64,000 nt of DNA from Bradyrhizobium oligotrophicum S58 (lineage in GTDB: Bacteria > Pseudomonadota > Alphaproteobacteria > Rhizobiales > Xanthobacteraceae), in assembly GCF_000344805.1 (NCBI RefSeq), contig NC_020453.1, positions 7,225,001-7,289,000 on the forward strand, written 5' to 3'. The position numbers were made by a program, and so were the translations under genes. This document shows, piece after piece, positions 1 to 64,000 of the stretch. The notes beneath the pieces were generated by a model that did no database searches, was not told the origin of the DNA, and saw only the letters and a list, made by a program, of their open reading frames with translations. The stretch's first letter is position 1. Each line of letters opens with the position of its first letter.

Positions 1-3636
<3,636 letters not shown>

Positions 3637-3658
3637 GGCGCACGGCACTAACCAAGGA

Positions 3659-3775
3659 CGTCATTGCGAGCGCAGCGACTTGTCCGCCGAAGCCCCTAGG
3701 GCGTAGGCGGAAGCAATCCAGGGCCATGAAGAAAGTCTGGATTGCTTCGTCGCCTCCGGCTCCTCGCAATGACGG
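3659..3775. repeat. Palindromic intergenic repeat, copy 1
   Basis: The left arm begins CGTCATTGCGAGCGCAGCGA and the right arm ends CTCGCAATGACG. Between them, GGAAGCAATCCAG pairs with CTGGATTGCTTC. It is a diverged, longer copy of the element seen at 5556, 11862, 17611 and 35573. It lies between gltB and gltD and can fold into a long hairpin. No gene is visible in 3637-3925. Confidence 0.85.
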
Positions 3776-3925
3776 AATGAAGCAGACGGGCCTCGCCCTT
3801 CGAGACGCGGCGCAAGCGCCGCTCCTCAGGGTGAGGAGAAGCAGGAAACTAAACCCTCGTGGTGAGGAGGCGCGCAGGCGCCGTCTCGAACCGTGAGGCC
3901 CGAGCAGTCAGGGACGTCACAGGTC

Positions 3926-5374
3926 ATGGGCAAGGTCACAGGTTTTCTCGAAATCGAGCGGCACGATCGCAAGTACGCGCCGGTTGCCGAACGGCTGAAG
4001 AACTTCAACGAATTCGTGGTGCCGCTCTCCGAGAAGGAGCTGCGCGACCAGGCGGCGCGCTGCATGAACTGCGGCATTCCCTACTGCCACGGCACCGGCT
4101 CGGCCGCGCCGGGCACGCCAGGCTGCCCGGTCAACAACCAGATCCCGGACTGGAACGACCTGATCTACAACGGCAACTGGGAAGAGGCGTCGCGCAACCT
4201 GCACTCGACCAACAACTTCCCGGAATTCACGGGGCGCATCTGCCCGGCCCCGTGCGAGGCGTCGTGCACGCTGAACATCGACGACAATCCGGTGACCATC
4301 AAGACGATCGAATGCGCCATCGTCGACAAGGCCTTCGAGCAGGGCTGGATCAAGCCCGAGCCGGCCGCCGTCAAGACCGGCAAGAAGATCGCGGTCGTCG
4401 GCGCCGGCCCGGCCGGCATGGCCTGCGCGCAGCAGCTCGCGCGCGCCGGTCATGACGTTCATGTCTTTGAGAAGAACGCCAAGGCCGGCGGTCTGCTGCG
4501 CTACGGCATTCCCGACTTCAAGATGGAGAAGGGCATCATCGACCGCCGCGTCGGGCAGATGGAGGGCGAAGGCATCACCTTCCATTACGGCGTCAACGTC
4601 GGCGGCAAGGACGGTTTGGACACCAAGAGCCTGCTGAAGGACTACGATGCCGTCGCGCTGACCGGCGGCGCGGAAGCGCCGCGCGACCTGCCGATCCCCG
4701 GCCGCGATCTCGCCGGCATCCACTACGCGATGGACTTCCTGCCGCAGCAGAACCGCCGCGTGGGCAATGAGCCTGTGAACGCCACCGAGATCCTCGCCGG
4801 CGGCAAGCATGTCGTCGTGATCGGCGGCGGCGACACCGGCAGCGACTGTATCGGCACCTCGCTGCGCCAGGGCGCCAAGTCCGTCACCCAGCTCGAGATC
4901 ATGCCGGCGCCGCCGGAGCGCGAGAACAAGGCGCTGACCTGGCCGAACTGGCCGCTGAAGATGCGGACGTCGTCGAGCCAGGCCGAGGGCGCCGTGCGCG
5001 AGTTCGCGGTGCTGACGCAGAAGTTCGAGGGCGAGAACGGCGCCGTCAAGACGCTGCATTGCGTGCGCGTCGATGGCCAGTTCAAGCCGATCCCGGGCAC
5101 CGAGTTCGCGCTCGCCGCCGATCTGGTGCTGCTGGCGATGGGCTTCGTGCATCCGGTGCACGAAGGCCTGCTCAAGAGCCTCGGCGTCGACCTCGACCCG
5201 CGCGGCAACGTCAAGGCCAATTTGACGGACTACCAGACCTCGCTGCCGAAGGTGTTCTCCGCCGGCGACATGCGCCGCGGCCAGTCGCTGGTGGTGTGGG
5301 CCATCCGCGAGGGCCGCCTCTGCGCCCAGGCGGTCGACAAGTTCCTGATGGGCAAGACCGAGCTGCCGCGCTGA
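3926..5374 (+). CDS. gltD: Glutamate synthase small subunit
   Basis: This is the 482-residue NADPH-oxidising subunit of GOGAT; it passes electrons through FAD and Fe-S clusters to GltB. The N-terminal Fe-S region carries CMNCGIPYC (about 47-55) and CPAPCEASC (about 108-116). Two dinucleotide-binding folds follow: [19 protein letters not shown] (about 156) for FAD and [20 protein letters not shown] (about 304) for NADPH. I start at the ATG of [19 protein letters not shown], the usual N-terminus of this family, rather than the GTG/ATG codons upstream. It lies downstream of gltB in the same orientation; the 289-bp gap holds a palindromic repeat. Confidence 0.96.
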
Positions 5375-5423
5375 GCGGCGTGAATACTAGTTGGACTCCA
5401 CCTCTCGCCGCGATGTCGGTGCA

Positions 5424-5463
5424 CTCCTCTCCCCCTTGCGGGGAGGGGTCGGGGGTGGGGGTC
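5424..5463 (+). repeat. 40-bp G-rich repeat, left copy
   Basis: The unit reads CTCCTCTCCCCCTTGCGGGG and then AGGGGTCGGGGGTGGGGGTC. Its near-exact inverse lies at 5711-5750 with one mismatch, and a shorter relative lies at 27030-27065. It contains a small CCCCTTGCGGGG hairpin. Confidence 0.8.
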
Positions 5464-5555
5464 TCCGGGCGCTGAACGGCGTAAAATTCGTCGGTCGCCT
5501 GAACTGGCGTGCGGCAATCGCAGCTCTCGCGGACGCTCTCTATCTTAGCTACGTC

Positions 5556-5631
5556 CGTCATCGCGAGCGCAGCGAAGCAATCCAGGGCCAAGCAAGCGAC
5601 TCTGGATTGCTTCGCTGCGCTCGCAATGACG
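5556..5631. repeat. Palindromic intergenic repeat, copy 2
   Basis: This is a compact 76-bp copy: the arm CGTCATCGCGAGCGCAGCGA plus AGCAATCCAG faces CTGGATTGCT plus TCGCTGCGCTCGCAATGACG, with a loop of about 16 bases. The arms pair almost perfectly over about 30 bp. It sits inside the pair of inverted 40-bp repeats. Confidence 0.9.
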
Positions 5632-5710
5632 CGGTGAGGAAGTAGACTCCAATAAGCGGTTCGCCCGCGGAGCTATGGCTTAGCTCTCATCACGTAGAGC
5701 GCGACTCGTG

Positions 5711-5750
5711 GACCCCCACCCCCGACCCCTCCCCGCAAGGGGGAGGGGAG
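5711..5750 (-). repeat. 40-bp G-rich repeat, right inverted copy
   Basis: This is the reverse complement of the repeat at 5424-5463 with a single mismatch. The two inverted copies bracket 5464-5710, giving a terminal-inverted-repeat layout. Confidence 0.8.
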
Positions 5751-5806
5751 CGCACCGTCTGTGGGGTCAAGATCGCGTCCAGTCGGCAGAGCGTGAAACA
5801 AAAAAG

Positions 5807-5931
5807 GGGTGGGGGCTTCGTCGACATGAATCCCCGCACGGCCTGAAGTGGCAGGTCAGGTCGACGTTCCATGATCGATCGGATGAGCGTCGAAGCGTCA
5901 GAGTCGACGGTTCACCGTGAAGCCCCCACCC
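5807..5931. repeat. 13-bp inverted repeat with 99-bp spacer
   Basis: GGGTGGGGGCTTC at 5807-5819 is the exact reverse complement of GAAGCCCCCACCC at 5919-5931. No gene lies between them. Function unknown. Confidence 0.7.
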
Positions 5932-6268
5932 GTCCTGGCCATCAGGCCAGCTCGGATGAGCCGCGGCTCGCGCGGCTCTGATGTCAGGCGGGATGAGGCC
6001 GCATGCAGCGACAGCGGCCCGGCTCTGCAGCGGGCGTGCCCTCAAGGATTGCGCGCGCCGCGAGCATCACGATGTCAGTCATGGTTGACGGTCCCCAACG
6101 TTCGACGGCAGGACGCCGCGAGCCCCCTTGGTTCCCGCAACCTAAAGCTGCGACTCTTAAGATAAGCACAATGGCCGCACCGACATTCCATTCAAATGCA
6201 GTTCGCACGTGATGATGTCTGCGCTGAGAACGCGAACACACGAATTGGCTCGCGCAATCCGCGAATGA

Positions 6269-7084
6269 TCAGGCCTTGGTACGTGCCCAGATGTCTTCGA
6301 CCGGCACCGGTGGCGTCACCCGGAATATCTCGTCGATGACGCGGCCGAGCTCGGCGGCGCTCTCGATCACGCGCTCCTCGATGAGCTCGCCATCGCGTGC
6401 CTCCACGATGGAGCGGCGATTGACCAGCTTGTGGCGCACGCCGCGCGACACACGCTCCATCGTCAGCGTGTGCGTGGCCGGCACATTCGGGCTGGTCGAC
6501 GTGTACCAGCTGCCGAGCACGTAGTCGGCATGGATCTGCGGCACCAGGTCGAACGCGTACATCATGCGCCAGCCCGCCGGCTGTTTCGCGCTGATCGTGG
6601 TGAGCCCGTTCCAGGTGCCGATGCGAAAGGTGCCCATCGCCGTCTGCTGCTCGAGCCCGATCTCGAGGCTGATCGGCGCATCCATCATGCAGATGCCGAA
6701 GCCGACATCGACGAGATGCGGCCGCCCATCGACCTCGACCAGCAGCATCATGTGCTGGCGCGGCCCGAGCGGATCGTCAGGTGCGGAGCGCCAACGCACG
6801 CGCCCCGTGAGGCCGGTGACCTCGAAGCCGACCGCTTCCAGCGCCGCCTGGAACAGCACGTTCTGCTCGAAGCAGTAGCCGCCGCGCCGGCTGAGCACGA
6901 GCTTCTGCTGCACCGAGGGCAGATCGACATGGACGGGACGTCCCATGAGCGGATCGAGCGCCTCGAACGGGATCGCGTCGACATGCGCGGCCTGCAACGC
7001 GGTCAGTGTCGACAGGTCAGGCGCCAGCGGCCCCTGATAGCCGATGCGCGCGAGATAAGAATCCAGCCGAAGCGCGTCCTGCAT
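6269..7084 (-). CDS. Arylamine N-acetyltransferase, paralogue 1
   Basis: This 271-residue protein belongs to the arylamine N-acetyltransferase (NAT) family, which uses acetyl-CoA to acetylate arylamines, arylhydrazines or related amines by a ping-pong mechanism. The catalytic triad is visible: Cys in RRGGYCFEQN (about residue 70), His in GPRQHMMLLVEV (about 110) and Asp in HLVDVGFG (about 125). The length is normal for bacterial NATs. It lies 5 bp downstream of a second NAT of identical length with the same block order, so the pair is a tandem duplication, probably co-transcribed. The start is the ATG of MQDALRLDSYLARIGY, which aligns with the neighbour's start. Substrate is not predictable. 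Confidence 0.93.
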   Translation of the reverse strand: MQDALRLDSYLARIGYQGPLAPDLSTLTALQAAHVDAIPFEALDPLMGRPVHVDLPSVQQKLVLSRRGGYCFEQNVLFQAALEAVGFEVTGLTGRVRWRSAPDDPLGPRQHMMLLVEVDGRPHLVDVGFGICMMDAPISLEIGLEQQTAMGTFRIGTWNGLTTISAKQPAGWRMMYAFDLVPQIHADYVLGSWYTSTSPNVPATHTLTMERVSRGVRHKLVNRRSIVEARDGELIEERVIESAAELGRVIDEIFRVTPPVPVEDIWARTKA

Positions 7085-7089
7085 CCTGG

Positions 7090-7905
7090 TCAGTCCCCGA
7101 TCCGCGCCCAGACGTCTTCCACAGGCACGGGCAGCGTCACGCCGAACAACTCGTCGATCACGCTGCGCAATGCCGCGGGCGTCTCGATGATCTGTTCGCT
7201 CCTGACCTCGCCGTCGCGCGCCTCGATGACGAGGCGGCGATTGACCAGCTTGTAGCGCGCCTCCGGCGTCAACCGCTCCAGGATCAGCACCGAGGTGAAC
7301 GGTGTCAACGGGCTGGTCGAGGTGAACCAGTTGCCGAGCATGTAGTCGGCATGGATCTGCGGCACGAGGTCGAACGCATACATCGTGCGCCAGCCGGCCG
7401 GCTGCTTCGCCGCGAGCCAATGAAGCCCGTCAGCCTGCGTCAGGCGGAACGTGCCCATCGCGGTCGGCTGCTCGATGTCGGGCACCATCTGCAGCGGCGT
7501 ATCGAGCAGGCAGGAGCCGAATCCGACATCGGCGAGATGAGGCCCCTCGGGCAGGTCGACCTTGAGCATCATGTGCGTGCGCGGCGTCAGCGGCGCGACC
7601 GCATCGAGCCGCCAGCGCACCCGCGCCGAGAGCGGCGTGACGGCGAAGCCGATCGTCTCGAGCGCCGCCTTCAGCAGCGCATTCTGCTCGAAGCAATAGC
7701 CGCCGCGGCGGCCGTCGACGATCTTGGCCTGCACCGATGCGAGATCGATGTTCACGGGGCGGCCGAGCAGCGGATCCAGCCCCTCGAACGCGATCGCGTC
7801 GACATGCGCGGCCTGCAATCCGGCCAGCGTTTCGAACGTCGGCGTCAGCGGCCCGCGATAACCGATGCGCGCGAGATATTTGTCGAGATCGAATTGGTCA
7901 GGCAT
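7090..7905 (-). CDS. Arylamine N-acetyltransferase, paralogue 2
   Basis: This is the second NAT of the pair, 271 residues, with the triad Cys in RRGGYCFEQN, His in TPRTHMMLKVDL and Asp in HLADVGFG. It shares near-identical blocks with paralogue 1 (for example YAFDLVPQIHADY) but differs around the substrate pocket and in the C-terminal third, so the two may act on different amines. It is the upstream gene of the pair. The N-terminus MPDQFDLDKYLARIGYRGPL matches the family pattern. Confidence 0.93.
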   Translation of the reverse strand: MPDQFDLDKYLARIGYRGPLTPTFETLAGLQAAHVDAIAFEGLDPLLGRPVNIDLASVQAKIVDGRRGGYCFEQNALLKAALETIGFAVTPLSARVRWRLDAVAPLTPRTHMMLKVDLPEGPHLADVGFGSCLLDTPLQMVPDIEQPTAMGTFRLTQADGLHWLAAKQPAGWRTMYAFDLVPQIHADYMLGNWFTSTSPLTPFTSVLILERLTPEARYKLVNRRLVIEARDGEVRSEQIIETPAALRSVIDELFGVTLPVPVEDVWARIGD

Positions 7906-7994
7906 TGCCCCGCCTTTGGGTCATTCCAGGAGCCATACCACGATGGATCGGAGGCAGACAGTCGTACATCAACATGGTGGCCCTGCCCTGCCGC

Positions 7995-8321
7995 TCATTC
8001 CACCTGCTTGCTCCAGCGGTCGGCGAAACGATGCAGCGGCAGGAAATTCTCCAGCAGCTCCCGCCCGAGCGGCGTCAACCCATAGCCATCGTCCCCAAGT
8101 TCGAGGAAGCCGGCCCCGCGCAGTTCGTCCAGCCGGGTCTGCAGCACGGTCGGAGACACATCATCGCAGGCGGCGCGAAGTGCGCGCGACGTGAGCGCGC
8201 CGGCGCGCAGCTCCCACAGGATGCGCAGCGACCAGCGCCGGCCGAGCAGATCGAGTAGCACCATGATCGGCCGGCCCGTGCGCGACCCGCGCACCCGAGG
8301 AGGCTTGGTGGAGCGCGACAT
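7995..8321 (-). CDS. HxlR-family winged-helix regulator
   Basis: This 108-residue DNA-binding protein has the HxlR signature: LLGRRWSLRILWEL near residue 25, a recognition-helix region around SPTVLQTRLDELRGAGFLE (about 55-73), and a wing ending GYGLTPLGREL (about 80-90). It lacks the usual N-terminal Cys used by redox-sensing HxlR proteins. It is divergent from the carboxymuconolactone decarboxylase-family gene at 8411. The 89 bp between them carry two identical GCTAC-N7-GTAGC dyads, so it probably controls itself and that gene. Effector unknown. Confidence 0.88.
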   Translation of the reverse strand: MSRSTKPPRVRGSRTGRPIMVLLDLLGRRWSLRILWELRAGALTSRALRAACDDVSPTVLQTRLDELRGAGFLELGDDGYGLTPLGRELLENFLPLHRFADRWSKQVE

Positions 8322-8348
8322 TTCGTGATCTCCCGGGCGTTGTAAAGC

Positions 8349-8387
8349 GCTACGGAAAGCGTAGCATGCTGCTACGTTATATGTAGC
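8349..8387. promoter_or_regulatory. Tandem operator-like dyads in the HxlR/CMD divergent promoter
   Basis: GCTAC at 8349-8353 and GTAGC at 8361-8365 form one dyad with a 7-bp spacer. GCTAC at 8371-8375 and GTAGC at 8383-8387 form a second with the same spacer. The dyads are exactly 22 bp apart, about two helical turns, so two dimers could bind the same DNA face. The location between regulator and target fits an HxlR operator; binding itself is inferred. Confidence 0.65.
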
Positions 8388-8410
8388 ACACCGGCCGAAA
8401 GGACGTCATC

Positions 8411-8965
8411 ATGCCACGCATTGCGGCTCTGCAGCCGCCCTACGCACCCGACATTCAAGCCCAGTTCGATCAGATCATGCGCGGCGCGCCGCCCTTGATG
8501 CTGTTCCGCGTCATGGCCGGCCACACGCGCGCCTGGGACAAATTCCGCAGCGGCAGCCTGCTGGATCGCGGTCCGCTATCGCTGCGCGTCCGCGAGATCG
8601 TCATCGACCGCACCTGCGCGCTCAATTCCTGCGAATATGAATGGGGCGTCCATGTCGCAACCTTCGCAGCCGCAGCCGCCCTGACGCCGCAACAGATCGA
8701 CGCCACGGTGCTGGACCCGGCGGATGCGCCATGCTGGTCGGAGCAGGAGCAGGTGCTGATCGCAGCGGTGGACGCGCTGCATGCCCGTGCCAGCCTCGAA
8801 GAGACCGAGTTTGCACGCTTGAGGGCCTGCTACACGGAAGACCAGGTGCTGGAGATCATCCTGCTGTGCGGCTTCTACCGCACGGTCTCCTGCCTTGCCA
8901 ACGCGCTTGGATTGCCCCTGGAGCCACGCGCCGCACGCTTCCCGCGATCGGCCGCGGCGATCTAG
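8411..8965 (+). CDS. Carboxymuconolactone decarboxylase-family (AhpD-like) protein
   Basis: This 184-residue all-helical protein of the CMD/AhpD superfamily has the core CALNSCEYEWGVHVATF (about 65-81). Its two cysteines are four residues apart, unlike the CxxC pair of true AhpD peroxidases, but the E-x-x-W-x-x-H pattern typical of the non-peroxidase CMD group is present. Members are annotated as peroxidase-like or decarboxylase-like; the reaction here cannot be fixed. The start is preceded by GAAAGGACG. It is divergent from, and probably controlled by, the HxlR regulator. It converges with the isomerase gene, ending 4 bp from that gene's stop. Confidence 0.85.
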   Translation: MPRIAALQPPYAPDIQAQFDQIMRGAPPLMLFRVMAGHTRAWDKFRSGSLLDRGPLSLRVREIVIDRTCALNSCEYEWGVHVATFAAAAALTPQQIDATVLDPADAPCWSEQEQVLIAAVDALHARASLEETEFARLRACYTEDQVLEIILLCGFYRTVSCLANALGLPLEPRAARFPRSAAAI

Positions 8966-8969
8966 AAGA

Positions 8970-9971
8970 TCACGCCACCCCTGCCCGCAACAGGTCGTGC
9001 ATGTGCAGGATGCCGACCGGCTTGGCGCCGTCGGTCACGATCAGGGTCGTGATCTTGGCGGAGTTCAGGATCTCCAGCGCCTCGGAGGCGAGCGCCTCGC
9101 GGCGGACGGTGCGCGGGTTCGCGGTCATGATCTCGTCGACCGATGCGGACAAGAGATCGGCGCGCATTTTCCGCCGGAGATCGCCGTCGGTGATGATGCC
9201 CGCGACATGGCCGCGGCCGTCGACGATGACGACGCAGCCGAGCCCCTTCGCGGACATTTCGGCGAGGGCGTCCGGCATGCCGGTGCCGAGCGGCCTCAAC
9301 GGCACCGCGTCGCCCGAGCGCATCAGGTCCGAGATATGCTTGAGCATGGCGCCGAGCTTGCCGCCCGGATGGAAGTTGGCGAATTCCAGCGCGGTGAAGC
9401 CGCGGCCTTCCAAGAGCGCGATCGCGAGCGCGTCACCGATTGCGGCCTGCATCAGGGTCGAGGTGGTCGGCGCCAGATTGTGCGGACAGGCCTCGCGGGC
9501 TTTCGGCAGTTCCAGCACGGTCCGGGCCGCCTGCCCGAGCGACGACTGCGCGTTGGAGGTGATGGCGATCAGCGGGATCGCGAAGCGCTTGGCGTAGTTG
9601 ACCAGCGTCTTCATCTCCGGCTGCTCGCCGGACCACGACAGCGCAATCACGACGTCGTCCGAGGTGATCATGCCGAGATCGCCATGGCCCGCTTCGGCCG
9701 AATGCACGAAGAAGGCGGGCGTTCCGGTCGAGGCGAGCGTGGCGGCCATCTTGCGCGCGACATGGCCGGACTTGCCGAGGCCCGTCAGGATCGCGCGGCC
9801 CTTGGCCTGGCGGATCAGCTCGACGGCGGCGACGAAGGACGGTCCCAGCGGGCCTGACAGCGCCGCGGCAATCGCGGCAATGCCATTGCTGCCCGCATCC
9901 AGGGTGCGCAGCGCTGATTGGATATCTGCGTTCGCAGGAACGGCGTCGGTCAACGGCTTCGATCTCGGCAT
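8970..9971 (-). CDS. kdsD: D-arabinose-5-phosphate isomerase (KpsF/GutQ/KdsD family)
   Basis: This 333-residue sugar-phosphate isomerase interconverts ribulose-5-phosphate and arabinose-5-phosphate, the first step towards Kdo in lipopolysaccharide or capsule. It has an N-terminal SIS domain (TGLGKSGHVARKMAATLAST near 65; HGDLGMITSDDVVIALSWSG near 100) and two C-terminal CBS domains (about 205-333, with IITDGDLRRKM). I start at ATG of MPRSKPLTD; earlier in-frame codons extend into the promoter region without family similarity. It is divergent from an outer-membrane barrel gene, consistent with envelope work. kpsF and kdsD members cannot be separated by sequence reading alone. Confidence 0.9.
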   Translation of the reverse strand: MPRSKPLTDAVPANADIQSALRTLDAGSNGIAAIAAALSGPLGPSFVAAVELIRQAKGRAILTGLGKSGHVARKMAATLASTGTPAFFVHSAEAGHGDLGMITSDDVVIALSWSGEQPEMKTLVNYAKRFAIPLIAITSNAQSSLGQAARTVLELPKAREACPHNLAPTTSTLMQAAIGDALAIALLEGRGFTALEFANFHPGGKLGAMLKHISDLMRSGDAVPLRPLGTGMPDALAEMSAKGLGCVVIVDGRGHVAGIITDGDLRRKMRADLLSASVDEIMTANPRTVRREALASEALEILNSAKITTLIVTDGAKPVGILHMHDLLRAGVA

Positions 9972-10181
9972 CCGGGCTTCCAAGGCTGAGACAGTCAGGC
10001 GCCGCTCTTTAGCATGGGTAAGGCGGCAAGGCGTCATCAACAGCCCATTAACCATATTTGTTTTTACTCCCTTAACGACGCGGTTTGCCGGCGGCGCGGG
10101 GTGGCCCGACGACGCAATTGATTTTGTTGGAGTATTTTCATCGTGGGGTGGAGGCCTGACAGCGGCCGCGCGAGGCGCGCG

Positions 10182-11846
10182 ATGTGGCGCGGCGCCTCCG
10201 CCGCATGCCTGCTGCTCGGCGTTGTGGGCACCGAGGCGGCCCACTCCCAGACCATCGACGCATTCCGGCCGGTGCGTGACGGCTTCCTCGCTCCGCAGGA
10301 TTCTCCGCTGCGCCGAACCGCGGTGAGCGGGTTGTCCGACGCCGTTCCGACGCCAGGGCTGCCCGCCACGCCTGCTCCGAGCAGTTCGTCGCGCCGGGCG
10401 CAGGTGCCCCTGCCCGGCGTGCCCGCTGCCAGCGGAGCCGCCGAATTCGGCTATGATTCGCTGAACCGCACCCGGAAGAAGCCGAAATATTATCCCGCCC
10501 AGGCGCGGCCCAAGCCGCCGCCGGGACCCGGCACGCCGCCCTCCGGCGAGCTGACCGGGCAGTTGCGCCCGACCTTGCCGCCGTCCGCCACCGCCAACAG
10601 GCAGCCGGTGTCCCCCGCCATGGCGGGCACCGTCCCCGGCCAGCCGCCGCGCAAGCGGCTCAAGATCGACGACGACCCGTTCGGCGCGGTCGGCGACTAT
10701 GTCGGCCCGTTCCTGATCAAGGGCGCGGTCGAGCTCTCGGCTGGCTATGACAGCAATCCGGCCCGGCTCGCCAAGGAGCGCGGCATGCCGGTCTGGATGA
10801 TCGCGCCCGAATTCCTGGCGGTGTCGAACTGGGAGCGTCATGCCCTCGTCGCCGACCTCAGGGGATCCTTCACCGGCTATGGCAGCACCTTGCCCGCGAC
10901 CATGGACGGCGGCATCAATTCGGCGCCGACTACGCTCGACCGCCCGGACTTCACCGGCCATGTCGACGGCCGCCTCGACGTCAACAGAGACACCTCGGTC
11001 GGCGCGCAGCTGCGGCTGCGCGCGGCGACCGACAATCCCGGCAGCCCCAGCGTGCAGGCGGGATTGGCGCGCTATCCGGTCTACACCACGCTCGGTACCA
11101 CCGTCGGCGTCGACCAGCGCTTCAACCGGCTGCAGATCTCGGCCGGCGCCACCGCCGACCGCACCAGCTATCAGCAGAGCAAGCTGACCGACGGCACAAT
11201 GACGTCGAACGACGACCGCAACTACAACCAGTTCGGCGGCATCGGCCGCGCGTCCTACGAGATCCTGCCGGGCCTGAAGCCGTTCGCCGAGATCCAGGGC
11301 GACAGCCGCGTCCACGACGAAAGGTTCGATCGTTCCGGCTACCAGCGCGACTCCTCGGGCGGCTATGCCAAGGCCGGCACCTCGTTCGAGTTTACCCGGC
11401 TTCTGACCGGCGAGCTCTCGATGGGTTACGCCACCCGCAGCTATGTCGATCCAAGGCTGAACCGGCTGCAGGGCTTCCTGACCACGGCCTCGCTGGTGTG
11501 GTCGGCGACGCCGCTGACCACCGCGCGGTTTCTCTCCGATACCCAGCTTGCGGAGACCACCGTGGCCGGCGCCTCGGGCGTGCTGGTGCGCACCTATACG
11601 GTGCAGGTCGACCACGATTTCCGCCGCTGGCTGACCGGCATCGGCAAGTTCAGCTTCGGCACGCTCGACTATCAGGGCTACGGCCGCAGCGACCGCACCT
11701 ATTCGGCCGAAGGCAACCTCGTCTACAAGATGACCAGGAATCTCTGGGTCAAGGGCTCGCTGCGCTATGACAGGCTCGATTCCAACATCACGGGTGCCGG
11801 ATCGTCGGGCACGGTGGTGATGCTGGGCGTAAGATTGCAGAATTAG
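10182..11846 (+). CDS. Outer-membrane beta-barrel protein with Pro-rich N-terminus
   Basis: A signal peptide (MWRGASAACLLLGVVGTEAA, cleavage near HSQ) leads into a Pro/Ser-rich spacer (about 30-165). A repetitive barrel of alternating strands follows, beginning near KGAVELSAGYDSNPARL and closing with VVMLGVRLQN, a typical C-terminal barrel strand. The architecture matches the BBP2-type outer-membrane beta-barrel proteins common in Rhizobiales. Transported ligand or partner is unknown. The ATG at 10182 gives the clean signal peptide; a GTG at 10143 in frame would add 13 residues. It is divergent from the KdsD-like gene. Confidence 0.8.
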   Translation: MWRGASAACLLLGVVGTEAAHSQTIDAFRPVRDGFLAPQDSPLRRTAVSGLSDAVPTPGLPATPAPSSSSRRAQVPLPGVPAASGAAEFGYDSLNRTRKKPKYYPAQARPKPPPGPGTPPSGELTGQLRPTLPPSATANRQPVSPAMAGTVPGQPPRKRLKIDDDPFGAVGDYVGPFLIKGAVELSAGYDSNPARLAKERGMPVWMIAPEFLAVSNWERHALVADLRGSFTGYGSTLPATMDGGINSAPTTLDRPDFTGHVDGRLDVNRDTSVGAQLRLRAATDNPGSPSVQAGLARYPVYTTLGTTVGVDQRFNRLQISAGATADRTSYQQSKLTDGTMTSNDDRNYNQFGGIGRASYEILPGLKPFAEIQGDSRVHDERFDRSGYQRDSSGGYAKAGTSFEFTRLLTGELSMGYATRSYVDPRLNRLQGFLTTASLVWSATPLTTARFLSDTQLAETTVAGASGVLVRTYTVQVDHDFRRWLTGIGKFSFGTLDYQGYGRSDRTYSAEGNLVYKMTRNLWVKGSLRYDRLDSNITGAGSSGTVVMLGVRLQN

Positions 11847-11861
11847 GCAACGCTCTCTCCC

Positions 11862-11976
11862 CGTCATTGCGAGGAGCGAAGCGACGAAGCAATCCAGGGC
11901 TTTGGAAACGACTCTGGATTGCTTCCGCCTTCGCTCTTCGAGCTACGGCGGACACGTCGCTTCGCTCGCAATGACG
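11862..11976. repeat. Palindromic intergenic repeat, copy 3
   Basis: This 115-bp copy starts CGTCATTGCGAGGAGCGAAG and ends CGCTTCGCTCGCAATGACG, with inner arms GAAGCAATCCAG/CTGGATTGCTTC. The right side carries an extra insertion. It lies 3' of the barrel gene, between convergent gene ends (11846 and 12019). Confidence 0.88.
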
Positions 11977-12018
11977 TGGTGAGGCCGTCGCCTCAATCGA
12001 ACGACGTCGCCCGCAGAC

Positions 12019-12465
12019 CTAAGCCGCCGTCACCGTCAGATGTGCGCCATCCGCCTGGACGATGCGGACGCGGCTGCCAGCCGGCGTGTCCGGGCCGGCG
12101 ACGCGCCACACCGTGTCGTCGATGCGGACGGTGCCGTTGCCGTCGATGATCGGCTTCTCCAAGGTGAAGACGCGGCCGACCAGCGCCGCCGAGCGGCGGT
12201 TGAGAAAGGGATTGTCCTGCGACGGCGCAGCATTGGTGCGTGCCAGGCGCCGCCACAGCGGGACGGCGGCGATCGCAAACAGCGCAAACATCAGGATCTG
12301 CAGCTGCCATCCCGGCGTTGTGACGAACGAGATCAGGCCGACCAGCAGCGCGGCGAGCCCGAGCCAGAACAGGAAGATGCCGGGCGCCAGCAGCTCCAGC
12401 GCCATCAGCAGGACGCCGAAGATCAGCCAGTTCCAGGTGCCGAGCGTGACGAACATGTCGCTCAT
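12019..12465 (-). CDS. NfeD-family membrane protein (short form)
   Basis: This 148-residue protein has two or three N-terminal membrane segments (NWLIFGVLLMALELLAPGIF, LFWLGLAALLVGLISFV and LQILMFALFAIAAVP) and a C-terminal OB-fold domain (about 85-148, VGRVFTLEKPIIDGNGTVRI). This is the short NfeD type without the ClpP-like protease domain. It lies 16 bp downstream of the stomatin-like gene, the standard partner; the pair is thought to organise membrane microdomains or protein quality control. Confidence 0.9.
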   Translation of the reverse strand: MSDMFVTLGTWNWLIFGVLLMALELLAPGIFLFWLGLAALLVGLISFVTTPGWQLQILMFALFAIAAVPLWRRLARTNAAPSQDNPFLNRRSAALVGRVFTLEKPIIDGNGTVRIDDTVWRVAGPDTPAGSRVRIVQADGAHLTVTAA

Positions 12466-12481
12466 GACGACCTCCTCCGCT

Positions 12482-13486
12482 CTACGTCCGCGGCGGCACG
12501 GGCGGCGCCGGCGGTGTGCCCGCTGACGGCACCGAACCGCCGCGGCGCGCTGCCGCCACGGCAGAGGCAGAACTCTCGCCGAACGTCGCCTTGGCGATCT
12601 CGCCGATGCCGGCGAGCGAGGCCAGCATGCCGGTGGCCTCGAGCGGCAGCATGATCACCTTCTGGTTCGGTGAATCGGCGAGCTGGCCGAACGCCTTGAT
12701 GTATTTGTCGGCGATGAAGTAGTTGAGCGCGGCGACGTCGCCTTTCGAGATCGCGTCCGACACCATCTGCGTCGCCTTGGCCTCGGCTTCGGCCGCGCGC
12801 TCGCGCGCCTGGGCATCGAGAAACGCCGACTCGCGGCGGCCCTCCGCCTGCAGGATCTGGCTCTGCTTGGCGCCTTCCGCGCGCAGGATCTCCGACTGCC
12901 GCTGGCCCTCGGCCTGCAGGATGTCGGCACGCTTGACGCGCTCCGCCTTCATCTGCCGGCCCATCGCCTCGACCAGATCGGCCGGCGGCACAATGTCCTT
13001 GATCTCGATTCGGTTGACCTTGAGACCCCATGGCGACACCGCGGCATCGACGACGCGCAGCAGCCGCTCGTTGATCTCGTCGCGATGCGACAGCACCTGA
13101 TCGAGGTCCATCGCGCCCATCACCGAGCGGATGTTGGTCATCGTCAGGGTGACGATCGCCTGGTTGAGGTTGGCGACCTCATAGCTCGCCTTGGCCGCGT
13201 CGAACACCTGGTAGAACGCGACGCCGTCGACCGTCACGGTGGCGTTGTCCTTGGTGATGACCTCCTGCTCGGGAATGTCGATCACCTGCTCCATCATGTT
13301 GATCTTGCGACCGATGCGATCGAAGAAGGGCACGATGATGTTGAGGCCCGGCGACAGGGTGCCGGTGTATTTGCCGAACCGCTCGACGGTCCAGTCGAAG
13401 CCCTGCGGCACGGTCTTCACGCCCGAATAGAGGGTGACGATGACCAGCAGCACCAGCAATATGGCGAAAACGTCGAAACCGCTCAT
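12482..13486 (-). CDS. SPFH-domain (stomatin/prohibitin-like) membrane protein
   Basis: This 334-residue protein has an N-terminal membrane anchor ([19 protein letters not shown]), an SPFH domain (about 25-190, with [15 protein letters not shown] and [13 protein letters not shown]) and a long Ala/Glu-rich coiled coil (about 190-250) containing [19 protein letters not shown] repeats. It belongs to the stomatin-like/QmcA group, which oligomerises on the inner membrane and often pairs with NfeD, as here. I start at [10 protein letters not shown], the family N-terminus. The tail is Pro-rich. Confidence 0.92.
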
Positions 13487-13675
13487 GGATCCTCCAAGGG
13501 AGGAGACATCCGTCCCCTCACCAGCCTCTGCAGCAATCACAATCTAGGGATTGCTACATGATTTTGTCGGGGGTCCGATGGTCGCGGTTCAGGAAAGTAT
13601 TTTCGACGGCCGCGCGGCCGTTAACCTTGCGCGGGCCTGGAGCTTACCTAGCAGGCCGGCAGTACCGCCGAGGAC

Positions 13676-14743
13676 TCAGAGCCAGCCCTGCAGCTCGCGC
13701 AGCACCAATTGACGCAGCACCTCCATGCCCGGCGCGCTGTCGTTCAGGCAGGGCACCGCGGAGAATTCCTCGCCGCCATTGTGCTTGAAGATCTCGCAAT
13801 TCTCGCCGGAGATCTCCTCCAGTGTCTCGAGGCAATCGGCGGCAAAGCCCGGCATCACCACGGCGATGCGCTTGACGCCGTCCTTGGCGAGCTTCTCGAT
13901 GGTCTTGTCGGTATAGGGCTGCAACCACTCCGAGAAACCGAAGCGCGACTGGAACGTCAGCAGCAGCTTGGTGTCGTCCATGCCGAGCCGCTTGCGCAGC
14001 AGCTCGGTGGTCGCAACGCACTGCTCGCGATAGGGATCGCCCTTGTCGACATATTCCTTGGGCATGCCGTGGAACGAGGCCACGATCAGCTCGGGCGCGT
14101 AGGGCAGCGTCTTAAGATGATCCTCGATCGAGACCGCCAGCGCCTCGATGTAGAAACCGTCGTTGTAATAAGGCGGCGTGACGCGGAGCGTCGGCTGCGC
14201 ACGAAGCTCCGTCAGCACGCGGAACGCCTCGTCGCACACGGTCGCAGAGGTCGCGGCTGAATATTGCGGATAGAGCGGCACCACGAGGATACGATCGCAT
14301 CCTTTGGCCATGAGACCATCGACACCGGCCTTGATCGACGGATTGCCGTAGCGCATCGCCCAGTCGACGACGACGTGGCTGCGGTCGGCAATGCTGGCGG
14401 CGAGCTTCTCGCTCTGCGCACGCGTGATCGTCTTCAGCGGCGATTCGTTCTTTTCGTTGTTCCAGATCGACTGATAATCCCTCGCCTTCTTGCGCGGGCG
14501 GACGTTCAGGATGATGCCGTTGAGGATGATCTTCCACAGCAGGCCCTGGTCCTCGATCACGCGGCGGTCGGACAGGAATTCCTTCAGATAGACCCGGACC
14601 CCGGCGGCATCAGCCGTATCCGGCGTGCCGAGATTGACCAGCAGCACGCCGACGCGCGCAGCGTTCGCGACCGGCAACGGCTTGGCATCAAGAGGCTCGG
14701 CATCAAGAGGCCTGGCATTGTCGAGAGAGATGGCGGCGGTCAT
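13676..14743 (-). CDS. hemH: Ferrochelatase
   Basis: This 355-residue enzyme inserts Fe2+ into protoporphyrin IX, the last step of protohaem synthesis. It has the N-terminal block VGVLLVNLGTPDTADAAGVR (about 31-50), the active-site region IVASFHGMPKEYVDKGDPY with its conserved His (about 210-228), and the C-terminal block LTFQSRFGFSEWLQPYTDKT. I chose ATG of MTAAISLDNARPLD; a longer in-frame start at 14809 would add 22 residues without family similarity. A short Asp-Ala-Glu-Pro-Leu duplication follows the start. It is divergent from the MAPEG gene. Confidence 0.95.
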   Translation of the reverse strand: MTAAISLDNARPLDAEPLDAKPLPVANAARVGVLLVNLGTPDTADAAGVRVYLKEFLSDRRVIEDQGLLWKIILNGIILNVRPRKKARDYQSIWNNEKNESPLKTITRAQSEKLAASIADRSHVVVDWAMRYGNPSIKAGVDGLMAKGCDRILVVPLYPQYSAATSATVCDEAFRVLTELRAQPTLRVTPPYYNDGFYIEALAVSIEDHLKTLPYAPELIVASFHGMPKEYVDKGDPYREQCVATTELLRKRLGMDDTKLLLTFQSRFGFSEWLQPYTDKTIEKLAKDGVKRIAVVMPGFAADCLETLEEISGENCEIFKHNGGEEFSAVPCLNDSAPGMEVLRQLVLRELQGWL

Positions 14744-14838
14744 GATGCCCAGGACTGGTGAAGGACGTGGCTTGGCGGCTTGTTTCAACATTGTCAAGAT
14801 AAGGGCCATTTCACCGATGTCATCGGGCCGGAGGAGCC

Positions 14839-15246
14839 ATGACGATTGCCGAATTATGCATTTTTGCCTGCGTCATGCTGTACCTGCTAACGATCGTGCC
14901 GGCGAAATGGATCAGCGTCGATGGCGCCGGTCGCTACGACAATGCCCGGCCCCGCGATCCCGCCTTCTATGACGGTGGCATCCGCGAGCGGGCACTGGGC
15001 GCCCACCAGAACGGCATCGAGGCGTTCCCGTTCTTCGCCGCGGCCGTGTTGCTGGCCGAGTTCCGGGGCGCGCCTCAAAACCTGGTCAACGAGCTGTCGG
15101 TGCTGTTCGTGATCGTGCGCGCGGCCTACGTGCTCACCTACATCGGCGACAGACCCTCGCTGCGCTCGATCCTGTGGACGATCGGCTTCCTGATGACGGT
15201 CGCCATCTTCTTCCTGCCTTTGCTGCGCAATTACCTGCCGGCTTGA
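14839..15246 (+). CDS. MAPEG-family membrane protein
   Basis: This 135-residue protein has four predicted membrane helices and the MAPEG pattern: RERALGAHQNGIEAFPFFAA (about 49-68) matches the conserved E/N/R-rich segment between helices 1 and 2. The superfamily includes microsomal glutathione S-transferases; bacterial members of this short type have no firmly assigned substrate. It is preceded by GGAGG just before the ATG. It is divergent from hemH and upstream of squalene-hopene cyclase on the same strand. Confidence 0.88.
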   Translation: MTIAELCIFACVMLYLLTIVPAKWISVDGAGRYDNARPRDPAFYDGGIRERALGAHQNGIEAFPFFAAAVLLAEFRGAPQNLVNELSVLFVIVRAAYVLTYIGDRPSLRSILWTIGFLMTVAIFFLPLLRNYLPA

Positions 15247-15453
15247 GTGGCCTTCTGCTGCGTGAGCCGCGTCACACCGAGGCCGGAGCGGCTGCGCTAT
15301 GCTGAGGCGGAATGCCTCTCTTTGTACTTTTTTTGTTTCCGATATGATCTTGCTCGCTACGGCCAGTTGATTGGATTTGGCGACGAAATTCCCTATAGGG
15401 CGGGGTGAATTCCATTGCTGCAGCGGCGTTGTGAGGCCGCCAGAGGGATCGTG

Positions 15454-17508
15454 ATGACTTTGACCAGCTCGGCCTCCGCGCGCGCGCCGCGCGACCCCGG
15501 GAATTACCAGACCGCCCTGCAATCGACGGTGCGGGCGGCAGCGGACTGGCTGATCGCCAGCCAGAAGCCTGATGGACACTGGGTCGGCCGAGCCGAATCC
15601 AACGCCTGCATGGAGGCGCAATGGTGCCTCGCACTGTGGTTCATGGGGCTCGAGGATCACCCCTTGCGCAAGCGCCTCGGACAGTCGCTGCTCGACAGCC
15701 AGCGGCCCGACGGCGCCTGGCAGGTCTATTTCGGCGCGCCCAATGGCGACATCAACGCGACCGTGGAGGCCTATGCCGCGCTCCGCTCGCTCGGTTTCCG
15801 GGATGACGAGCCGCCGGTGCGCCGGGCGCGCGAATGGATCGAGGCCAAGGGCGGCCTGCGCAACATCCGCGTGTTCACGCGCTATTGGCTGGCGCTGATC
15901 GGCGAATGGCCATGGGAGAAGACCCCGAACATTCCGCCCGAGGTGATCTGGTTTCCGGTCTGGTTTCCGTTCTCGATCTACAATTTCGCGCAATGGGCGC
16001 GCGCCACCCTGATGCCGATCGCGGTGCTGTCGGCACGGCGGCCGAGCCGGCCGCTGCCGCCGGAGAATCGGCTGGACGCACTTTTTCCGCGCGGACGCGC
16101 TGCGTTCGATTACGATCTGCCGGTCAAGGCCAATGCCGGCGGCTGGGACAGGTTCTTCCGCGGCGCCGACAAGGTGCTTCACGCCCTTCAGAACTTCGGC
16201 AACCGGCTCAATCTCGGCCTGTTCAGGCCTGCGGCCACCAGCCGCGTGCTGGAATGGATGATTCGTCACCAGGATTTCGACGGCGCCTGGGGCGGCATCC
16301 AGCCGCCCTGGATCTACGGCCTGATGGCGCTTTATTCGGAAGGTTATCCGCTCGACCACCCCGTCCTCACCAAGGGCCTCGATGCTCTGAACGATCCCGG
16401 CTGGCGCGTCGATGTCGGTGACGCCAGCTACATTCAGGCGACCAACAGCCCGGTGTGGGACACCATCCTGACCCTGCTCGCCTTCGACGATTCCGGCGTG
16501 CTCGGCGATTATCCCGAAGCGGTCGACAAGGCGGTGAACTGGGTGCTGGAGCGCCAGGTGCGCGTGCCCGGCGATTGGTCGGTCAAGCTGCCGCACGTCA
16601 AGCCCGGCGGCTGGGCGTTCGAATACGCCAACAACTATTACCCCGACACCGACGACACGGCGGTGGCGCTGATCGCGCTGGCGCCGCTGCGCCATGATCC
16701 GAAGTGGAAGGCCAAGGGCATCGACGAGTCCATCCAGCTCGGCGTCGACTGGCTGATCGGCATGCAGAGCGAAGGCGGCGGCTGGGGCGCCTTCGACAAG
16801 GACAACAATCAGAAGATCCTGACCAAGATTCCGTTCTGCGACTATGGCGAGGCGCTCGATCCACCCTCGGTGGACGTCACCGCGCACATCGTCGAGGCGT
16901 TCGGCAAGCTCGGCATCTCGCGCAACCATCCGTCCATGGTGCGCGCGCTGGACTACATCCGACGGGAGCAGGAGCCGACTGGCCCCTGGTTCGGCCGCTG
17001 GGGCGTCAACTACGTCTACGGCACCGGCGCGGTGCTGCCGGCGCTGGCGGCGATCGGCGAGGACATGACGCAGCCCTATATCGGCCGGGCCTGCGACTGG
17101 CTGCTTCAACACCAGCAGCCCGATGGCGGATGGGGCGAGAGCTGCGCCTCGTACATGGACGTCAGCGCGGTCGGCCGCGGCACCACCACGGCGTCGCAGA
17201 CCGCCTGGGCGCTGATGGCGCTGCTCGCCGCCAACCGCCCGCAGGATAAGGACGCGATCGAGCGGGGCTGCATGTGGCTGGTCGAGCGCCAGTCGGCCGG
17301 CACCTGGGACGAGCCGGAATTCACCGGCACCGGCTTCCCCGGCTACGGCGTCGGCCAGACCATCAAGCTGACCGATCCCGCATTGTCGGAGCGGCTGATG
17401 CAGGGCCCGGAACTCTCCCGCGCCTTCATGCTCCGCTACGGCATGTACCGCCATTACTTCCCGCTGATGGCGCTCGGCCGCGCGCTGCGGCCGCAGGGCC
17501 ACGTCTAG
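15454..17508 (+). CDS. shc: Squalene-hopene cyclase
   Basis: This 684-residue monotopic membrane enzyme cyclises squalene to hopene/diplopterol, the entry to hopanoid lipids. The catalytic DXDD motif reads DTDD in YYPDTDDTAVAL (about 398-401), and several QW repeats are visible (QKPDGHWVG, QRPDGAWQ, QDFDGAWGG, SEGGGWGAF, QQPDGGWGE). The start is the ATG of MTLTSSASARAP right after an overlapping GTG. Usual partners (hpnC-E, hpnG, hpnH) are absent here, so this is a detached or second copy. An inverted repeat and a dispersed structured repeat lie downstream. Confidence 0.96.
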   Translation: MTLTSSASARAPRDPGNYQTALQSTVRAAADWLIASQKPDGHWVGRAESNACMEAQWCLALWFMGLEDHPLRKRLGQSLLDSQRPDGAWQVYFGAPNGDINATVEAYAALRSLGFRDDEPPVRRAREWIEAKGGLRNIRVFTRYWLALIGEWPWEKTPNIPPEVIWFPVWFPFSIYNFAQWARATLMPIAVLSARRPSRPLPPENRLDALFPRGRAAFDYDLPVKANAGGWDRFFRGADKVLHALQNFGNRLNLGLFRPAATSRVLEWMIRHQDFDGAWGGIQPPWIYGLMALYSEGYPLDHPVLTKGLDALNDPGWRVDVGDASYIQATNSPVWDTILTLLAFDDSGVLGDYPEAVDKAVNWVLERQVRVPGDWSVKLPHVKPGGWAFEYANNYYPDTDDTAVALIALAPLRHDPKWKAKGIDESIQLGVDWLIGMQSEGGGWGAFDKDNNQKILTKIPFCDYGEALDPPSVDVTAHIVEAFGKLGISRNHPSMVRALDYIRREQEPTGPWFGRWGVNYVYGTGAVLPALAAIGEDMTQPYIGRACDWLLQHQQPDGGWGESCASYMDVSAVGRGTTTASQTAWALMALLAANRPQDKDAIERGCMWLVERQSAGTWDEPEFTGTGFPGYGVGQTIKLTDPALSERLMQGPELSRAFMLRYGMYRHYFPLMALGRALRPQGHV

Positions 17509-17521
17509 GCGGCGATGCCGG

Positions 17522-17577
17522 CGAGCCATCGCGAGGAGGCCAGCGCGGCGTTGCAGGCGGCGGTGAGCGATGGCTCG
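17522..17577. repeat. 11-bp inverted repeat after shc
   Basis: CGAGCCATCGC at 17522-17532 pairs exactly with GCGATGGCTCG at 17567-17577 across a 34-base loop, 14 bp past the shc stop. There is no T-tract, so it is not a classical rho-independent terminator. It could stabilise the 3' end of the mRNA. Confidence 0.55.
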
Positions 17578-17610
17578 ATCGGCTAAAGCGAGCGGACGCT
17601 TCACTCTCAC

Positions 17611-17685
17611 CGTCATTGCGAGCGCAGCGAAGCAATCCAGAGTCCTTGCTCGGCCCTGGATTGCTTCGCTGCGCTCGCAATGACG
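17611..17685. repeat. Palindromic intergenic repeat, copy 4
   Basis: This 75-bp near-perfect palindrome has arms CGTCATTGCGAGCGCAGCGA + AGCAATCCAG and CTGGATTGCT + TCGCTGCGCTCGCAATGACG. It is the least diverged copy in the window and lies between the convergent genes shc and panE. Confidence 0.93.
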
Positions 17686-17735
17686 CCTGTTGCAGGAGCG
17701 GTTTCGCATCTCAAACAGCGTGACAAGTCCAGGCA

Positions 17736-18182
17736 ATCTCGCGGCATCTGATGCCCGAGCTTTGCGATCATCGTGCCCCTCGACAATGCAAAGGGCGCAG
17801 GGAAGGCCAGGCGTCGGCTGACGCCTGCGGCCCGCCTGCGAAAAAGAATGCAGGCGGCAGGTACCACAGGTGCAGCCGAGAACGCCCGGCCTTCCCTGCG
17901 CGATGGTCTTCACGTTTATACGCGATCTCCCCGGTGTCCGGGCTTGTTAGCCACCGTCGCCCGCGAGATGCTTGAAGCATCACCGCGAACTTGACGCCAG
18001 CATCGGGGCGCCAGGACCACGCGACTTCACGTCCGCACATCACCGTTCGTCCGCGCACCCGAAAGCACGCTGCGGCAATCCGCGGCCACCGCTCCCCGCC
18101 TCGCGTGTCGTGACGATCGCGCGCTACGCCCCTTTGCTCGAGGCGGGATGCGCACAGACAATCACAATTCCCGAAAAAGCGC
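17736..18182 (+). repeat. Structured dispersed repeat, copy A
   Basis: This is a roughly 430-bp non-coding block homologous to 56929-57360. Shared anchors include ATCTCGCGGCA, CTGATGCCCGAG, GGGCGCAGGGA, ACCACAGGT, CCCTGCGCGAT, GCCAGGACCAC and GAGGCGGGATG. It folds well: the outer stem GCGCAGGGAAGGCC/GGCCTTCCCTGCGC (17795-17808/17888-17901) encloses two perfect 7-bp hairpins, AGGCGTC-GGCT-GACGCCT and CGCCTGC-loop-GCAGGCG. It lies between convergent genes. The spurious open frames across it are not conserved in copy B. With the palindromic repeat at 17611 it accounts for most of the 774-bp gap. Confidence 0.8.
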
Positions 18183-18282
18183 AACAGATTTATTTTTTTC
18201 AGAATAAGATCCCGGCTGCGACGGTGACACCATTTTCCGTCAGTCACTCCACCATATCGGCGATGTAGACGACGGGACGCGA

Positions 18283-19146
18283 TCAGCGGCGCGTTTGCTC
18301 GTAGGCCTTCAGATGCGTGTAGGCCGTGCGAAGCCGGGGCACCGGAATTCTTGCGGCGTCAGCGCGCGCAATCAGGTCGCCAATCACATGGTCGGCTTCG
18401 ATCGGTTGGCCTGCCTTGATGTCGCGGAACATCGATGCGGTGAGCGACGAGCCTTCCGCGGTCGCGACTACCCTGCTTTCGTCGAGAATGCCAAGTAGGA
18501 AGTCCCTGCCGCCGGGCGCCGCCAAGATCATGCCGATCGGTGCACGCATCAAGCTGGTCGAGGCTGCGTTCGACGCGAGGAACACCCATTTCTCCCACAT
18601 GTCCTGCAGGACAGTCTCGCTCGCCGCGCCGTCGAAATTGCAGTTTCCGACGAGGTCCGCAATGGCGCGAACCCGGTGTGACATCTTGCCGTCGCGCTCG
18701 CCGAAACCAAGCGACTGTATCGGGCCGAGCTGGACCACCTCCCGCTTATCGTTCAGTGTTACCGCCGTCAGGCAAAGCCCTCCGAGCACGTGGCTCGCTC
18801 CAAATTGTTTGTCGAGAACGTCCAGATGACGCATGCCGTTGAGCAGCGGGATGATCGAGGTATTCTCGCCTACCGCCGGTGCCAACGACTTGATCGCATC
18901 GTCGAGGTCGTAGGCCTTGCAACTCAACAGCACGACGTCAAACTTGTCCTTGATGGTGTCGGCCTGGACAACGGGCGGATCCTTCAGTGTGACGTCTCCG
19001 TTGGGGCTTTTTATCACGAGGCCCGCGGCTGCAAGCTCTGCCGCGCGCCGCGGTCGCACCAGAAAGGTGATGTCGCGGCCGGCTTGCAGCATCCTGCCGC
19101 CGAAATATCCGCCAATGGCTCCGGCGCCAACGATGAGAATGCGCAT
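18283..19146 (-). CDS. panE: 2-dehydropantoate 2-reductase (ketopantoate reductase family)
   Basis: This 287-residue NADPH-dependent reductase family member converts ketopantoate to pantoate in pantothenate/CoA synthesis. It has the N-terminal Rossmann motif ILIVGAGAIGGYFGGRML (about 3-20), SCKAYDLDDAI near 76-86 and the conserved Lys/Glu region DMWEKWVFLASNAA (about 182-195). Bacteria often carry several ApbA/PanE-like paralogues with other ketoacid substrates, so the gene symbol is by family. It is divergent from the MFS transporter at 19365. Confidence 0.85.
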   Translation of the reverse strand: MRILIVGAGAIGGYFGGRMLQAGRDITFLVRPRRAAELAAAGLVIKSPNGDVTLKDPPVVQADTIKDKFDVVLLSCKAYDLDDAIKSLAPAVGENTSIIPLLNGMRHLDVLDKQFGASHVLGGLCLTAVTLNDKREVVQLGPIQSLGFGERDGKMSHRVRAIADLVGNCNFDGAASETVLQDMWEKWVFLASNAASTSLMRAPIGMILAAPGGRDFLLGILDESRVVATAEGSSLTASMFRDIKAGQPIEADHVIGDLIARADAARIPVPRLRTAYTHLKAYEQTRR

Positions 19147-19364
19147 CTGTCAATTCCTCCGGTTGTTGGATGGGTAACGATCCTGCCAAATCGTCTCCGA
19201 ACGGGCGGACTTCCACCCACCATCATCTAGATATGGCGAGGTAGATGCTTCGATCGTGGTCGAAGCATCCTGCGTCGAGTTCGGCCTAGCTTGTGAGCGA
19301 CACGCCCTTCCGGCCATACGCTCCGCCGAAGGCGTGGACGCACTTCAAGCCGAATGGCGGGGTC

Positions 19365-20642
19365 ATGCAGGGCAGCAAGAAGACGGATATCTTCTATGGG
19401 TGGCGCGTCGTTGCAGCCGTATTCGTGCTTGCGACGCTCGGCTGGGGAGTCGGCTTCTACGGTCCCCCCATCTACCTGCACACCGTCCAGGAAACGCGGG
19501 GGTGGTCGCTGAGCGTCGTTTCCATGGCGGTAACGGCCCACTATCTGTTTGGTGCGCTCGTGGTCGCAAATCTGCCGAAGCTATACCGGCATTTCGGCGT
19601 GTCGCGTGTTACCAAGGTTGGATCCATCACGCTTGCGGTCGGCGTCGCGGGCTGGGCGTTTGCCAAAGAACCTTGGCAGCTTTTTGCCGCAACGCTTGTC
19701 AGCGGCGTCGGATGGGCGACCATGGGCGCCGCTGCAGTCAACGCAATCATTGCACCATGGTTCGTGCGAACGCGGCCGGCGGCGCTATCTTCAGCCTATA
19801 ACGGGGCAAGCATCGCGGGCGTCGTCTTCTCACCGCTCTGGGTCGCCACGATAGGGCTGTTCGGATTTCCTTGGGCCACGGTGGCGATCGGCCTCGTCAT
19901 GATTGTCGTGATCTGGATTTTGGCGGATGTGTACTTCGCCAAGATGCCAGAGCAGATGGGATTGATCCCTGATGGCGTCGCGCCCATTTCGCGCCCGGCG
20001 CCGCCGATCGAAAGATCATGCCCGGGCAACCAACTATGGCGAGATCGAAGATTCATCACACTCGCAGCGGGCATGAGCCTCAGCCTGTTTGCGCAGATCG
20101 GACTTCTCGCTCATCTATTTTCATTGCTCGTACCGGCGTTGGGCGAGCAACTTGCCGGCTTCGTGGCGGGCTTGGCTACGGCTGCCGCTATTGCAGGGCG
20201 TACGCTCGTCGGTTGGCTGATGCCCGCGGGGGCCGATCGCCGTTTGTTCAGTGGCGGCAATTGCATTCTGCAAATTGTGGGATCGCTCGCGTTCTTGTTT
20301 GCAGCCGGCGACAATCTGCCCTTGTTGTTTCTGGGAATCCTGCTGTTCGGCGCGGGCATAGGAAACAACACGTCACTGCCACCGCTGATCGCGCAGGCCG
20401 AATTCAGCAAAGAGGACGTGTCCCGGGTGGTTCCGCTCATTGTCGCAATCAGCCAAGGGACTTATGCGTTCGCGCCCGCTGCGTTCGGCTTTATTCGCGC
20501 CTTGGAATATCGATCGTCCTCGATATCAGGGGGAGCCGCACCATGGGTGTTCATCTGCGCAGCGCTTATCCAAGCCGCCGGCGCTGTCGCGTTCCTCGTC
20601 GGTCGTGACGAAAGAGTGGGCGGGACAAAGATCGAGGGATAG
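19365..20642 (+). CDS. MFS transporter (monocarboxylate/oxalate-type fold)
   Basis: This 425-residue protein has about 12 membrane helices. The N-terminus FYGWRVVAAVFVLATLGWGV and the motif AAAVNAIIAPWFVRTRPAAL (loop after helix 4) fit the monocarboxylate/oxalate-formate branch of the major facilitator superfamily. The substrate is unknown; the divergent panE-like reductase suggests, weakly, a keto- or hydroxy-acid. I prefer the ATG at 19365 (MQGSKKTDIFYGWR) over a GTG at 19293, because the short form begins right at the first helix as in relatives. Confidence 0.85.
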   Translation: MQGSKKTDIFYGWRVVAAVFVLATLGWGVGFYGPPIYLHTVQETRGWSLSVVSMAVTAHYLFGALVVANLPKLYRHFGVSRVTKVGSITLAVGVAGWAFAKEPWQLFAATLVSGVGWATMGAAAVNAIIAPWFVRTRPAALSSAYNGASIAGVVFSPLWVATIGLFGFPWATVAIGLVMIVVIWILADVYFAKMPEQMGLIPDGVAPISRPAPPIERSCPGNQLWRDRRFITLAAGMSLSLFAQIGLLAHLFSLLVPALGEQLAGFVAGLATAAAIAGRTLVGWLMPAGADRRLFSGGNCILQIVGSLAFLFAAGDNLPLLFLGILLFGAGIGNNTSLPPLIAQAEFSKEDVSRVVPLIVAISQGTYAFAPAAFGFIRALEYRSSSISGGAAPWVFICAALIQAAGAVAFLVGRDERVGGTKIEG

Positions 20643-20836
20643 ATCGCCAGACAGGAGTATGGGTTCCGGGTCGGTGCCACGATCGCGCTATCGCGCGCTC
20701 GTGGCCTGCCCGGGACGGCACTGGTGGTGTTGCGCGCTGGTGGCCCACCTCCACCACTGTCATGCCCCGTGCAGGCGGGGCATCCAGTACGCCGGGGCGG
20801 AAGTGGAGGGCGAGAGCAGAGGAGCGGAGCCCGGGC
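20643..20836. other. GC-rich intergenic dyads between convergent genes
   Basis: This stretch holds CATGCCCCGTGCAGGCGGGGCATCC (20762-20786; GCCCCG/CGGGGC hairpin) and other short dyads of the dispersed-repeat type common in this genus. No gene is visible. It may act as a bidirectional terminator region between the MFS gene and the NicO transporter. Confidence 0.5.
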
Positions 20837-20839
20837 CGC

Positions 20840-22039
20840 TCAGAAGCAGGTGGTGCGTTCCGCGGCCATATAGCCCAGCAACAAGCCCGCTCCGAACAGT
20901 AGCACGAGCCCAGCGGCGCCGAATTCCAGGCCGCGCATGATCAGCGCGCCGCCGCCTTCGCGGCCGGCGCTGAGGCGGCGGGCGATGTCCTTGGCGGCGA
21001 CGGCGAGCACGGCGATGGTCGCGACCGTGATCGCGGTGCCCAATCCCATGACGAAGGTGGCGGCGACGCCGGCCCAGAACAGGCCCTGCGCCAGCGCGAA
21101 GACCAGCACCAGGATCGCGCCCGAGCAGGGTCGGATGCCGGCGGCGAAGATTGCCTGGAAGCCACGCTGCCAGCCGCCGGGCCCTTCAAGCTCGCTCGGC
21201 GCCGGGCCGTGGGAATGGCCGCAGCCGCAATCGTCACCATGGACGTGATCATGGTGGACGTGATCATGCGCCACCGCGTGCGCATGAGCATGATCGGGGT
21301 GATGATCATGGCCGTGTTGGTCACGCGCTTGGTGATCCAGGCCGTGGCGATCGTGACCGTGATCGTCGTGATGATGGTGCGCGCGATGCTGGTGATCATG
21401 CGCGTGGCCATGATCGTGCGCCGCGTGAGTCACGACGGCTCCCGGCGCATGTCCGGCCAACGCGAGCGCCGGCGCCGCCGGCTGCCAGGTGCGCAGGAAG
21501 GCCGCGCCCTTGACCCAGACCAGGCGCGCGCCGAGCAGTGCGATCAGGCCGTAGCTTGCGATCTCCACCACCTTCTCGGCGCTGCACATCGTGGCCGCTG
21601 TCGCGTTGAGCACCACCGCGCCGATGCCGACGATGACCACCGCGACCAGCGACTGCATCAGGCCCGACGCGAACGACAGCACGATGCCGCGCTTCGCCGT
21701 CTCCTGGTTGGCGACGAGATAGGACGCGATCACAGCCTTGCCGTGGCCGGGACCTGCCGCATGAAAGATGCCGTAGGCAAACGAGATCGCGAGCAGCCAC
21801 CACACCGCCGAGCCATCTTCCTTGGCCGAGCGGATCGCCCCCGACATCTGCCGGTAGAACTCCGACTGCTTGGCCAGCAGCCAACCGACGATGCCACCGA
21901 CCTGGGGCTCCGCCGGCGCGCCGAACGGTGATTTGGCGAGCAGCACATGGGAGGCGGCGTCGGCGGCGAGAAGCGTTGCGAGGATCGCGGCGCAGGTGAG
22001 GAGCGGGCGGGCGGCGGTGGGGCGAGGTGTCATGGACAT
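20840..22039 (-). CDS. NicO/RcnA-type nickel/cobalt transporter with His-rich loop
   Basis: This 399-residue inner-membrane protein of the NicO family has the metal-site helices FAYGIFHAAGPGHGKAVIAS (about 86-105) and AAGIRPCSGAILVLVFALAQ (about 296-315), separated by a cytoplasmic loop with about 30 histidines (about 200-275). Members move Ni2+ or Co2+, as exporters (RcnA) or uptake systems. The upstream DUF1007 gene overlaps it by 10 bp; that pairing is typical of the uptake-type arrangement, so import is slightly favoured. Zn cannot be excluded. The C-terminus ends with a final helix and TTCF. Confidence 0.87.
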   Translation of the reverse strand: MSMTPRPTAARPLLTCAAILATLLAADAASHVLLAKSPFGAPAEPQVGGIVGWLLAKQSEFYRQMSGAIRSAKEDGSAVWWLLAISFAYGIFHAAGPGHGKAVIASYLVANQETAKRGIVLSFASGLMQSLVAVVIVGIGAVVLNATAATMCSAEKVVEIASYGLIALLGARLVWVKGAAFLRTWQPAAPALALAGHAPGAVVTHAAHDHGHAHDHQHRAHHHHDDHGHDRHGLDHQARDQHGHDHHPDHAHAHAVAHDHVHHDHVHGDDCGCGHSHGPAPSELEGPGGWQRGFQAIFAAGIRPCSGAILVLVFALAQGLFWAGVAATFVMGLGTAITVATIAVLAVAAKDIARRLSAGREGGGALIMRGLEFGAAGLVLLFGAGLLLGYMAAERTTCF

Positions 22040-22659
22040 TCCACTGAGATCTTGTTGGCGAAGTTCATTCCGAAATTGGCGTTCGCCCCGCCGCTCAGGA
22101 ATGTCTGTTCGTTCATCGTCTGCGCGACGGTTCCGCCGTCGCTCGGTCTCACCAGGCCGAACTTGCAGCCCGAGGGAGCGCTGACCAGCTTGACGGGATC
22201 CTTCTCCGCCATCTGGAAATCGATGAAATAGCTGGGATCGTACACCTCGACCTGGAGCTGCCTCGGCTTCACCGGCGCCTTCAAGGGCAGGGTGAAGTGC
22301 AGGGTCAGCTTGGTGTCCTTGTATTCGAGATAGTAGTCGACGGGGTCTTCGAGCTTCTGCTTGCGCCCGTCGGACTTGATGAAGGTGAAATAGGCATATT
22401 CCTTCAGCGACTCCGCGTTGGTCTGCGCCAGCGGCGCCAGCTCCTCGCGGGTGTAGACGCCCTTCTGCTTGGTCTCGAGACCCTGCAGCGCATAGGTCGC
22501 GAACATGTCGTCGAAGGTCCAGGCATGGCGCACGCCGGTCAGCGAGCCGTCGGCCGCATAGAGCAGCTCGCTGGTCGCGGTGACCCAGACATGGGGATGG
22601 GCTTGGGCCGCGCTCGCGCCCAGCACGAGCGCCAGCGTGGCAAGGAGAGTGCGCAGCAT
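22030..22659 (-). CDS. DUF1007 periplasmic protein, metal-transport partner
   Basis: This 209-residue protein has a cleavable signal peptide (MLRTLLATLALVLGASAAQA). Cleavage exposes an N-terminus beginning HPHVWV, with His at positions 1 and 3, a ready-made Ni/Cu-type binding site. The DUF1007 family regularly accompanies NicO transporters, and here the stop overlaps the transporter start by 10 bp, indicating translational coupling. I choose the ATG at 22659 because TGAGGTGATC lies at correct spacing; a GTG three codons upstream is the alternative. The proposed role is delivering metal to the transporter. Confidence 0.85.
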   Translation of the reverse strand: MLRTLLATLALVLGASAAQAHPHVWVTATSELLYAADGSLTGVRHAWTFDDMFATYALQGLETKQKGVYTREELAPLAQTNAESLKEYAYFTFIKSDGRKQKLEDPVDYYLEYKDTKLTLHFTLPLKAPVKPRQLQVEVYDPSYFIDFQMAEKDPVKLVSAPSGCKFGLVRPSDGGTVAQTMNEQTFLSGGANANFGMNFANKISVECP

Positions 22660-22683
22660 GGTGATCACCTCAGGCCCGTCTTC

Positions 22684-24765
22684 TCAAGCCGCCTTGGGAA
22701 CGTCGAGCAGGCCGCGCCGACGCAGCAGCGCGTCAGGCTCCGGCTCGCGGCCGCGGAAGGCAACATACGCCGCTTCCGGATCGACCGAGCCGCCCGAGGA
22801 GTAGACGTTGTCGTGCAGCCGCTTGGCGACCGCGGGGTCGAAGATGTTGCCGGCCTCCTCAAAGGCGCCGAAGGCATCCGCATCCATCACCTCCGACCAC
22901 ATGTAGCTGTAATAGCCCGCCGCGTAATGGTCTCCCGAGAAGATGTGGCCGAATTGGGTCGGCCGGTGCCGCAGCGCGATCTCCCGGGGCATGCCGATCT
23001 TGTCCAGCTCGGCCTTTTCGAACGCGCGGACATCCTGCGAAGCCGCCGCCGGCTGGGTGTGGAACTCGAGATCGATCAGCGCCGAGGAGACAAACTCCAC
23101 GGTGGCAAAGCCCTGGTTGAAGCGGCGTGCCGCCAGGAAGCGCTCGAGCAAATCCTGCGGCAGCGGCTCGCCGGTCTGGTAGTGGCGCGCGAAGGTCTGC
23201 AGCACCTCGGGGCGCTCCTGCCAGTGCTCGTAGAGCTGCGACGGCAGCTCGACGAAATCGGTGAACACCGAGGTGCCCGACAGCGACGGATAGGTCACGT
23301 TGGAGAGGATGCCGTGCAGGCCGTGGCCGAACTCGTGGAACAGCGTGCGGGCATCATCCGGCGACAGCAGCGACGGCTGGCCGTCGGCGCCCTTGGCGAA
23401 ATTGCAGACGTTGATGATCAAGGGCGCGGTGTCGCCGTCGAGCTTCTGCTGGTCGCGCAGCGAGGTCATCCAGGCGCCGGAGCGCTTCGACGAGCGGGCG
23501 AAGTAGTCGCCATAGAACAGCGCCTTGTGGCGGCCTTGCGCGTCCGTGATCTCCCAGACCCGGACGTCCGGATGCCAGACCGGGATGTCCTTGCGCTCGG
23601 AGAAGGTGATGCCGAACAGCCGCGTGGCGCAGTCGAAGGCGGCCGCGATCATGTTGTCGAGCGCGAGATACGGCTTGATGGCGGCGTCGTCGAAGTTCGC
23701 CTTCGCCTGGCGCAGCTTCTCGGCGTAATAGCGCCAGTCCCAGGCCTCGAGCTGGAAATTGCCGCCCTCCTCCGCGATCAGCGCCTGCAGCGCGTCGCGG
23801 TCGGCCAAGGCCTTGGCGCGGGCAGGCTTCCAGACCCGCTCCAGCAGGCCGCGCACCGCCTCCGGCGTCTTCGCCATGGAATCCTCCAGGCGATAGGAGG
23901 CGAAATTGGCAAAGCCCATGATCTTGGCAGCTTCCTCGCGCAGCTTGAGGATCTCGCCGATCACGGTGTTGTTGTCGTTGGCGTTGCCATTGTCGCCGCG
24001 CGCGGTGAACGCCTTGAACACCTTCTCGCGCAGGTCGCGGCGGGCGGAGCTCTGCAGGAACGGCTCGACCGAGGAGCGCGACAGGGTCACGATGGCCTTG
24101 CCGGGCATGCCGCGCTCGTCCGCCGCAGCTTTCGCCGCCGCGACGTAGCTGTCGGACAGACCGGCGCGGTCATCCTCGCCAAGCTCCAGGAACCAGTCCT
24201 GCTCGTCGCCGAGCACGTGATGGCTGAAGGTGGTGCCGAGCTGGGCGAGCTTCTCGTTGATCTCCGCCATCTGCGCCTTGGCCTCGTCATCGAGGCCGGC
24301 GCCGGCGCGGCGGAAGCGGGTATAAGTGCGCTCCAGCAGCCGCTGTTCCTCAGCCGTGAGCGCGAGGCTCTTGCGGTTGTCGTGGAGCCGCGCGATGCGG
24401 CCAAACAGCACGGCATTCATCATGATCGGGTTCCAGTGCCGCGCCATGCGCAGCGACACGTCCTTGTCGATCTCCAGAATGGCCGGATTGGAGTTGGCCG
24501 AGACCAGGTCATAGAACACCGCGGCCACCTTGGAGAGCAGCTTGCCCGAGCGCTCCAGCGCCGTGATCGTGTTGGCGAAGTCGGGCTCCGCCGGATCGTG
24601 GCTGATGGCGTTGATTTCGGCCGCATGATCGGCGAAAGCGCGCTCGAAGGCCGGCAGGAAGTGCTCTGGCTGGATCGCGTCGAAGGGCGGTGTCTGGTGC
24701 GGGGTCTCCCAGGCCACGAGCAGCGGATTGCTCTGGACGTCGATCGTGGCGGTCGTGTCGGACAT
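22684..24765 (-). CDS. M3-family oligopeptidase / dipeptidyl carboxypeptidase
   Basis: This 693-residue zinc metallopeptidase of family M3 has the HEFGHGLHG active site (about residue 470) within DARTLFHEFGHGLHGILSN, plus the family block FSGDHYAAGYYSYMWSEVMD (about 610-629). It degrades short peptides in the cytoplasm (OpdA-like) or removes C-terminal dipeptides (Dcp-like); the two are not separable here. There is no signal peptide, which favours a cytoplasmic role. I start at ATG of MSDTTATIDVQSNPLL. It is 25 bp upstream of the DUF1007 gene on the same strand. Confidence 0.93.
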   Translation of the reverse strand: MSDTTATIDVQSNPLLVAWETPHQTPPFDAIQPEHFLPAFERAFADHAAEINAISHDPAEPDFANTITALERSGKLLSKVAAVFYDLVSANSNPAILEIDKDVSLRMARHWNPIMMNAVLFGRIARLHDNRKSLALTAEEQRLLERTYTRFRRAGAGLDDEAKAQMAEINEKLAQLGTTFSHHVLGDEQDWFLELGEDDRAGLSDSYVAAAKAAADERGMPGKAIVTLSRSSVEPFLQSSARRDLREKVFKAFTARGDNGNANDNNTVIGEILKLREEAAKIMGFANFASYRLEDSMAKTPEAVRGLLERVWKPARAKALADRDALQALIAEEGGNFQLEAWDWRYYAEKLRQAKANFDDAAIKPYLALDNMIAAAFDCATRLFGITFSERKDIPVWHPDVRVWEITDAQGRHKALFYGDYFARSSKRSGAWMTSLRDQQKLDGDTAPLIINVCNFAKGADGQPSLLSPDDARTLFHEFGHGLHGILSNVTYPSLSGTSVFTDFVELPSQLYEHWQERPEVLQTFARHYQTGEPLPQDLLERFLAARRFNQGFATVEFVSSALIDLEFHTQPAAASQDVRAFEKAELDKIGMPREIALRHRPTQFGHIFSGDHYAAGYYSYMWSEVMDADAFGAFEEAGNIFDPAVAKRLHDNVYSSGGSVDPEAAYVAFRGREPEPDALLRRRGLLDVPKAA

Positions 24766-24891
24766 CGGCTCGTGCTCCCCGGATCTCGAAGGCGCCCCTC
24801 TTACCACGGAGCCGGTCCTTTTTGGGTCATTTCCCCTTGAAGGGCGGGGCCATTTCGGAGAGATTGCGCCGCCTGAAGAGGACTTAGGACC

Positions 24892-25152
24892 ATGAACGCA
24901 GAGACCACGTCGAAGCCTGCCCGCCAGATCGTCTGGCCGACCGTGATCACCGTCATCTCGGCGGCGATCCTGATCGGCGCGGAAGTATTCGGCGCGGCGT
25001 TTGCCGGCGGCTGGGCGCTCGCGATTCTGTTCGGGCTCGGCGACCAGGGCGCGCACATCCTGCAGGCAGTGCTGTTCGCGATCGGCGTGTTCGTGATGAT
25101 CGGCTTCATCCGCGGCGCGCAGCGTGTCGAGCCGTTCACGAAGCGCGCGTGA
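24892..25152 (+). CDS. Small two-helix membrane protein
   Basis: This 86-residue protein has two hydrophobic segments (about 15-40 and 58-76) separated by a short Gly/Asp loop (GLGDQGAH). No family is recognised. The clean start, with GAGGACTTAGG before the ATG, and normal codon use support a real gene. It is divergent from the M3 peptidase. Confidence 0.75.
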   Translation: MNAETTSKPARQIVWPTVITVISAAILIGAEVFGAAFAGGWALAILFGLGDQGAHILQAVLFAIGVFVMIGFIRGAQRVEPFTKRA

Positions 25153-25827
25153 GAGTCCGCGAAAACACTGGCCGGCAAGCGTGAACGCGTTACGAAACCT
25201 TAAGCTCGCTTAACGTTCGTTCAGACAGTCGAGCCGCGTGTGTGGCTCGTAAGCACAGGTTAGGGAAATCTATCCCAACTCTGAAAATTCCCTTGCGAAC
25301 GAAATTCAAAACGCTTATTTCCGCTTCTGCCCAATTTCGCACGTGCCTGTGGTCGTGTGTCAGTCGGTAGGTATCCGGACAAGAGGCCGGACAGCCGCCA
25401 AGGGATGAGGAACCGAGGGGTTCTCGGATCGTTGCGATCAGGATCAGTTCGATCGAGATCGTCATGCTCCAGGAGCCCAGCATCTCTCTCAAGAGATGCC
25501 GCTGAAGGTCACCTCCTCTTTTGCAACCGTGACTGGCAGCCGGAGGCGAACCGGCGCACCCCGCTCTCAACGGGGGACGCGACTTAAAGCAACGACGGAT
25601 CGGGCTTTTTTGGTCTCTACCGGCAGTCCAAAGCCGGCGCGGGCTACTGAAAAGGCTTGTCCTTCATTGCCAGGTGTGCGGGCGGGAAATTCCCAACCAA
25701 TCCACGGCAGCACAATTCGGCTACGGGTTCGAGGTTTTGTCGCCTTTCCATCGGGCGGCAACGCCAAGGCACCCGTGTCGAGATCATTTTGAACGGGTCT
25801 CGTCGCTGGGACCGTTTGGAGGGTGCT
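25153..25827 (+). promoter_or_regulatory. Long structured leader of the decarboxylase gene; candidate speF element
   Basis: This 675-bp gene-free stretch precedes odc. From about 25343 it contains successive hairpins: CCGAG/CTCGG near 25413, GCATCTC/GAGATGC (25480-25486/25493-25499), GCCGG/CCGGC (25539-25543/25551-25555) and CCCCG/CGGGG (25559-25563/25571-25575), then a T-run near 25608. CACCTCCTC at 25510-25518 is complementary to the odc ribosome-binding site GGAGG (25818-25822). The alphaproteobacterial speF RNA motif lies upstream of ornithine decarboxylase genes; position and target fit, but I cannot score the match. 25153-25342 shows nothing definite. Confidence 0.5.
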
Positions 25828-26970
25828 ATGACCGAACGTATCCGGGAATTCCTGCGCAACCGCCGCGAGGAAGGTCTGGACCACGAGCCCTGTCTCGTCG
25901 TCGACCTCGACATCGTGCGCGACAACTACATGAACTTCGCCAGGGCGCTGCCGGACAGCCGCGTGTTCTACGCGGTCAAGGCCAACCCTGCGCCGGAAGT
26001 GCTGTCGCTGCTCGCCTCGCTCGGCTCGTCGTTCGATACGGCAACCGTCGCCGAGATCGAGATGGCGCTGGCCGCCGGTGCGACGCCGGACCGCATCTCC
26101 TACGGCAACACCATCAAGAAGGAGCGCGACATCGCGCGCGCCTACACGCTCGGCATTCGCCTGTTCGCGGTCGACTGCGCCGCGGAGGTGGAGAAGATCG
26201 CGCGCGTGGCGCCCGGTGCGAAGGTGTTCTGCCGCATCCTGTACGATTGCGCCGGCGCCGAGTGGCCGCTGTCGCGCAAGTTCGGCTGCGATCCGGAGAT
26301 GGCGGTGGAAGTGCTGGACCTGGCGAAGCGGCTGGGCCTGGAGCCGTGCGGCATCTCGTTCCATGTCGGCTCGCAGCAGCGCAAGGTGAAGGCGTGGGAC
26401 CGCGCGCTGGCGATGGCCTCGACGGTGTTCCGCGACTGCGCCGAGCGCGGCATCAACCTGACCATGGTCAACATGGGCGGGGGCTTCCCGACCAAGTACC
26501 TCAAGGACGTGCCGCCGGTCGTGCAGTACGGCCGCTCGATCTTCCGCGCGCTGCGCAAGCATTTCGGCAACCAGATCCCGGAGACGATCATCGAGCCGGG
26601 CCGCGGCATGGTCGGCAATGCCGGGATCATCGAGTCGGAAGTGGTGCTGATCTCGAAGAAGAGCGACGAGGACGAGCTGCGCTGGGTCTATCTCGACATC
26701 GGCAAGTTCGGCGGTCTCGCCGAGACGATGGACGAGTCGATCCGCTACGCGATCCGCACCCCGCATGAAGGCGCGGAGATGACCCCGTGCGTGCTCGCCG
26801 GCCCGACCTGCGATTCGGCCGACGTGATGTACGAGAAGCTGCCGTATCCGCTGCCGGTGACGCTCTCGATCGGCGACAAGGTGCTGATCGAGGGGACCGG
26901 GGCCTATACGTCGACCTACTCGGCGGTGGCCTTCAACGGCATCCCCCCGCTGAAGACGTATCACATCTGA
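25828..26970 (+). CDS. odc: Ornithine/lysine decarboxylase (PLP fold III)
   Basis: This 380-residue alanine-racemase-fold decarboxylase makes putrescine from ornithine and, in many Rhizobiales, cadaverine from lysine. The PLP lysine is in YAVKANPAPEVL (about 47); SFHVGSQQ (about 178-185) and EPGRGMVG (about 258-265) bind the cofactor, and GPTCDSADV (about 329-337) carries the catalytic Cys and substrate Asp. The start is the ATG 5 bases after TTGGAGGG. It heads the polyamine island; homospermidine synthase 1.5 kb downstream would use the putrescine. Control by the long leader is inferred. Confidence 0.92.
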   Translation: MTERIREFLRNRREEGLDHEPCLVVDLDIVRDNYMNFARALPDSRVFYAVKANPAPEVLSLLASLGSSFDTATVAEIEMALAAGATPDRISYGNTIKKERDIARAYTLGIRLFAVDCAAEVEKIARVAPGAKVFCRILYDCAGAEWPLSRKFGCDPEMAVEVLDLAKRLGLEPCGISFHVGSQQRKVKAWDRALAMASTVFRDCAERGINLTMVNMGGGFPTKYLKDVPPVVQYGRSIFRALRKHFGNQIPETIIEPGRGMVGNAGIIESEVVLISKKSDEDELRWVYLDIGKFGGLAETMDESIRYAIRTPHEGAEMTPCVLAGPTCDSADVMYEKLPYPLPVTLSIGDKVLIEGTGAYTSTYSAVAFNGIPPLKTYHI

Positions 26971-27029
26971 TCCGGCTTCCTTCGCCGCCCGCGCGCGGGT
27001 GAGACGACAAGGAGCTTCGGGTGGGGCAG

Positions 27030-27065
27030 CCCCCACCCCAACCCTCCCCCGCAAGCGGGGGAGGG
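27030..27065 (-). repeat. G-rich repeat, third copy
   Basis: CCCCCACCCCAACCCTCCCC followed by CGCAAGCGGGGGAGGG. It is a diverged relative of the 40-bp repeats at 5424 and 5711, in the orientation of the latter, with its own CCCCCGC/GCGGGGG hairpin. Confidence 0.75.
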
Positions 27066-27149
27066 AGCGATAGACCGTCATCATCAACCTGACATCACGT
27101 GTTTGCGCGCGGGCGAAAGCCGGCGGCGCAGGCCGGGGACTGACGTGCC

Positions 27150-27743
27150 ATGACCGCTTTTCGCATCCCTTCGACCGCGCCTGTTCGGACTGCCGCTCCG
27201 TTCGTGATCCGAGCCGAGCGCGCCTCCGACGTCGCGGCGCGCGAGACGCTGCTCGATGCCTGCTTTGGCGACAATCGCCATGAGCGCACCTGCCAGCGCC
27301 TGCGCGACGGACGCGCGCCCGCCGCAGGCCTCGCTCTGTCGGCGATGCGCGGCGGCGTCCTGGTGGGAACGCTGCGGTTGTGGCACGTCAGCGCCGGCGG
27401 ACGCGATGCGCTGATGCTGGGGCCGCTGGCGGTCGCCACAGAGGCGCGCGGCCTCGGGGTTGGCGCTGCGCTGATGAATGCCGCGCTGATGATCGCGGCC
27501 TCACGCGGCCATGGCGCGGTGATCCTGCTCGGCGACGCGCCCTATTACGCGCGCTTCGGCTTCGATGCCGCGAAGGCAGCCGAACTCGAGCTGCCCGGCG
27601 CGTTCGAGCGCGCGCGCCTGCTCGGGCTCGAACTGGTCGAAGGCGCGCTCGAGCGCGCCTCCGGCATGATCCTCGCCACCGGCGCCCGGGAGCGGAAGGC
27701 GCGCCGCACGCGCCGCGAGCGGATGGTATCATGCGCGGCGTAA
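27150..27743 (+). CDS. GNAT-family N-acetyltransferase (YhbS-like)
   Basis: This 197-residue acetyl-CoA-dependent acyltransferase has the acetyl-CoA loop LAVATEARGLGVGAALMNAA (about 92-111) and the YhbS-type end motif VILLGDAPYYARFGFDAA (about 126-143). The substrate is unknown. Its place between ornithine decarboxylase and homospermidine synthase makes a polyamine or amino acid possible but unproven. The C-terminal tail is Arg-rich. Its stop overlaps the next small gene by 13 bp. Confidence 0.85.
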   Translation: MTAFRIPSTAPVRTAAPFVIRAERASDVAARETLLDACFGDNRHERTCQRLRDGRAPAAGLALSAMRGGVLVGTLRLWHVSAGGRDALMLGPLAVATEARGLGVGAALMNAALMIAASRGHGAVILLGDAPYYARFGFDAAKAAELELPGAFERARLLGLELVEGALERASGMILATGARERKARRTRRERMVSCAA

Positions 27744-27892
27744 CCGCCCGCGACGGGCACGCGCCGCGACGGCGGACATTGCTGCCGACGCTGGTGCTGA
27801 TCCTGCTCGGGATCATGATCGTCCGCGACATCGTGGTGCGCCGCTGGTCCAGCGCCCCGCCCCCCGGACCGGACGTCACGCGGCTGCGTTAG
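27731..27892 (+). CDS. Small single-pass membrane protein
   Basis: This 53-residue protein has one helix (TLLPTLVLILLGIMIVRDIVV, about 16-36) between a basic N-terminus and a short Pro-rich tail. It overlaps the end of the GNAT gene by 13 bp in another frame, suggesting translational coupling. No family is recognised. Confidence is moderate because of the short length. Confidence 0.6.
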   Translation: MRGVTARDGHAPRRRTLLPTLVLILLGIMIVRDIVVRRWSSAPPPGPDVTRLR

Positions 27893-27990
27893 GCATTCCG
27901 GCAAGCCACGCCCGGCCCGCCCTGCCAGGGGTTGCGCAGGTGCAGCAAAAGCTCTTTAACCGCCGAAAATCTCCCCCGACGAGGTCCCAA

Positions 27991-28380
27991 ATGCCCCGCC
28001 GCCTGATCTCTACCGGATCACCATTCGAGAAGACCGCCGGCTACAGCCGTGCGGTGATCGATGGCGACTTCGCGTTCGTCGCCGGCACCACCGGCTACGA
28101 CTACACCACCATGACGATGCCGACCGATGTCACGAGCCAGTCACGCAACTGCTTCAAGACCATCGCGGCGGCCCTGCAGGAGGGCGGCTTCGAGATGGCC
28201 GACATCGTCCGCGCGACCTATTACCTCACCGACGTCAACGACGCCGACGCGCATTTCGCGGTCTGTGGCGAGGTCCTCGGCGACATCAGGCCGGCCGCCA
28301 CGCTGCTCGTCGTCGCGGGCCTCTACAAGCCCGAGATGAAGGTCGAGATCGAAGTCACCGCCAAGCGCCGCAGCACTTGA
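27991..28380 (+). CDS. RidA/YjgF-family protein
   Basis: This 129-residue Rid-superfamily protein has FAFVAGTTGYD (about 29-39) and a C-terminal KPEMKVEIEVTAKR strand. Classical RidA hydrolyses reactive enamine/imine intermediates and has a conserved Arg near residue 105. Here the corresponding segment reads RPAATLLVVAGL, keeping an Arg just before the usual TxxxV pattern, so deaminase activity is possible but not certain. It lies 79 bp upstream of homospermidine synthase. The ATG at 27991 was chosen over a GTG at 27940 by family length. Confidence 0.88.
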   Translation: MPRRLISTGSPFEKTAGYSRAVIDGDFAFVAGTTGYDYTTMTMPTDVTSQSRNCFKTIAAALQEGGFEMADIVRATYYLTDVNDADAHFAVCGEVLGDIRPAATLLVVAGLYKPEMKVEIEVTAKRRST

Positions 28381-28459
28381 AGCGCCGCAGCGCCTGATTG
28401 CTGCCATTTCCGACACGTGCGCCCTCGGCGCAGCCACCGTCCGAGAAGAGAGACCCATC

Positions 28460-29884
28460 ATGAGCTCGCAGATCCACGCCAAGATTTCCGGCCCCATCGT
28501 GATGATCGGCTTCGGCTCGATCGGCAAGGGCACCCTGCCCCTGATCGAACGCCATTTCGAGTACGACAAGAGCCGCTTCGTCATCATCGATCCGCACGAT
28601 GATGGTGCGCTGGCCAAGAAGCATGGCGTGCGCTTCATCCAGCAGGGCGTGACCCGCGACAATTACCGCGAACTGCTGGTGCCGCTGCTCACCGAAGGCG
28701 GCGGCCAGGGCTTCTGCGTCAACCTCTCGGTCGACACCTCCTCGGTCGACCTCATGACGTTGTGCCGTGAGATCGGCGCGCTCTATATCGACACCGTCGT
28801 GGAGCCGTGGGCCGGCTTCTATTTCGACAAGCAGATGGGGGTCGAGCAGCGCTCCAACTACGCGCTGCGCGAGACCTTGCTGGCAGCGCGCCGCAAGAGC
28901 CCGGGCGGCACCACGGCGGTTTCCACCTGCGGCGCCAATCCCGGCATGGTCTCCTGGTTCGTCAAACAGGCGCTGCTCGACATCGCCAGGGACACCAAGA
29001 CCGAGATCGTCGAGCCCAAGAGCCGTGAGGGCTGGGCGCAGCTGATGCAGAAGCTCGGCGTCAAGGGCGTCCACATCGCCGAGCGCGACACCCAGCGCTC
29101 CAAGAACCCGAAGCCGATGGACGTGTTCGTCAACACCTGGTCGGTCGAGGGTTTTGTGTCCGAGGGCATGCAGCCGGCCGAGCTCGGCTGGGGCACGCAC
29201 GAAAAGTGGATGCCGGAGAACGGCCGCTGCCACACCGAGGGCTGCGGCGCTGCGATCTACCTGCTGCAGCCCGGCGCCAACACCCGCGTGCGCTCCTGGT
29301 GCCCGACCCCGGGCGCGCAATACGGCTTTCTGGTGACCCACAACGAGTCGATTTCGATCGCCGACTACTTCACCGTGCGCGACGGCGACAAGGTGGTGTA
29401 TCGCCCGACCTGCCACTACGCCTATCACCCCGCCAACGACGCGGTGCTGTCGCTGCACGAGATCTTCGGCGCCACCGGCAAGATGCAGGAGAAGTGGCAC
29501 ATCCTCGACGAGAACGAGATCGTCGACGGCATCGACGAGCTCGGCGTGCTGCTCTACGGCCACGGCAAGAACGCCTATTGGTACGGCTCGCAGCTGTCGA
29601 TCGAGGAGACCCGCCGCATCGCGCCCTACCAGAACGCCACCGGCATGCAGGTGTCCTCAGCCGTTCTCGCCGGCATGGTGTGGGCACTGGAGAATCCGAC
29701 CGCCGGCATCGTCGAAGCCGACGAGTTGGATTTCCGCCGCTGCCTCGAGATCCAGACGCCGTATCTCGGCCCGGTGAAGGGCTACTACACGGATTGGACG
29801 CCGCTGAACGATCGCCCCGGCCTGTTCCCGGAGGACATCGACACCGACGATCCGTGGCAGTTCCGGAATATCCTGGTTCGGTAA
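28460..29884 (+). CDS. hss: Homospermidine synthase
   Basis: This 474-residue enzyme condenses two putrescines (or spermidine plus putrescine) into homospermidine using NAD+ as a prosthetic group. It has the N-terminal Rossmann motif VMIGFGSIGKGTLPLIERHF (about 14-33) and the family blocks DTVVEPWAGFYFDKQ, STCGANPGMVSWFVKQAL and WCPTPGAQYGFLVTHNESIS. Homospermidine is the main triamine of many rhizobia, and the ornithine decarboxylase upstream supplies putrescine. A GAGAAGAGAG tract precedes the start. Confidence 0.96.
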   Translation: MSSQIHAKISGPIVMIGFGSIGKGTLPLIERHFEYDKSRFVIIDPHDDGALAKKHGVRFIQQGVTRDNYRELLVPLLTEGGGQGFCVNLSVDTSSVDLMTLCREIGALYIDTVVEPWAGFYFDKQMGVEQRSNYALRETLLAARRKSPGGTTAVSTCGANPGMVSWFVKQALLDIARDTKTEIVEPKSREGWAQLMQKLGVKGVHIAERDTQRSKNPKPMDVFVNTWSVEGFVSEGMQPAELGWGTHEKWMPENGRCHTEGCGAAIYLLQPGANTRVRSWCPTPGAQYGFLVTHNESISIADYFTVRDGDKVVYRPTCHYAYHPANDAVLSLHEIFGATGKMQEKWHILDENEIVDGIDELGVLLYGHGKNAYWYGSQLSIEETRRIAPYQNATGMQVSSAVLAGMVWALENPTAGIVEADELDFRRCLEIQTPYLGPVKGYYTDWTPLNDRPGLFPEDIDTDDPWQFRNILVR

Positions 29885-30206
29885 GCGCCCGCTGTCGTCC
29901 CGGGCAAGCTGCGACGGCAACGCCGTCGCCGCGCCGACCCGGGACACATGCTCCGCAGCGGCCGTGGGGCGCGAGCTGGAGCGACCAGCCTGCCTCAAAC
30001 CACTCCCTGTGGTTATGGGTCCCTGCGTTCGCAGGGACGACAGCGGAGTGTTTGCAAAAGCGTGCCCCGCAACCCGCTGCCCCGCGATCGGTGGGGCGGC
30101 CGAATCACCGGTGTCGTCCCTGCGAACGCAGGGACCCATACCGCGAATGCTATCGAGGGAGCCTGGCGGCCAGCGCCACGCTTTGTACCGCCAACGGCAG
30201 CGCCGG
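29885..30206. other. Intergenic repeat region with 33-bp inverted pair
   Basis: This 322-bp gap holds a CCCGGG/CCCGGG-bounded GC hairpin (about 29899-29944) and a strong inverted pair. 30014-30046 (TATGGGTCCCTGCGTTCGCA then GGGACGACAGCGG) is matched by its near reverse complement at 30108-30140. Each arm is itself a CCCTGCG-TTCG/AACG-CAGGG hairpin. This is a dispersed-repeat type common in the genus. No gene is visible. Confidence 0.75.
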
Positions 30207-30515
30207 TTACTTCTTCTCCATCGGCGGCGCGACCTTTTCCGCAGGCGCCGGCGGCAGCGCAGGCTTGGCGCCCTCCTGCTGGGCAGCCGCATCCGGACGC
30301 GCCGGCTCCGGCGCCGGCGTGGTCGGGCGGGTGCCGCCGGGCTTTGACTCGGCTGGCGTCGCTGACGGCTCGGGCGTCGCCTGGGCGATCTGGTCGAGAT
30401 GGCCCGCCTTGATCTCGGTCAGCGAGATGATCGCCACCAGCGCGCCCAGGCCGAGCAGGCCGCCTGCCAGCAGCAGGTCTCTGCGCAACGTCTGTTTGCT
30501 GTTGATCGAGGCCAT
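30207..30515 (-). CDS. Small membrane-anchored Pro/Ala-rich protein
   Basis: This 102-residue protein has a basic N-terminus, one membrane helix (LLLAGGLLGLGALVAIISL, about 14-32) and a low-complexity Pro/Ala/Glu tail ending PPMEKK, probably periplasmic. No family is recognised. It follows the zinc operon on the same strand after 102 bp, but nothing in it binds metal, so membership is doubtful. The start is ATG of MASINSKQTL; an upstream MTAMASINS start is possible. Confidence 0.65.
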   Translation of the reverse strand: MASINSKQTLRRDLLLAGGLLGLGALVAIISLTEIKAGHLDQIAQATPEPSATPAESKPGGTRPTTPAPEPARPDAAAQQEGAKPALPPAPAEKVAPPMEKK

Positions 30516-30617
30516 GGCTGTCATCCGCATCTTGTGATGTCGGGAACAACGAATGGACGGCAGCGAGGTTCCCATTGGAGCCTGCGCCCCAATGCCCCAT
30601 CACGCTGCGACGCCCCT

Positions 30618-31637
30618 TCAGAGCCGCAGCAGCCCCGCCTCGCCGCTCTCGTCGGAGAAAGCGAGCCAGGTTCCGGCTGCATTCCAGCCAATCGCCGTGA
30701 TCGGCGGGGTCTCGTTCCGCCGCACCAGGATCTCGGCGCCATCCTGCATCCGCACCATCAAGACCGTGCCGTCCTCGTAGCCGCAGGCCAGGATGTCCTG
30801 CTTGGGATGGCAGGCCACGGCGGTAACCTTGGCCTTCATCGGCGCCAGCATCGCCGGCTCCTTGCCCATCGGGCCGTCCTTGCCGACGAACGGCCAGAGG
30901 ATGACCATGTCGGCGCCTGACGTCGCCAGGAACCGGCCGCCGCTACCCCAGGACATCGACCTCACCCGCGACGGATAGCCGGTCATCCGCATGTGCCGGC
31001 TATCGGCGAGGCGCCAGCCGTGCAGCGCCGGCTCGTGCATCGCAGTGACCAGAAACTTGTTGTCCGGACTGAAGGTGACGGCGTGATGCGAGCCGGCCCA
31101 GCCGAGGAATTCGGGCTCGCCGGCCATGTTGGGAAACCACAGGGTCGCGCCGTTGTAATGCGCGATCGCGAGCCGCAGCCCCTTCGGCGCGAACGCGAGA
31201 CCGCCCGCGGTCGAGGGCACCTCGAGCGACTTCTCCTCGCCCTTCGGCTGACGCACGAACGCGGTCTTGCCGACCGACCAGGCGATCGCACCATCGGGAT
31301 GAAGCGCGACGTTGTCGATCCAGCGCCGCTTCGGATCGGTCACGACCACGCTCACGCTGCCGGCCTTGTCGAGCGCGGTGACCTTGCCGTCATCGCCGCC
31401 GATCAGGATGCGCGAGCCGTCCGATACAGCCGACAGGATGCCGCCGCCGGTCACATCGACCTTGCTGATCTCGCCCTCGGTGTCGACGACAGCAACGCTC
31501 TCCTCGGTGCCGACGAAGGCCGCGCGATCGCCGAGATAGTGCACGGCCGTGACGGCCATGCCGAGCGAGACCGGCTTCACCTTGTCGGTGACGGAGACGA
31601 TGGATGCGGCCTCGCCGCCCTGGTCGAACGAGCTCAT
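30618..31637 (-). CDS. WD40-repeat protein, last gene of the zinc operon
   Basis: This 339-residue beta-propeller protein has WD40-type blades spaced about 40 residues apart (for example ISKVDVTGGGILSAVSDGSR, HHAVTFSPDNKFLVTAMHEP and AVACHPKQDILACGYEDGTV). There is no signal peptide, so it is cytoplasmic and likely a protein-interaction scaffold. Its ATG overlaps the stop of the COG0523 GTPase by one base (TGATG), so translation is coupled. That linkage suggests a role with the metal chaperone; no biochemical function is known to me. Confidence 0.85.
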   Translation of the reverse strand: MSSFDQGGEAASIVSVTDKVKPVSLGMAVTAVHYLGDRAAFVGTEESVAVVDTEGEISKVDVTGGGILSAVSDGSRILIGGDDGKVTALDKAGSVSVVVTDPKRRWIDNVALHPDGAIAWSVGKTAFVRQPKGEEKSLEVPSTAGGLAFAPKGLRLAIAHYNGATLWFPNMAGEPEFLGWAGSHHAVTFSPDNKFLVTAMHEPALHGWRLADSRHMRMTGYPSRVRSMSWGSGGRFLATSGADMVILWPFVGKDGPMGKEPAMLAPMKAKVTAVACHPKQDILACGYEDGTVLMVRMQDGAEILVRRNETPPITAIGWNAAGTWLAFSDESGEAGLLRL

Positions 31638-32680
31638 CAGGTCACGATGCAGCGTTCGAAACCTTCGCGGATGGCGTCTTCCGGCAGCTCGCGGCCGATG
31701 AAGACGACGCGGCTCTGCCGCGCCTCGTCCGGCTTCCACTTCCGCTGATGATCGCCTTCCAGCATCATGTGCACGCCCTGGAAGACGTAGCGGTCGTCAT
31801 CGTCCTGGAACGACAGGATGCCCTTGGAGCGCAGGATCTTGCCGCCCTCGGTCTGCACCAGGTTCTGCAGCCACGGCATGAATTTCGACGGATCGAGCGG
31901 CTTGTCGGAACGCAGCGACAGCGATTGCATGTCCTCGTCGTGATAGTGCTTCAGACCGTGATCATGATGATGGTGATCATGGCCGTGGTCGTGGTCATGG
32001 TCGTGGTGATGATGATCGTGGTCGTCACCGGCGTTCAAAAATTCCGGCTCGATCTCCAGGATGCGGTCGAGATCGAACGCGCCGCGCTCGAGCACGTCCG
32101 AGATCGCGACCTGACAGCGCTCGGTGCGGTGCAGCCGGGCGTAAGGATTGATCGCGCGGATGCGGGCCTCGACCTCGGCGAGCTCCGGCTTGGTGACGAG
32201 ATCGGTCTTGTTGAGCACGATGACGTCGGCAAAGGCGATCTGGTTCTTGGCCTCGGGCGCATCCTTCAGCCGGTCGGACAGCCACTTGGCATCGGCCACC
32301 GTCACCACCGCATCGAGCCGCGCGTTCTTCTGCACGTCCTCGTCGACGAAGAAGGTCTGCGCCACCGGCGCCGGATCAGCGAGGCCCGTGGTCTCGACGA
32401 TGATGGCGTCGAACTTGCCCTTGCGCCGCATCAGGCCGGAGATGATGCGCACGAGGTCGCCGCGCACGGTGCAGCAGATGCAGCCATTGTTCATCTCGAA
32501 CACTTCCTCATCGGCGCCGACGATGAGGTCGTTGTCGATGCCGATCTCGCCGAATTCGTTGACGATGACGGCGTATTTCTTGCCGTGGTCTTCGGAGAGG
32601 ATGCGGTTCAGAAGCGTGGTCTTGCCGGCCCCGAGATAGCCGGTCAGGACCGTCACTGGTGTCTTGCTCGCGTCGGACAT
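31637..32680 (-). CDS. COG0523 (CobW/ZNG1-type) GTPase metallochaperone
   Basis: This 347-residue G3E-family GTPase has the Walker A GYLGAGKTTLLNRIL (about 14-28), the metal-binding CxCC in NNGCICCTVRGDL (about 65-77), the Walker B region IVETTGLADP and NKTD (about 157). A His/Asp-rich insert (about 215-240) precedes the C-terminal CobW domain. Zur-controlled members act as zinc chaperones or insertases under zinc limitation. The ATG at 32680 has GGAG seven bases upstream. It follows the zinc-binding protein gene by 71 bp in a Zur-like operon, so zinc is the likely metal. Confidence 0.93.
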   Translation of the reverse strand: MSDASKTPVTVLTGYLGAGKTTLLNRILSEDHGKKYAVIVNEFGEIGIDNDLIVGADEEVFEMNNGCICCTVRGDLVRIISGLMRRKGKFDAIIVETTGLADPAPVAQTFFVDEDVQKNARLDAVVTVADAKWLSDRLKDAPEAKNQIAFADVIVLNKTDLVTKPELAEVEARIRAINPYARLHRTERCQVAISDVLERGAFDLDRILEIEPEFLNAGDDHDHHHHDHDHDHGHDHHHHDHGLKHYHDEDMQSLSLRSDKPLDPSKFMPWLQNLVQTEGGKILRSKGILSFQDDDDRYVFQGVHMMLEGDHQRKWKPDEARQSRVVFIGRELPEDAIREGFERCIVT

Positions 32681-32751
32681 GCTCACTCCGAAAAACTTCG
32701 CTCACGTCGAAAAATGGCTCATGGCGCGCTGCCGCAAGGGCTTCCGAAGCC

Positions 32752-33627
32752 CTAACGGACCAGCGCGCTCGTCAGCGCCCTTATATTGTGCCTGACCATG
32801 GCAATGTAAGTGGGGACAGGGCCCTTTTCCTCGCTCAAGGCGTCGGAATACAGCGTCCCGCCGATCTTCGCACCGGTCTCGGCCGCGATCCGGCCGACCA
32901 GCCGGTCGTCGTTGAAATTTTCCAAGAACACCGCCGGAATCCTGGCTTTTCTGACCTGCGCGATGATCTCGGCGACGTCGCGGGCCGAAGGCTCGGTCTC
33001 GGTGGAGACCCCCAGCGGCGCGATGAACTGGATGCCGTAGGCATCGGCGAAATAGCCGAAGGCGTCGTGGGTCGAGATCACCTTGCGCCGCTCGGCCGGT
33101 ATCTTCTCGATCTCCGCACGCACCTCTCGGTCCAGCACGTCGAGCTCTGCGAGATAGCGCTCCGCATTGGCCTTGAAGACGTCGGCATCGGCCGGATCGG
33201 CCGCGACCAGCGCATCGCGGATATTCCGCACATAGACCTTGGCATTGCCGACCGACTGCCAAGCATGCGGATCGGCATCCGTCCCGCGCTTGCGCGGGCT
33301 GATGCCCTGCGTTGCGACGATGATCGGCGCCTTGCTTCCCGAGGCCTGCTGCAGGCGCGGCAGCCAGCCTTCGAGGCCGAGGCCGTTGACGATCAGCAGC
33401 CGCGCGGCACCGACATCCTTCGCGTCGTGCGGGGTCGGCGTGTAGACGTGCACATCGCTGTCGGGCCCGACCAGCGAGGTGACGCCGACCTTGTCGCCAC
33501 CGACCTGGCGGACGAAGTCGGCGAGGATCGAGAAGCTGGTCACGACGTTCAGCCGCGTCTCCGCCGCTACGGGCACAACCAGAACAAGACCGAGGAGCAG
33601 GCTCAGGACAGGCAGCAGGCGTTTCAT
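32752..33627 (-). CDS. Metal ABC transporter substrate-binding protein (ZnuA-like)
   Basis: This 291-residue periplasmic binding protein of cluster A-I has signal peptide MKRLLPVLSLLLGLVLVVPVAA. Metal ligands are visible in DVHVYTPTPHDAKD, DADPHAWQS, STHDAFGYF and the late acidic NFNDD. It lacks the long His-rich loop of enterobacterial ZnuA, so Mn2+ was considered, but the operon (Zur-like box, zinc chaperone) argues for Zn2+. It starts 11 bp after the permease gene. Confidence 0.9.
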   Translation of the reverse strand: MKRLLPVLSLLLGLVLVVPVAAETRLNVVTSFSILADFVRQVGGDKVGVTSLVGPDSDVHVYTPTPHDAKDVGAARLLIVNGLGLEGWLPRLQQASGSKAPIIVATQGISPRKRGTDADPHAWQSVGNAKVYVRNIRDALVAADPADADVFKANAERYLAELDVLDREVRAEIEKIPAERRKVISTHDAFGYFADAYGIQFIAPLGVSTETEPSARDVAEIIAQVRKARIPAVFLENFNDDRLVGRIAAETGAKIGGTLYSDALSEEKGPVPTYIAMVRHNIRALTSALVR

Positions 33628-33638
33628 AAACATCGACT

Positions 33639-34511
33639 TCAAGCTTCGAGATGGCGTCCCGGAAACAGTTGCGGAAGCACGCCGCCCACACGTCCGCACA
33701 GCACCGAGCCGAGATAGAGTAGCGACGCGACCAGGATGATGGCCGGACCGGAGGGAATGCGGGTCTGGAACGACAGCACCAATCCGATGTAGCCGGAGAG
33801 GATCGCCGAGGCGACGGCGATGCAGATCATCGGCGTGACGTCGCGCGACCAGAATCGCGCGATGCCCGCGGGCAGAATCATCAGGCCGACCGCCAAGAGT
33901 GTGCCGAGCGCCTGGAAACCGTTGACGAGATTGACCACGATCAGGGCCAGGAAGATCAGGTGCGCCGGCGCGCCGGCCCGGCTCACGGTGCGCAGAAACA
34001 GCGGATCGACGCTCTCGACCACCAGCGGGCGGTAGATCACGGCGAGCACGACCAGCGTGAGCGTGGCGTTGAAGGCCACCATCAGCAGCGTCGGATCATC
34101 CATCGCCAGGATGTTGCCGAACAGCACATGCAGCAGATCGATATTGGTGCCCTTGACCGAGACGATGGTGACGCCGATCGCAAGCGAAGCCAGGTAGAAA
34201 GTCGCCAGCGACGCGTCCTCCTTCAGCCCGGTCGAGCGCGACACCAGGCCGGACAGCAGCGCCACGGCGAAGCCTGCGATCAGGCCGCCGGTCGTCATCG
34301 CGAACAGGTTGAGCCCTGACAGCAGGAAGCCGATCGCGGCGCCCGGCAGGATCGCATGGGCCATCGCATCACCGACCAGGCTCATGCGCCGGAGCATCAG
34401 GAAGACACCGATCGGGCCGGAGCCGAGCGACAGCGCGATCACGGCGGCGAGCGCGCGGCGCATGAACTCGAAATCCGAGAACGGAGCGAACAGCACCTCG
34501 CGCAGCATCAT
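33639..34511 (-). CDS. Metal ABC transporter permease (ZnuB-like)
   Basis: This 290-residue ABC-3 family inner-membrane permease has eight or nine helices and the conserved segment RRMSLVGDAMAHAILPGAAIG (41-61 region), which contacts the ATPase. It starts at the ATG that overlaps the ATPase stop by 4 bp (ATGA), a standard coupled arrangement. An immediately following second ATG is an alternative. It forms the channel of the zinc importer with the neighbouring ATPase and binding protein. Confidence 0.92.
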   Translation of the reverse strand: MMLREVLFAPFSDFEFMRRALAAVIALSLGSGPIGVFLMLRRMSLVGDAMAHAILPGAAIGFLLSGLNLFAMTTGGLIAGFAVALLSGLVSRSTGLKEDASLATFYLASLAIGVTIVSVKGTNIDLLHVLFGNILAMDDPTLLMVAFNATLTLVVLAVIYRPLVVESVDPLFLRTVSRAGAPAHLIFLALIVVNLVNGFQALGTLLAVGLMILPAGIARFWSRDVTPMICIAVASAILSGYIGLVLSFQTRIPSGPAIILVASLLYLGSVLCGRVGGVLPQLFPGRHLEA

Positions 34512-35269
34512 GCCGCCTGTGAGGCTTGCGCCGGGGCGCAGGGCGCGGCGGCATCGTCGAAGGCCTCGCACATCCGGCGCGCCGCCAGGAGATTGTCCGC
34601 CGTCAGCACCTCCGCCGTCGGCCCCCAGGCCACGGCCTCGCGCGCCAGCAGCAAGGTCTGCGGGAAATGCGCACGCACCATGTCCATGTCGTGCAACGCC
34701 GCCAGCACGGTGCGCCGCTCGCCATGCCAGTGCTCGACCAGTTGCAGCAGGTCGGCGGAGGTCTTGGAATCCATGGCGTTGAACGGCTCGTCGAGCACGA
34801 TCACACGGGCATCCTGCAGCAGCACGCGCGCGAACAGCATGCGCTGCATCTGGCCGCCTGACAGCGTGCCGATGCCGCGGCCCTCGAAGCCGGTGAGGCC
34901 GACCGCCGCAATGGCGTGCGCGATCTTCTCGCGCGCAGCAGCGCCGATGCCGCCGAAGATGCCGACGCTGCGCCACAGCCCGGTGCTGACGAAGTCGAAC
35001 ACCGAGATCGGGAAGGTGCGGTCGATGTCGGCGATCTGCGGCAGGTACGCAATCTCGCGCGGCTTCAGGCCGGCGGCGGCGATGGTGCCGGCGAGCGGCT
35101 TCAGCAGGCCGACGATGCCGCGAAACAGCGTCGACTTGCCGGCACCGTTGGGGCCGACCACCGCGAGCAGCGCGCCTGGCGCGATCTCGCCGGAGAGATG
35201 ATGCACGGCCGGATGGCGGTCATAGCCCAGCGTGACGTCGCGGAATTGCAGCTGAGCCATCGCCGTCAT
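34508..35269 (-). CDS. Metal ABC transporter ATP-binding protein (ZnuC-like)
   Basis: This 253-residue ABC ATPase has Walker A GPNGAGKSTLF (about 39-49), Q-loop LPQIADIDRTFPI, signature LSGGQMQRMLFARVL (about 134-148), Walker B VIVLDEPF and the switch His in LAALHDMD. It overlaps the upstream His-rich peptide gene by one base (TGATG) and the permease by four. It powers the zinc importer. Either of two ATG codons (MTAM or MAQL) could start it; the first gives the coupling overlap. Confidence 0.92.
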   Translation of the reverse strand: MTAMAQLQFRDVTLGYDRHPAVHHLSGEIAPGALLAVVGPNGAGKSTLFRGIVGLLKPLAGTIAAAGLKPREIAYLPQIADIDRTFPISVFDFVSTGLWRSVGIFGGIGAAAREKIAHAIAAVGLTGFEGRGIGTLSGGQMQRMLFARVLLQDARVIVLDEPFNAMDSKTSADLLQLVEHWHGERRTVLAALHDMDMVRAHFPQTLLLAREAVAWGPTAEVLTADNLLAARRMCEAFDDAAAPCAPAQASQAA

Positions 35270-35463
35270 CACCGCATCGCCAGAAAGACGATCAGCCAGA
35301 GCACGGCGCTCGCCCCCAGCGCGGCGCCGAGCCGGGTGGTCACCGGCATGCGCAGGATCGACCACGGCGCGGGCTGCGCCGGATGCGGCGCGGCAGGGCC
35401 GTGGCTATGGGCATGGCCGTGCCCGTGCGTATGGCCGTGGCTATGGAGGGCAGACTGGGTCAT
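35269..35463 (-). CDS. 64-residue His-rich single-pass membrane peptide, first gene of the zinc operon
   Basis: The N-terminal half contains nine histidines, mostly alternating (LHSHGHTHGHGHAHSHG, residues 6-22). A Pro-rich linker and one C-terminal membrane helix (ALGASAVLWLIVFLAM, about 48-63) follow. It is the first gene after the Zur-like operator, preceded by CAGGAA, and its stop overlaps the ATPase start by one base. The layout suggests a membrane-tethered metal-capture peptide or zinc sensor for the importer. No named family is recognised. Confidence 0.75.
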   Translation of the reverse strand: MTQSALHSHGHTHGHGHAHSHGPAAPHPAQPAPWSILRMPVTTRLGAALGASAVLWLIVFLAMR

Positions 35464-35472
35464 TTCCTGATA

Positions 35473-35489
35473 ATGTTACATTATAACAT
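35473..35489 (-). promoter_or_regulatory. Zur-like operator of the zinc operon
   Basis: ATGTTA-N5-TAACAT is a perfect 6-bp dyad over 17 bp, ending 10 bp before the start codon of the His-rich peptide. It closely resembles the AT-rich ATGTTATA-type Zur boxes of alphaproteobacteria. Such a position would block RNA polymerase when Zur-Zn is bound. No zur gene is in the window. Confidence 0.75.
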
Positions 35490-35572
35490 CACCCCTGTCC
35501 ACCGCGGGTGAATGCCGACTTCACCGCCCAACTGGGAGAGCGGCCCGGTGCCCGGCAGGACATTCTCCTCGG

Positions 35573-35703
35573 CCCCTGGATCGCTTCGCTACGCTCGCGA
35601 TGACGGAGTTTGTGGCAACGCTCGGTACCCGCCCCACCCGTCATTGCGGCACACCGCCCGAACCTTGCTCCGTCATCGCGAGCGCAGCGAAGCGATCCAG
35701 GGG
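35573..35703. repeat. Palindromic intergenic repeat, inside-out copy
   Basis: Two half-elements occur in reversed order: the right arm CTGGATCGCTTCGCTACGCT..GATGACG at 35573-35606 and the left arm CGTCATCGCGAGCGCAGCGA..ATCCAGG at 35671-35703. The usual palindrome is turned inside out with a 64-bp spacer. It fills most of the 293-bp gap between the zinc operon and crcB; no gene is seen there. Confidence 0.8.
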
Positions 35704-35756
35704 CTAAGTAAAAAGTGGATTCCGTTCGCCTTCGCCCGGAAGCGACCGACGATGCC

Positions 35757-36143
35757 TCAGCTGAAATACCGCATCAGCGCCAAGCCGCCGAACAGTCCGG
35801 CGATCGAGATGCCCACCGATCCCAGCACATACAGCGCCGCCAGCCCCAGCGCACCACGCTCATACAGCAGCGCGGTATCCAGCGAGAACGCCGAGAACGT
35901 CGTATAGCCGCCGAGGATGCCGGTCATCAGGAACAGCCGCCAATGCTGGGTGGCGCCGCCCTTGAAGGCGAGGTAGCCGGCGATCAGGCCCATCACGGTC
36001 GAGCCGGTGATGTTGATGATGAAGGTGCCCCAGGGAAAATCGGTGCCGAGCGCCCTGGCGCTGGCCATGTTGATTGCATGCCGCAGCGAGGCGCCGCAGC
36101 CGCCGCCGAAGAACACCAGAGCATATCCAAACAGCTGATTCAC
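35757..36143 (-). CDS. crcB: Fluoride exporter CrcB/Fluc
   Basis: This 128-residue dual-topology fluoride channel has four helices. Family residues are visible: GGGCGASLRHAIN (about 13-25), PWGTFIINITGSTVMGL with the pore Asn (about 37-53), and GILGGYTTFSAFS (about 75-87). I use a GTG start giving VNQLFGYALVFFGG, since no ATG lies before the first helix. It follows sodB on the same strand beyond a strong terminator, so it is probably transcribed from its own promoter. Confidence 0.93.
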   Translation of the reverse strand: MNQLFGYALVFFGGGCGASLRHAINMASARALGTDFPWGTFIINITGSTVMGLIAGYLAFKGGATQHWRLFLMTGILGGYTTFSAFSLDTALLYERGALGLAALYVLGSVGISIAGLFGGLALMRYFS

Positions 36144-36267
36144 GGGACCCCACCAGCAGAGCGCATCGAGCGAGCGGATGCCCTGCATCTCGCCACAAGA
36201 GATGCAAAACTTTTGCCGCAAGGATGTCACGCTGGCAAGCATCGCCTGATTGAAAGCGTTTGCCACG

Positions 36268-36299
36268 AAAAAGGGCGGCGAGCCGAAGCTGCCGCCCTT
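36268..36299 (-). terminator. Rho-independent terminator of sodB
   Basis: On the minus strand, AAGGGCGGC pairs with GCCGCCCTT (9 bp) around a loop that can add AGC/GCT, followed by TTTTT. It lies 17 bp past the sodB stop. Confidence 0.88.
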
Positions 36300-36316
36300 G
36301 TCGCTCGCTAGAACGA

Positions 36317-36916
36317 TCAGATCGCCTTGCCGTAGAGCTCGTCGACATAGTCCCAGTTGATGAGGCTGTCGACGAACGCCTTGAGATAGTCGGGACGGCG
36401 GTTGCGATAGTCGATGTAGTAGGAGTGCTCCCAGACGTCGCAGCCGAGGATCGGGGTTGCGCCGTGCACCAGCGGGTTTTCGCCGTTCGGGGTCTTGGAG
36501 ATTTCGAGCTTGCCGTTCTTGACCGAGAGCCAGCACCAGCCCGAGCCGAACTGGCCGACGCCGGCGGCGGCGAAGTCGGCCTTGAACTTCTCGAAGCCGC
36601 CGAGATCCTCGTCGATCTTCTTCTCGAGACGGCCGGGCAGCTTGGAGCCGCCGCCATTCGGCTTCATCCACGACCAGAAGTGGATGTGGTTGAAGTGCTG
36701 GCCGGCATTGTTGAACACGGCGGGGTTCTTGCCGAACGAGCCCTTGACGATCTCCTCGAGGGACTTGCCTTCGAATTCGGTCCCCTTGATCGCGTTGTTG
36801 CCGTTGGTCACATAGGCCTGATGATGCTTGTCGTGATGGTACTCGAGCGTCTCCTTGGACATGTAGGGTCCGAGGGCTTCATAGGCGTAAGGCAGGGGGG
36901 GAAGCGTAAATGTCAT
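36317..36916 (-). CDS. sodB: Superoxide dismutase, Fe type
   Basis: This 199-residue Fe/Mn superoxide dismutase has metal ligands His (LEYHHDKHHQAYV, about 27), His (NAGQHFNHIHFW, about 74), and Asp and His (CDVWEHSYYIDYRNRRPDYL, about 158 and 162). QFGSGWCWL (about 122-130) resembles the Fe-SOD pattern, though metal use can be cambialistic. It is cytoplasmic, with no signal peptide. It is followed by a strong terminator. Confidence 0.95.
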   Translation of the reverse strand: MTFTLPPLPYAYEALGPYMSKETLEYHHDKHHQAYVTNGNNAIKGTEFEGKSLEEIVKGSFGKNPAVFNNAGQHFNHIHFWSWMKPNGGGSKLPGRLEKKIDEDLGGFEKFKADFAAAGVGQFGSGWCWLSVKNGKLEISKTPNGENPLVHGATPILGCDVWEHSYYIDYRNRRPDYLKAFVDSLINWDYVDELYGKAI

Positions 36917-37021
36917 GGGGGCGGTTCCGCAACTTGTGGGAAGACGGGATTTAACGGGACCTCCTTATAGAAGGTTCCGAACTCCTAAACACTGTGATTT
37001 TGGAAAAAGCGAGCCGTTTTG

Positions 37022-37555
37022 ATGAGCATCGAAATCGAGATCCTGAATGGCGACGCCTCCTGGCCGCTGGTCAAGCCGCTGTATGATGCGATCTGGCCGC
37101 CCGAAGTGGTCGCTGGATTACCCTGGGCCGGTATTACGTTTGCGCATGCCGACCTGCGCGTCCTGGTGCAGGACGAGAGCGGCGAGGTGCTCTGCCATGC
37201 CGGCATCTATCGCCGGCTGGTGAAATGGAACGGACAGAACGTCAATATCGCCGGCATCGGCGGCGTTTTGACGCGCGCCGACCGGCGCAACCGCGGACTG
37301 GCCACCGTCGGGCTGAATGCCGCGATCCAGACCTTGCGGCATGAGGATTCCATCAATTACGCGGTGCTGTTCTGCGCGCCCGATCGCATCCCCTTCTACA
37401 CGGCGAGAGGATTCTTGCCGTTCGACGGCGATGTCTATGCCGAGCAGCCGGAGAGGGGACGCGTCCGCTTCGACACGCTGTCCGCGCTCGTGCACGACGT
37501 CAAGCGCACCGCGCCGACGCGTGGCACCATCGACCTGTGCGGACTGCCGTGGTGA
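37022..37555 (+). CDS. GNAT-family acetyltransferase (AAC(2')/NodA-like layout)
   Basis: This 177-residue protein has the acetyl-CoA region GIGGVLTRADRRNRGLATVG (about 80-99) after a hydrophobic strand, and CAPDRIPFYTARGF later. The order of an HAGIYRRLVKWNG segment before the acyl-CoA loop recalls AAC(2') and NodA-type GNATs, but this is a general fold trait. Substrate unknown. The ATG at 37022 was preferred over an in-frame TTG just before. Confidence 0.78.
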   Translation: MSIEIEILNGDASWPLVKPLYDAIWPPEVVAGLPWAGITFAHADLRVLVQDESGEVLCHAGIYRRLVKWNGQNVNIAGIGGVLTRADRRNRGLATVGLNAAIQTLRHEDSINYAVLFCAPDRIPFYTARGFLPFDGDVYAEQPERGRVRFDTLSALVHDVKRTAPTRGTIDLCGLPW

Positions 37556-37710
37556 CGCCGGTGCGGGCGGCGAGACAAACGCGCAAGAGAATGAGACAGA
37601 ACGCCCTGGCTGCACCTGATCGTGATGTCGCGGCGTGGGACAACGGTCGCCCGGTGATTGCATCGGCCAAGTTTGCTGTTATGGAAACTCGTCTTCAACC
37701 GGGGGTTAAG

Positions 37711-38145
37711 ATGATTTGCAAACTGCGTTTGGCCGCTCTTGCGTTCGTTGCGCTCGCTATCGCGCAGCCGGCATTGGCGGCCGACGATCCGACCGGCACC
37801 TGGCTGACCCAGGCCGGCGACGCCAGGATCAAGGTCGCCAAATGCGGCGCCAATCTGTGCGGCACCGTGGTGTGGCTGAAGGAGCCGATGGATACTGACA
37901 CCGGCAAGCCGGCCGTCGACAACAAGAACCCCAATCGCGCGCTCGCCAACCGCCCGATCATCGGCTTGCAGCTGTTCGAAGGCGTCCAGCCCGATGGGGC
38001 CAACAAATGGTCCGGCAAGATCTACAATGCCGATGATGGCCAGAGCTATATCAGCCACATCTCGGTGTCGGGCCCGGATACGCTGAAGGTCGAAGGCTGT
38101 GTCGGCACGCTGTGCGGCGGCGAGACCTGGACCCGCGCGCGCTGA
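37711..38145 (+). CDS. DUF2147-family exported protein
   Basis: This 144-residue periplasmic protein has signal peptide MICKLRLAALAFVALAIAQP (cleavage after ALA). The mature part opens DDPTGTWLTQAGDARIKVAK, a DUF2147 hallmark, with paired cysteines (CGANLCG and CVGTLCGG) that probably form disulphides. Function unknown. GGGGG precedes the ATG at good spacing. Confidence 0.85.
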   Translation: MICKLRLAALAFVALAIAQPALAADDPTGTWLTQAGDARIKVAKCGANLCGTVVWLKEPMDTDTGKPAVDNKNPNRALANRPIIGLQLFEGVQPDGANKWSGKIYNADDGQSYISHISVSGPDTLKVEGCVGTLCGGETWTRAR

Positions 38146-38151
38146 TCAACG

Positions 38152-39300
38152 TCAGGCGACCGTGCTCTTGAGCGCGGTTGCCGCCGAGGCGTAGCCGCCC
38201 TGCGCGCCATCGATGAAATGAACGTGATCGGGGCGGATGGCTGACGGCGTGAAGCAGGTCATCATCGCCGCATCCTGCCGATGCAGCCCGTAGCGGACGA
38301 GGCCGTGTGACGCCGCGGCGCCGAGGCGCCGCTCCAGCTCCAGCGCCAGCTCTTCGGTACAATCCAGGATCATGCGCAGCGCATCGTCGTATTTTCGGAA
38401 GTCGGAGTTCTCGACCAGCTGCTGCTTGTAGAGATCCGGAATGAACCCGCCCATGCTGATGCCGAACCGCATCACCGCGTAGACGAACAGCGTGCGACCG
38501 AGCACGCGAGCCCAGCGTGCCACGCGGGGACCGCGCGCGGCGCGGACCTCGTAGGCGAACCCTTGCGGCGGCCATCGCAGTGCCGGCCCGCCAGAGGGCA
38601 CCGGCCGCCCGGCATCGGGGCTGCGCTCCGTCAGCTTGATGATGTCCTCGATGACATTTCGATAGGCCGAAGTATCTGCGCCCGCAGCCGGCAGCACCAG
38701 TACGGAGAGAATGAGACCGCGCGCCGACGGGATCTCCTCGAACCGGCAGGACAGTCCGGACAGATCAGGCTGCGCGCCGGACGGCGCCGGGGAAATGGCG
38801 AACTCGCCGCGCTTCATCGCCGCCTCGGCCCAGCCCAGGCCGCCGCCTGAAAACATCGCGTAGGACAAATTGGGCGACGGACCGTAGCGCGCGACGCGCA
38901 CGTCGAGCCCCTGCGCACGGATCGCGCTGACCGGCACGAGCGCGATCCGCATCGAGAGGCCGAGATCCTCGCTCACCCACGTGGCGGTGGCCGCAAGGGC
39001 CTCGCGCGCGGCCGCCGCGTCATCGGGCCCGACGGCAAAGCTCGCGCCGTCGCCGCCGAACACGAACGGGAATTCACGCCCCTCCAGCGCATTGGTGACG
39101 GCGGCGATGATGGCCGCCCCGGCCATGTTGACCGCCTTGTAGCGCCTGTCGGCGATCGCCTTCGTGGACTCGACGATGTCGGCGACGCCGACCATCCAAT
39201 CGTCCGGAACCGGCTTGTAGAGCTGTGGCTCCATCAGGCGCGCAAAGCCGCGAAACACCGGGATCGCGGCATAGTAGTCCACGGCGCTGGTGTTCGACAT
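38152..39300 (-). CDS. DUF3095 protein with nucleotide-cyclase-like motifs
   Basis: This 382-residue cytoplasmic protein of the DUF3095 family has two segments that look like the metal-binding sites of class III nucleotidyl cyclases: VADIVESTKAIADRRYKAVN (about 38-57) with an Asp and Thr, and FVFGGDGASFAV (about 79-90) with a second Asp. These are what the cyclase fold uses to hold two Mg2+ ions. The C-terminal half has no recognised domain. Cyclase activity is an inference; the family is uncharacterised to my knowledge. Confidence 0.78.
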   Translation of the reverse strand: MSNTSAVDYYAAIPVFRGFARLMEPQLYKPVPDDWMVGVADIVESTKAIADRRYKAVNMAGAAIIAAVTNALEGREFPFVFGGDGASFAVGPDDAAAAREALAATATWVSEDLGLSMRIALVPVSAIRAQGLDVRVARYGPSPNLSYAMFSGGGLGWAEAAMKRGEFAISPAPSGAQPDLSGLSCRFEEIPSARGLILSVLVLPAAGADTSAYRNVIEDIIKLTERSPDAGRPVPSGGPALRWPPQGFAYEVRAARGPRVARWARVLGRTLFVYAVMRFGISMGGFIPDLYKQQLVENSDFRKYDDALRMILDCTEELALELERRLGAAASHGLVRYGLHRQDAAMMTCFTPSAIRPDHVHFIDGAQGGYASAATALKSTVA

Positions 39301-39442
39301 CGCGAGGTCATCCGTCCGGAATGCGCCTTCAATGGCGAGCTACGATCGTCCCTGTCAAGCGGGTTCAGACGGAATTTCCCCCCCTGCGGCCGCAATCGCC
39401 CGTGTTATCGAACCGTTCGCATGGCGGTGCTAGGCTCATGGC

Positions 39443-40246
39443 ATGAGCACCGAAGCCCCACTTGTCCCGCAACTCGTCGCCCACGCGATGCAGATCGCGG
39501 ACCGCATCAATACCGCCGGTTTCGAAGGCCAGGTGCTGTCGGCGACACCGCTTGCGGTCCGCATCGGCGAGACCGGGATCGCGGTGGTCTTCCGCTATGG
39601 CGTCGTCGTCTTCATCGGCCTGTCGGTCGCCGAGGAGATCAACTTCCTCGACCGGCTGAGCGCGCGGCTGTTCGGCCCGATCGCGCCCCACGAAGAAGAG
39701 ACGGCCAAGGTCCAGGTGGCGCGCGAATCCGAGGAGCCGATCCCGGTCGGCGGTCCGATCCTGGTGAAAGAGCTGTCGCTGGAGCGATTGCTGATCGTCG
39801 CCGATGCGCTCGCCAAGAGCGTCGTGCTCGGCCGCAGCGAGCGCGAGATCGCCAATGTGTTCGACACGATCGAGCCGTTCGCGCGCGAGCTCGCGTCGTT
39901 GGGACGGACATCCAAGAGCCGCGTCGCGATGCTCAAGCTTCTCGGCGAGGCGCTGCTGGTGCAGCACCGCGTCTCCGGCCGCGTGGCGGTCGGCGAGAAG
40001 CCCGACGTGTTGTGGGACCGGCCCGATCTCGAACGTCTCTATGCAAGGCTCGAAGACGAGTATGAGTTGAGGGAGCGTGAGGAAACGCTCAACCGCAAGC
40101 TCGCCGTGATCGCCGAGACGGCGACGACTCTCGCCGACATCATCGACACCAAGCGCTCGCTGCGCCTCGAGATCATCGTCGTCATCCTGATCGCGTGCGA
40201 GATCGTGCTCGGCTTCTATGAGATCTTTGCCCGCGGCGGACATTGA
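39443..40246 (+). CDS. RMD1/DUF155-family membrane protein
   Basis: This 267-residue protein has the typical C-terminal signature of the DUF155 (Rmd1/RMND1, YagE) family: WDRPDLERLYARLEDEYEL (about 193-211), then ETLNRKLAVIAETATTLADI and a final membrane helix (LEIIVVILIACEIVLGFYEI). Eukaryotic relatives support mitochondrial translation or are membrane-anchored; the bacterial role is unknown. Confidence 0.88.
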   Translation: MSTEAPLVPQLVAHAMQIADRINTAGFEGQVLSATPLAVRIGETGIAVVFRYGVVVFIGLSVAEEINFLDRLSARLFGPIAPHEEETAKVQVARESEEPIPVGGPILVKELSLERLLIVADALAKSVVLGRSEREIANVFDTIEPFARELASLGRTSKSRVAMLKLLGEALLVQHRVSGRVAVGEKPDVLWDRPDLERLYARLEDEYELREREETLNRKLAVIAETATTLADIIDTKRSLRLEIIVVILIACEIVLGFYEIFARGGH

Positions 40247-40345
40247 TCCGGCCGGCTGCCACGGACATGTCATAGATCCCTGGTTGTATTTCCTGATCGG
40301 CTCCCTATCATCCGAGGGAGCCCGTCCACGATCGGGAAGAGCCCC

Positions 40346-41194
40346 ATGAGACGTCCTGCTGCATGCGCCACCGTCCGCACCTGGCAGGTGGCCGGTGCCG
40401 CAATCTCGTTCACATTGGTCGCGGCGCTTCCGGCCGCGCCGGCGCGGGCCGCCGCCGATCCCGTCACGGCCTGCACTGCCCTCGACATCTGCTATTGCGT
40501 CCATCAGGAGTTCAAGGAGACAATCGGCGCGAACGTCGCGCGGGTGCGCAAGCTGATCGCCGATCAGCGCGCCCAGGGCAAGGCGATCGGCTATCTCAGC
40601 GTGCCGCTGTCGGCGGCCGGCGGCGGTGCGTTCGTCGTGAACACGGCGATCGCTGCCCGGATCGCGGAGCGCGTGACCGAGCGCTTCGGTCCTCGGTCCG
40701 TGTTCGTGCTGAATCCCGGCGCCGAGGGTGGCGACGGCATGCAGGGCGCCAGCGGCGCCGACTACATGTACATGTGGACGCAGATTCTCGAAGGCGAGAA
40801 CGGCCTCGGCGAGGCCTTCGACTTCGTCTACTTCTCCGGACCCAGCGACTTCGCGAAGTATTTCGAGCTCACCGGGACCCACGATTTCGAGCGGCTCGAA
40901 GCCTGGTTCGACGACAAGATCGCACCGGATCCGAAGTACAAGGAGGCGATCGCCAATGGCAGCCTGACGCGCGCCGGCTTCCGCAACTACTACGGCCTGC
41001 GGGCCTCAGTCGCATTCAGCTATGGTTCACACGACGAGTGGAACATTGCGCGCATGATCAACGATCGGCGCCGGGGTGCGACGGATTATGGCATCGCCAA
41101 CCAGCTTGCGGTGGTCTTCGATGGCCAGCCGGTGTCCCCTGGGGGTTATGAGACGCCGACCGCCGCGGGCGATGTCGGCCGTTGCGTCAAATAG
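40346..41194 (+). CDS. Exported protein of unknown function
   Basis: This 282-residue protein has an N-terminal signal (about 1-36, hydrophobic VAGAAISFTLVAALPAA, cleavage near ARAAADP). The mature protein has Cys at about 43, 49 and 51 (CTALDICYC) and near the C-terminus (GRCVK). No family is recognised. The alpha/beta character (KAIGYLSVPLSA, FGPRSVFVLNPGAEGG, EAFDFVYFSGPSDF) suggests an enzyme-like fold. GGGAAGAG precedes the ATG. Confidence 0.7.
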   Translation: MRRPAACATVRTWQVAGAAISFTLVAALPAAPARAAADPVTACTALDICYCVHQEFKETIGANVARVRKLIADQRAQGKAIGYLSVPLSAAGGGAFVVNTAIAARIAERVTERFGPRSVFVLNPGAEGGDGMQGASGADYMYMWTQILEGENGLGEAFDFVYFSGPSDFAKYFELTGTHDFERLEAWFDDKIAPDPKYKEAIANGSLTRAGFRNYYGLRASVAFSYGSHDEWNIARMINDRRRGATDYGIANQLAVVFDGQPVSPGGYETPTAAGDVGRCVK

Positions 41195-41222
41195 ACAGGG
41201 ACGCGACGTCCCGCCTCGCACC

Positions 41223-41939
41223 TCACTCCAGCGCGCTGACGTTCCAGGTCGCGTGACGGACGCCGGGCAGCTTCGCGAGCTCCGCCGTGACCCGGTCGAG
41301 CTCTGCCGTGTCGGCCGCAAGCGGCACCAGCGTAGCGGTGATCTCCGCGAGGTCGTCGGAGCGGTAGGCCACCTCGGTCTCGCGCACGGGATATTTGGCG
41401 GCATCGAGCCGCTCATCCAGGGCCTCGCGCAATTCGGCGGCATGCAGGACATCGGTGGTCACGACGATCTCGTAGTTGGCCTCGGAGGTCGCGGCATTGA
41501 GCGGAATGCGGTCGATCGCATTGACCAGCGGCCGCAGCAGCGTGTTGCCGGCCAGCACGAACACGGTCAGCGCGACCGATTGCGCGATCAGGTCGGCACC
41601 GGCACAGGCGCCCACCGCGGCCGAAGCCCACAACGTCGCCGCCGTGTTGAGACCGCGGACGTTCATGCCCTCCTTCATGATCGTGCCGGCGCCGAGAAAG
41701 CCGATGCCCGAGACCACATAGGCGATGATCCGCACCGCACCGTCGGCGCCGGTGAGCCGGTTGCCGATATCGACGAAGGCGGCCGCGCCGACCGCGACCA
41801 GGACGTTGGTGCGCAGGCCGGCGCTGCGCTGCCGGTATTGCCGCTCGGCACCGATCAGCGTGCCGAGCACGAAGGCAGTGAACAGGCTGACCAGCGTATC
41901 GAGGAAATCGTAGAGCTGAAAGGTGTGCAGGAATCGCAT
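41223..41939 (-). CDS. MgtC/SapB-family membrane protein
   Basis: This 238-residue protein has five N-terminal helices bearing the MgtC core (LGTLIGAERQYRQRSAGLRT about 25-44; YVVSGIGFLGAGTIMKEG about 74-91) and a C-terminal ACT-like cytoplasmic domain (about 150-238). MgtC proteins support growth at low Mg2+ and modulate F-ATPase in some pathogens. An FNR/FixK-type box lies about 100 bp upstream at 42040. Confidence 0.9.
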   Translation of the reverse strand: MRFLHTFQLYDFLDTLVSLFTAFVLGTLIGAERQYRQRSAGLRTNVLVAVGAAAFVDIGNRLTGADGAVRIIAYVVSGIGFLGAGTIMKEGMNVRGLNTAATLWASAAVGACAGADLIAQSVALTVFVLAGNTLLRPLVNAIDRIPLNAATSEANYEIVVTTDVLHAAELREALDERLDAAKYPVRETEVAYRSDDLAEITATLVPLAADTAELDRVTAELAKLPGVRHATWNVSALE

Positions 41940-42039
41940 GGGTAACCGCTTGTCTATGGATCACGCGGATGGCCGTCGGGCGACGGCCACGCGGAGGGCG
42001 GCCGGACCGCCGCGAGAACGCCGCTTTCTTAGGACGTCC

Positions 42040-42053
42040 TTGATCGAAATCAA
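42040..42053. promoter_or_regulatory. FNR/FixK-type box (anaerobox) between mgtC and the RHH gene
   Basis: TTGATCGAAATCAA matches TTGAT-N4-ATCAA perfectly. A start site 40 bp from its centre would fall at about 42006 for mgtC (67-base leader), or at about 42087 for the RHH gene, which would then need to start at the ATG at 42101 or 42113. The target is ambiguous. Confidence 0.65.
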
Positions 42054-42085
42054 ATCCTATTCCCTCCAGCATATTTTAGGTTGAT

Positions 42086-42487
42086 ATGATCAACAGGCAG
42101 ATGACGCCGACGATGACGCCATTGTCCGACACGCGAAAGGATCACAGCCCCGCCGTCAGGCTGGGGCATGACGCGGTGAGCGCGGTGAAGCTGTCGCAGG
42201 AGCTCACCGCCGACATCGATGCCTGGGCCGAGACGCACCAGATCACGCGCTCCGATGCCATCAGCCAGTTGCTCACGATCGGCCTGCATGCATCGCGCCC
42301 GGCGGCATCCCTCCAGCCCCAGCTGAAGGATCCGATCACGATCGAGCAGAATGCGATCCGCCAGATCGACCAGATGCTCGATCCGGCGCTGCCGGCGGAC
42401 GAGCGGGAGCGGCGGATTCGCCGGCTGATCGATGGGCCGGCGGAATTTGCCGGCGAGCGGATCGATCTGCCGAAACCTTACGGCTGA
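42086..42487 (+). CDS. Ribbon-helix-helix-like small protein
   Basis: This protein of up to 133 residues has a segment VKLSQELTADIDAWAETHQI followed by TRSDAISQLLTIGL (about 34-67), which fits a ribbon-helix-helix DNA-binding fold: strand, helix, turn, helix. The rest is charged and helical. ATG codons at 42101 and 42113 are alternative starts. It converges with the P1B ATPase gene with one base between stops and has an FNR/FixK box upstream, so a link to metal or oxygen control is possible. No named family is assigned. Confidence 0.65.
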   Translation: MINRQMTPTMTPLSDTRKDHSPAVRLGHDAVSAVKLSQELTADIDAWAETHQITRSDAISQLLTIGLHASRPAASLQPQLKDPITIEQNAIRQIDQMLDPALPADERERRIRRLIDGPAEFAGERIDLPKPYG

Positions 42488-42488
42488 G

Positions 42489-44783
42489 TTACGCGGCCGA
42501 GCGTGCCGCCACGGCCTCGTAGATGTCGTCCTCCTGCGCGGTGTGCATGCGCACCAGCGTCTCGATCGCCTCGATCACGCGCTGGGCATCGCGGATCAGA
42601 TAGCGGTCGACATGCTCGGACGGCAGATCCTCGGTGAGGCGGCCGAGCAACCGCGCCAGATGCAGGATCTCGCGATGCGCCCGGCTCATCGCCGACAGGC
42701 CATGGCTGTCCTGCAGTAGCCGCGCGAGTCTGGGATACACCGAGCCTTCGTCGTCACGCTCATGGGCGACGACCTGGTCCTGGACGACGGCGTTGGCCTG
42801 TCCGATCAGGATGATGGCCTGTTCGGGCTCCGCCTCGTCGAGCGCATCGACGATCGCGCGCAGGCGATCGAGCCCGCGCAACAACGCCTGATGATCATGC
42901 CGCAGCCCGCTTCCGTCTTCCGCGGTGATCCGGCCGGCCTTGCCGCGGCCGGCGGGCAGCAGCGCCCGTAGCGCGTTGAGGATGACGGCGACGTCGATGG
43001 CCTCCTGGACCAAAGCGGCAGGCACCGGCTGCAGCACTCCAAAGGCCGCCGCGCCCATCGCGATGAACGACAGCGCCATGCCGGCAATGATGCTCTCGAG
43101 CGCAATGCGCCGGGCGCGCTGCGCGATCACGATCGCCTCGCCGACGCGGTCGAGCCGGTCGGCGAGAATGACGACATCGGCCGCTTCCGACGAGGCGCTG
43201 GCGCCGCGGGCGCCGAGCGCGATGCCGACATCGGCCGAAGCCAGCGCCGGGGCATCGTTGATGCCGTCGCCGACCATGATGGTCGGATGCAGCCGCTGCT
43301 CGCTCTTGACCGCGTCGACCTTGTCGGAGGGAACGCGGTCGGCGAGCACCGCGTCGAGGTCCAGCGCGGCGCCGATCGCCTGGGCGGCGGCGGCGCGGTC
43401 CCCGGTCACCATCACCATGCGCGCGATGCCGGCCTCGCGCAGCCAGCGGATGGCGCGCGGCGTGTCGGCGCGCAATTCGTCGGCCAGCAGCAGCGCGCCG
43501 ATCAGCCGCCCCTCCATGGCGATGAACACGATCAGCGCCGAGCGCCAGGATGCACGGCGGATGGCGCGCGCCGCCCAAGGCGGCGGAGTGCGATTGCCGA
43601 GCACGAGGTCGCGCGAGCCGGCGCTGATCCGGCGGCCGTCGATGACCCCTTCGAGACCGGAGCCCATGGTCTCCCGCACCGCCTCCGGCACCTTCAGCTT
43701 CAGCCCACGGTCGCGGCCGGCCTGGACGATGGCATGCGCGACGACGTGGTGCGAGGCCTGCTCCAGCGAGGCGCAGAGCAAGAGGACGGCGTCGGCGTCC
43801 TCGCCCGGCGCGGCCTCCACCGACAGCAGGCGCGCGCCACCGACCGTGAGCGTGCCGGTCTTGTCGAACAGCACGGTATGGGCACGGGCCAGCGCTTCCA
43901 GCTTGCCGCCGCCCTTCACCAGGATGCCGCTGCGCGCCGCCTGCGCGACGCCTGCAATGAAGGCCACGGGCGCGGCCAGGATCAGCGGACATGGCGTCGC
44001 GGCGACCATCACGGCAAGGCTCCGGATCACGTCACCGGACGCAAAATAGGCAGCCGCCGCGATGGCGAGGCTCACCGGCAGAAAGATCAGCGCATAGCGG
44101 TCGGCAAGCCGCACGAATGGCGCCTTCGCGGTCTGCGCCCCCGTCACCAGCTTGACGATGCCCGCATAGGTGCTCTCGCCCGCCGTGGCCGTGACCGACA
44201 GCTCGAACGTCTCGCCGGCATTGAGCGAGCCCGACAGGATCGCCATGCCGCGCGTCTTCGTAACCGGGATCGGCTCGCCCGTCAGTGCGGATTCATCGAC
44301 CACGGCCATGGTCGTCTGCACCACGCCGTCGACCGGGACGATCTCGCCGGCGCGAACCATCAGCCGATCACCGACGTTAACATCGGCAACCGGAACATCC
44401 TCGATCTGATCGTCACGCCAACGATGCGCCTGGCGCGGCGCCCGATCCACCAGCGCACGCAGATCATGCTCGGCGCGGGCGACGGCGATGTCCTCGAGCA
44501 CGTTGCCGCCGGAATACATCAACGCCACCACCGCACCAGCCAGGGGCTCGCCGAGGATGATCGCCGCGCTCATCGACACCAGCGCGATCGCATCGACGCC
44601 GATGCGCCCGGCCAGGACATCGCGGACGATCGAAACCACGAGGCCGGCGATGACGGGAACGGTGGAGGCCGTGAAGGCGACAGCAGCAAAATCGGGACGG
44701 CCGATCGCATGCGCGAGGCCGCCCGCGGCGAGGCCCGCGATGGCGATTGCGACGAGGGTCCACCGCAGAATGCGTTCGAACAT
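42489..44783 (-). CDS. P1B-5-type metal ATPase with C-terminal hemerythrin domain (Nia-like)
   Basis: This 764-residue heavy-metal P-type ATPase lacks an N-terminal metal-binding domain. The phosphorylation motif is DKTGTLT (about 311-317), the hinge GDGINDAP (about 508), and the membrane metal motif is TPCPLILAAP rather than CPC or SPC. The last 140 residues form a hemerythrin-like domain with His/Glu ligands in LRHDHQALL, VAHERDDEGSVY, SRAHREILH and VRMHTAQEDDIYE. TPC plus hemerythrin defines P1B-5 ATPases such as Sinorhizobium Nia, which handles Ni2+ and Fe2+. A FixK-type box is well placed upstream. Confidence 0.88.
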   Translation of the reverse strand: MFERILRWTLVAIAIAGLAAGGLAHAIGRPDFAAVAFTASTVPVIAGLVVSIVRDVLAGRIGVDAIALVSMSAAIILGEPLAGAVVALMYSGGNVLEDIAVARAEHDLRALVDRAPRQAHRWRDDQIEDVPVADVNVGDRLMVRAGEIVPVDGVVQTTMAVVDESALTGEPIPVTKTRGMAILSGSLNAGETFELSVTATAGESTYAGIVKLVTGAQTAKAPFVRLADRYALIFLPVSLAIAAAAYFASGDVIRSLAVMVAATPCPLILAAPVAFIAGVAQAARSGILVKGGGKLEALARAHTVLFDKTGTLTVGGARLLSVEAAPGEDADAVLLLCASLEQASHHVVAHAIVQAGRDRGLKLKVPEAVRETMGSGLEGVIDGRRISAGSRDLVLGNRTPPPWAARAIRRASWRSALIVFIAMEGRLIGALLLADELRADTPRAIRWLREAGIARMVMVTGDRAAAAQAIGAALDLDAVLADRVPSDKVDAVKSEQRLHPTIMVGDGINDAPALASADVGIALGARGASASSEAADVVILADRLDRVGEAIVIAQRARRIALESIIAGMALSFIAMGAAAFGVLQPVPAALVQEAIDVAVILNALRALLPAGRGKAGRITAEDGSGLRHDHQALLRGLDRLRAIVDALDEAEPEQAIILIGQANAVVQDQVVAHERDDEGSVYPRLARLLQDSHGLSAMSRAHREILHLARLLGRLTEDLPSEHVDRYLIRDAQRVIEAIETLVRMHTAQEDDIYEAVAARSAA

Positions 44784-44836
44784 CAAGAGGGTTCCGGATT
44801 GCGCCGGCACTATCGCTGCTGCGGCGCTTTCGGCGC

Positions 44837-44850
44837 TTGAGCGAAATCAA
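44837..44850 (-). promoter_or_regulatory. FNR/FixK-type box of the P1B-5 ATPase gene
   Basis: TTGAGCGAAATCAA keeps the TTGA-N6-TCAA core and differs at one inner base from the perfect TTGAT-N4-ATCAA. Its centre is 60 bp before the ATG, so a start site 40 bp downstream would leave a 20-base leader, ideal geometry for FixK/FNR activation under low oxygen. Confidence 0.65.
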
Positions 44851-44891
44851 CCGCTGGCGCCGCACGGACCTGCGAGCCGGACGCAATGGCC

Positions 44892-45623
44892 TCAGGCGGT
44901 GCTGCCGGCATCCACCGTCAGTACGGTGCCGGTGACGTTGCGACCGCCATCTCCGAGCAAGTATTCGACCATCGCCGCGACGTCGCCGGTGTCAGGGAGC
45001 CGCCGCAAGGCGCTGCGGCCGGCGATGCGCCGCTGCTGCTCCTCGTCCATGCTCTGCGTCAGTTCGGTGGCGATGAAGCCCGGCGCGATCGCGTTCACGG
45101 TGATGCCGACCTTGCCGACCTCGCGCGCGAGCGACCGCGTGAAGCCGTTGGCGGCCGCCTTGGTCGCTCCGTAGACCGAGAGGCCGTTATAGCCGGTGCT
45201 GGCGATGATCGAGGAGATGTTGACGATGCGGCCCTCGCCTGCGGCCATCATGTGGCGCACGACGTATTTGGTCAGGATCATCGGCGCCAGCACGTTGAGC
45301 CGCACCAGATCCTCGATCTCGGAATTGTGCATGGTCGCGAGCAGGCCTTCGGTGCCGATGCCCGCATTGTTGACGAGGCCATAGATCGGGCCGTGCTCGT
45401 CGCGCACCGACTTCACGAAAGCTGGAATCGCGTCGGTGACACTGAGGTCGCAGGCGCGGAAATGAATGCCGGCGCTGCTGGCGCTGAACTCGGCGATCGC
45501 CGCGCGCAGCTCCTCGCTCTCGCGACGAGCAACGGCGATGACGTCGAAGCCGGCGCCTGCGAGCCGGCGCGCGATGGCGAGCCCGATGCCGCGGCTGCCG
45601 CCGGTGACGAGCACGTTACGCAT
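44892..45623 (-). CDS. 3-oxoacyl-ACP reductase-like SDR
   Basis: This 243-residue short-chain dehydrogenase has NADP-binding TGGSRGIGLAIARRLAGAG (about 7-25), NNAG (about 87), and catalytic Ser-Tyr-Lys in NISSIIAS and YGATKAAA (about 138-158). Its similarity to FabG and its position after a carrier protein and an acyl-activating ligase suggest it reduces a beta-keto or related acyl group on the carrier. It overlaps the ligase gene by 8 bp. Confidence 0.9.
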   Translation of the reverse strand: MRNVLVTGGSRGIGLAIARRLAGAGFDVIAVARRESEELRAAIAEFSASSAGIHFRACDLSVTDAIPAFVKSVRDEHGPIYGLVNNAGIGTEGLLATMHNSEIEDLVRLNVLAPMILTKYVVRHMMAAGEGRIVNISSIIASTGYNGLSVYGATKAAANGFTRSLAREVGKVGITVNAIAPGFIATELTQSMDEEQQRRIAGRSALRRLPDTGDVAAMVEYLLGDGGRNVTGTVLTVDAGSTA

Positions 45624-47010
45624 CGGCGCGCGCCAGCTTGCCGGCCGGGGTGACGTCGAGCGCCGGCACGAAGCGGATCATTGCGGGCACCTTGTGAGCC
45701 GCGAGACGTGCGCGACATTCGGCGAGGATGTCGCGGCGCACGGCGTCGGCCCGCGCCGGATCAGCCTCTGGAGTCAGCACGACTTCAGCAACGACGATGC
45801 CGCCGGTGATCGGGCTGCGGCGCGACTTGGCGCGCGACATCCGCACTTCCGGATGGCCATTGATCACGGCCTCGATCTCTTCGGGATGGACCTTGAGCCC
45901 GCCGACATTGATGATGCCGTTGCGGCGTCCGACGAAGTAGTAGCGCCCGCCGCGCAGCTCGACCATGTCGCCGGTGTCGACATAGCCGTCGCTGTCGGTC
46001 AGCGCGGCGGCCGCGCGCCCGACATAGGCATGAGCCGCACGCGAGGAACGGATGCGCAACGAGCCGTCGACGACCTTCATGTCGACGGCGCCGCGGCCTT
46101 CGCCGAGCAGCGTCGCGGGAAAACCCTCCAACCCGTCATTGACGGCGAAGCCGACGCCGGCCTCGGTCGAGGCATAGGCATGGCCGATCGAGGCCTGCGG
46201 AAATGCCTGCTTCAATCCGTCGAGCACGGCCTGATCGGCGATCTCGCCGGAGAGTCTTACATAGCGCGGCGCAAATTCAGCGACCGATCCGCTCATCAAT
46301 AGCTTGCGCCAATGCGACGGCGTTCCGGACATGTGCGTGACGCCGCGCGCGTTGAGGCGCGCGACGTGGTCGGCCAGCGCCTCGCCGGGATCCGACAGCA
46401 CCATCGAGCCGCCGCCGACGACGGCGCGCAGGAAGATCTGCAGCCCGCCATAGCGGCGGATGTCGTAGAAGGTCGCCCACACCGGGATCGCGTCGCCAGG
46501 GACCGGGCGATCGCCGATGATTGCGCCGCACAGGCCTTCCAGCGTATGGCCGACGATCTTCGGCGCGCCCGATGTGCCCGAGGTCAGCATCAGCCATTCG
46601 GTGGCGCGCACGGACTTTGTGGCCTCGGCAGATGGCTGCGGCAGGCCGACCGGGACGATGAGGTCCACCGCGCAATCGGAAAAGCGCGCCGGCTCGTCGG
46701 TGACGACGGCATCGATCTCTGCATCGGCGACGATGCCGGCGAGATGCTCGGCCTTGAGGTCCGGAGGGCACAGCAGCATGCGCCGGGCGACGCCATCGAT
46801 CTCGATCAGCGCGAGCCCGGCCAACAATTGGCCCGATGTCGCGATCAGAACCGAGCGGCCATCGAGTTCGTCACCGCGGTCACCCAGGCAGCACCCGCGC
46901 GACAACTTGGCGAGCGATATGACGCGACGCGGGTCGGAGATCGTCCGCTCGGTCAGCGCCGTGCCGAGATGGTCGCGCAGCGCGAAGACCTCACGCGGGG
47001 ACATTCTCAT
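45616..47010 (-). CDS. Acyl/aryl-adenylating ligase (ANL superfamily)
   Basis: This 464-residue AMP-forming ligase has the P-loop LMLTSGTSGAPKIVGHT (about 140-156), A5-type YASTEAG, TGDMVE (about 343), VGGLKVHPEEIE (A8) and the C-terminal lysine in TPAGKLARADA. It overlaps a discrete carrier-protein gene by 20 bp, so it probably loads an acid onto that carrier rather than CoA. It is shorter than usual (about 500), the N-terminal subdomain being reduced. The substrate acid is unknown. A second ATG two codons in is an alternative start. Confidence 0.87.
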   Translation of the reverse strand: MRMSPREVFALRDHLGTALTERTISDPRRVISLAKLSRGCCLGDRGDELDGRSVLIATSGQLLAGLALIEIDGVARRMLLCPPDLKAEHLAGIVADAEIDAVVTDEPARFSDCAVDLIVPVGLPQPSAEATKSVRATEWLMLTSGTSGAPKIVGHTLEGLCGAIIGDRPVPGDAIPVWATFYDIRRYGGLQIFLRAVVGGGSMVLSDPGEALADHVARLNARGVTHMSGTPSHWRKLLMSGSVAEFAPRYVRLSGEIADQAVLDGLKQAFPQASIGHAYASTEAGVGFAVNDGLEGFPATLLGEGRGAVDMKVVDGSLRIRSSRAAHAYVGRAAAALTDSDGYVDTGDMVELRGGRYYFVGRRNGIINVGGLKVHPEEIEAVINGHPEVRMSRAKSRRSPITGGIVVAEVVLTPEADPARADAVRRDILAECRARLAAHKVPAMIRFVPALDVTPAGKLARADA

Positions 47011-47236
47011 AGGCCCTGATGAAGTCGCCGATCGTATTCGGGAACGTCACGTCCTCGGACAGCGTGAACGGATCGACGCCGAGATCGTCTTCGAGGCGGG
47101 CGACCAGGATGGCGAAAGCGAGCGAGTCGAAGCCGGTCTCGTGCAGCGTCAATTCGTCCGTCAGCGGCGGCAGCTTGACCTTCTGCTCGTCCGCAATCTG
47201 CTTGATCGCTGCAATGATTCTCAACCGTACCGGCAT
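46991..47236 (-). CDS. Acyl/peptidyl carrier protein
   Basis: This 81-residue phosphopantetheine carrier has the attachment Ser in ETGFDSLAFAILVARLEDDL (Ser about 38). It is not the housekeeping AcpP, being less acidic and differing in sequence. It lies between the FATP-type ligase and the adenylating ligase, overlapping the latter by 20 bp. I start at ATG of MPVRLRIIAAIK; a GTG five codons upstream is weaker. It is likely the platform of the small pathway encoded here. Confidence 0.88.
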   Translation of the reverse strand: MPVRLRIIAAIKQIADEQKVKLPPLTDELTLHETGFDSLAFAILVARLEDDLGVDPFTLSEDVTFPNTIGDFIRAYENVPA

Positions 47237-47348
47237 GGCCCAATCCGTCACTGTTCAAACGATGCGGCCGACCATAGCGCCGGAAGGTGAAGGAATACGG
47301 ACAGCCACGGGATGTTTCGGGACCGTTGGTAAATGCCCGTCATGGCCT

Positions 47349-47362
47349 ATGATTAAAATCAT
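47349..47362. promoter_or_regulatory. Perfect 14-bp palindrome upstream of the carrier-protein gene
   Basis: ATGATTAAAATCAT reads the same on both strands, directly beside the stop of the upstream ligase and about 113 bp before the carrier-protein start. It could be an operator for the carrier-ligase-SDR unit. It does not match the FNR consensus, and the regulator is unknown. Confidence 0.35.
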
Positions 47363-49162
47363 CTACAAACGGACCTCGCCGGCCACGATCCGCGCGTAAA
47401 GCTCGCGATCGAGCGCGCGGTAGGCGCCGGTCGCGGCATCGCGCGTGTAGAGCGGCTCGCCGACGACCGAGGGATCGAAGCCGTCGCGCATCAGCTGCTG
47501 CTTCTTCTGCTTGAAGGTCTCGGTGGCATCGAGCGAAGCGGTGATACGCAGCGCGACCGGCTGCGCATAGGCCGGCAGCCGGCGGTAAAGCTCGGCCGAG
47601 AGTGTCGCGAGATCAAAATCAGCATCGACCACGAGCGCAGCCATGCCGGCGCGCCCGTCGGCGCCGGGTACGGTGACGCCGTACGTCGTCGCTTCCGTCA
47701 CGCCGGGGCATTGCAGGATCGCTTCATTGACTTCGCTGGTCGCGACGTTCTCACCCTTCCAGCGGAAGGTGTCGCCGACGCGATCGACGAAGTAGAAGAA
47801 GCCCTGCTCGTCCTGCCGCATCAGGTCGCCGGTGCGGAACCAGGCATCGCCTTTGGCGAAGACGTCGCGCAGGATCTTCTTCTTGCTCTCGCTGGTGTCG
47901 GTATAACCCTCGAAGCGGCCGCCGCCCTTGTCGGCCGTGCCGATGCGGCCGACGGCCTCGCCGACCTCGCCGCGCGCGCACGGCACGCACAGGCCATCAA
48001 TCCCGCGCAGGGGCGTGCGCTGCTCGGCATCAAGCTGGATGATCGCGGCCGGAAAGCGATGCGCGAGCAGCGACGGTACGCGGCCGATCGATCCCACCCG
48101 GCCCTCGACATTGTAGAGCGAGAAATTGCCTTCGGTCGCGGCATAGAACTCCAGCACATCGGGGATGGCGAAGCGCGCCCGGAACGCCTCCCAGACGTCG
48201 CCGCGCAGGCCGTTGCCGCAGGCGAGCCGCAGCCGATGCGTGCGATCGAGGTCCGACGGCGCGGCCGCCAGCAGATAACGGCAGAGCTCGCCGATATATT
48301 GCACCAAGGTGCAGTCGTGACGGACGATGTCGCGCCAGAAATTGCTGGCCGAGAACTTCTCGGCGAGCACCGCGGCGCCACCGGCCCGGAGCATGCTGCA
48401 GGGCGCGACGATGCCGCCGACCGAATGATAGACCGGCAGACAGTCATAGAGGCGATCGTCGGGACCGGCGCCGGTGAGCCCTGCGAACCAGCCGCCCCAG
48501 TTCAGGATGCGGCGATGGCTGATGCTGGCGGCCTTGGGCAGGCCCGTCGTGCCGGAGGTGTAGATCAGCAGCGCGCGGTCGTCGATCGTGACGACGGGAC
48601 GCTCGGCCGGCGCGAGCGTGTTCGCAGTCATTGCAGCGAGTGCTGCGTCGAGCTCACCATGGCTCCACACGCGCGCCGCGCCGGCGACCAGCGGCGCGGC
48701 GCTCGCATAGGCGTCGCGGAACTCGCTGGCGACGATGACATGGGCAGGCCCGGCAACATTGATGCAGTGGGCGAGCGAGGACCCGACCAGATTGGTGTTG
48801 ATGAGCGCAACTACGCCGCCGACGCGGCTGATCCCGAGCCATGCGGCCAGATACTCCGGCCGGCTCGGCATCATCAGGGCGACCGTGCTGCCCGGCCCGA
48901 TGCCGTTTGCGAGCGCCCAGCGGGCATATTGGTTGATGTGGGCGGCCAGTTGCCGGTAGCTGAGCGTCTCGCGATCGGAGATCAGCGCCGGCCGTTCGGG
49001 CTGCTTGGCGGCCCAATCCTCGACGATGTCGGCAAACAGCCGCGCCGGCTCCGCCTCGATCCGGGAGGTCAGCTCGATCGCCTTCAGCCAGATCTTCGCC
49101 GCCGACGGCTTCGGACCGGGCGTGATGAGGTCCGCAGATCGGTCCGCGCGCTCGGAGTTCAT
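47363..49162 (-). CDS. Long-chain acyl-CoA synthetase, FATP type
   Basis: This 599-residue AMP-forming synthetase of the fatty-acid transport protein group has the P-loop IYTSGTTGLPKAASISHRR (about 195-213) and the FATP signature EFYAATEGNFSLYNVEG (about 340-356). FRTGDLMRQDEQGFFYFVDR and a lysine-bearing C-terminus follow. It activates long-chain or very-long-chain acids and may couple uptake to activation. It precedes the carrier-protein/ligase/SDR genes on the same strand with a 126-bp gap. The start is ATG of MNSERADRSADL. Confidence 0.92.
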   Translation of the reverse strand: MNSERADRSADLITPGPKPSAAKIWLKAIELTSRIEAEPARLFADIVEDWAAKQPERPALISDRETLSYRQLAAHINQYARWALANGIGPGSTVALMMPSRPEYLAAWLGISRVGGVVALINTNLVGSSLAHCINVAGPAHVIVASEFRDAYASAAPLVAGAARVWSHGELDAALAAMTANTLAPAERPVVTIDDRALLIYTSGTTGLPKAASISHRRILNWGGWFAGLTGAGPDDRLYDCLPVYHSVGGIVAPCSMLRAGGAAVLAEKFSASNFWRDIVRHDCTLVQYIGELCRYLLAAAPSDLDRTHRLRLACGNGLRGDVWEAFRARFAIPDVLEFYAATEGNFSLYNVEGRVGSIGRVPSLLAHRFPAAIIQLDAEQRTPLRGIDGLCVPCARGEVGEAVGRIGTADKGGGRFEGYTDTSESKKKILRDVFAKGDAWFRTGDLMRQDEQGFFYFVDRVGDTFRWKGENVATSEVNEAILQCPGVTEATTYGVTVPGADGRAGMAALVVDADFDLATLSAELYRRLPAYAQPVALRITASLDATETFKQKKQQLMRDGFDPSVVGEPLYTRDAATGAYRALDRELYARIVAGEVRL

Positions 49163-49342
49163 GGATGGCTGCCACCGTCTCAGTTCGGCGTTCTTATAGG
49201 TCGCGCGGCCTGACCGGGCGTTAATCCGCACGGTTAACCCGCCGAAAGTCGATCGCGTTTGATCCGAGTGCGTTCCTTTACGAAGTGGACGCAAATACCG
49301 GTTACGCTCCTCCTCCCAGAACATGCCCATGTAAAGGCCGGC

Positions 49343-50335
49343 ATGCCCAAGGACAGGACGATCACCCGACGTGCACTGCTGCACTGCGCCGCTTGGAGCG
49401 GCGTTGCGGCGATATCCCCGGCCGCGGCGTTCGCAGCGGCCGATGCGCCCTACCCGTCCCGGCCGGTGACCTGGGTTATTCCGTTCGCCCCCGGCGGCGC
49501 CACCGGCCGGCTGTCGCTGCTGATCTGCGAGCGGCTGTCGCTGCGGCTCGGCCAACCCTTCGTGCTCGAGCACCGTCCCGGCGCCGGCGGCGCCACCGCC
49601 ACCAGGAGCGTCGCCAGCGCTGCGCCGGATGGCTACACCCTGCTGGCCACCTCGACCGCCAACGTCATCAACGCGGCGCTCGATCCGAGCTCGACGGAGG
49701 ACGGAGCCGATCTGGTCCCGGTCGCGGGCATGGCGCGGATGCCGCTGCTGCTCCTGGTCAACAAGGAGCTGCCGGTCAAGACGCTGCCCGAATTCCTCGC
49801 CTACGCCCGGGCCAACCCTGGCAAGCTCAGCGTCGGCTCGGCTGGTGCGGGCACCGTGCAGCTGCTGTCCGCCGAGCTGTTCCGAACGCTGGGCGGCATC
49901 ACCTGGTCCGTCGTCCACTACCGCGGCTCGGGCCCGGCGCTGACCGACCTCGCCTCGGGTCACATCCACGCCATGTTCGACAACGCAGCCTCCGCCGCCG
50001 ACCTGCTTCGCAGCGGCAAGATCCGGGCGCTCGCCGTCTCGACGCGCGAGCGCGCGCAAACCTTGCCCGACCTGCCGCCGGTCGCCGACGTGCTGCCGGC
50101 GTTCGAGACCTCCGGCTTCTACGGCGTCGGCGCGCCGCGCCGTACGCCGCAGGCCATCGTCGAGCTGCTCAATCGCGAGATCAATACGGCCCTGGCCGAT
50201 CCCGAGATCGCGAGGCACTTCGCCGAGGTCGGCGCCACGCCGATCACCGGAGACACCGGCGTCTACGCGGCGACCTACCACGCCGAGGTCATGCGCTGGC
50301 GCAAGCTGGTGCCGCAGGCGAGCGCGAAGAGATAG
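49343..50335 (+). CDS. Bug/TctC-family solute-binding protein
   Basis: This 330-residue periplasmic binding protein of the tripartite tricarboxylate transporter family has a Tat-like signal (TITRRALLHCAAWSGVAA, cleavage near AFAAADA). Family blocks follow: YPSRPVTWVIPFAPGGATG and HRPGAGGATATRSVASAAPDGYTLL. Bug proteins bind carboxylates or related solutes; many are orphans without TctAB nearby, as here. It is divergent from the FATP-type ligase. Confidence 0.9.
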   Translation: MPKDRTITRRALLHCAAWSGVAAISPAAAFAAADAPYPSRPVTWVIPFAPGGATGRLSLLICERLSLRLGQPFVLEHRPGAGGATATRSVASAAPDGYTLLATSTANVINAALDPSSTEDGADLVPVAGMARMPLLLLVNKELPVKTLPEFLAYARANPGKLSVGSAGAGTVQLLSAELFRTLGGITWSVVHYRGSGPALTDLASGHIHAMFDNAASAADLLRSGKIRALAVSTRERAQTLPDLPPVADVLPAFETSGFYGVGAPRRTPQAIVELLNREINTALADPEIARHFAEVGATPITGDTGVYAATYHAEVMRWRKLVPQASAKR

Positions 50336-50359
50336 CCCCCGCGCCCGCACCGCCCGGCC

Positions 50360-52231
50360 TCACGCGGTCGCCACGCCCTGCAGCACCAGCCGGTTGAGCC
50401 TTGCTGCGAACGCGGCCGGATCCTCCGGCAGTTCGCCGTCGAGGATCTGCGCCTGCTCGAGCAGCAGGAACGACAGATCGTCGACCTTGGCCTTGTCGGC
50501 GGCGGCCTTCGCAACCGCGACGACCAGCGGATGGCGCAGATTGATCTCCAGGATCGGCTTGGTGCGGGCGCCGCGCGCCTGCTGCGACAGGATCCGCTCC
50601 AGCTCGCGGTCAGGGCCATGGCTGCCGGCGACGAGGCAGGAGGCGCTTGTGGTGAGCCGGGTCGAGACCTTCACGTCGGTGACGTGCTCGCCGAGGCTGT
50701 CCTTGATCAGCGCAATCGTATTGGCCTCGTCGGCCGCCGGCTGCGCCTCGTCGTCGGCCTTCGGCTCGGTCACCGGGATCGGATCGAAGTCGATGTCGCC
50801 CTGGCTCAGCGACTTCAGCGGCTTGCCGTCGAATTCGAGACGCGCCGAGGTCCAGAACGCGTCGACCGGATCGGTCAGCAGCAGCACCTCGACGCCGCGC
50901 GCCTTCGCAGCTTCGAGCCGCGGATTGGATTTCAGCCGCTCGATGCTGTCGCCGACCAGGAAGTAGATCTCGGTCTGGTTCTCCTTGAGACCCTCGACAT
51001 ACTGCTTCAGCGAGCGCCGCTCGCCCGATGTCGTGGTGAAGCGGGCCAGCGACAGCAGCTTGTCGCGCCGCTCGAAGTCCTCGTAGAGGCCTTCCTTGAT
51101 CACCGCGGCGAACGCCGCCCAGATCTTGTCGAAGTTGTCCGGATCCTTGTCGGCAAGCTGCTCCAGCTCGCTGATCACGCGCGTCGTCACGGCCTTTCGG
51201 ATCTGAGCCAGCTGCGGATTGTTCTGCAGCATCTCGCGCGACAGATTGAGCGGCAGGTCCTCGCTGTCGATCACGCCGCGGATGAAGCGCAGATAGGCCG
51301 GCAGCAGGTCGGCGTCGTCGGTGATGAAGACGCGGCGGACATAGAGCTTGACCTTGCCCTTGCGCGCCGGCTCGAACAGGTCGAACGGCTTGGTCGAGGG
51401 CGCGAACAGCAGCACGGCATACGAATAGCGGCCTTCCGCCCGGTAGTGCAGCGTCATCGCCGGCTCGTCGAACGCGTGCGCAATCGACTTGTAGGCCTTG
51501 CTGTAGTCCTCCGCCGTCAGCTCGGACTTCGAGCGCTGCCACAGCGCGCTGGCGGAGTTGATCTGGCGCGGCTCGCCCTCTTCCGGCACCAGCATGATCG
51601 GAAACTGGATGTTGTCGGAATAGGCGGTGACGATGCGCTCGATCTCGTAGGTTTCGAGATATTTCTTGGCGTCGTCCTTGAGATGCAGCACGATCTCGGT
51701 GCCGCGCGTCACGCGCTTGGCATCGTCCTCCGAGGCGGGCGCGACCTCGAAACCGGCGCCTCCCGACGAGGTCCAGGTCCAGACATCGTTCTCGCCGGCG
51801 CGGCGGCTGATCACGACGATGCGGTCGGCGACCATGAAGGCCGAGTAGAAGCCGACGCCGAACTGGCCGATCAGGCCGGTGCCGTCCTTGGCCTCGGCCA
51901 GCTTCTGCACGAACGCCTTGGTGCCGGAGCGGGCAATGGTGCCGAGATGGTCGATCAGCTCCTGGCGCTCCATGCCGATGCCGCTATCGGCAATGGTCAA
52001 CGTACCCGCGGCCTTGTTCGGAATGATGCGGATCTGCGGCGGCTCGCCCTCGCCGATCAGGTCCGGCCTGGCGATCGCCTCGTAACGCAGCTTGTCACAG
52101 GCATCGGAGGCGTTCGAAACCAGCTCGCGCAGGAAAATGTCGGTTTCGGAATAGACCGAGTGCACCATCAGGTGCAGCAGTTCGGAGACTTCGGCCTGGA
52201 ATGAATGGCTAACGGTCGCGGTGTCGGTCAT
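50360..52231 (-). CDS. htpG: Molecular chaperone HtpG (Hsp90)
   Basis: This 623-residue Hsp90 homologue has the N-terminal GHKL ATPase blocks [17 protein letters not shown] (about 30-46), IADSGIGM (DxGxG, about 81-88) and [15 protein letters not shown] (about 122-136). The middle and C-terminal dimerisation domains are complete. It is cytoplasmic. I use [15 protein letters not shown] as the family N-terminus; an ATG six codons upstream also exists. It converges with the Bug gene and is downstream of the marR gene on the same strand. Confidence 0.96.
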
Positions 52232-52299
52232 CGTCGTGCGTTGGCCCATGCTATCAGTGGTGGAGAGAGACCGTCGATATAGCGCGGCGGCGGCACCGA

Positions 52300-52818
52300 T
52301 CAAGCCTTCCGACCAGGGGGATCGTCGACCGATCGTTCGGCGGCCGCAAACAGCTTGTCCATGACCCGATCCAGGGTGGCGATCTCGGCCGCCGAAAGCA
52401 CGCCCAGCAGATCGGCCTCGCGCGCCAGCGCATGGGGCACGATTTTGCGATACAGCGCCCTGCCGGCGGCGGTGAGCGTCACGATCCGTTCACGCCCGTC
52501 CTCGGGATCGCGGCTGCGGCTGACGATGCCGCGCACCTCCAGGCTCTGCATGGCGCGGCTGACGTTCATCTTGTCGAGCGTCGTCAGCCGGCCGATCTCC
52601 TTGGTCGGCAGCCGCGGCTGCTCGCCCAGCGCCGCCAGGATCCGCCATTCCTGCCGCGACAGCGCAAACCGGTCGGCATAAACCTCCGCCACCGCCAGCG
52701 ACACCTGCTCGGCGAGGCGGGCCAGCCGATAGGGAAAATAGCGCTGCAACCTCAGCTCGCGCTCGGCAGCGACCTCCCCGTCCCTCCGGTTCCGCTCGTC
52801 GTTGGCTGCCTTCGTCAT
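52300..52818 (-). CDS. MarR-family regulator
   Basis: This 172-residue winged-helix regulator has [20 protein letters not shown] and [20 protein letters not shown] (recognition helix about 75-93), with the wing [19 protein letters not shown] (about 102-120). It is divergent from the dioxygenase-fold/hydroxylase operon at 52955, suggesting control of aromatic-compound catabolism, typical of MarR members. Ligand unknown. Confidence 0.9.
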
Positions 52819-52881
52819 CGCATCCTCTATCCTTCATCCATTCCGCAGGCCGCCGGCCACCTCGATCCAGTCCACATCGGG

Positions 52882-52895
52882 TTGATCTGGATCAA
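52882..52895 (+). promoter_or_regulatory. FNR/FixK-type box of the VOC-hydroxylase operon
   Basis: TTGATCTGGATCAA is a perfect palindromic anaerobox. Its centre is 66 bp before the start codon of the VOC gene; a start site 40 bp downstream would give a 26-base leader. The same intergenic region presumably also holds the MarR operator. Confidence 0.7.
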
Positions 52896-52954
52896 AGCCG
52901 CCATATCGTATCATCCGTTACTATCATGCCAACAACGATCATGGGAGGACAATC

Positions 52955-53497
52955 ATGCAGATCGAGAAGATCCATCACGTTGCCTATCGCTGCGTCGACG
53001 CCAAGGCCACCGTCGAGTTCTACAAGAAGGTCCTCAACATGGACCTGCTCGGCGCGATCGCCGAAGACAAGGTGCCCTCGACCAAGGCGCCCGACCCGTA
53101 CATGCATATTTTCCTGGATGCTGGAAACGGCAATATCCTCGCCTTCTTCGAGCTGCCGAACTCGCCACCGATGGGGCGCGATCCGAACACGCCGGAATGG
53201 ACCCAGCACATCGCCTTCCAGGTCAAGGACATGGACGAGCTGGAAGAAGCCAAGGCGCGCGCCGAAGCCGCCGGCCTCGACGTCGTCGGGATCACCGACC
53301 ACACCATCTTCAAGTCGATCTATTTCCATGATCCGAGCGGCCACCGCCTGGAGATCGCGACCTGGACCGCGACGCCCGAGCAGATCACGCGCATGAAGTC
53401 GGTCGCCCATGCCATGGTCGACGAGTGGGCGACGACCAAGAAGCCGCCGCGGCACACCGCCTGGATGCACGAGAAGGAATTCGCCGGCAGCGATTGA
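52955..53497 (+). CDS. VOC-family (glyoxalase/extradiol dioxygenase fold) protein
   Basis: This 180-residue vicinal-oxygen-chelate protein has metal ligands His (KIHHVAYRCVD), Glu (LAFFELPN), His (WTQHIAFQVKD) and Glu (GHRLEIATW) in the usual order. It could be a lactoylglutathione lyase-like isomerase or a small dioxygenase. It lies 66 bp upstream of a phenol-type flavin hydroxylase, so action on a ring or ring-cleavage product is plausible. GGGAGGAC is a strong ribosome-binding site. Confidence 0.88.
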   Translation: MQIEKIHHVAYRCVDAKATVEFYKKVLNMDLLGAIAEDKVPSTKAPDPYMHIFLDAGNGNILAFFELPNSPPMGRDPNTPEWTQHIAFQVKDMDELEEAKARAEAAGLDVVGITDHTIFKSIYFHDPSGHRLEIATWTATPEQITRMKSVAHAMVDEWATTKKPPRHTAWMHEKEFAGSD

Positions 53498-53563
53498 GCG
53501 ATCGCTCGACCCATCCATCCCGACCGCAACGCGCCAAGTGAAACTGCGCCAGGCGAGGCAGCC

Positions 53564-55201
53564 ATGAGCAACTATGTCTATCCGCGATTTCCCTATGTCT
53601 GCTCGGCAGAACAAAAGAGCGGCACGATCCGCCGTCACCCGGTCGTCGTGATCGGCGCCGGGCCGATCGGCTTGACGGCTGCGCTCGATCTCGCCGCCCG
53701 CGGCCAGCCGGTGGTGGTGCTCGACGACAATGACACCGTCAGCATCGGCTCCCGCGCCGTCTGCTACGCCAAGCGGCCGCTGGAGATCTGGGACCGGCTC
53801 GGTTGCGCCGCGCGGATGGTCGAGAAGGGCGTCAGCTGGAACATCGGCAAGGTGTTTTTTCGCGACCAGCTGTCCTATCAATTCGACCTGCTGCCCGAGC
53901 CCGATCATCGCTGGCCGGCGATGATCAATCTGCAGCAATACTACCTCGAGGAGATCCTCGTGGAAGCGTGCAGCAGAAGCCCGCTGGTCGACCTGCGCTG
54001 GAAGCACCGGCTGGTCAGCCTCAAACAGACCGACGACTGCGCTGACTTGGCGGTGGAGACACCCGACGGCATCTTCACCATGGAAGCGCAATGGGTGATC
54101 GCCTGCGACGGCGCCAATTCCGACACCCGCCGCATGGTCGGCGCCGAGTTCAAGGGCCAGTTCTTCCAGGATCGCTTCCTGATCGCCGACGTCAGGATGA
54201 AGGCGGAGTTTCCCACCGAGCGCTGGTTCTGGTTCGACCCGCCGTTTCATCCGGGGCAGTCGGTGCTGCTGCATCGCCAGTCCGACAACATCTGGCGCAT
54301 CGACTTCCAGCTCGGCTGGGACGCCAATCCGGACGAAGAGAAGAAGCCCGAACGTGTGATCCCGCGCATCCGGGCCATGCTCGGCGACCACACTGAGTTC
54401 GAGCTGGAATGGGTGTCGATCTATCAGTTCGCCTGCCGCCGGATCGACAATTTCCGCCACGGCCGCGTCCTGTTCGCGGGCGACGCCGCGCATCAGGTGT
54501 CGCCGTTCGGCGCCCGCGGTGCCAATACCGGCGTTCAGGACATCGACAATCTCGCCTGGAAGCTGGCGCTGGTGCTGCGCGGCGAAGCGCCTGAGAGCCT
54601 GATCGACAGCTATCACGAGGAGCGTGCTTACGCCGCCGACGACAACATCCTGAACTCGACACGGGCGACCGACTTCATCACGCCGAAGACGCAGGCCAGC
54701 CGCACCTTCCGTGACGCCGTGCTCGACCTTGCGCAGCATCACGCATTCGCGCGCCCGCTGGTCAACAGCGGCCGGCTGTCGACGCCGACGCCCTATGTCA
54801 CGTCGTCGCTGAACACGCCCGACAGCGCCAGTGTCCTTGGCACGATCGCGCCCGGCACCAATGCCGCCGACGCGCCCGTGACCGTGGCGGGCCAGCCCGG
54901 CTGGCTCCTCAACTGCCTGGGCTCCGGCTTCGCGGTGGTCACGTTCGACGACGCCGTCACGGCCAAGGAGCTCAGCATTGACGGCATTGCCGCGCGCGTG
55001 ATCGTCGTCGGCCGCGATATCACTGATGCCAACGGCCTGCTCGCGGAGCGCTACGGCGCCTCGCCGGGCACGACCTATCTGTTCCGGCCCGATCAATATG
55101 TCACCGCCCGTTTCCCGCAGTTCGACGAGGCCGGGATCGCTGAAGCCGTCCGGCGCGCCTGCGGCAAGCGCGGGACGGTGCAGCAGGAGCTTGCGGCATG
55201 A
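53564..55201 (+). CDS. FAD-dependent aromatic hydroxylase (MhpA/PheA-like)
   Basis: This 545-residue class A flavoprotein monooxygenase has the GxGxxG motif VVVIGAGPIGLTAALDLAAR (about 26-45), DG motif WVIACDGANSDTRRM (about 177-191), GD motif VLFAGDAAHQVSPFGARGAN (about 303-322), and a C-terminal thioredoxin-like domain. Relatives hydroxylate phenols such as 3-(3-hydroxyphenyl)propionate with NADH and O2. The exact substrate cannot be read. It overlaps the DUF2783 gene by 4 bp. Confidence 0.9.
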   Translation: MSNYVYPRFPYVCSAEQKSGTIRRHPVVVIGAGPIGLTAALDLAARGQPVVVLDDNDTVSIGSRAVCYAKRPLEIWDRLGCAARMVEKGVSWNIGKVFFRDQLSYQFDLLPEPDHRWPAMINLQQYYLEEILVEACSRSPLVDLRWKHRLVSLKQTDDCADLAVETPDGIFTMEAQWVIACDGANSDTRRMVGAEFKGQFFQDRFLIADVRMKAEFPTERWFWFDPPFHPGQSVLLHRQSDNIWRIDFQLGWDANPDEEKKPERVIPRIRAMLGDHTEFELEWVSIYQFACRRIDNFRHGRVLFAGDAAHQVSPFGARGANTGVQDIDNLAWKLALVLRGEAPESLIDSYHEERAYAADDNILNSTRATDFITPKTQASRTFRDAVLDLAQHHAFARPLVNSGRLSTPTPYVTSSLNTPDSASVLGTIAPGTNAADAPVTVAGQPGWLLNCLGSGFAVVTFDDAVTAKELSIDGIAARVIVVGRDITDANGLLAERYGASPGTTYLFRPDQYVTARFPQFDEAGIAEAVRRACGKRGTVQQELAA

Positions 55202-55392
55202 GCCTGACACTCACCCCGAACATCAGCGATCCCGATGACTTCTATGCCGAGTTGATCGGCGGCCAGCGCGACCTCGGCGAGGAAGAGGCTCTGCGCATGA
55301 ACGCGAGGCTGGTGCTGCTGCTCGCCAACCACATCGGCGACCGCGCGATCCTGAGCGAGGCGATCCGGCTGGCGCGCTCGCCCGGCGGCTGA
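55198..55392 (+). CDS. DUF2783-family small protein
   Basis: This 64-residue helical acidic protein (SDPDDFYAELIGGQRDLGEE, then ARLVLLLANHIGD) belongs to DUF2783, which regularly follows MhpA-like hydroxylase genes. It is translationally coupled by ATGA to the hydroxylase. Function unknown; a subunit or stabiliser of the hydroxylase is a reasonable guess. Confidence 0.85.
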   Translation: MSLTLTPNISDPDDFYAELIGGQRDLGEEEALRMNARLVLLLANHIGDRAILSEAIRLARSPGG

Positions 55393-55426
55393 CACACGCG
55401 GCCTTGGTTCACGGCGACGCACGGTT

Positions 55427-55440
55427 TTGATCCCGATCAA
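55427..55440 (+). promoter_or_regulatory. FNR/FixK-type box upstream of the Mpo1-like gene
   Basis: TTGATCCCGATCAA is a perfect palindromic anaerobox. A start site 40 bp downstream would be near 55474, leaving a leader of about 165 bases to the gene at 55640. A dyad GTGAC-N11-GTCAC (55559-55579) lies in that leader. Confidence 0.6.
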
Positions 55441-55639
55441 AGCGGCGCCTGCGCGTCGTCTGGCAAGGAGAGAGACCCGCCGGCGACTCGCTCGCCGGCC
55501 CAGGACCCGTGCGAGCTCGTTCACGGCCACTCCTGATCCGCAACCGGCCGGGTTCATTGTGACAACATCATAATGTCACGCCACCTTCACTGAAGCGCTC
55601 TACCTCTTCGCCTCGTTCCACAACGGTACGGGGATTCGC

Positions 55640-56293
55640 ATGTCGCGCTACTACAAAGTCCTGCAGACGCAGCGCTTCGACGACTATCGCTACTACCATC
55701 AGAGCCGGATCAATCAGACGCTGCACCTGATCAGCGCCGTGATCTTCCTCGTCTGCTACGCGCTGCTGTTCAAGGATCCGGCGATGGCCGGCCTGGTCGG
55801 CTGGCTCGCGATGCTGACGCGGCAGACCGGGCACTTCTTCTTCGAGCCGAACGGCTACGACCACGTCAACGACGTCACCAACGACTACAAGGAAGCGGTC
55901 AAGGTCGGCTACAATCAGACCCGCAAGATCGCGCTGCTCACGGTGTGGGGCCTGGTGCCGGTGGCGCTGTTCGCGTTTCCGACGCTGTTCGGCCTGTTCG
56001 CCGAGCCCGCCGGCCGGATGGATTTCGTCCGTCACGTCGGCGTGCTCTGGCTCGCGGTCGGGATCGGCGGCGGCCTGTTTCGCGTCATCCAGTTGTTTGC
56101 GACGCAGGATGTCTCGACCGGCCTGATCTGGGCGTTCAAGGTGCTGACCGACCCGTTCCACAACATCGCGCTGTATTGGAAGTCGCCGCTGGCGCTGCTG
56201 CGCGGCGAGCTGATCGATCCGACCATCAAGGATGCCGCGCACTGGGGCGCCGCCGAGGACGTCGAGGCCGACGAAGCCGCGCATCTCACCTGA
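55640..56293 (+). CDS. Mpo1/DUF962-like membrane protein
   Basis: This 217-residue protein has four or five helices. DDYRYYHQSRINQTLHLISA (about 14-33) followed by RQTGHFFFEPNGYDHVND (about 61-78) repeats the His-x(n)-Asn-x(n)-His ... GHxxFExN order of Mpo1/DUF962 proteins, whose yeast member is an Fe2+-dependent dioxygenase of 2-hydroxy fatty acids. The match is by eye, so the family call is tentative. A FixK-type box lies 200 bp upstream. Confidence 0.6.
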   Translation: MSRYYKVLQTQRFDDYRYYHQSRINQTLHLISAVIFLVCYALLFKDPAMAGLVGWLAMLTRQTGHFFFEPNGYDHVNDVTNDYKEAVKVGYNQTRKIALLTVWGLVPVALFAFPTLFGLFAEPAGRMDFVRHVGVLWLAVGIGGGLFRVIQLFATQDVSTGLIWAFKVLTDPFHNIALYWKSPLALLRGELIDPTIKDAAHWGAAEDVEADEAAHLT

Positions 56294-56425
56294 TCGCGAG
56301 TTCCCGCCGCCGGTCCGTCCGGCGGCGGGATTGCTCGGAGAGATGACATCCGGCTTCAACAACATGGAACGACTCTCCTGCTGCGCCGTTGCGGGCTCAG
56401 TGCTGGTGGCCTTCAGGAGCTTTCC

Positions 56426-56839
56426 ATGTGTGACTACAGCCTCCATACTGTTGCTTCCCGTGACGCCAAGATCGACGACGTGCTGGTCTCCTGTCGCTTT
56501 CCCAGCACGGAAACACGCGGTTTCTGCACCAAGGACGATCCGTTGACCGCAGTGTGCCTGCGGCCCGGCACCGAGCTCGCCTTCGAGGACGACGTCCGCA
56601 TCAAGGGCATCTTCTTCTTCCGCCGCAAGGTCGGTGCTCATCTCGCCCGCTTCCGCCAGGTCGACACCAACAAGCCGACCGAGCATCACGACGCGCTCGA
56701 ATTCTCCAACGGCCGCATCGTCAAGGTCACCGACCTCGCCACCGGCCAGCGCGCCCGCGTGCTGCAGATGCCGGCCGATGCGGCGACCAAGCGAACGACG
56801 ACACCGGTCACGATCGAGCTGCGCGCGACGCAGCTCTGA
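56426..56839 (+). CDS. Conserved protein of unknown function
   Basis: This 137-residue soluble protein begins MCDYSLHTVASRDAKIDDVL and has TRGFCTKDDPLTAVCLRPGT (about 31-50) with three cysteines in the first 45 residues. The rest is a beta-rich basic domain. It is read as real because of the clean ATG after AGGAGC and normal codon use. No family recognised. Confidence 0.72.
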   Translation: MCDYSLHTVASRDAKIDDVLVSCRFPSTETRGFCTKDDPLTAVCLRPGTELAFEDDVRIKGIFFFRRKVGAHLARFRQVDTNKPTEHHDALEFSNGRIVKVTDLATGQRARVLQMPADAATKRTTTPVTIELRATQL

Positions 56840-56928
56840 AGGCTTTGAGATGGACGACGGCAGCGCCGCGGCGGCGCTGGCGTCGTCCATGCCGTAACGG
56901 TTTTGATCTGTACCCATGAGCGTTCGCG

Positions 56929-57360
56929 ATCTCGCGGCACCTGATGCCCGAGTGATGCGGCCGTCATTCCCTCTCTCTTTCGACGAGAGGGCGCAGGGAG
57001 AGCCGGACCTCGGCTGAGGCCCGTGGCCCCCGTGCGAAAGAAATGCACGGGGCAGGAACCACAGGTACAGCCGGATGACCCGGCCCTCCCTGCGCGATCG
57101 TTTTAACGGTGTCCTTCGTGCTCTCCCTGGGGATCGGCTTTCTTGCCCCCATCGCCCGCGCGAGCCGTCACAGCATCGGCAGCGAGCTTGACCTCAGCGT
57201 CGAGAGGCCAGGACCACACGACTTCGCCGTCCGTGCCGGCCACGCTCGTCCAGCGCCACCGTCACGTCCATCGCAGCCCACCTCCACGTTCGTGACGACG
57301 CGTACGTCCCTCTGCACGAGGCGGGATGGGCGGAGATAAGCATGACTTCGGAAAAATAGC
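56929..57360 (+). repeat. Structured dispersed repeat, copy B
   Basis: This is homologous to 17736-18182 over its whole length but clearly diverged. The outer stem GCGCAGGGA/TCCCTGCGC and the inner hairpins CCTC-GGCT-GAGG and CCCCGTGC-loop-GCACGGGG occupy the same places as in copy A, with different paired bases. It also lies between convergent genes (56839 and 57518). The gap 56840-57517 contains nothing else recognisable. Confidence 0.8.
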
Positions 57361-57517
57361 AATAGGAAATTTAGCTCCGTGCCGAAAGTTCATCTCTGTG
57401 AGCGGCTATACAGACCAAGACAAAACCAGCTTTCCGTCTCCGCATCGCGGCCTGATACAGCGCCCGCGGCGAGATCAGCCAGGATCTGTTCGAAATCTGG
57501 GAGCAGCGCCGGCGCGC

Positions 57518-58000
57518 TCAATCCGGCAGGTTCGTGAATCGCGGGCGCCAGACGCCCAGGATGACGTTGACGGTGGCAACGCCCAGCATCACCCAGATCG
57601 CGCCCTGCTCGGTGCCGAAGTTGGGCGCAAGCGTCGCCGGGTCGATCTGGCCGGCGACGGCGCGCGCGGCCTCCTCTGCCGCCTCCTGCATCGGGCCCTG
57701 CACGGCGGCAAAACCCCATTCGAAGACGAGGATACCGGAGGCGAGCTTGGCCAAAGCCCAGCCGGCGCTGTGCAGCGCGCGGTTGATCGCGATGGCGAGC
57801 AGGCCGGCGATGAGTGTGAGGCCGAGCGAGGGGAAGAACACGTAGCGGACGATGGCGCCCATCGCCGCGCGCATCTCGGCGTAGAGCGGCAGCGACACCG
57901 ACGGCTGCGGGATCATGCCGAGCAGGACGACGAGGCAGGCCATCGCCCCCATCATGCCGATTGCGCCCATCGTGTGCAGGAACTTCATCAACCGTCGCAT
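57518..58000 (-). CDS. Four-helix membrane protein (DUF2269-like)
   Basis: This 160-residue protein has four hydrophobic segments: LHTMGAIGMMGAMACLVVLL, VRYVFFPSLGLTLIAGLLAI, LAKLASGILVFEWGFAAVQG and IWVMLGVATVNVILGVWRP. The layout resembles predicted integral membrane proteins of the DUF2269 kind, but the match is only by general pattern. I start at ATG of MRRLMKFLHTMG, immediately before the first helix. Confidence 0.7.
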   Translation of the reverse strand: MRRLMKFLHTMGAIGMMGAMACLVVLLGMIPQPSVSLPLYAEMRAAMGAIVRYVFFPSLGLTLIAGLLAIAINRALHSAGWALAKLASGILVFEWGFAAVQGPMQEAAEEAARAVAGQIDPATLAPNFGTEQGAIWVMLGVATVNVILGVWRPRFTNLPD

Positions 58001-58162
58001 GGCATTCCCCGGCGTCGCGAAGATGAGAGCTGGGCCGGTGGGGGGATGTCCCCAGCCTGTCCAAAAGCCTGTCGAAGGCTGGCCGCAGCGCATGCGCAAA
58101 CAGCCGCCACTATCAGCCTATACGATCAGGATCGGCGATCGGATCAGGCCGGTGCGGCAAGT

Positions 58163-59950
58163 CTAATGCTGCCGTGGACCGGGCGCGCCCTTGAACGGAT
58201 CGACTGACCGCGAGGTGATCCGGCCATCCTCGACATCGTCCTCTTGCGCCGCAACGCGTTCGTCGGCCGTGTTCGGCGCAGGCGCCTGCGCCGCCGTGCT
58301 GCCACGCCCGCCCTGTTCGGTGCGGAACAGCTGGACGTAGCTGCCGCGATAGAGCGGCGTGAGACCGGCAACCGGCTGCTCCGGGGCCGGCGGATCGAGG
58401 AGCAGGACGGCGTCGAAATCCGATCGCCAGTTCGCCAGATAGCGCGCCAGCGGCAACACGTCGTCGGGCAGCGTGTCGGGCTGCAACCAGCGCCACGCGG
58501 CGGGCTCGGTCCAGGAGCTGGCGGCGAAGCGAAGGAAGGCGGGACGGATGACGATGGGCTGCTGGCTCGGATGCGCGAACATCAGCGGCCAGAACGCCCG
58601 TCTCTCGATCACGAGCAGCGCCGCCAGATGGGAATCGACATCGCGGAAGCCGGGCAGCGTTCGCTCGCGGCGGCTGGGGACCGGGCTGTCACCACCATGC
58701 GCGGCAATGACGCGCGCGCCCGGCGGCACCTGCGCGATCGCCGCGCGCAGTTCGGCGAGGTCGCCCCTGTGATCGATCCAGGCCGATGCAATATCCGCGG
58801 TCCGAACGAGCATCAGCGCAGCGAGGAAGGTGCCGGCGAGAACCGCCGTCCTGCCGGACACGACCGGCTGCAGGCCGGCGAACAGCAGCAGGCCGCCCAT
58901 CGCGGCCAGGCGCATGTCGATGAACGTTCCGCCCAGCGCCTTCCACGGCGCCGCCACGAAGCCGACGAACAGCACCGCCAGCGCCAGCGGAATGCCCGGC
59001 GCGACGACGAGTTGGCGGCGGACGAGGATCAGCAAGGCCATCACCGCAATCGCCGTGATCACGGTCAGGCCGCCGCTGGTGGTCACGAATGGCGTCATGA
59101 TGCGCCAGAGCTTGTGCGGCCCGACCCAGGCGCCGAGTTGCAGCCCGCCGTCGCCCAATGGGCAGAGCGCATAGAGCAGCATGGCCGGGCCGAGCGTGAT
59201 CGTGAGCGCGCCGGCGACGACGACCACCTCGCGCACAAAGCGAGGCGAGCGGCGCAGCCGCCACAGCCGATCGGCTTCGCCGGCGCCGACGAGGAGAGCG
59301 AAAAAGACGAGGCCGAAGATGTGGCACAGGAAGGCGACCGCCGCGGCGATGGCGCCCCACGCGATCGCCGGCAGCCAGCCGTCGCGACGGCGCAGCATCA
59401 CCCAGCCCGCGGCGCAGCCGAGGGCGACGCCAAGCGACAGCTGGAAATTCATGAAGCCGAGCAGGAAGGCGCCGTTATAGGCGATGACGCCTGCCGCCAG
59501 CGGCCACGGTGACCAGCGCCCGAACACGGCGCGGTGATAGGCGACGACGCCGGCGAGCGGCGCGAACAGGCTGAGCGCGAGCAGGAGGCGACCGCCGAGA
59601 TGGACGTCGGTGAACCGCAACAGCGCGACGCCGATCAGGTCCATGCCGAGATTGGGCAGGATGCGCCAGTTCGGCGCATACATTTGCGACAACACGGGAT
59701 CGTCGGGGTGCGCGAGCACGTAGAAACGCGCGAGGTGATTGGGATAATCGAGCACCGGCGGCACGTCGACCAGCAGGAACGGCAGCGCGAGCACGACGGT
59801 GAGCATCAGCGCCAGCAGGGTCCAGCGCCGCGGCATGTCGGCTGCGGCGGCGAACGCTGGAGCGCGCGGGGCTGGGAGCGGATCTGAACGCAGGATGAAG
59901 CCAGCCGACGCGGTGGCGCGGGCCGTCGTCGAGCACGATTGCGAATGCAT
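58163..59950 (-). CDS. Polytopic membrane protein, glycosyltransferase-like
   Basis: This 595-residue protein has about ten helices. An early periplasmic-loop motif VLDYPNHLARFYVLAHPDD (about 64-82) resembles the acidic first loop of GT-C type membrane glycosyltransferases and related uncharacterised proteins. The C-terminal part (about 400-560) is soluble. There is no specific family call. The ATG at 59950 gives a charged N-terminal tail; an ATG at 59836, right before the first helix, is an equally plausible start. Confidence 0.7.
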   Translation of the reverse strand: MHSQSCSTTARATASAGFILRSDPLPAPRAPAFAAAADMPRRWTLLALMLTVVLALPFLLVDVPPVLDYPNHLARFYVLAHPDDPVLSQMYAPNWRILPNLGMDLIGVALLRFTDVHLGGRLLLALSLFAPLAGVVAYHRAVFGRWSPWPLAAGVIAYNGAFLLGFMNFQLSLGVALGCAAGWVMLRRRDGWLPAIAWGAIAAAVAFLCHIFGLVFFALLVGAGEADRLWRLRRSPRFVREVVVVAGALTITLGPAMLLYALCPLGDGGLQLGAWVGPHKLWRIMTPFVTTSGGLTVITAIAVMALLILVRRQLVVAPGIPLALAVLFVGFVAAPWKALGGTFIDMRLAAMGGLLLFAGLQPVVSGRTAVLAGTFLAALMLVRTADIASAWIDHRGDLAELRAAIAQVPPGARVIAAHGGDSPVPSRRERTLPGFRDVDSHLAALLVIERRAFWPLMFAHPSQQPIVIRPAFLRFAASSWTEPAAWRWLQPDTLPDDVLPLARYLANWRSDFDAVLLLDPPAPEQPVAGLTPLYRGSYVQLFRTEQGGRGSTAAQAPAPNTADERVAAQEDDVEDGRITSRSVDPFKGAPGPRQH

Positions 59951-60077
59951 TGAGGGATCCCACTCCACCGGGGATACTTCGATACCATCCGATCCTGGAC
60001 TGCAAGCGCGCCCGATGCAGCCCTATGGTTGTCCCTAATACCTCGTTACTTCACAGGACTGCTGCGTCCCGGGCGGC

Positions 60078-60881
60078 TCAGGCGATCGCCTGGAGATAGC
60101 GCTGCACCGAGCGATCGAACGCCGCCTTTGCGTCATCGGCGATGTTCTTCTGCCACCAGGCGCCGTAGATGCGGTCGAAGGCGAGCGGCGCGACCACGGC
60201 GGCAATCCGGCGCACGGCGGCGGGACCGAGCGGGATGTAGTTCGGAAAGGAGTACATGAAGCTGACATGGCGGCGGTCCATCGCCACCATGGCGATGTCG
60301 CCGGTGAACAGCGCACCCTTGCCTTCGGCGCCCTTGCGCCAATGCAGCACGGTCGCGCCGGGGAAATGTCCGCCGGTCCGCAGCAGCACGATGTCATCCG
60401 AGATGGCGAGACGATCGCCGCTCCACGGCATGATCGCGGGATGCGGCCGGGTGACGAAGGCGCTGTCGTCGCCATGCAGATAGGCCGGCACACCGCCGAA
60501 CGCCTCGCTCCAATCCGCCGCCGCGCCATAGAAATGCGGATGCGAGACGGCGATGGCCTTCAGCCCTCCGAGCCCGCGGACATGGGCGACCGCCGCATCG
60601 GTCGCCAGCGGAATGCAATCCCACATCACGCAGCCGTCCGGCTCGGGGATGAGCAGCGCCCGCTGCCCGATCGCAAAGCTCGGGTCGAGGCCGAGGCCCA
60701 GCACGCCGCCATCGTCGCGCCACACAACCTGATGCCGCTCGGCAAGCTCGCCGTGGCTGAGGAAGCGCTGTCCGCTCCAGTTCACGAACTGGCGCTCCTC
60801 GTCGCAGATCTTGCAGGCATCAGGCGGCGCCGGCGCATCGGGGAACTGCGCGCCGCATTGAAAGCAGGTCCAGAGAGGCAT
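60078..60881 (-). CDS. MBL-fold hydrolase with N-terminal zinc ribbon
   Basis: This 267-residue protein opens with a rubredoxin/zinc-ribbon-like knuckle (CFQCG ... CKICD, residues 6-27). A metallo-beta-lactamase-like domain follows with SHPHFYGAAADW (about 112-123), a Gly-Asp site in ALFTGDIAMVAMD and a GGHFPGATVLHW His. The HxHxxxxxDW motif is shortened to HPHFYGAAADW, so the metal site is altered but recognisable. The reaction is unknown. Confidence 0.83.
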   Translation of the reverse strand: MPLWTCFQCGAQFPDAPAPPDACKICDEERQFVNWSGQRFLSHGELAERHQVVWRDDGGVLGLGLDPSFAIGQRALLIPEPDGCVMWDCIPLATDAAVAHVRGLGGLKAIAVSHPHFYGAAADWSEAFGGVPAYLHGDDSAFVTRPHPAIMPWSGDRLAISDDIVLLRTGGHFPGATVLHWRKGAEGKGALFTGDIAMVAMDRRHVSFMYSFPNYIPLGPAAVRRIAAVVAPLAFDRIYGAWWQKNIADDAKAAFDRSVQRYLQAIA

Positions 60882-61018
60882 GGATCACCGGCCGTCTTTG
60901 AGGGTCATGAGATGAGGGTCAGGGAATGACGAGGATAGCATGCCGGGCATCCCGCAACATTGTCGCGCGCGGCTTCGTGATTGCCTAAAGTTTCGTGACA
61001 GCACTTGGGAGCTCCAAC

Positions 61019-62134
61019 ATGCCGACCACCCTGCGCCGCGCTCACATCCACCGCCTGCCGATGCGAAGCCCGGATGACGTCGGCGCGCTCGAGGCTGCGA
61101 TTGCGCAAGGCGACATCGATCCGGCCGGCATCGTCGCCATTCTCGGCAAGACCGAAGGCAATGGCTGCGTCAACGACTTCACCCGCGCCTTTGCCGTGCG
61201 CTCGCTCGAGGCGCTGCTCGGCAGGCATGTTTCGGCCGACGCTGTCAGGCAGATCGCGATGGTGATGTCCGGCGGCACCGAGGGCGCGCTGTCGCCGCAC
61301 ATGATCGTGTTCGAGGCCCGCGGCGACGATGAGGCCCAACCGCGCACATTCGCAAAATCGCTGGCGCTGGGGCGGGCGCGGACGCCGGTGCTGGCGGGTG
61401 AGGATCTCGGACGCCTCGCCCAGGTCGCACAGGTCGCAGCCGGCGTGAGGACCGCGATGGCGGATGCCGGCATCGACGATGCCGGCGACGTCCACTACGT
61501 CCAGCTGAAATGCCCGCTGCTGACGATGGAGCGGATCGAGGCGGTGGAGGCGCGCGGCCTGCGCACCGCCGTGCGCGACACGCTGAAGTCGATGGGCTTT
61601 TCGCGCGGTGCCTCGGCGCTCGGGGTGGGCGTCGCGCTCGGCGAGCTGCAGCTGTCCGACCTGTCGGACGCCATGATCTGCTCGGACTACGGACGTTACA
61701 GCGAACGTGCGGCGACGTCGGGCGGGGTCGAGCTGCTCGACCATGAGATCGTGGTGGCCGGCATGTCGGCGGGCTGGACCGGCCCGCTCGCCATCGATCA
61801 CGCCGTGATGCGCGATGCCATCGACATCGAGCCGGCGCGCGCCGCGCTGGCCCGGCTCGGCATCGACGTGCCCGGCCAAGTGCCCGCGGCCGCGCGCGAC
61901 CGGATCGCGGCGGTGCTGGCCAAGGCCGAGGCGGCGCAGAGCGGCAAGGTGCGGGACCGTCGGCACATCATGCTGGACGACAGCGACGTCTCCTCGACGC
62001 GCCATGCGCGGGCCTTTGTCGGTGGCGCGCTGGCCGGGCTGTTCGGCTTCACCGACCTGTTCGTCTCGGGCGGGGCCGAGCACCAGGGCCCGGACGGCGG
62101 CGGCCCGATCGCGATCATCGTCGAACGGGCCTGA
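61019..62134 (+). CDS. Cyanuric acid hydrolase / barbiturase-family ring-opening amidohydrolase
   Basis: This 371-residue enzyme of the AtzD/TrzD/barbiturase family is built of three homologous units. Each is expected to supply a Ser and a Lys: SGGTEGALSPH (about 91-101), SRGASALGVGVALGE (about 196-210) and SGGAEHQGPDGGG (about 346-358), with Lys in ILGKTEGNG and YVQLKCPLL. It opens the ring of cyanuric acid or barbiturate. No triazine or pyrimidine pathway genes are adjacent, so the natural substrate is uncertain. The start is ATG of MPTTLRRAHIHRL. Confidence 0.9.
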   Translation: MPTTLRRAHIHRLPMRSPDDVGALEAAIAQGDIDPAGIVAILGKTEGNGCVNDFTRAFAVRSLEALLGRHVSADAVRQIAMVMSGGTEGALSPHMIVFEARGDDEAQPRTFAKSLALGRARTPVLAGEDLGRLAQVAQVAAGVRTAMADAGIDDAGDVHYVQLKCPLLTMERIEAVEARGLRTAVRDTLKSMGFSRGASALGVGVALGELQLSDLSDAMICSDYGRYSERAATSGGVELLDHEIVVAGMSAGWTGPLAIDHAVMRDAIDIEPARAALARLGIDVPGQVPAAARDRIAAVLAKAEAAQSGKVRDRRHIMLDDSDVSSTRHARAFVGGALAGLFGFTDLFVSGGAEHQGPDGGGPIAIIVERA

Positions 62135-62244
62135 CTTGGCGGTATCCGGACGCTCCCACGGCATGCCGGCGGATGCCTGAGCCAACGCGTATTCGAATAA
62201 AGGAGACGGTATTAAAAAACCTGTAAGCGCTACCTGCATATTAC

Positions 62245-62267
62245 ATGCGACTGATTATCACATGCAT
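62245..62267. promoter_or_regulatory. Interrupted 23-bp palindrome upstream of the siderophore receptor
   Basis: ATGC-N3-TGAT-T-ATCA-N3-GCAT is symmetrical about base 62256; 8 of 11 base pairs match. The core TGATTATCA equals the centre of the classical Fur box. It sits about 150 bp before the receptor start. Iron control is inferred. Confidence 0.45.
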
Positions 62268-62408
62268 TAGGTATGATCGTCCCAGTCGGGCCACGGACAG
62301 ACCCAGCTTTGGTCGGAATTCAACACCTTGTTGAGAGACGTTCGCAATTGGAACGGGCCGATTGTCGAACGAACCAGAGTTCACGTGCGTCAAATGGGGT
62401 GGTTGAGT

Positions 62409-64000
62409 ATGGGTCAAGCCGTCTTTCCAGCAAGCCTGCGCGGAAGCATCGCGCATCGAGGGGATTCAGCGTCGGAGATATCCGGCGTCAAGGTGTCGGC
62501 GGTGGCGGGGCTGATCGCCGTGGCGTCGTTCTCCGGCGCCGAAGCGCAGCAGGCGCCCCTGCCCTCCGTCACGGTCGAAGCGCCGACCGCCCGGGCCAAG
62601 CCGGCGGCCTCGCGGCCCTCGGCCGATCAGGTCCGCGCCCGCAGCGCGCTGCGCCGGGCCGCGCGCCCGCCGCAGCAGCAACCCGCGCCGGCCGGCCCGC
62701 AGACGCCGCCCGACGCCAATCCCTATGCCGACGCCGCGGCGCCCTACAAGGTCGATCGCGTCGCCTCCGGCAAGTTCACCGAGAAGCTGGTCAACACGCC
62801 GAAGACCATCACCGTGATGAGCAAGGAGGTGATGGAGGACAAGCACATCACGACCCTGAAGGAGGTTGGCCGCTCGACCGCCGGCGTCACGCTCGGCTCC
62901 GGCGAAGGCGGCAACGCGTTCGGCGATCGCTTCTTCATCCGCGGCTTCGATGCCCGCAACGACATCTTCATCGACGGCATCCGCGATCCCGCGGTGTCGG
63001 TGCGCGAGAACTTCTTCACCGAGCAGGTCGAGATCCTGCGCGGGCCGGCCTCGTCCTATGCCGGACGCGGCACCGCTGGCGGCGCCATCAACATCATCAC
63101 CAAGCAGGCCGGCGACCGCAACTTCTACAATGCGGAGTCGACACTCGGCACCGACCAGACCAAGCGCGTGACGCTCGACGTCAACCAGACGATCTCGCCG
63201 ACCTTCTCGATGCGCACCGGCGGGCTGTTCCAGGACGCCAATGTCGCCGGCCGCGACCACGTCACCGACGACCGCTGGGGCGGCTTCGTCTCGACCAAAT
63301 GGACGCCGACCGACTCGCTGAAGGTCACCACCAACTACGTCCACACAGACCTTTCCGGCTATCCGGATTTCGGCGTGCCGTTCTACAAGCAGGGCAACAT
63401 CCCGGCGACCTCGGCCGGCATCCCGCGCAACAATTGGTACGGCTTCCTCAACCGCGACTTCCAGGCCGCGCGACAGGATTTCGGCACGCTCGCCGGCGAG
63501 CTCAAGCTCAGCGACGCCGTCACCTTCACGAGCAAGCTGCGCGGCGAGCATTCCGAGCTGAACTACATCGGCACCTTGCCGAACGCGAGCGTGGCGGGAA
63601 CGGCGAGCGCCGATCCGACCAAATGGTTCTTCAATGCCAGCGCGCAGAGCCGCTATCAGACCGTCGACAACTGGGCCAACCAGAACGACCTCACGCTCAA
63701 GTTCGATACCGGCCCGGTCAAGCACACGACCGTTGTCGGCACCGAGTTCTCCAAGGAGAACATCTCGATCGACCGCTACGCCGGCCTGACCTCGGAGGCG
63801 TTCGGCTCGCAGGGCACCACGGGCGGGGGCTTGCAGAACCAGAACATGTTCAGCCCCGCCTACACCAACCTGCCGTTCACCACCGTGCCGTTCCTGACCG
63901 GAAACCCGACGCGCTACGACGTCGACAGCAAGAGCGCCTATGTGATCGACACCGCGAACTGGCGCGACGTCATCATCCTCAGCGGCGGATTGCGCTATGA
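62409..64000 (+). CDS. TonB-dependent siderophore receptor, 3' truncated
   Basis: The first 530 residues of an outer-membrane ferric-siderophore receptor run off the window end. After a long N-terminal signal region (about 1-50, hydrophobic VSAVAGLIAVASFSGAEA) comes a TonB-box-like SVTVEAP and a Pro/Ala-rich linker (about 60-115). The plug domain follows (KTITVMSKEVMEDKHITTLK, RFFIRGFDARNDIFIDGIRD and VEILRGPASSYAGRGTAGGA), then barrel strands. Plug sequence resembles the Fiu/FhuE catecholate-type receptors. The start is ATG of MGQAVFPASLRG; a palindrome with a Fur-like core lies upstream. Confidence 0.92.
   Translation, partial: MGQAVFPASLRGSIAHRGDSASEISGVKVSAVAGLIAVASFSGAEAQQAPLPSVTVEAPTARAKPAASRPSADQVRARSALRRAARPPQQQPAPAGPQTPPDANPYADAAAPYKVDRVASGKFTEKLVNTPKTITVMSKEVMEDKHITTLKEVGRSTAGVTLGSGEGGNAFGDRFFIRGFDARNDIFIDGIRDPAVSVRENFFTEQVEILRGPASSYAGRGTAGGAINIITKQAGDRNFYNAESTLGTDQTKRVTLDVNQTISPTFSMRTGGLFQDANVAGRDHVTDDRWGGFVSTKWTPTDSLKVTTNYVHTDLSGYPDFGVPFYKQGNIPATSAGIPRNNWYGFLNRDFQAARQDFGTLAGELKLSDAVTFTSKLRGEHSELNYIGTLPNASVAGTASADPTKWFFNASAQSRYQTVDNWANQNDLTLKFDTGPVKHTTVVGTEFSKENISIDRYAGLTSEAFGSQGTTGGGLQNQNMFSPAYTNLPFTTVPFLTGNPTRYDVDSKSAYVIDTANWRDVIILSGGLRY

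Follow-up and report, generated by a model that had tools for sequence, protein, structure and literature searches.

Large, intricately folded bacterial RNAs normally occur in one or a few copies per genome, and intergenic repeats of high copy number are as a rule short palindromes. The 64,000-nucleotide stretch of Bradyrhizobium oligotrophicum S58 DNA analyzed here (the window) features two related blocks, copy A and copy B, and the locus raises the question of what kind of element they represent. A preliminary description of the window took them for a dispersed repeat with a selected structure, either a non-coding RNA family or a structured mobile element, that may already be catalogued as a genus-specific repeat. 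The analysis determined that the blocks belong to a real, selected, non-coding structured element, which is present in at least 127 copies in the 8.26-Mb genome based on a covariance-model search with its core. A fold of ~400 nt that is kept in more than 100 dispersed copies is neither the usual large RNA nor the usual repeat. The fold, its strand, its upkeep at orthologous places after species split, and the lack of a coding signal in the indels were all computed. The best reading, which draws on sequence comparison, is that the copies are probably high-copy autonomous structured RNA genes that would have spread by DNA-level copying and whose fold would be kept by selection. A soybean-inoculant genus would thereby gain a missing RNA class, and the many natural variants, the predicted fold, and the shared orthologous places make its function directly testable.

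Copies A and B in the window

Both blocks were found where the preliminary description had placed them. The inner hairpins that it listed are present in the sequence, AGGCGTC/GACGCCT and CGCCTGC/GCAGGCG in copy A and CCTC/GAGG and CCCCGTGC/GCACGGGG in copy B, as are the enclosing stem GCGCAGGGA/TCCCTGCGC, which in copy A is 20 nt long with 95% complementarity, and the conserved segment ACCACAGGT. The present analysis adds to this the strand, which is the minus strand of the window, a predicted fold that spans the whole block, and a family that is wider than the genus. Single-strand folding of copy A gave a z-score of −7.3 (copy B is given in Table 1), and in both cases none of the 100 shuffles was equally good. 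Two covariance models were used, R1, a model of the ~111-nt core built from 31 copies, and R2, built only from genera other than Bradyrhizobium. In the window the highest-scoring R1 matches to copies A and B are on the minus strand, and weaker echoes appear on the plus strand; R2 finds both copies on the minus strand with E values of 1.7e-11 and 1e-10.

Each copy would encode, on the minus strand of the window, a multibranched RNA of ~400–420 nt in which a 5′ hairpin (AUCCCGCC...) would be followed by a closed multi-arm domain, a core with a three-way junction, and a terminal 3′ hairpin. The features are collected in Table 1. The 5′ end of copy A was set near 18151 by analogy, and its 3′ hairpin finishes near 17739.

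Table 1. Features of copies A and B and of the adjoining palindrome (positions in the window).
Feature	Position	Strand	Evidence
Copy A, predicted structured RNA, ~417 nt	17735..18151	−	127-copy alignment and consensus fold; core match
Copy A core, read as three-way junction (outer stem P1, P3 hairpin with U-rich loop on P2, P4 hairpin)	17791..17903	−	R1 112.8 bits; R2 68.8 bits; 35-sequence core pair counts
Copy A conserved upstream stretch (TTGC...TTTTTCGG)	18152..18205	−	conservation over 127 copies; promoter position in other lineages
3′ tail of copy A, featuring the GCTGTTTGA motif	17707..17734	−	motif counts
Perfect palindrome, 30-bp arms starting CGTC, past the 3′ end of the copy A RNA	17611..17685		inverted repeat, 100%
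Copy B, predicted structured RNA, ~402 nt	56928..57329	−	core match 56987–57097, 111.6 bits; fold z-score −4.3
Copy B core, read as three-way junction	56987..57097	−	R1 111.6 bits; R2 64.9 bits
Copy B conserved upstream stretch	57330..57375	−	alignment with other copies

Predicted fold and RNA strand

All 127 copies were taken with 4-kb flanks and aligned. Pairwise identity averages 0.676, and the identity of a copy to its closest counterpart has a median of 0.79 and a maximum of 0.95, so most copies are old. On the 127 aligned copies RNAalifold scored the window's minus strand at −302 and the plus strand at −240. The resulting fold opens with a 5′ hairpin and continues with a multi-arm domain, which GCGGUGG/CCAUCGC closes, a core junction, and a 3′ hairpin. 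The core is interpreted as a three-way junction. RNAalifold favored an extended P2 and its fold consequently missed P4, the first hairpin of the preliminary description. The first six pairs of P4 are formed in 126 or 127 of the 127 copies and show as many as five pair types; the seventh is formed in 85 of the 127. A pseudoknot, UCGUC/GACGA, that was seen by eye was dropped because its second strand is missing in several copies from other genera. Compared with the other copies, long insertions were observed in the middle domain at two loci (L203 and L277) and in the core at another (L248), and a deletion at a fourth (L207).

A G·U pair on one strand is an A·C mismatch on the other, so an excess of G·U names the RNA strand. 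Over all predicted pairs of the minus-strand fold in the 127 copies there are 2121 G·U versus 304 A·C, which names the minus strand, although this fold was itself derived on the minus strand, so that the count leans that way and the asymmetry is inflated by the choice of fold. With a fold derived on the plus strand (113 pairs, 102 of them shared) the minus strand still shows 905 G·U versus 419 A·C, so that the asymmetry is roughly halved. At 20 loci from other genera the Bradyrhizobium fold retains 69–88% of its aligned pairs, and the counts sum to 251 G·U versus 112 A·C; the middle arms of the fold align poorly at these loci.

Covariation

The preliminary description had proposed a selected structure, a claim that a lack of covariation would count against. 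This claim is supported by covariation in favor of a fold on one strand, as is characteristic of a structured non-coding RNA, and that extends in the core across clades. The null model was a home-made stand-in for R-scape, in which the parsimony changes of each column were resimulated on a FastTree tree in 12 replicates over 425 columns. Among the 127 copies 20 column pairs covary at E<0.05, of which 14 lie in the RNAalifold fold (11) or in P4 (3) and 6 lie in neither. Two of the three covarying P4 pairs are formed in 126 of the 127 copies and the third in only 85. The outlying pairs include loop column 249 with columns 245, 260, and 262 of one hairpin, plus 245 with 260. This covariation in the GGUGGC hairpin links a loop base with the adjacent stem pair, as in a base triple, and may reflect a tertiary feature. 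The remaining outlying pairs, 171–280 and 180–272, adjoin helices.

The core was also compared across clades in an alignment of 35 hand-chosen sequences (13 from the own genome, 2 from G053, and 20 from other genera), in which P1, P2, and P4 were counted and P3 was excluded because the two clades were aligned out of register there. The two clades have different stems, and 99.8% of the cells are paired, with 10 of the 24 pairs changed on both sides. The double-change cells number 75, versus 24.1 in shuffles and 0–10 in slid controls. For the 20 cores from other genera alone, 99.8% of the cells are paired, 6 of 33 pairs are changed on both sides, and 21 double-change cells compare with 7.1 in shuffles; the extra pair types in these 20 cores are not above shuffles (293 of 500).

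Change at orthologous places

Loci of BTAi1, STM 3809, STM 3843, B. aeschynomenes, SSBR45G, and SRS-191 match the flanks of copies in the own genome with a mean identity of 88.2%. The relatives' copies, 90 of which were located by pattern, include 65 with at least 600 bp of flank that matches the flank of an own copy in the same orientation, 29 of them with at least 300 bp on both sides, and 25, some on short loci, for which no orthologous own copy was found. The 61 flank-matched copies that could be aligned gave mean identities of 0.829 to the ortholog, 0.782 to the best paralog, and 0.882 in the flank. The ortholog is the nearest copy in 39 of the 61 pairs and is not the nearest in 22, so that gene conversion muddies the ortholog test. 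A clean set of 31 pairs, in which the ortholog leads by at least 0.05, was used for the counts below, and 30 pairs were dropped.

In the clean set the single changes comprise 223 between Watson-Crick and G·U pairs, 50 between Watson-Crick and A·C, and 140 others. There are 89 double changes, of which 59 are paired in both orthologs, 22 are broken in one, and 8 are broken in both, versus 22 expected and 26–63 in slid controls; the controls slid on the 5′ side reach 52–63, so part of the double changes stems from local clustering. Stems differ at 7.5% of positions and unpaired positions at 17.2%. The ratio of Watson-Crick/G·U to Watson-Crick/A·C changes is 145 versus 52 for the plus-derived fold, 141 versus 35 for the pairs common to both folds, and 4 versus 17 for the few pairs unique to the plus-derived fold. 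The plus-fold and common-pair counts indicate that the asymmetry holds and is nearer to three or four to one than to 223:50.

These counts bear on the explanation that the copies are ordinary debris of the REP or MITE type, in which palindromes are kept by gene conversion alone. The orthologs that are not the nearest copy are in keeping with this explanation, as is the almost uniform core of the 20 G053 copies, which differ elsewhere and are mostly 86–92% identical overall to a reference copy; the uniform core in G053 suggests conversion or a lineage-specific constraint. Conversion, however, predicts neither the excess of G·U over A·C in the clean pairs nor a cross-genus core with new stems, and debris of this kind is highly improbable.

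Copy number and range among relatives

In the R1 search of the genome (8,264,165 bases) the best 150 matches are read as 127 separate RNA-strand places, each scoring at least 56 bits, plus 23 antisense echoes of these places. A plain DNA search of the same genome found at least 40 places (the best 40 of 165 candidates), all of which overlap one of the 127 copies found with the model. Strict filters apply in the searches over 40 genomes, and their counts are therefore lower bounds. R1 matches at least 56 of the 60 sampled genomes of the genus, own genome included, with the best 64 candidates at most scored per genome, and at least 26 of the 119 genomes of the family. R2 matches at least 42 of the 119 family genomes, in 17 of the 47 sampled genera, with at least 1–17 matches per genome outside Bradyrhizobium among the best candidates scored (up to 31). 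This model also matches at least 6 of 199 genomes of the order, five of the genus and one of another family (G302, 1 match), and at least 1 of 142 genomes of the class, namely the window's own genome. Two relatives with complete genomes gave 78 and 86 matches. A plain DNA search found matches in at least 24 of 41 genomes, own genome included, and all 24 are within the genus. The label of a genus-specific repeat, which the preliminary description had suggested, is not upheld by an element that occurs in these 17 genera and has a single match in another family. The single copy in that other family (L375) has TATAAT before the 5′ hairpin and an outer stem that is rewritten yet paired.

Coding test, promoter, and 3′ end

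The 432 indels between orthologs include 320 of length one and 28 that are multiples of three, and the ortholog differences are distributed over the codon phases as 892, 857, and 932. The longest run without a stop codon averages 127 amino acids, slightly above the 113 of shuffled sequence, which counts against a non-coding element. Pfam gave no match for the minus-strand ORF at 17768–18247 or for the ORF at 56686–57048. A protein-coding origin was rejected because the indels and the substitution phase look non-coding and the ORFs are without a Pfam match.

For the promoter scan the 5′ hairpin was located by motif at 14 of the 20 loci from other genera and in 90 of the 127 own copies. At the 14 loci the best TTGACA/TATAAT-type score averages 9.0 versus 7.2 when shuffled, 9 of the loci score at least 9 of 12 (versus 4% of shuffles), and at 10 the −10 box starts 13–14 nt before TCCCG. 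The other genera thus feature a sigma-70-like promoter at a fixed distance before the first hairpin, and in several G145 and G003 copies TTGAC was seen upstream by eye. In the own genome the upstream score under this E. coli-type consensus is 7.02, no higher than the 7.15 of shuffled sequence, with 6 of 90 copies at 9 or more versus 6.2% of shuffles; the upstream block is conserved among the 127 copies. We infer that the element is probably transcribed in this genome. At the RNA 3′ end no poly-U terminator was seen. The tail motif GCTGTTTGA occurs in 24 of the 127 own copies, in none of the 127 in reverse, and in 14 of the 20 G053 copies; this pattern and the CGTC-type patterns were chosen after the copy tails had been inspected.

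Spread and mobility

The preliminary description had left the choice between an RNA family and a mobile element. The strand asymmetry and the positioned promoter in other genera make the RNA-gene side the better supported, but a recent expansion of copies in some genomes indicates that the element also spreads. In G003 seven of the eight fetched copies are 90–98% identical to one another and the eighth is without a match. In pairs that include L356 the match begins ~282 bases ahead of the core start and ends 178 bases after it, and in other pairs it ends 173–215 bases after it. Identities of 91–98% were found among some G106 and G145 copies: in G106 four of six copies match at 95–97%, one at 84%, and one not at all, and G145 features two sub-groups, at 91–92% and at 97.6%. 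The shared unit already begins before the 5′ hairpin, which makes a reverse-transcribed RNA improbable as an intermediate, and we infer from these boundaries a spread by DNA-level duplication or transposition.

The main rival of autonomous RNA genes is a selfish, non-autonomous mobile element whose folded strand, as RNA or single-stranded DNA, would be the substrate of an enzyme acting in trans, so that only folding copies multiply. Such an element would agree with a copy number that ranges between species from 0 matches to more than 100, with the close identities just described, with the copies showing no preference of gene orientation, and with the relatives' copies for which no orthologous own copy was found. 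It is opposed by the compensatory and G·U-biased change that goes on at orthologous places after insertion, which a dead selfish copy would not undergo. The terminal inverted repeats that mark a MITE were not found in copy A, where no inverted pair of at least 9 nt joins the ends (11 pairs reported). No target-site duplication was seen by eye at the edges of 19 copies from G003, G106, and G145, edges that are not base-exact, and the plasmid and phage collections gave no match to the element, although a control repeat likewise found no Bradyrhizobium plasmid. A selfish element of this kind is a possibility of some weight, albeit clearly less than an even chance.

Known families and related elements

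Rfam 15 holds, for example, the group II intron, 6S, RNase P, OLE, ROOL, and GOLLD. None of its families matches the element; speF is the only family that reaches the gathering threshold in the window, and in 17600–18300 only three miRNA models appeared, far below threshold. The speF leader (RF00518) is located elsewhere in the window, at 25618–25776 on the plus strand, with 48.6 bits. OLE, ROOL, and GOLLD are families of low copy number. The element resembles OLE, ROOL, and GOLLD (PMC12286853) in that these are large, elaborate, conserved bacterial RNAs, and unlike them it is without an Rfam match and has about a hundred copies per genome.

REPs of the CGTC or GTAG type are described as a single 5–13 bp stem with a CGTC or GTAG tag, and CGTC REPs occur in Bradyrhizobium (PMC3733652). 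These REPs and Br-REP1/2 (PMC5082802) share with the element the same genomes, a mainly intergenic location, palindromes, and a high copy number. REPs are palindromes of 20–40 bp, whereas the element is multibranched and ~400 nt long, and the CGTC-type palindromes, one of which adjoins copy A at 17611–17685, are its frequent downstream neighbors and not the element itself. The mobile/repeat sequence candidates (MRSC) of a survey of structured motifs (PMC11109978) are likewise structured motifs with covariation and dozens of copies, whose orientation relative to the neighbors is inconsistent. MRSC-65-2 from the same paper is a single long stem that is sometimes near a transposase gene, in contrast to the ~400-nt multibranched element with its promoter in other genera.

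Neither Rfam 15 nor the available text of the open papers searched confirmed that the element had been catalogued before. That text yielded REP papers and other RNAs only and no description of the element; the elements described in PMC5082802, PMC4842269, PMC3733652, PMC11109978, PMC2864571, and PMC2267715 are others. It could still have been published as a B. japonicum sRNA or as the larger repeat around Br-REP2 that PMC5082802 mentions with data not shown and that reaches Nitrobacter, Oligotropha, and Afipia; compared by description, this repeat could overlap the element. Prior publication in either form is nevertheless quite unlikely, given that the Br-REP1 consensus CCGGAATCTCGAGATTCCGG had no exact match in the 355 fetched loci, that the multicopy sRNAs in the accessible text of PMC5082802 have 2–4 copies, and that there is no Rfam entry.

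Placement on the chromosome and neighbors

The copies are intergenic, and according to a home-made gene finder only 2 of the 127 share more than 80 bases with a predicted gene. The flanking genes are divergent for 41 copies, both on the RNA strand for 39, both opposite for 24, convergent for 21, and unresolved for 2, compared with 92, 88, 65, and 60 for the same classes in background gaps of at least 100 bases. A 3′-UTR role was rejected because these orientations mirror the background. By replication strand, 74 copies are leading and 53 are lagging (turning points from GC skew, hand-summed bins), which is not convincing as a bias.

The spacing of the copies is more even than random in the own genome (CV 0.69 versus 0.99 for random placement) and in G069 (CV 0.79, p 0.013), and it is not more even than random in G041 (CV 0.93, p 0.32). 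The smallest gaps are 7492 bp in the own genome (p<0.0001), 9273 bp in G069 (p 0.0004), and 7910 bp in G041 (p 0.0035). No gap is under about 7.5 kb, versus 13.7, 5.8, and 4.7 expected in the three Bradyrhizobium genomes, which sum to ~24. A re-search of 100 of the 127 loci for a second copy within 4 kb gave one central match at E≤1e-10 in 98 and a second match in none; the two weakest copies fall below this cut-off, and weaker second copies could escape it. Two G080 copies 3.6 kb apart are a counter-example to a minimum spacing.

We tentatively suggest, as a working mechanism, that the transcripts might bind a shared protein partner at the core junction, forming a ribonucleoprotein, and might act partly near their source. 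A partly local action would fit the minimum spacing of ~7.5 kb and the selection on individual copies despite redundancy. A rather doubtful reading is that an undescribed, high-copy family of large structured RNAs with a minimum spacing and copy-by-copy selection might be, for example, an RNA component of chromosome organization in Bradyrhizobium and the rest of its family; if each transcript acted near its own gene, both properties would be expected. The naRNA4/REP325 RNA of E. coli is a REP-derived nucleoid-associated RNA that is proposed to work near the chromosome, and it resembles the element, by description, as a repeat-derived structured RNA near the chromosome.

The spacing could also arise if the DNA itself were the functional form, as extruded single-stranded DNA or a cruciform that serves, for example, in nucleoid organization with no RNA product. 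The minimum gap in three genomes and the even spacing in two would be compatible with such a DNA element, G·T pairing likewise favors one DNA strand, and REP-type palindromes cluster on the 3′ side of the copies. A promoter at a fixed distance, as seen in other genera, and a multibranched fold of ~400 nt on one strand are instead what is expected of an RNA gene, and a DNA element is unlikely.

Within 220 bases past the RNA 3′ end a CGTC-type REP-like motif is found in one orientation at 54 of the 127 copies and in the other at 31, compared with 11 and 13 for the 260 bases on the upstream side and with ~15 predicted on the basis of other gaps. These downstream palindromes may be terminators or insertions. 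The sequence of the palindrome next to copy A suggests a REP-dimer-like unit, and units like it were observed on Novosphingobium, Methylosinus, and Methylobacterium plasmids, at no fewer than 40 places in one record.

The neighbor gene of copy A, of the ketopantoate reductase type, is listed for all 60 genus genomes, and among the matches listed the element is beside it in the own genome only. One neighbor gene type, which we take to be lytic-transglycosylase-like, recurs beside copies in three other genera (L333, L338, and L345, with a partial fourth in L339) and beside one own copy (L204). These cases are too few to build on, and the gene possibly marks an ancient site.
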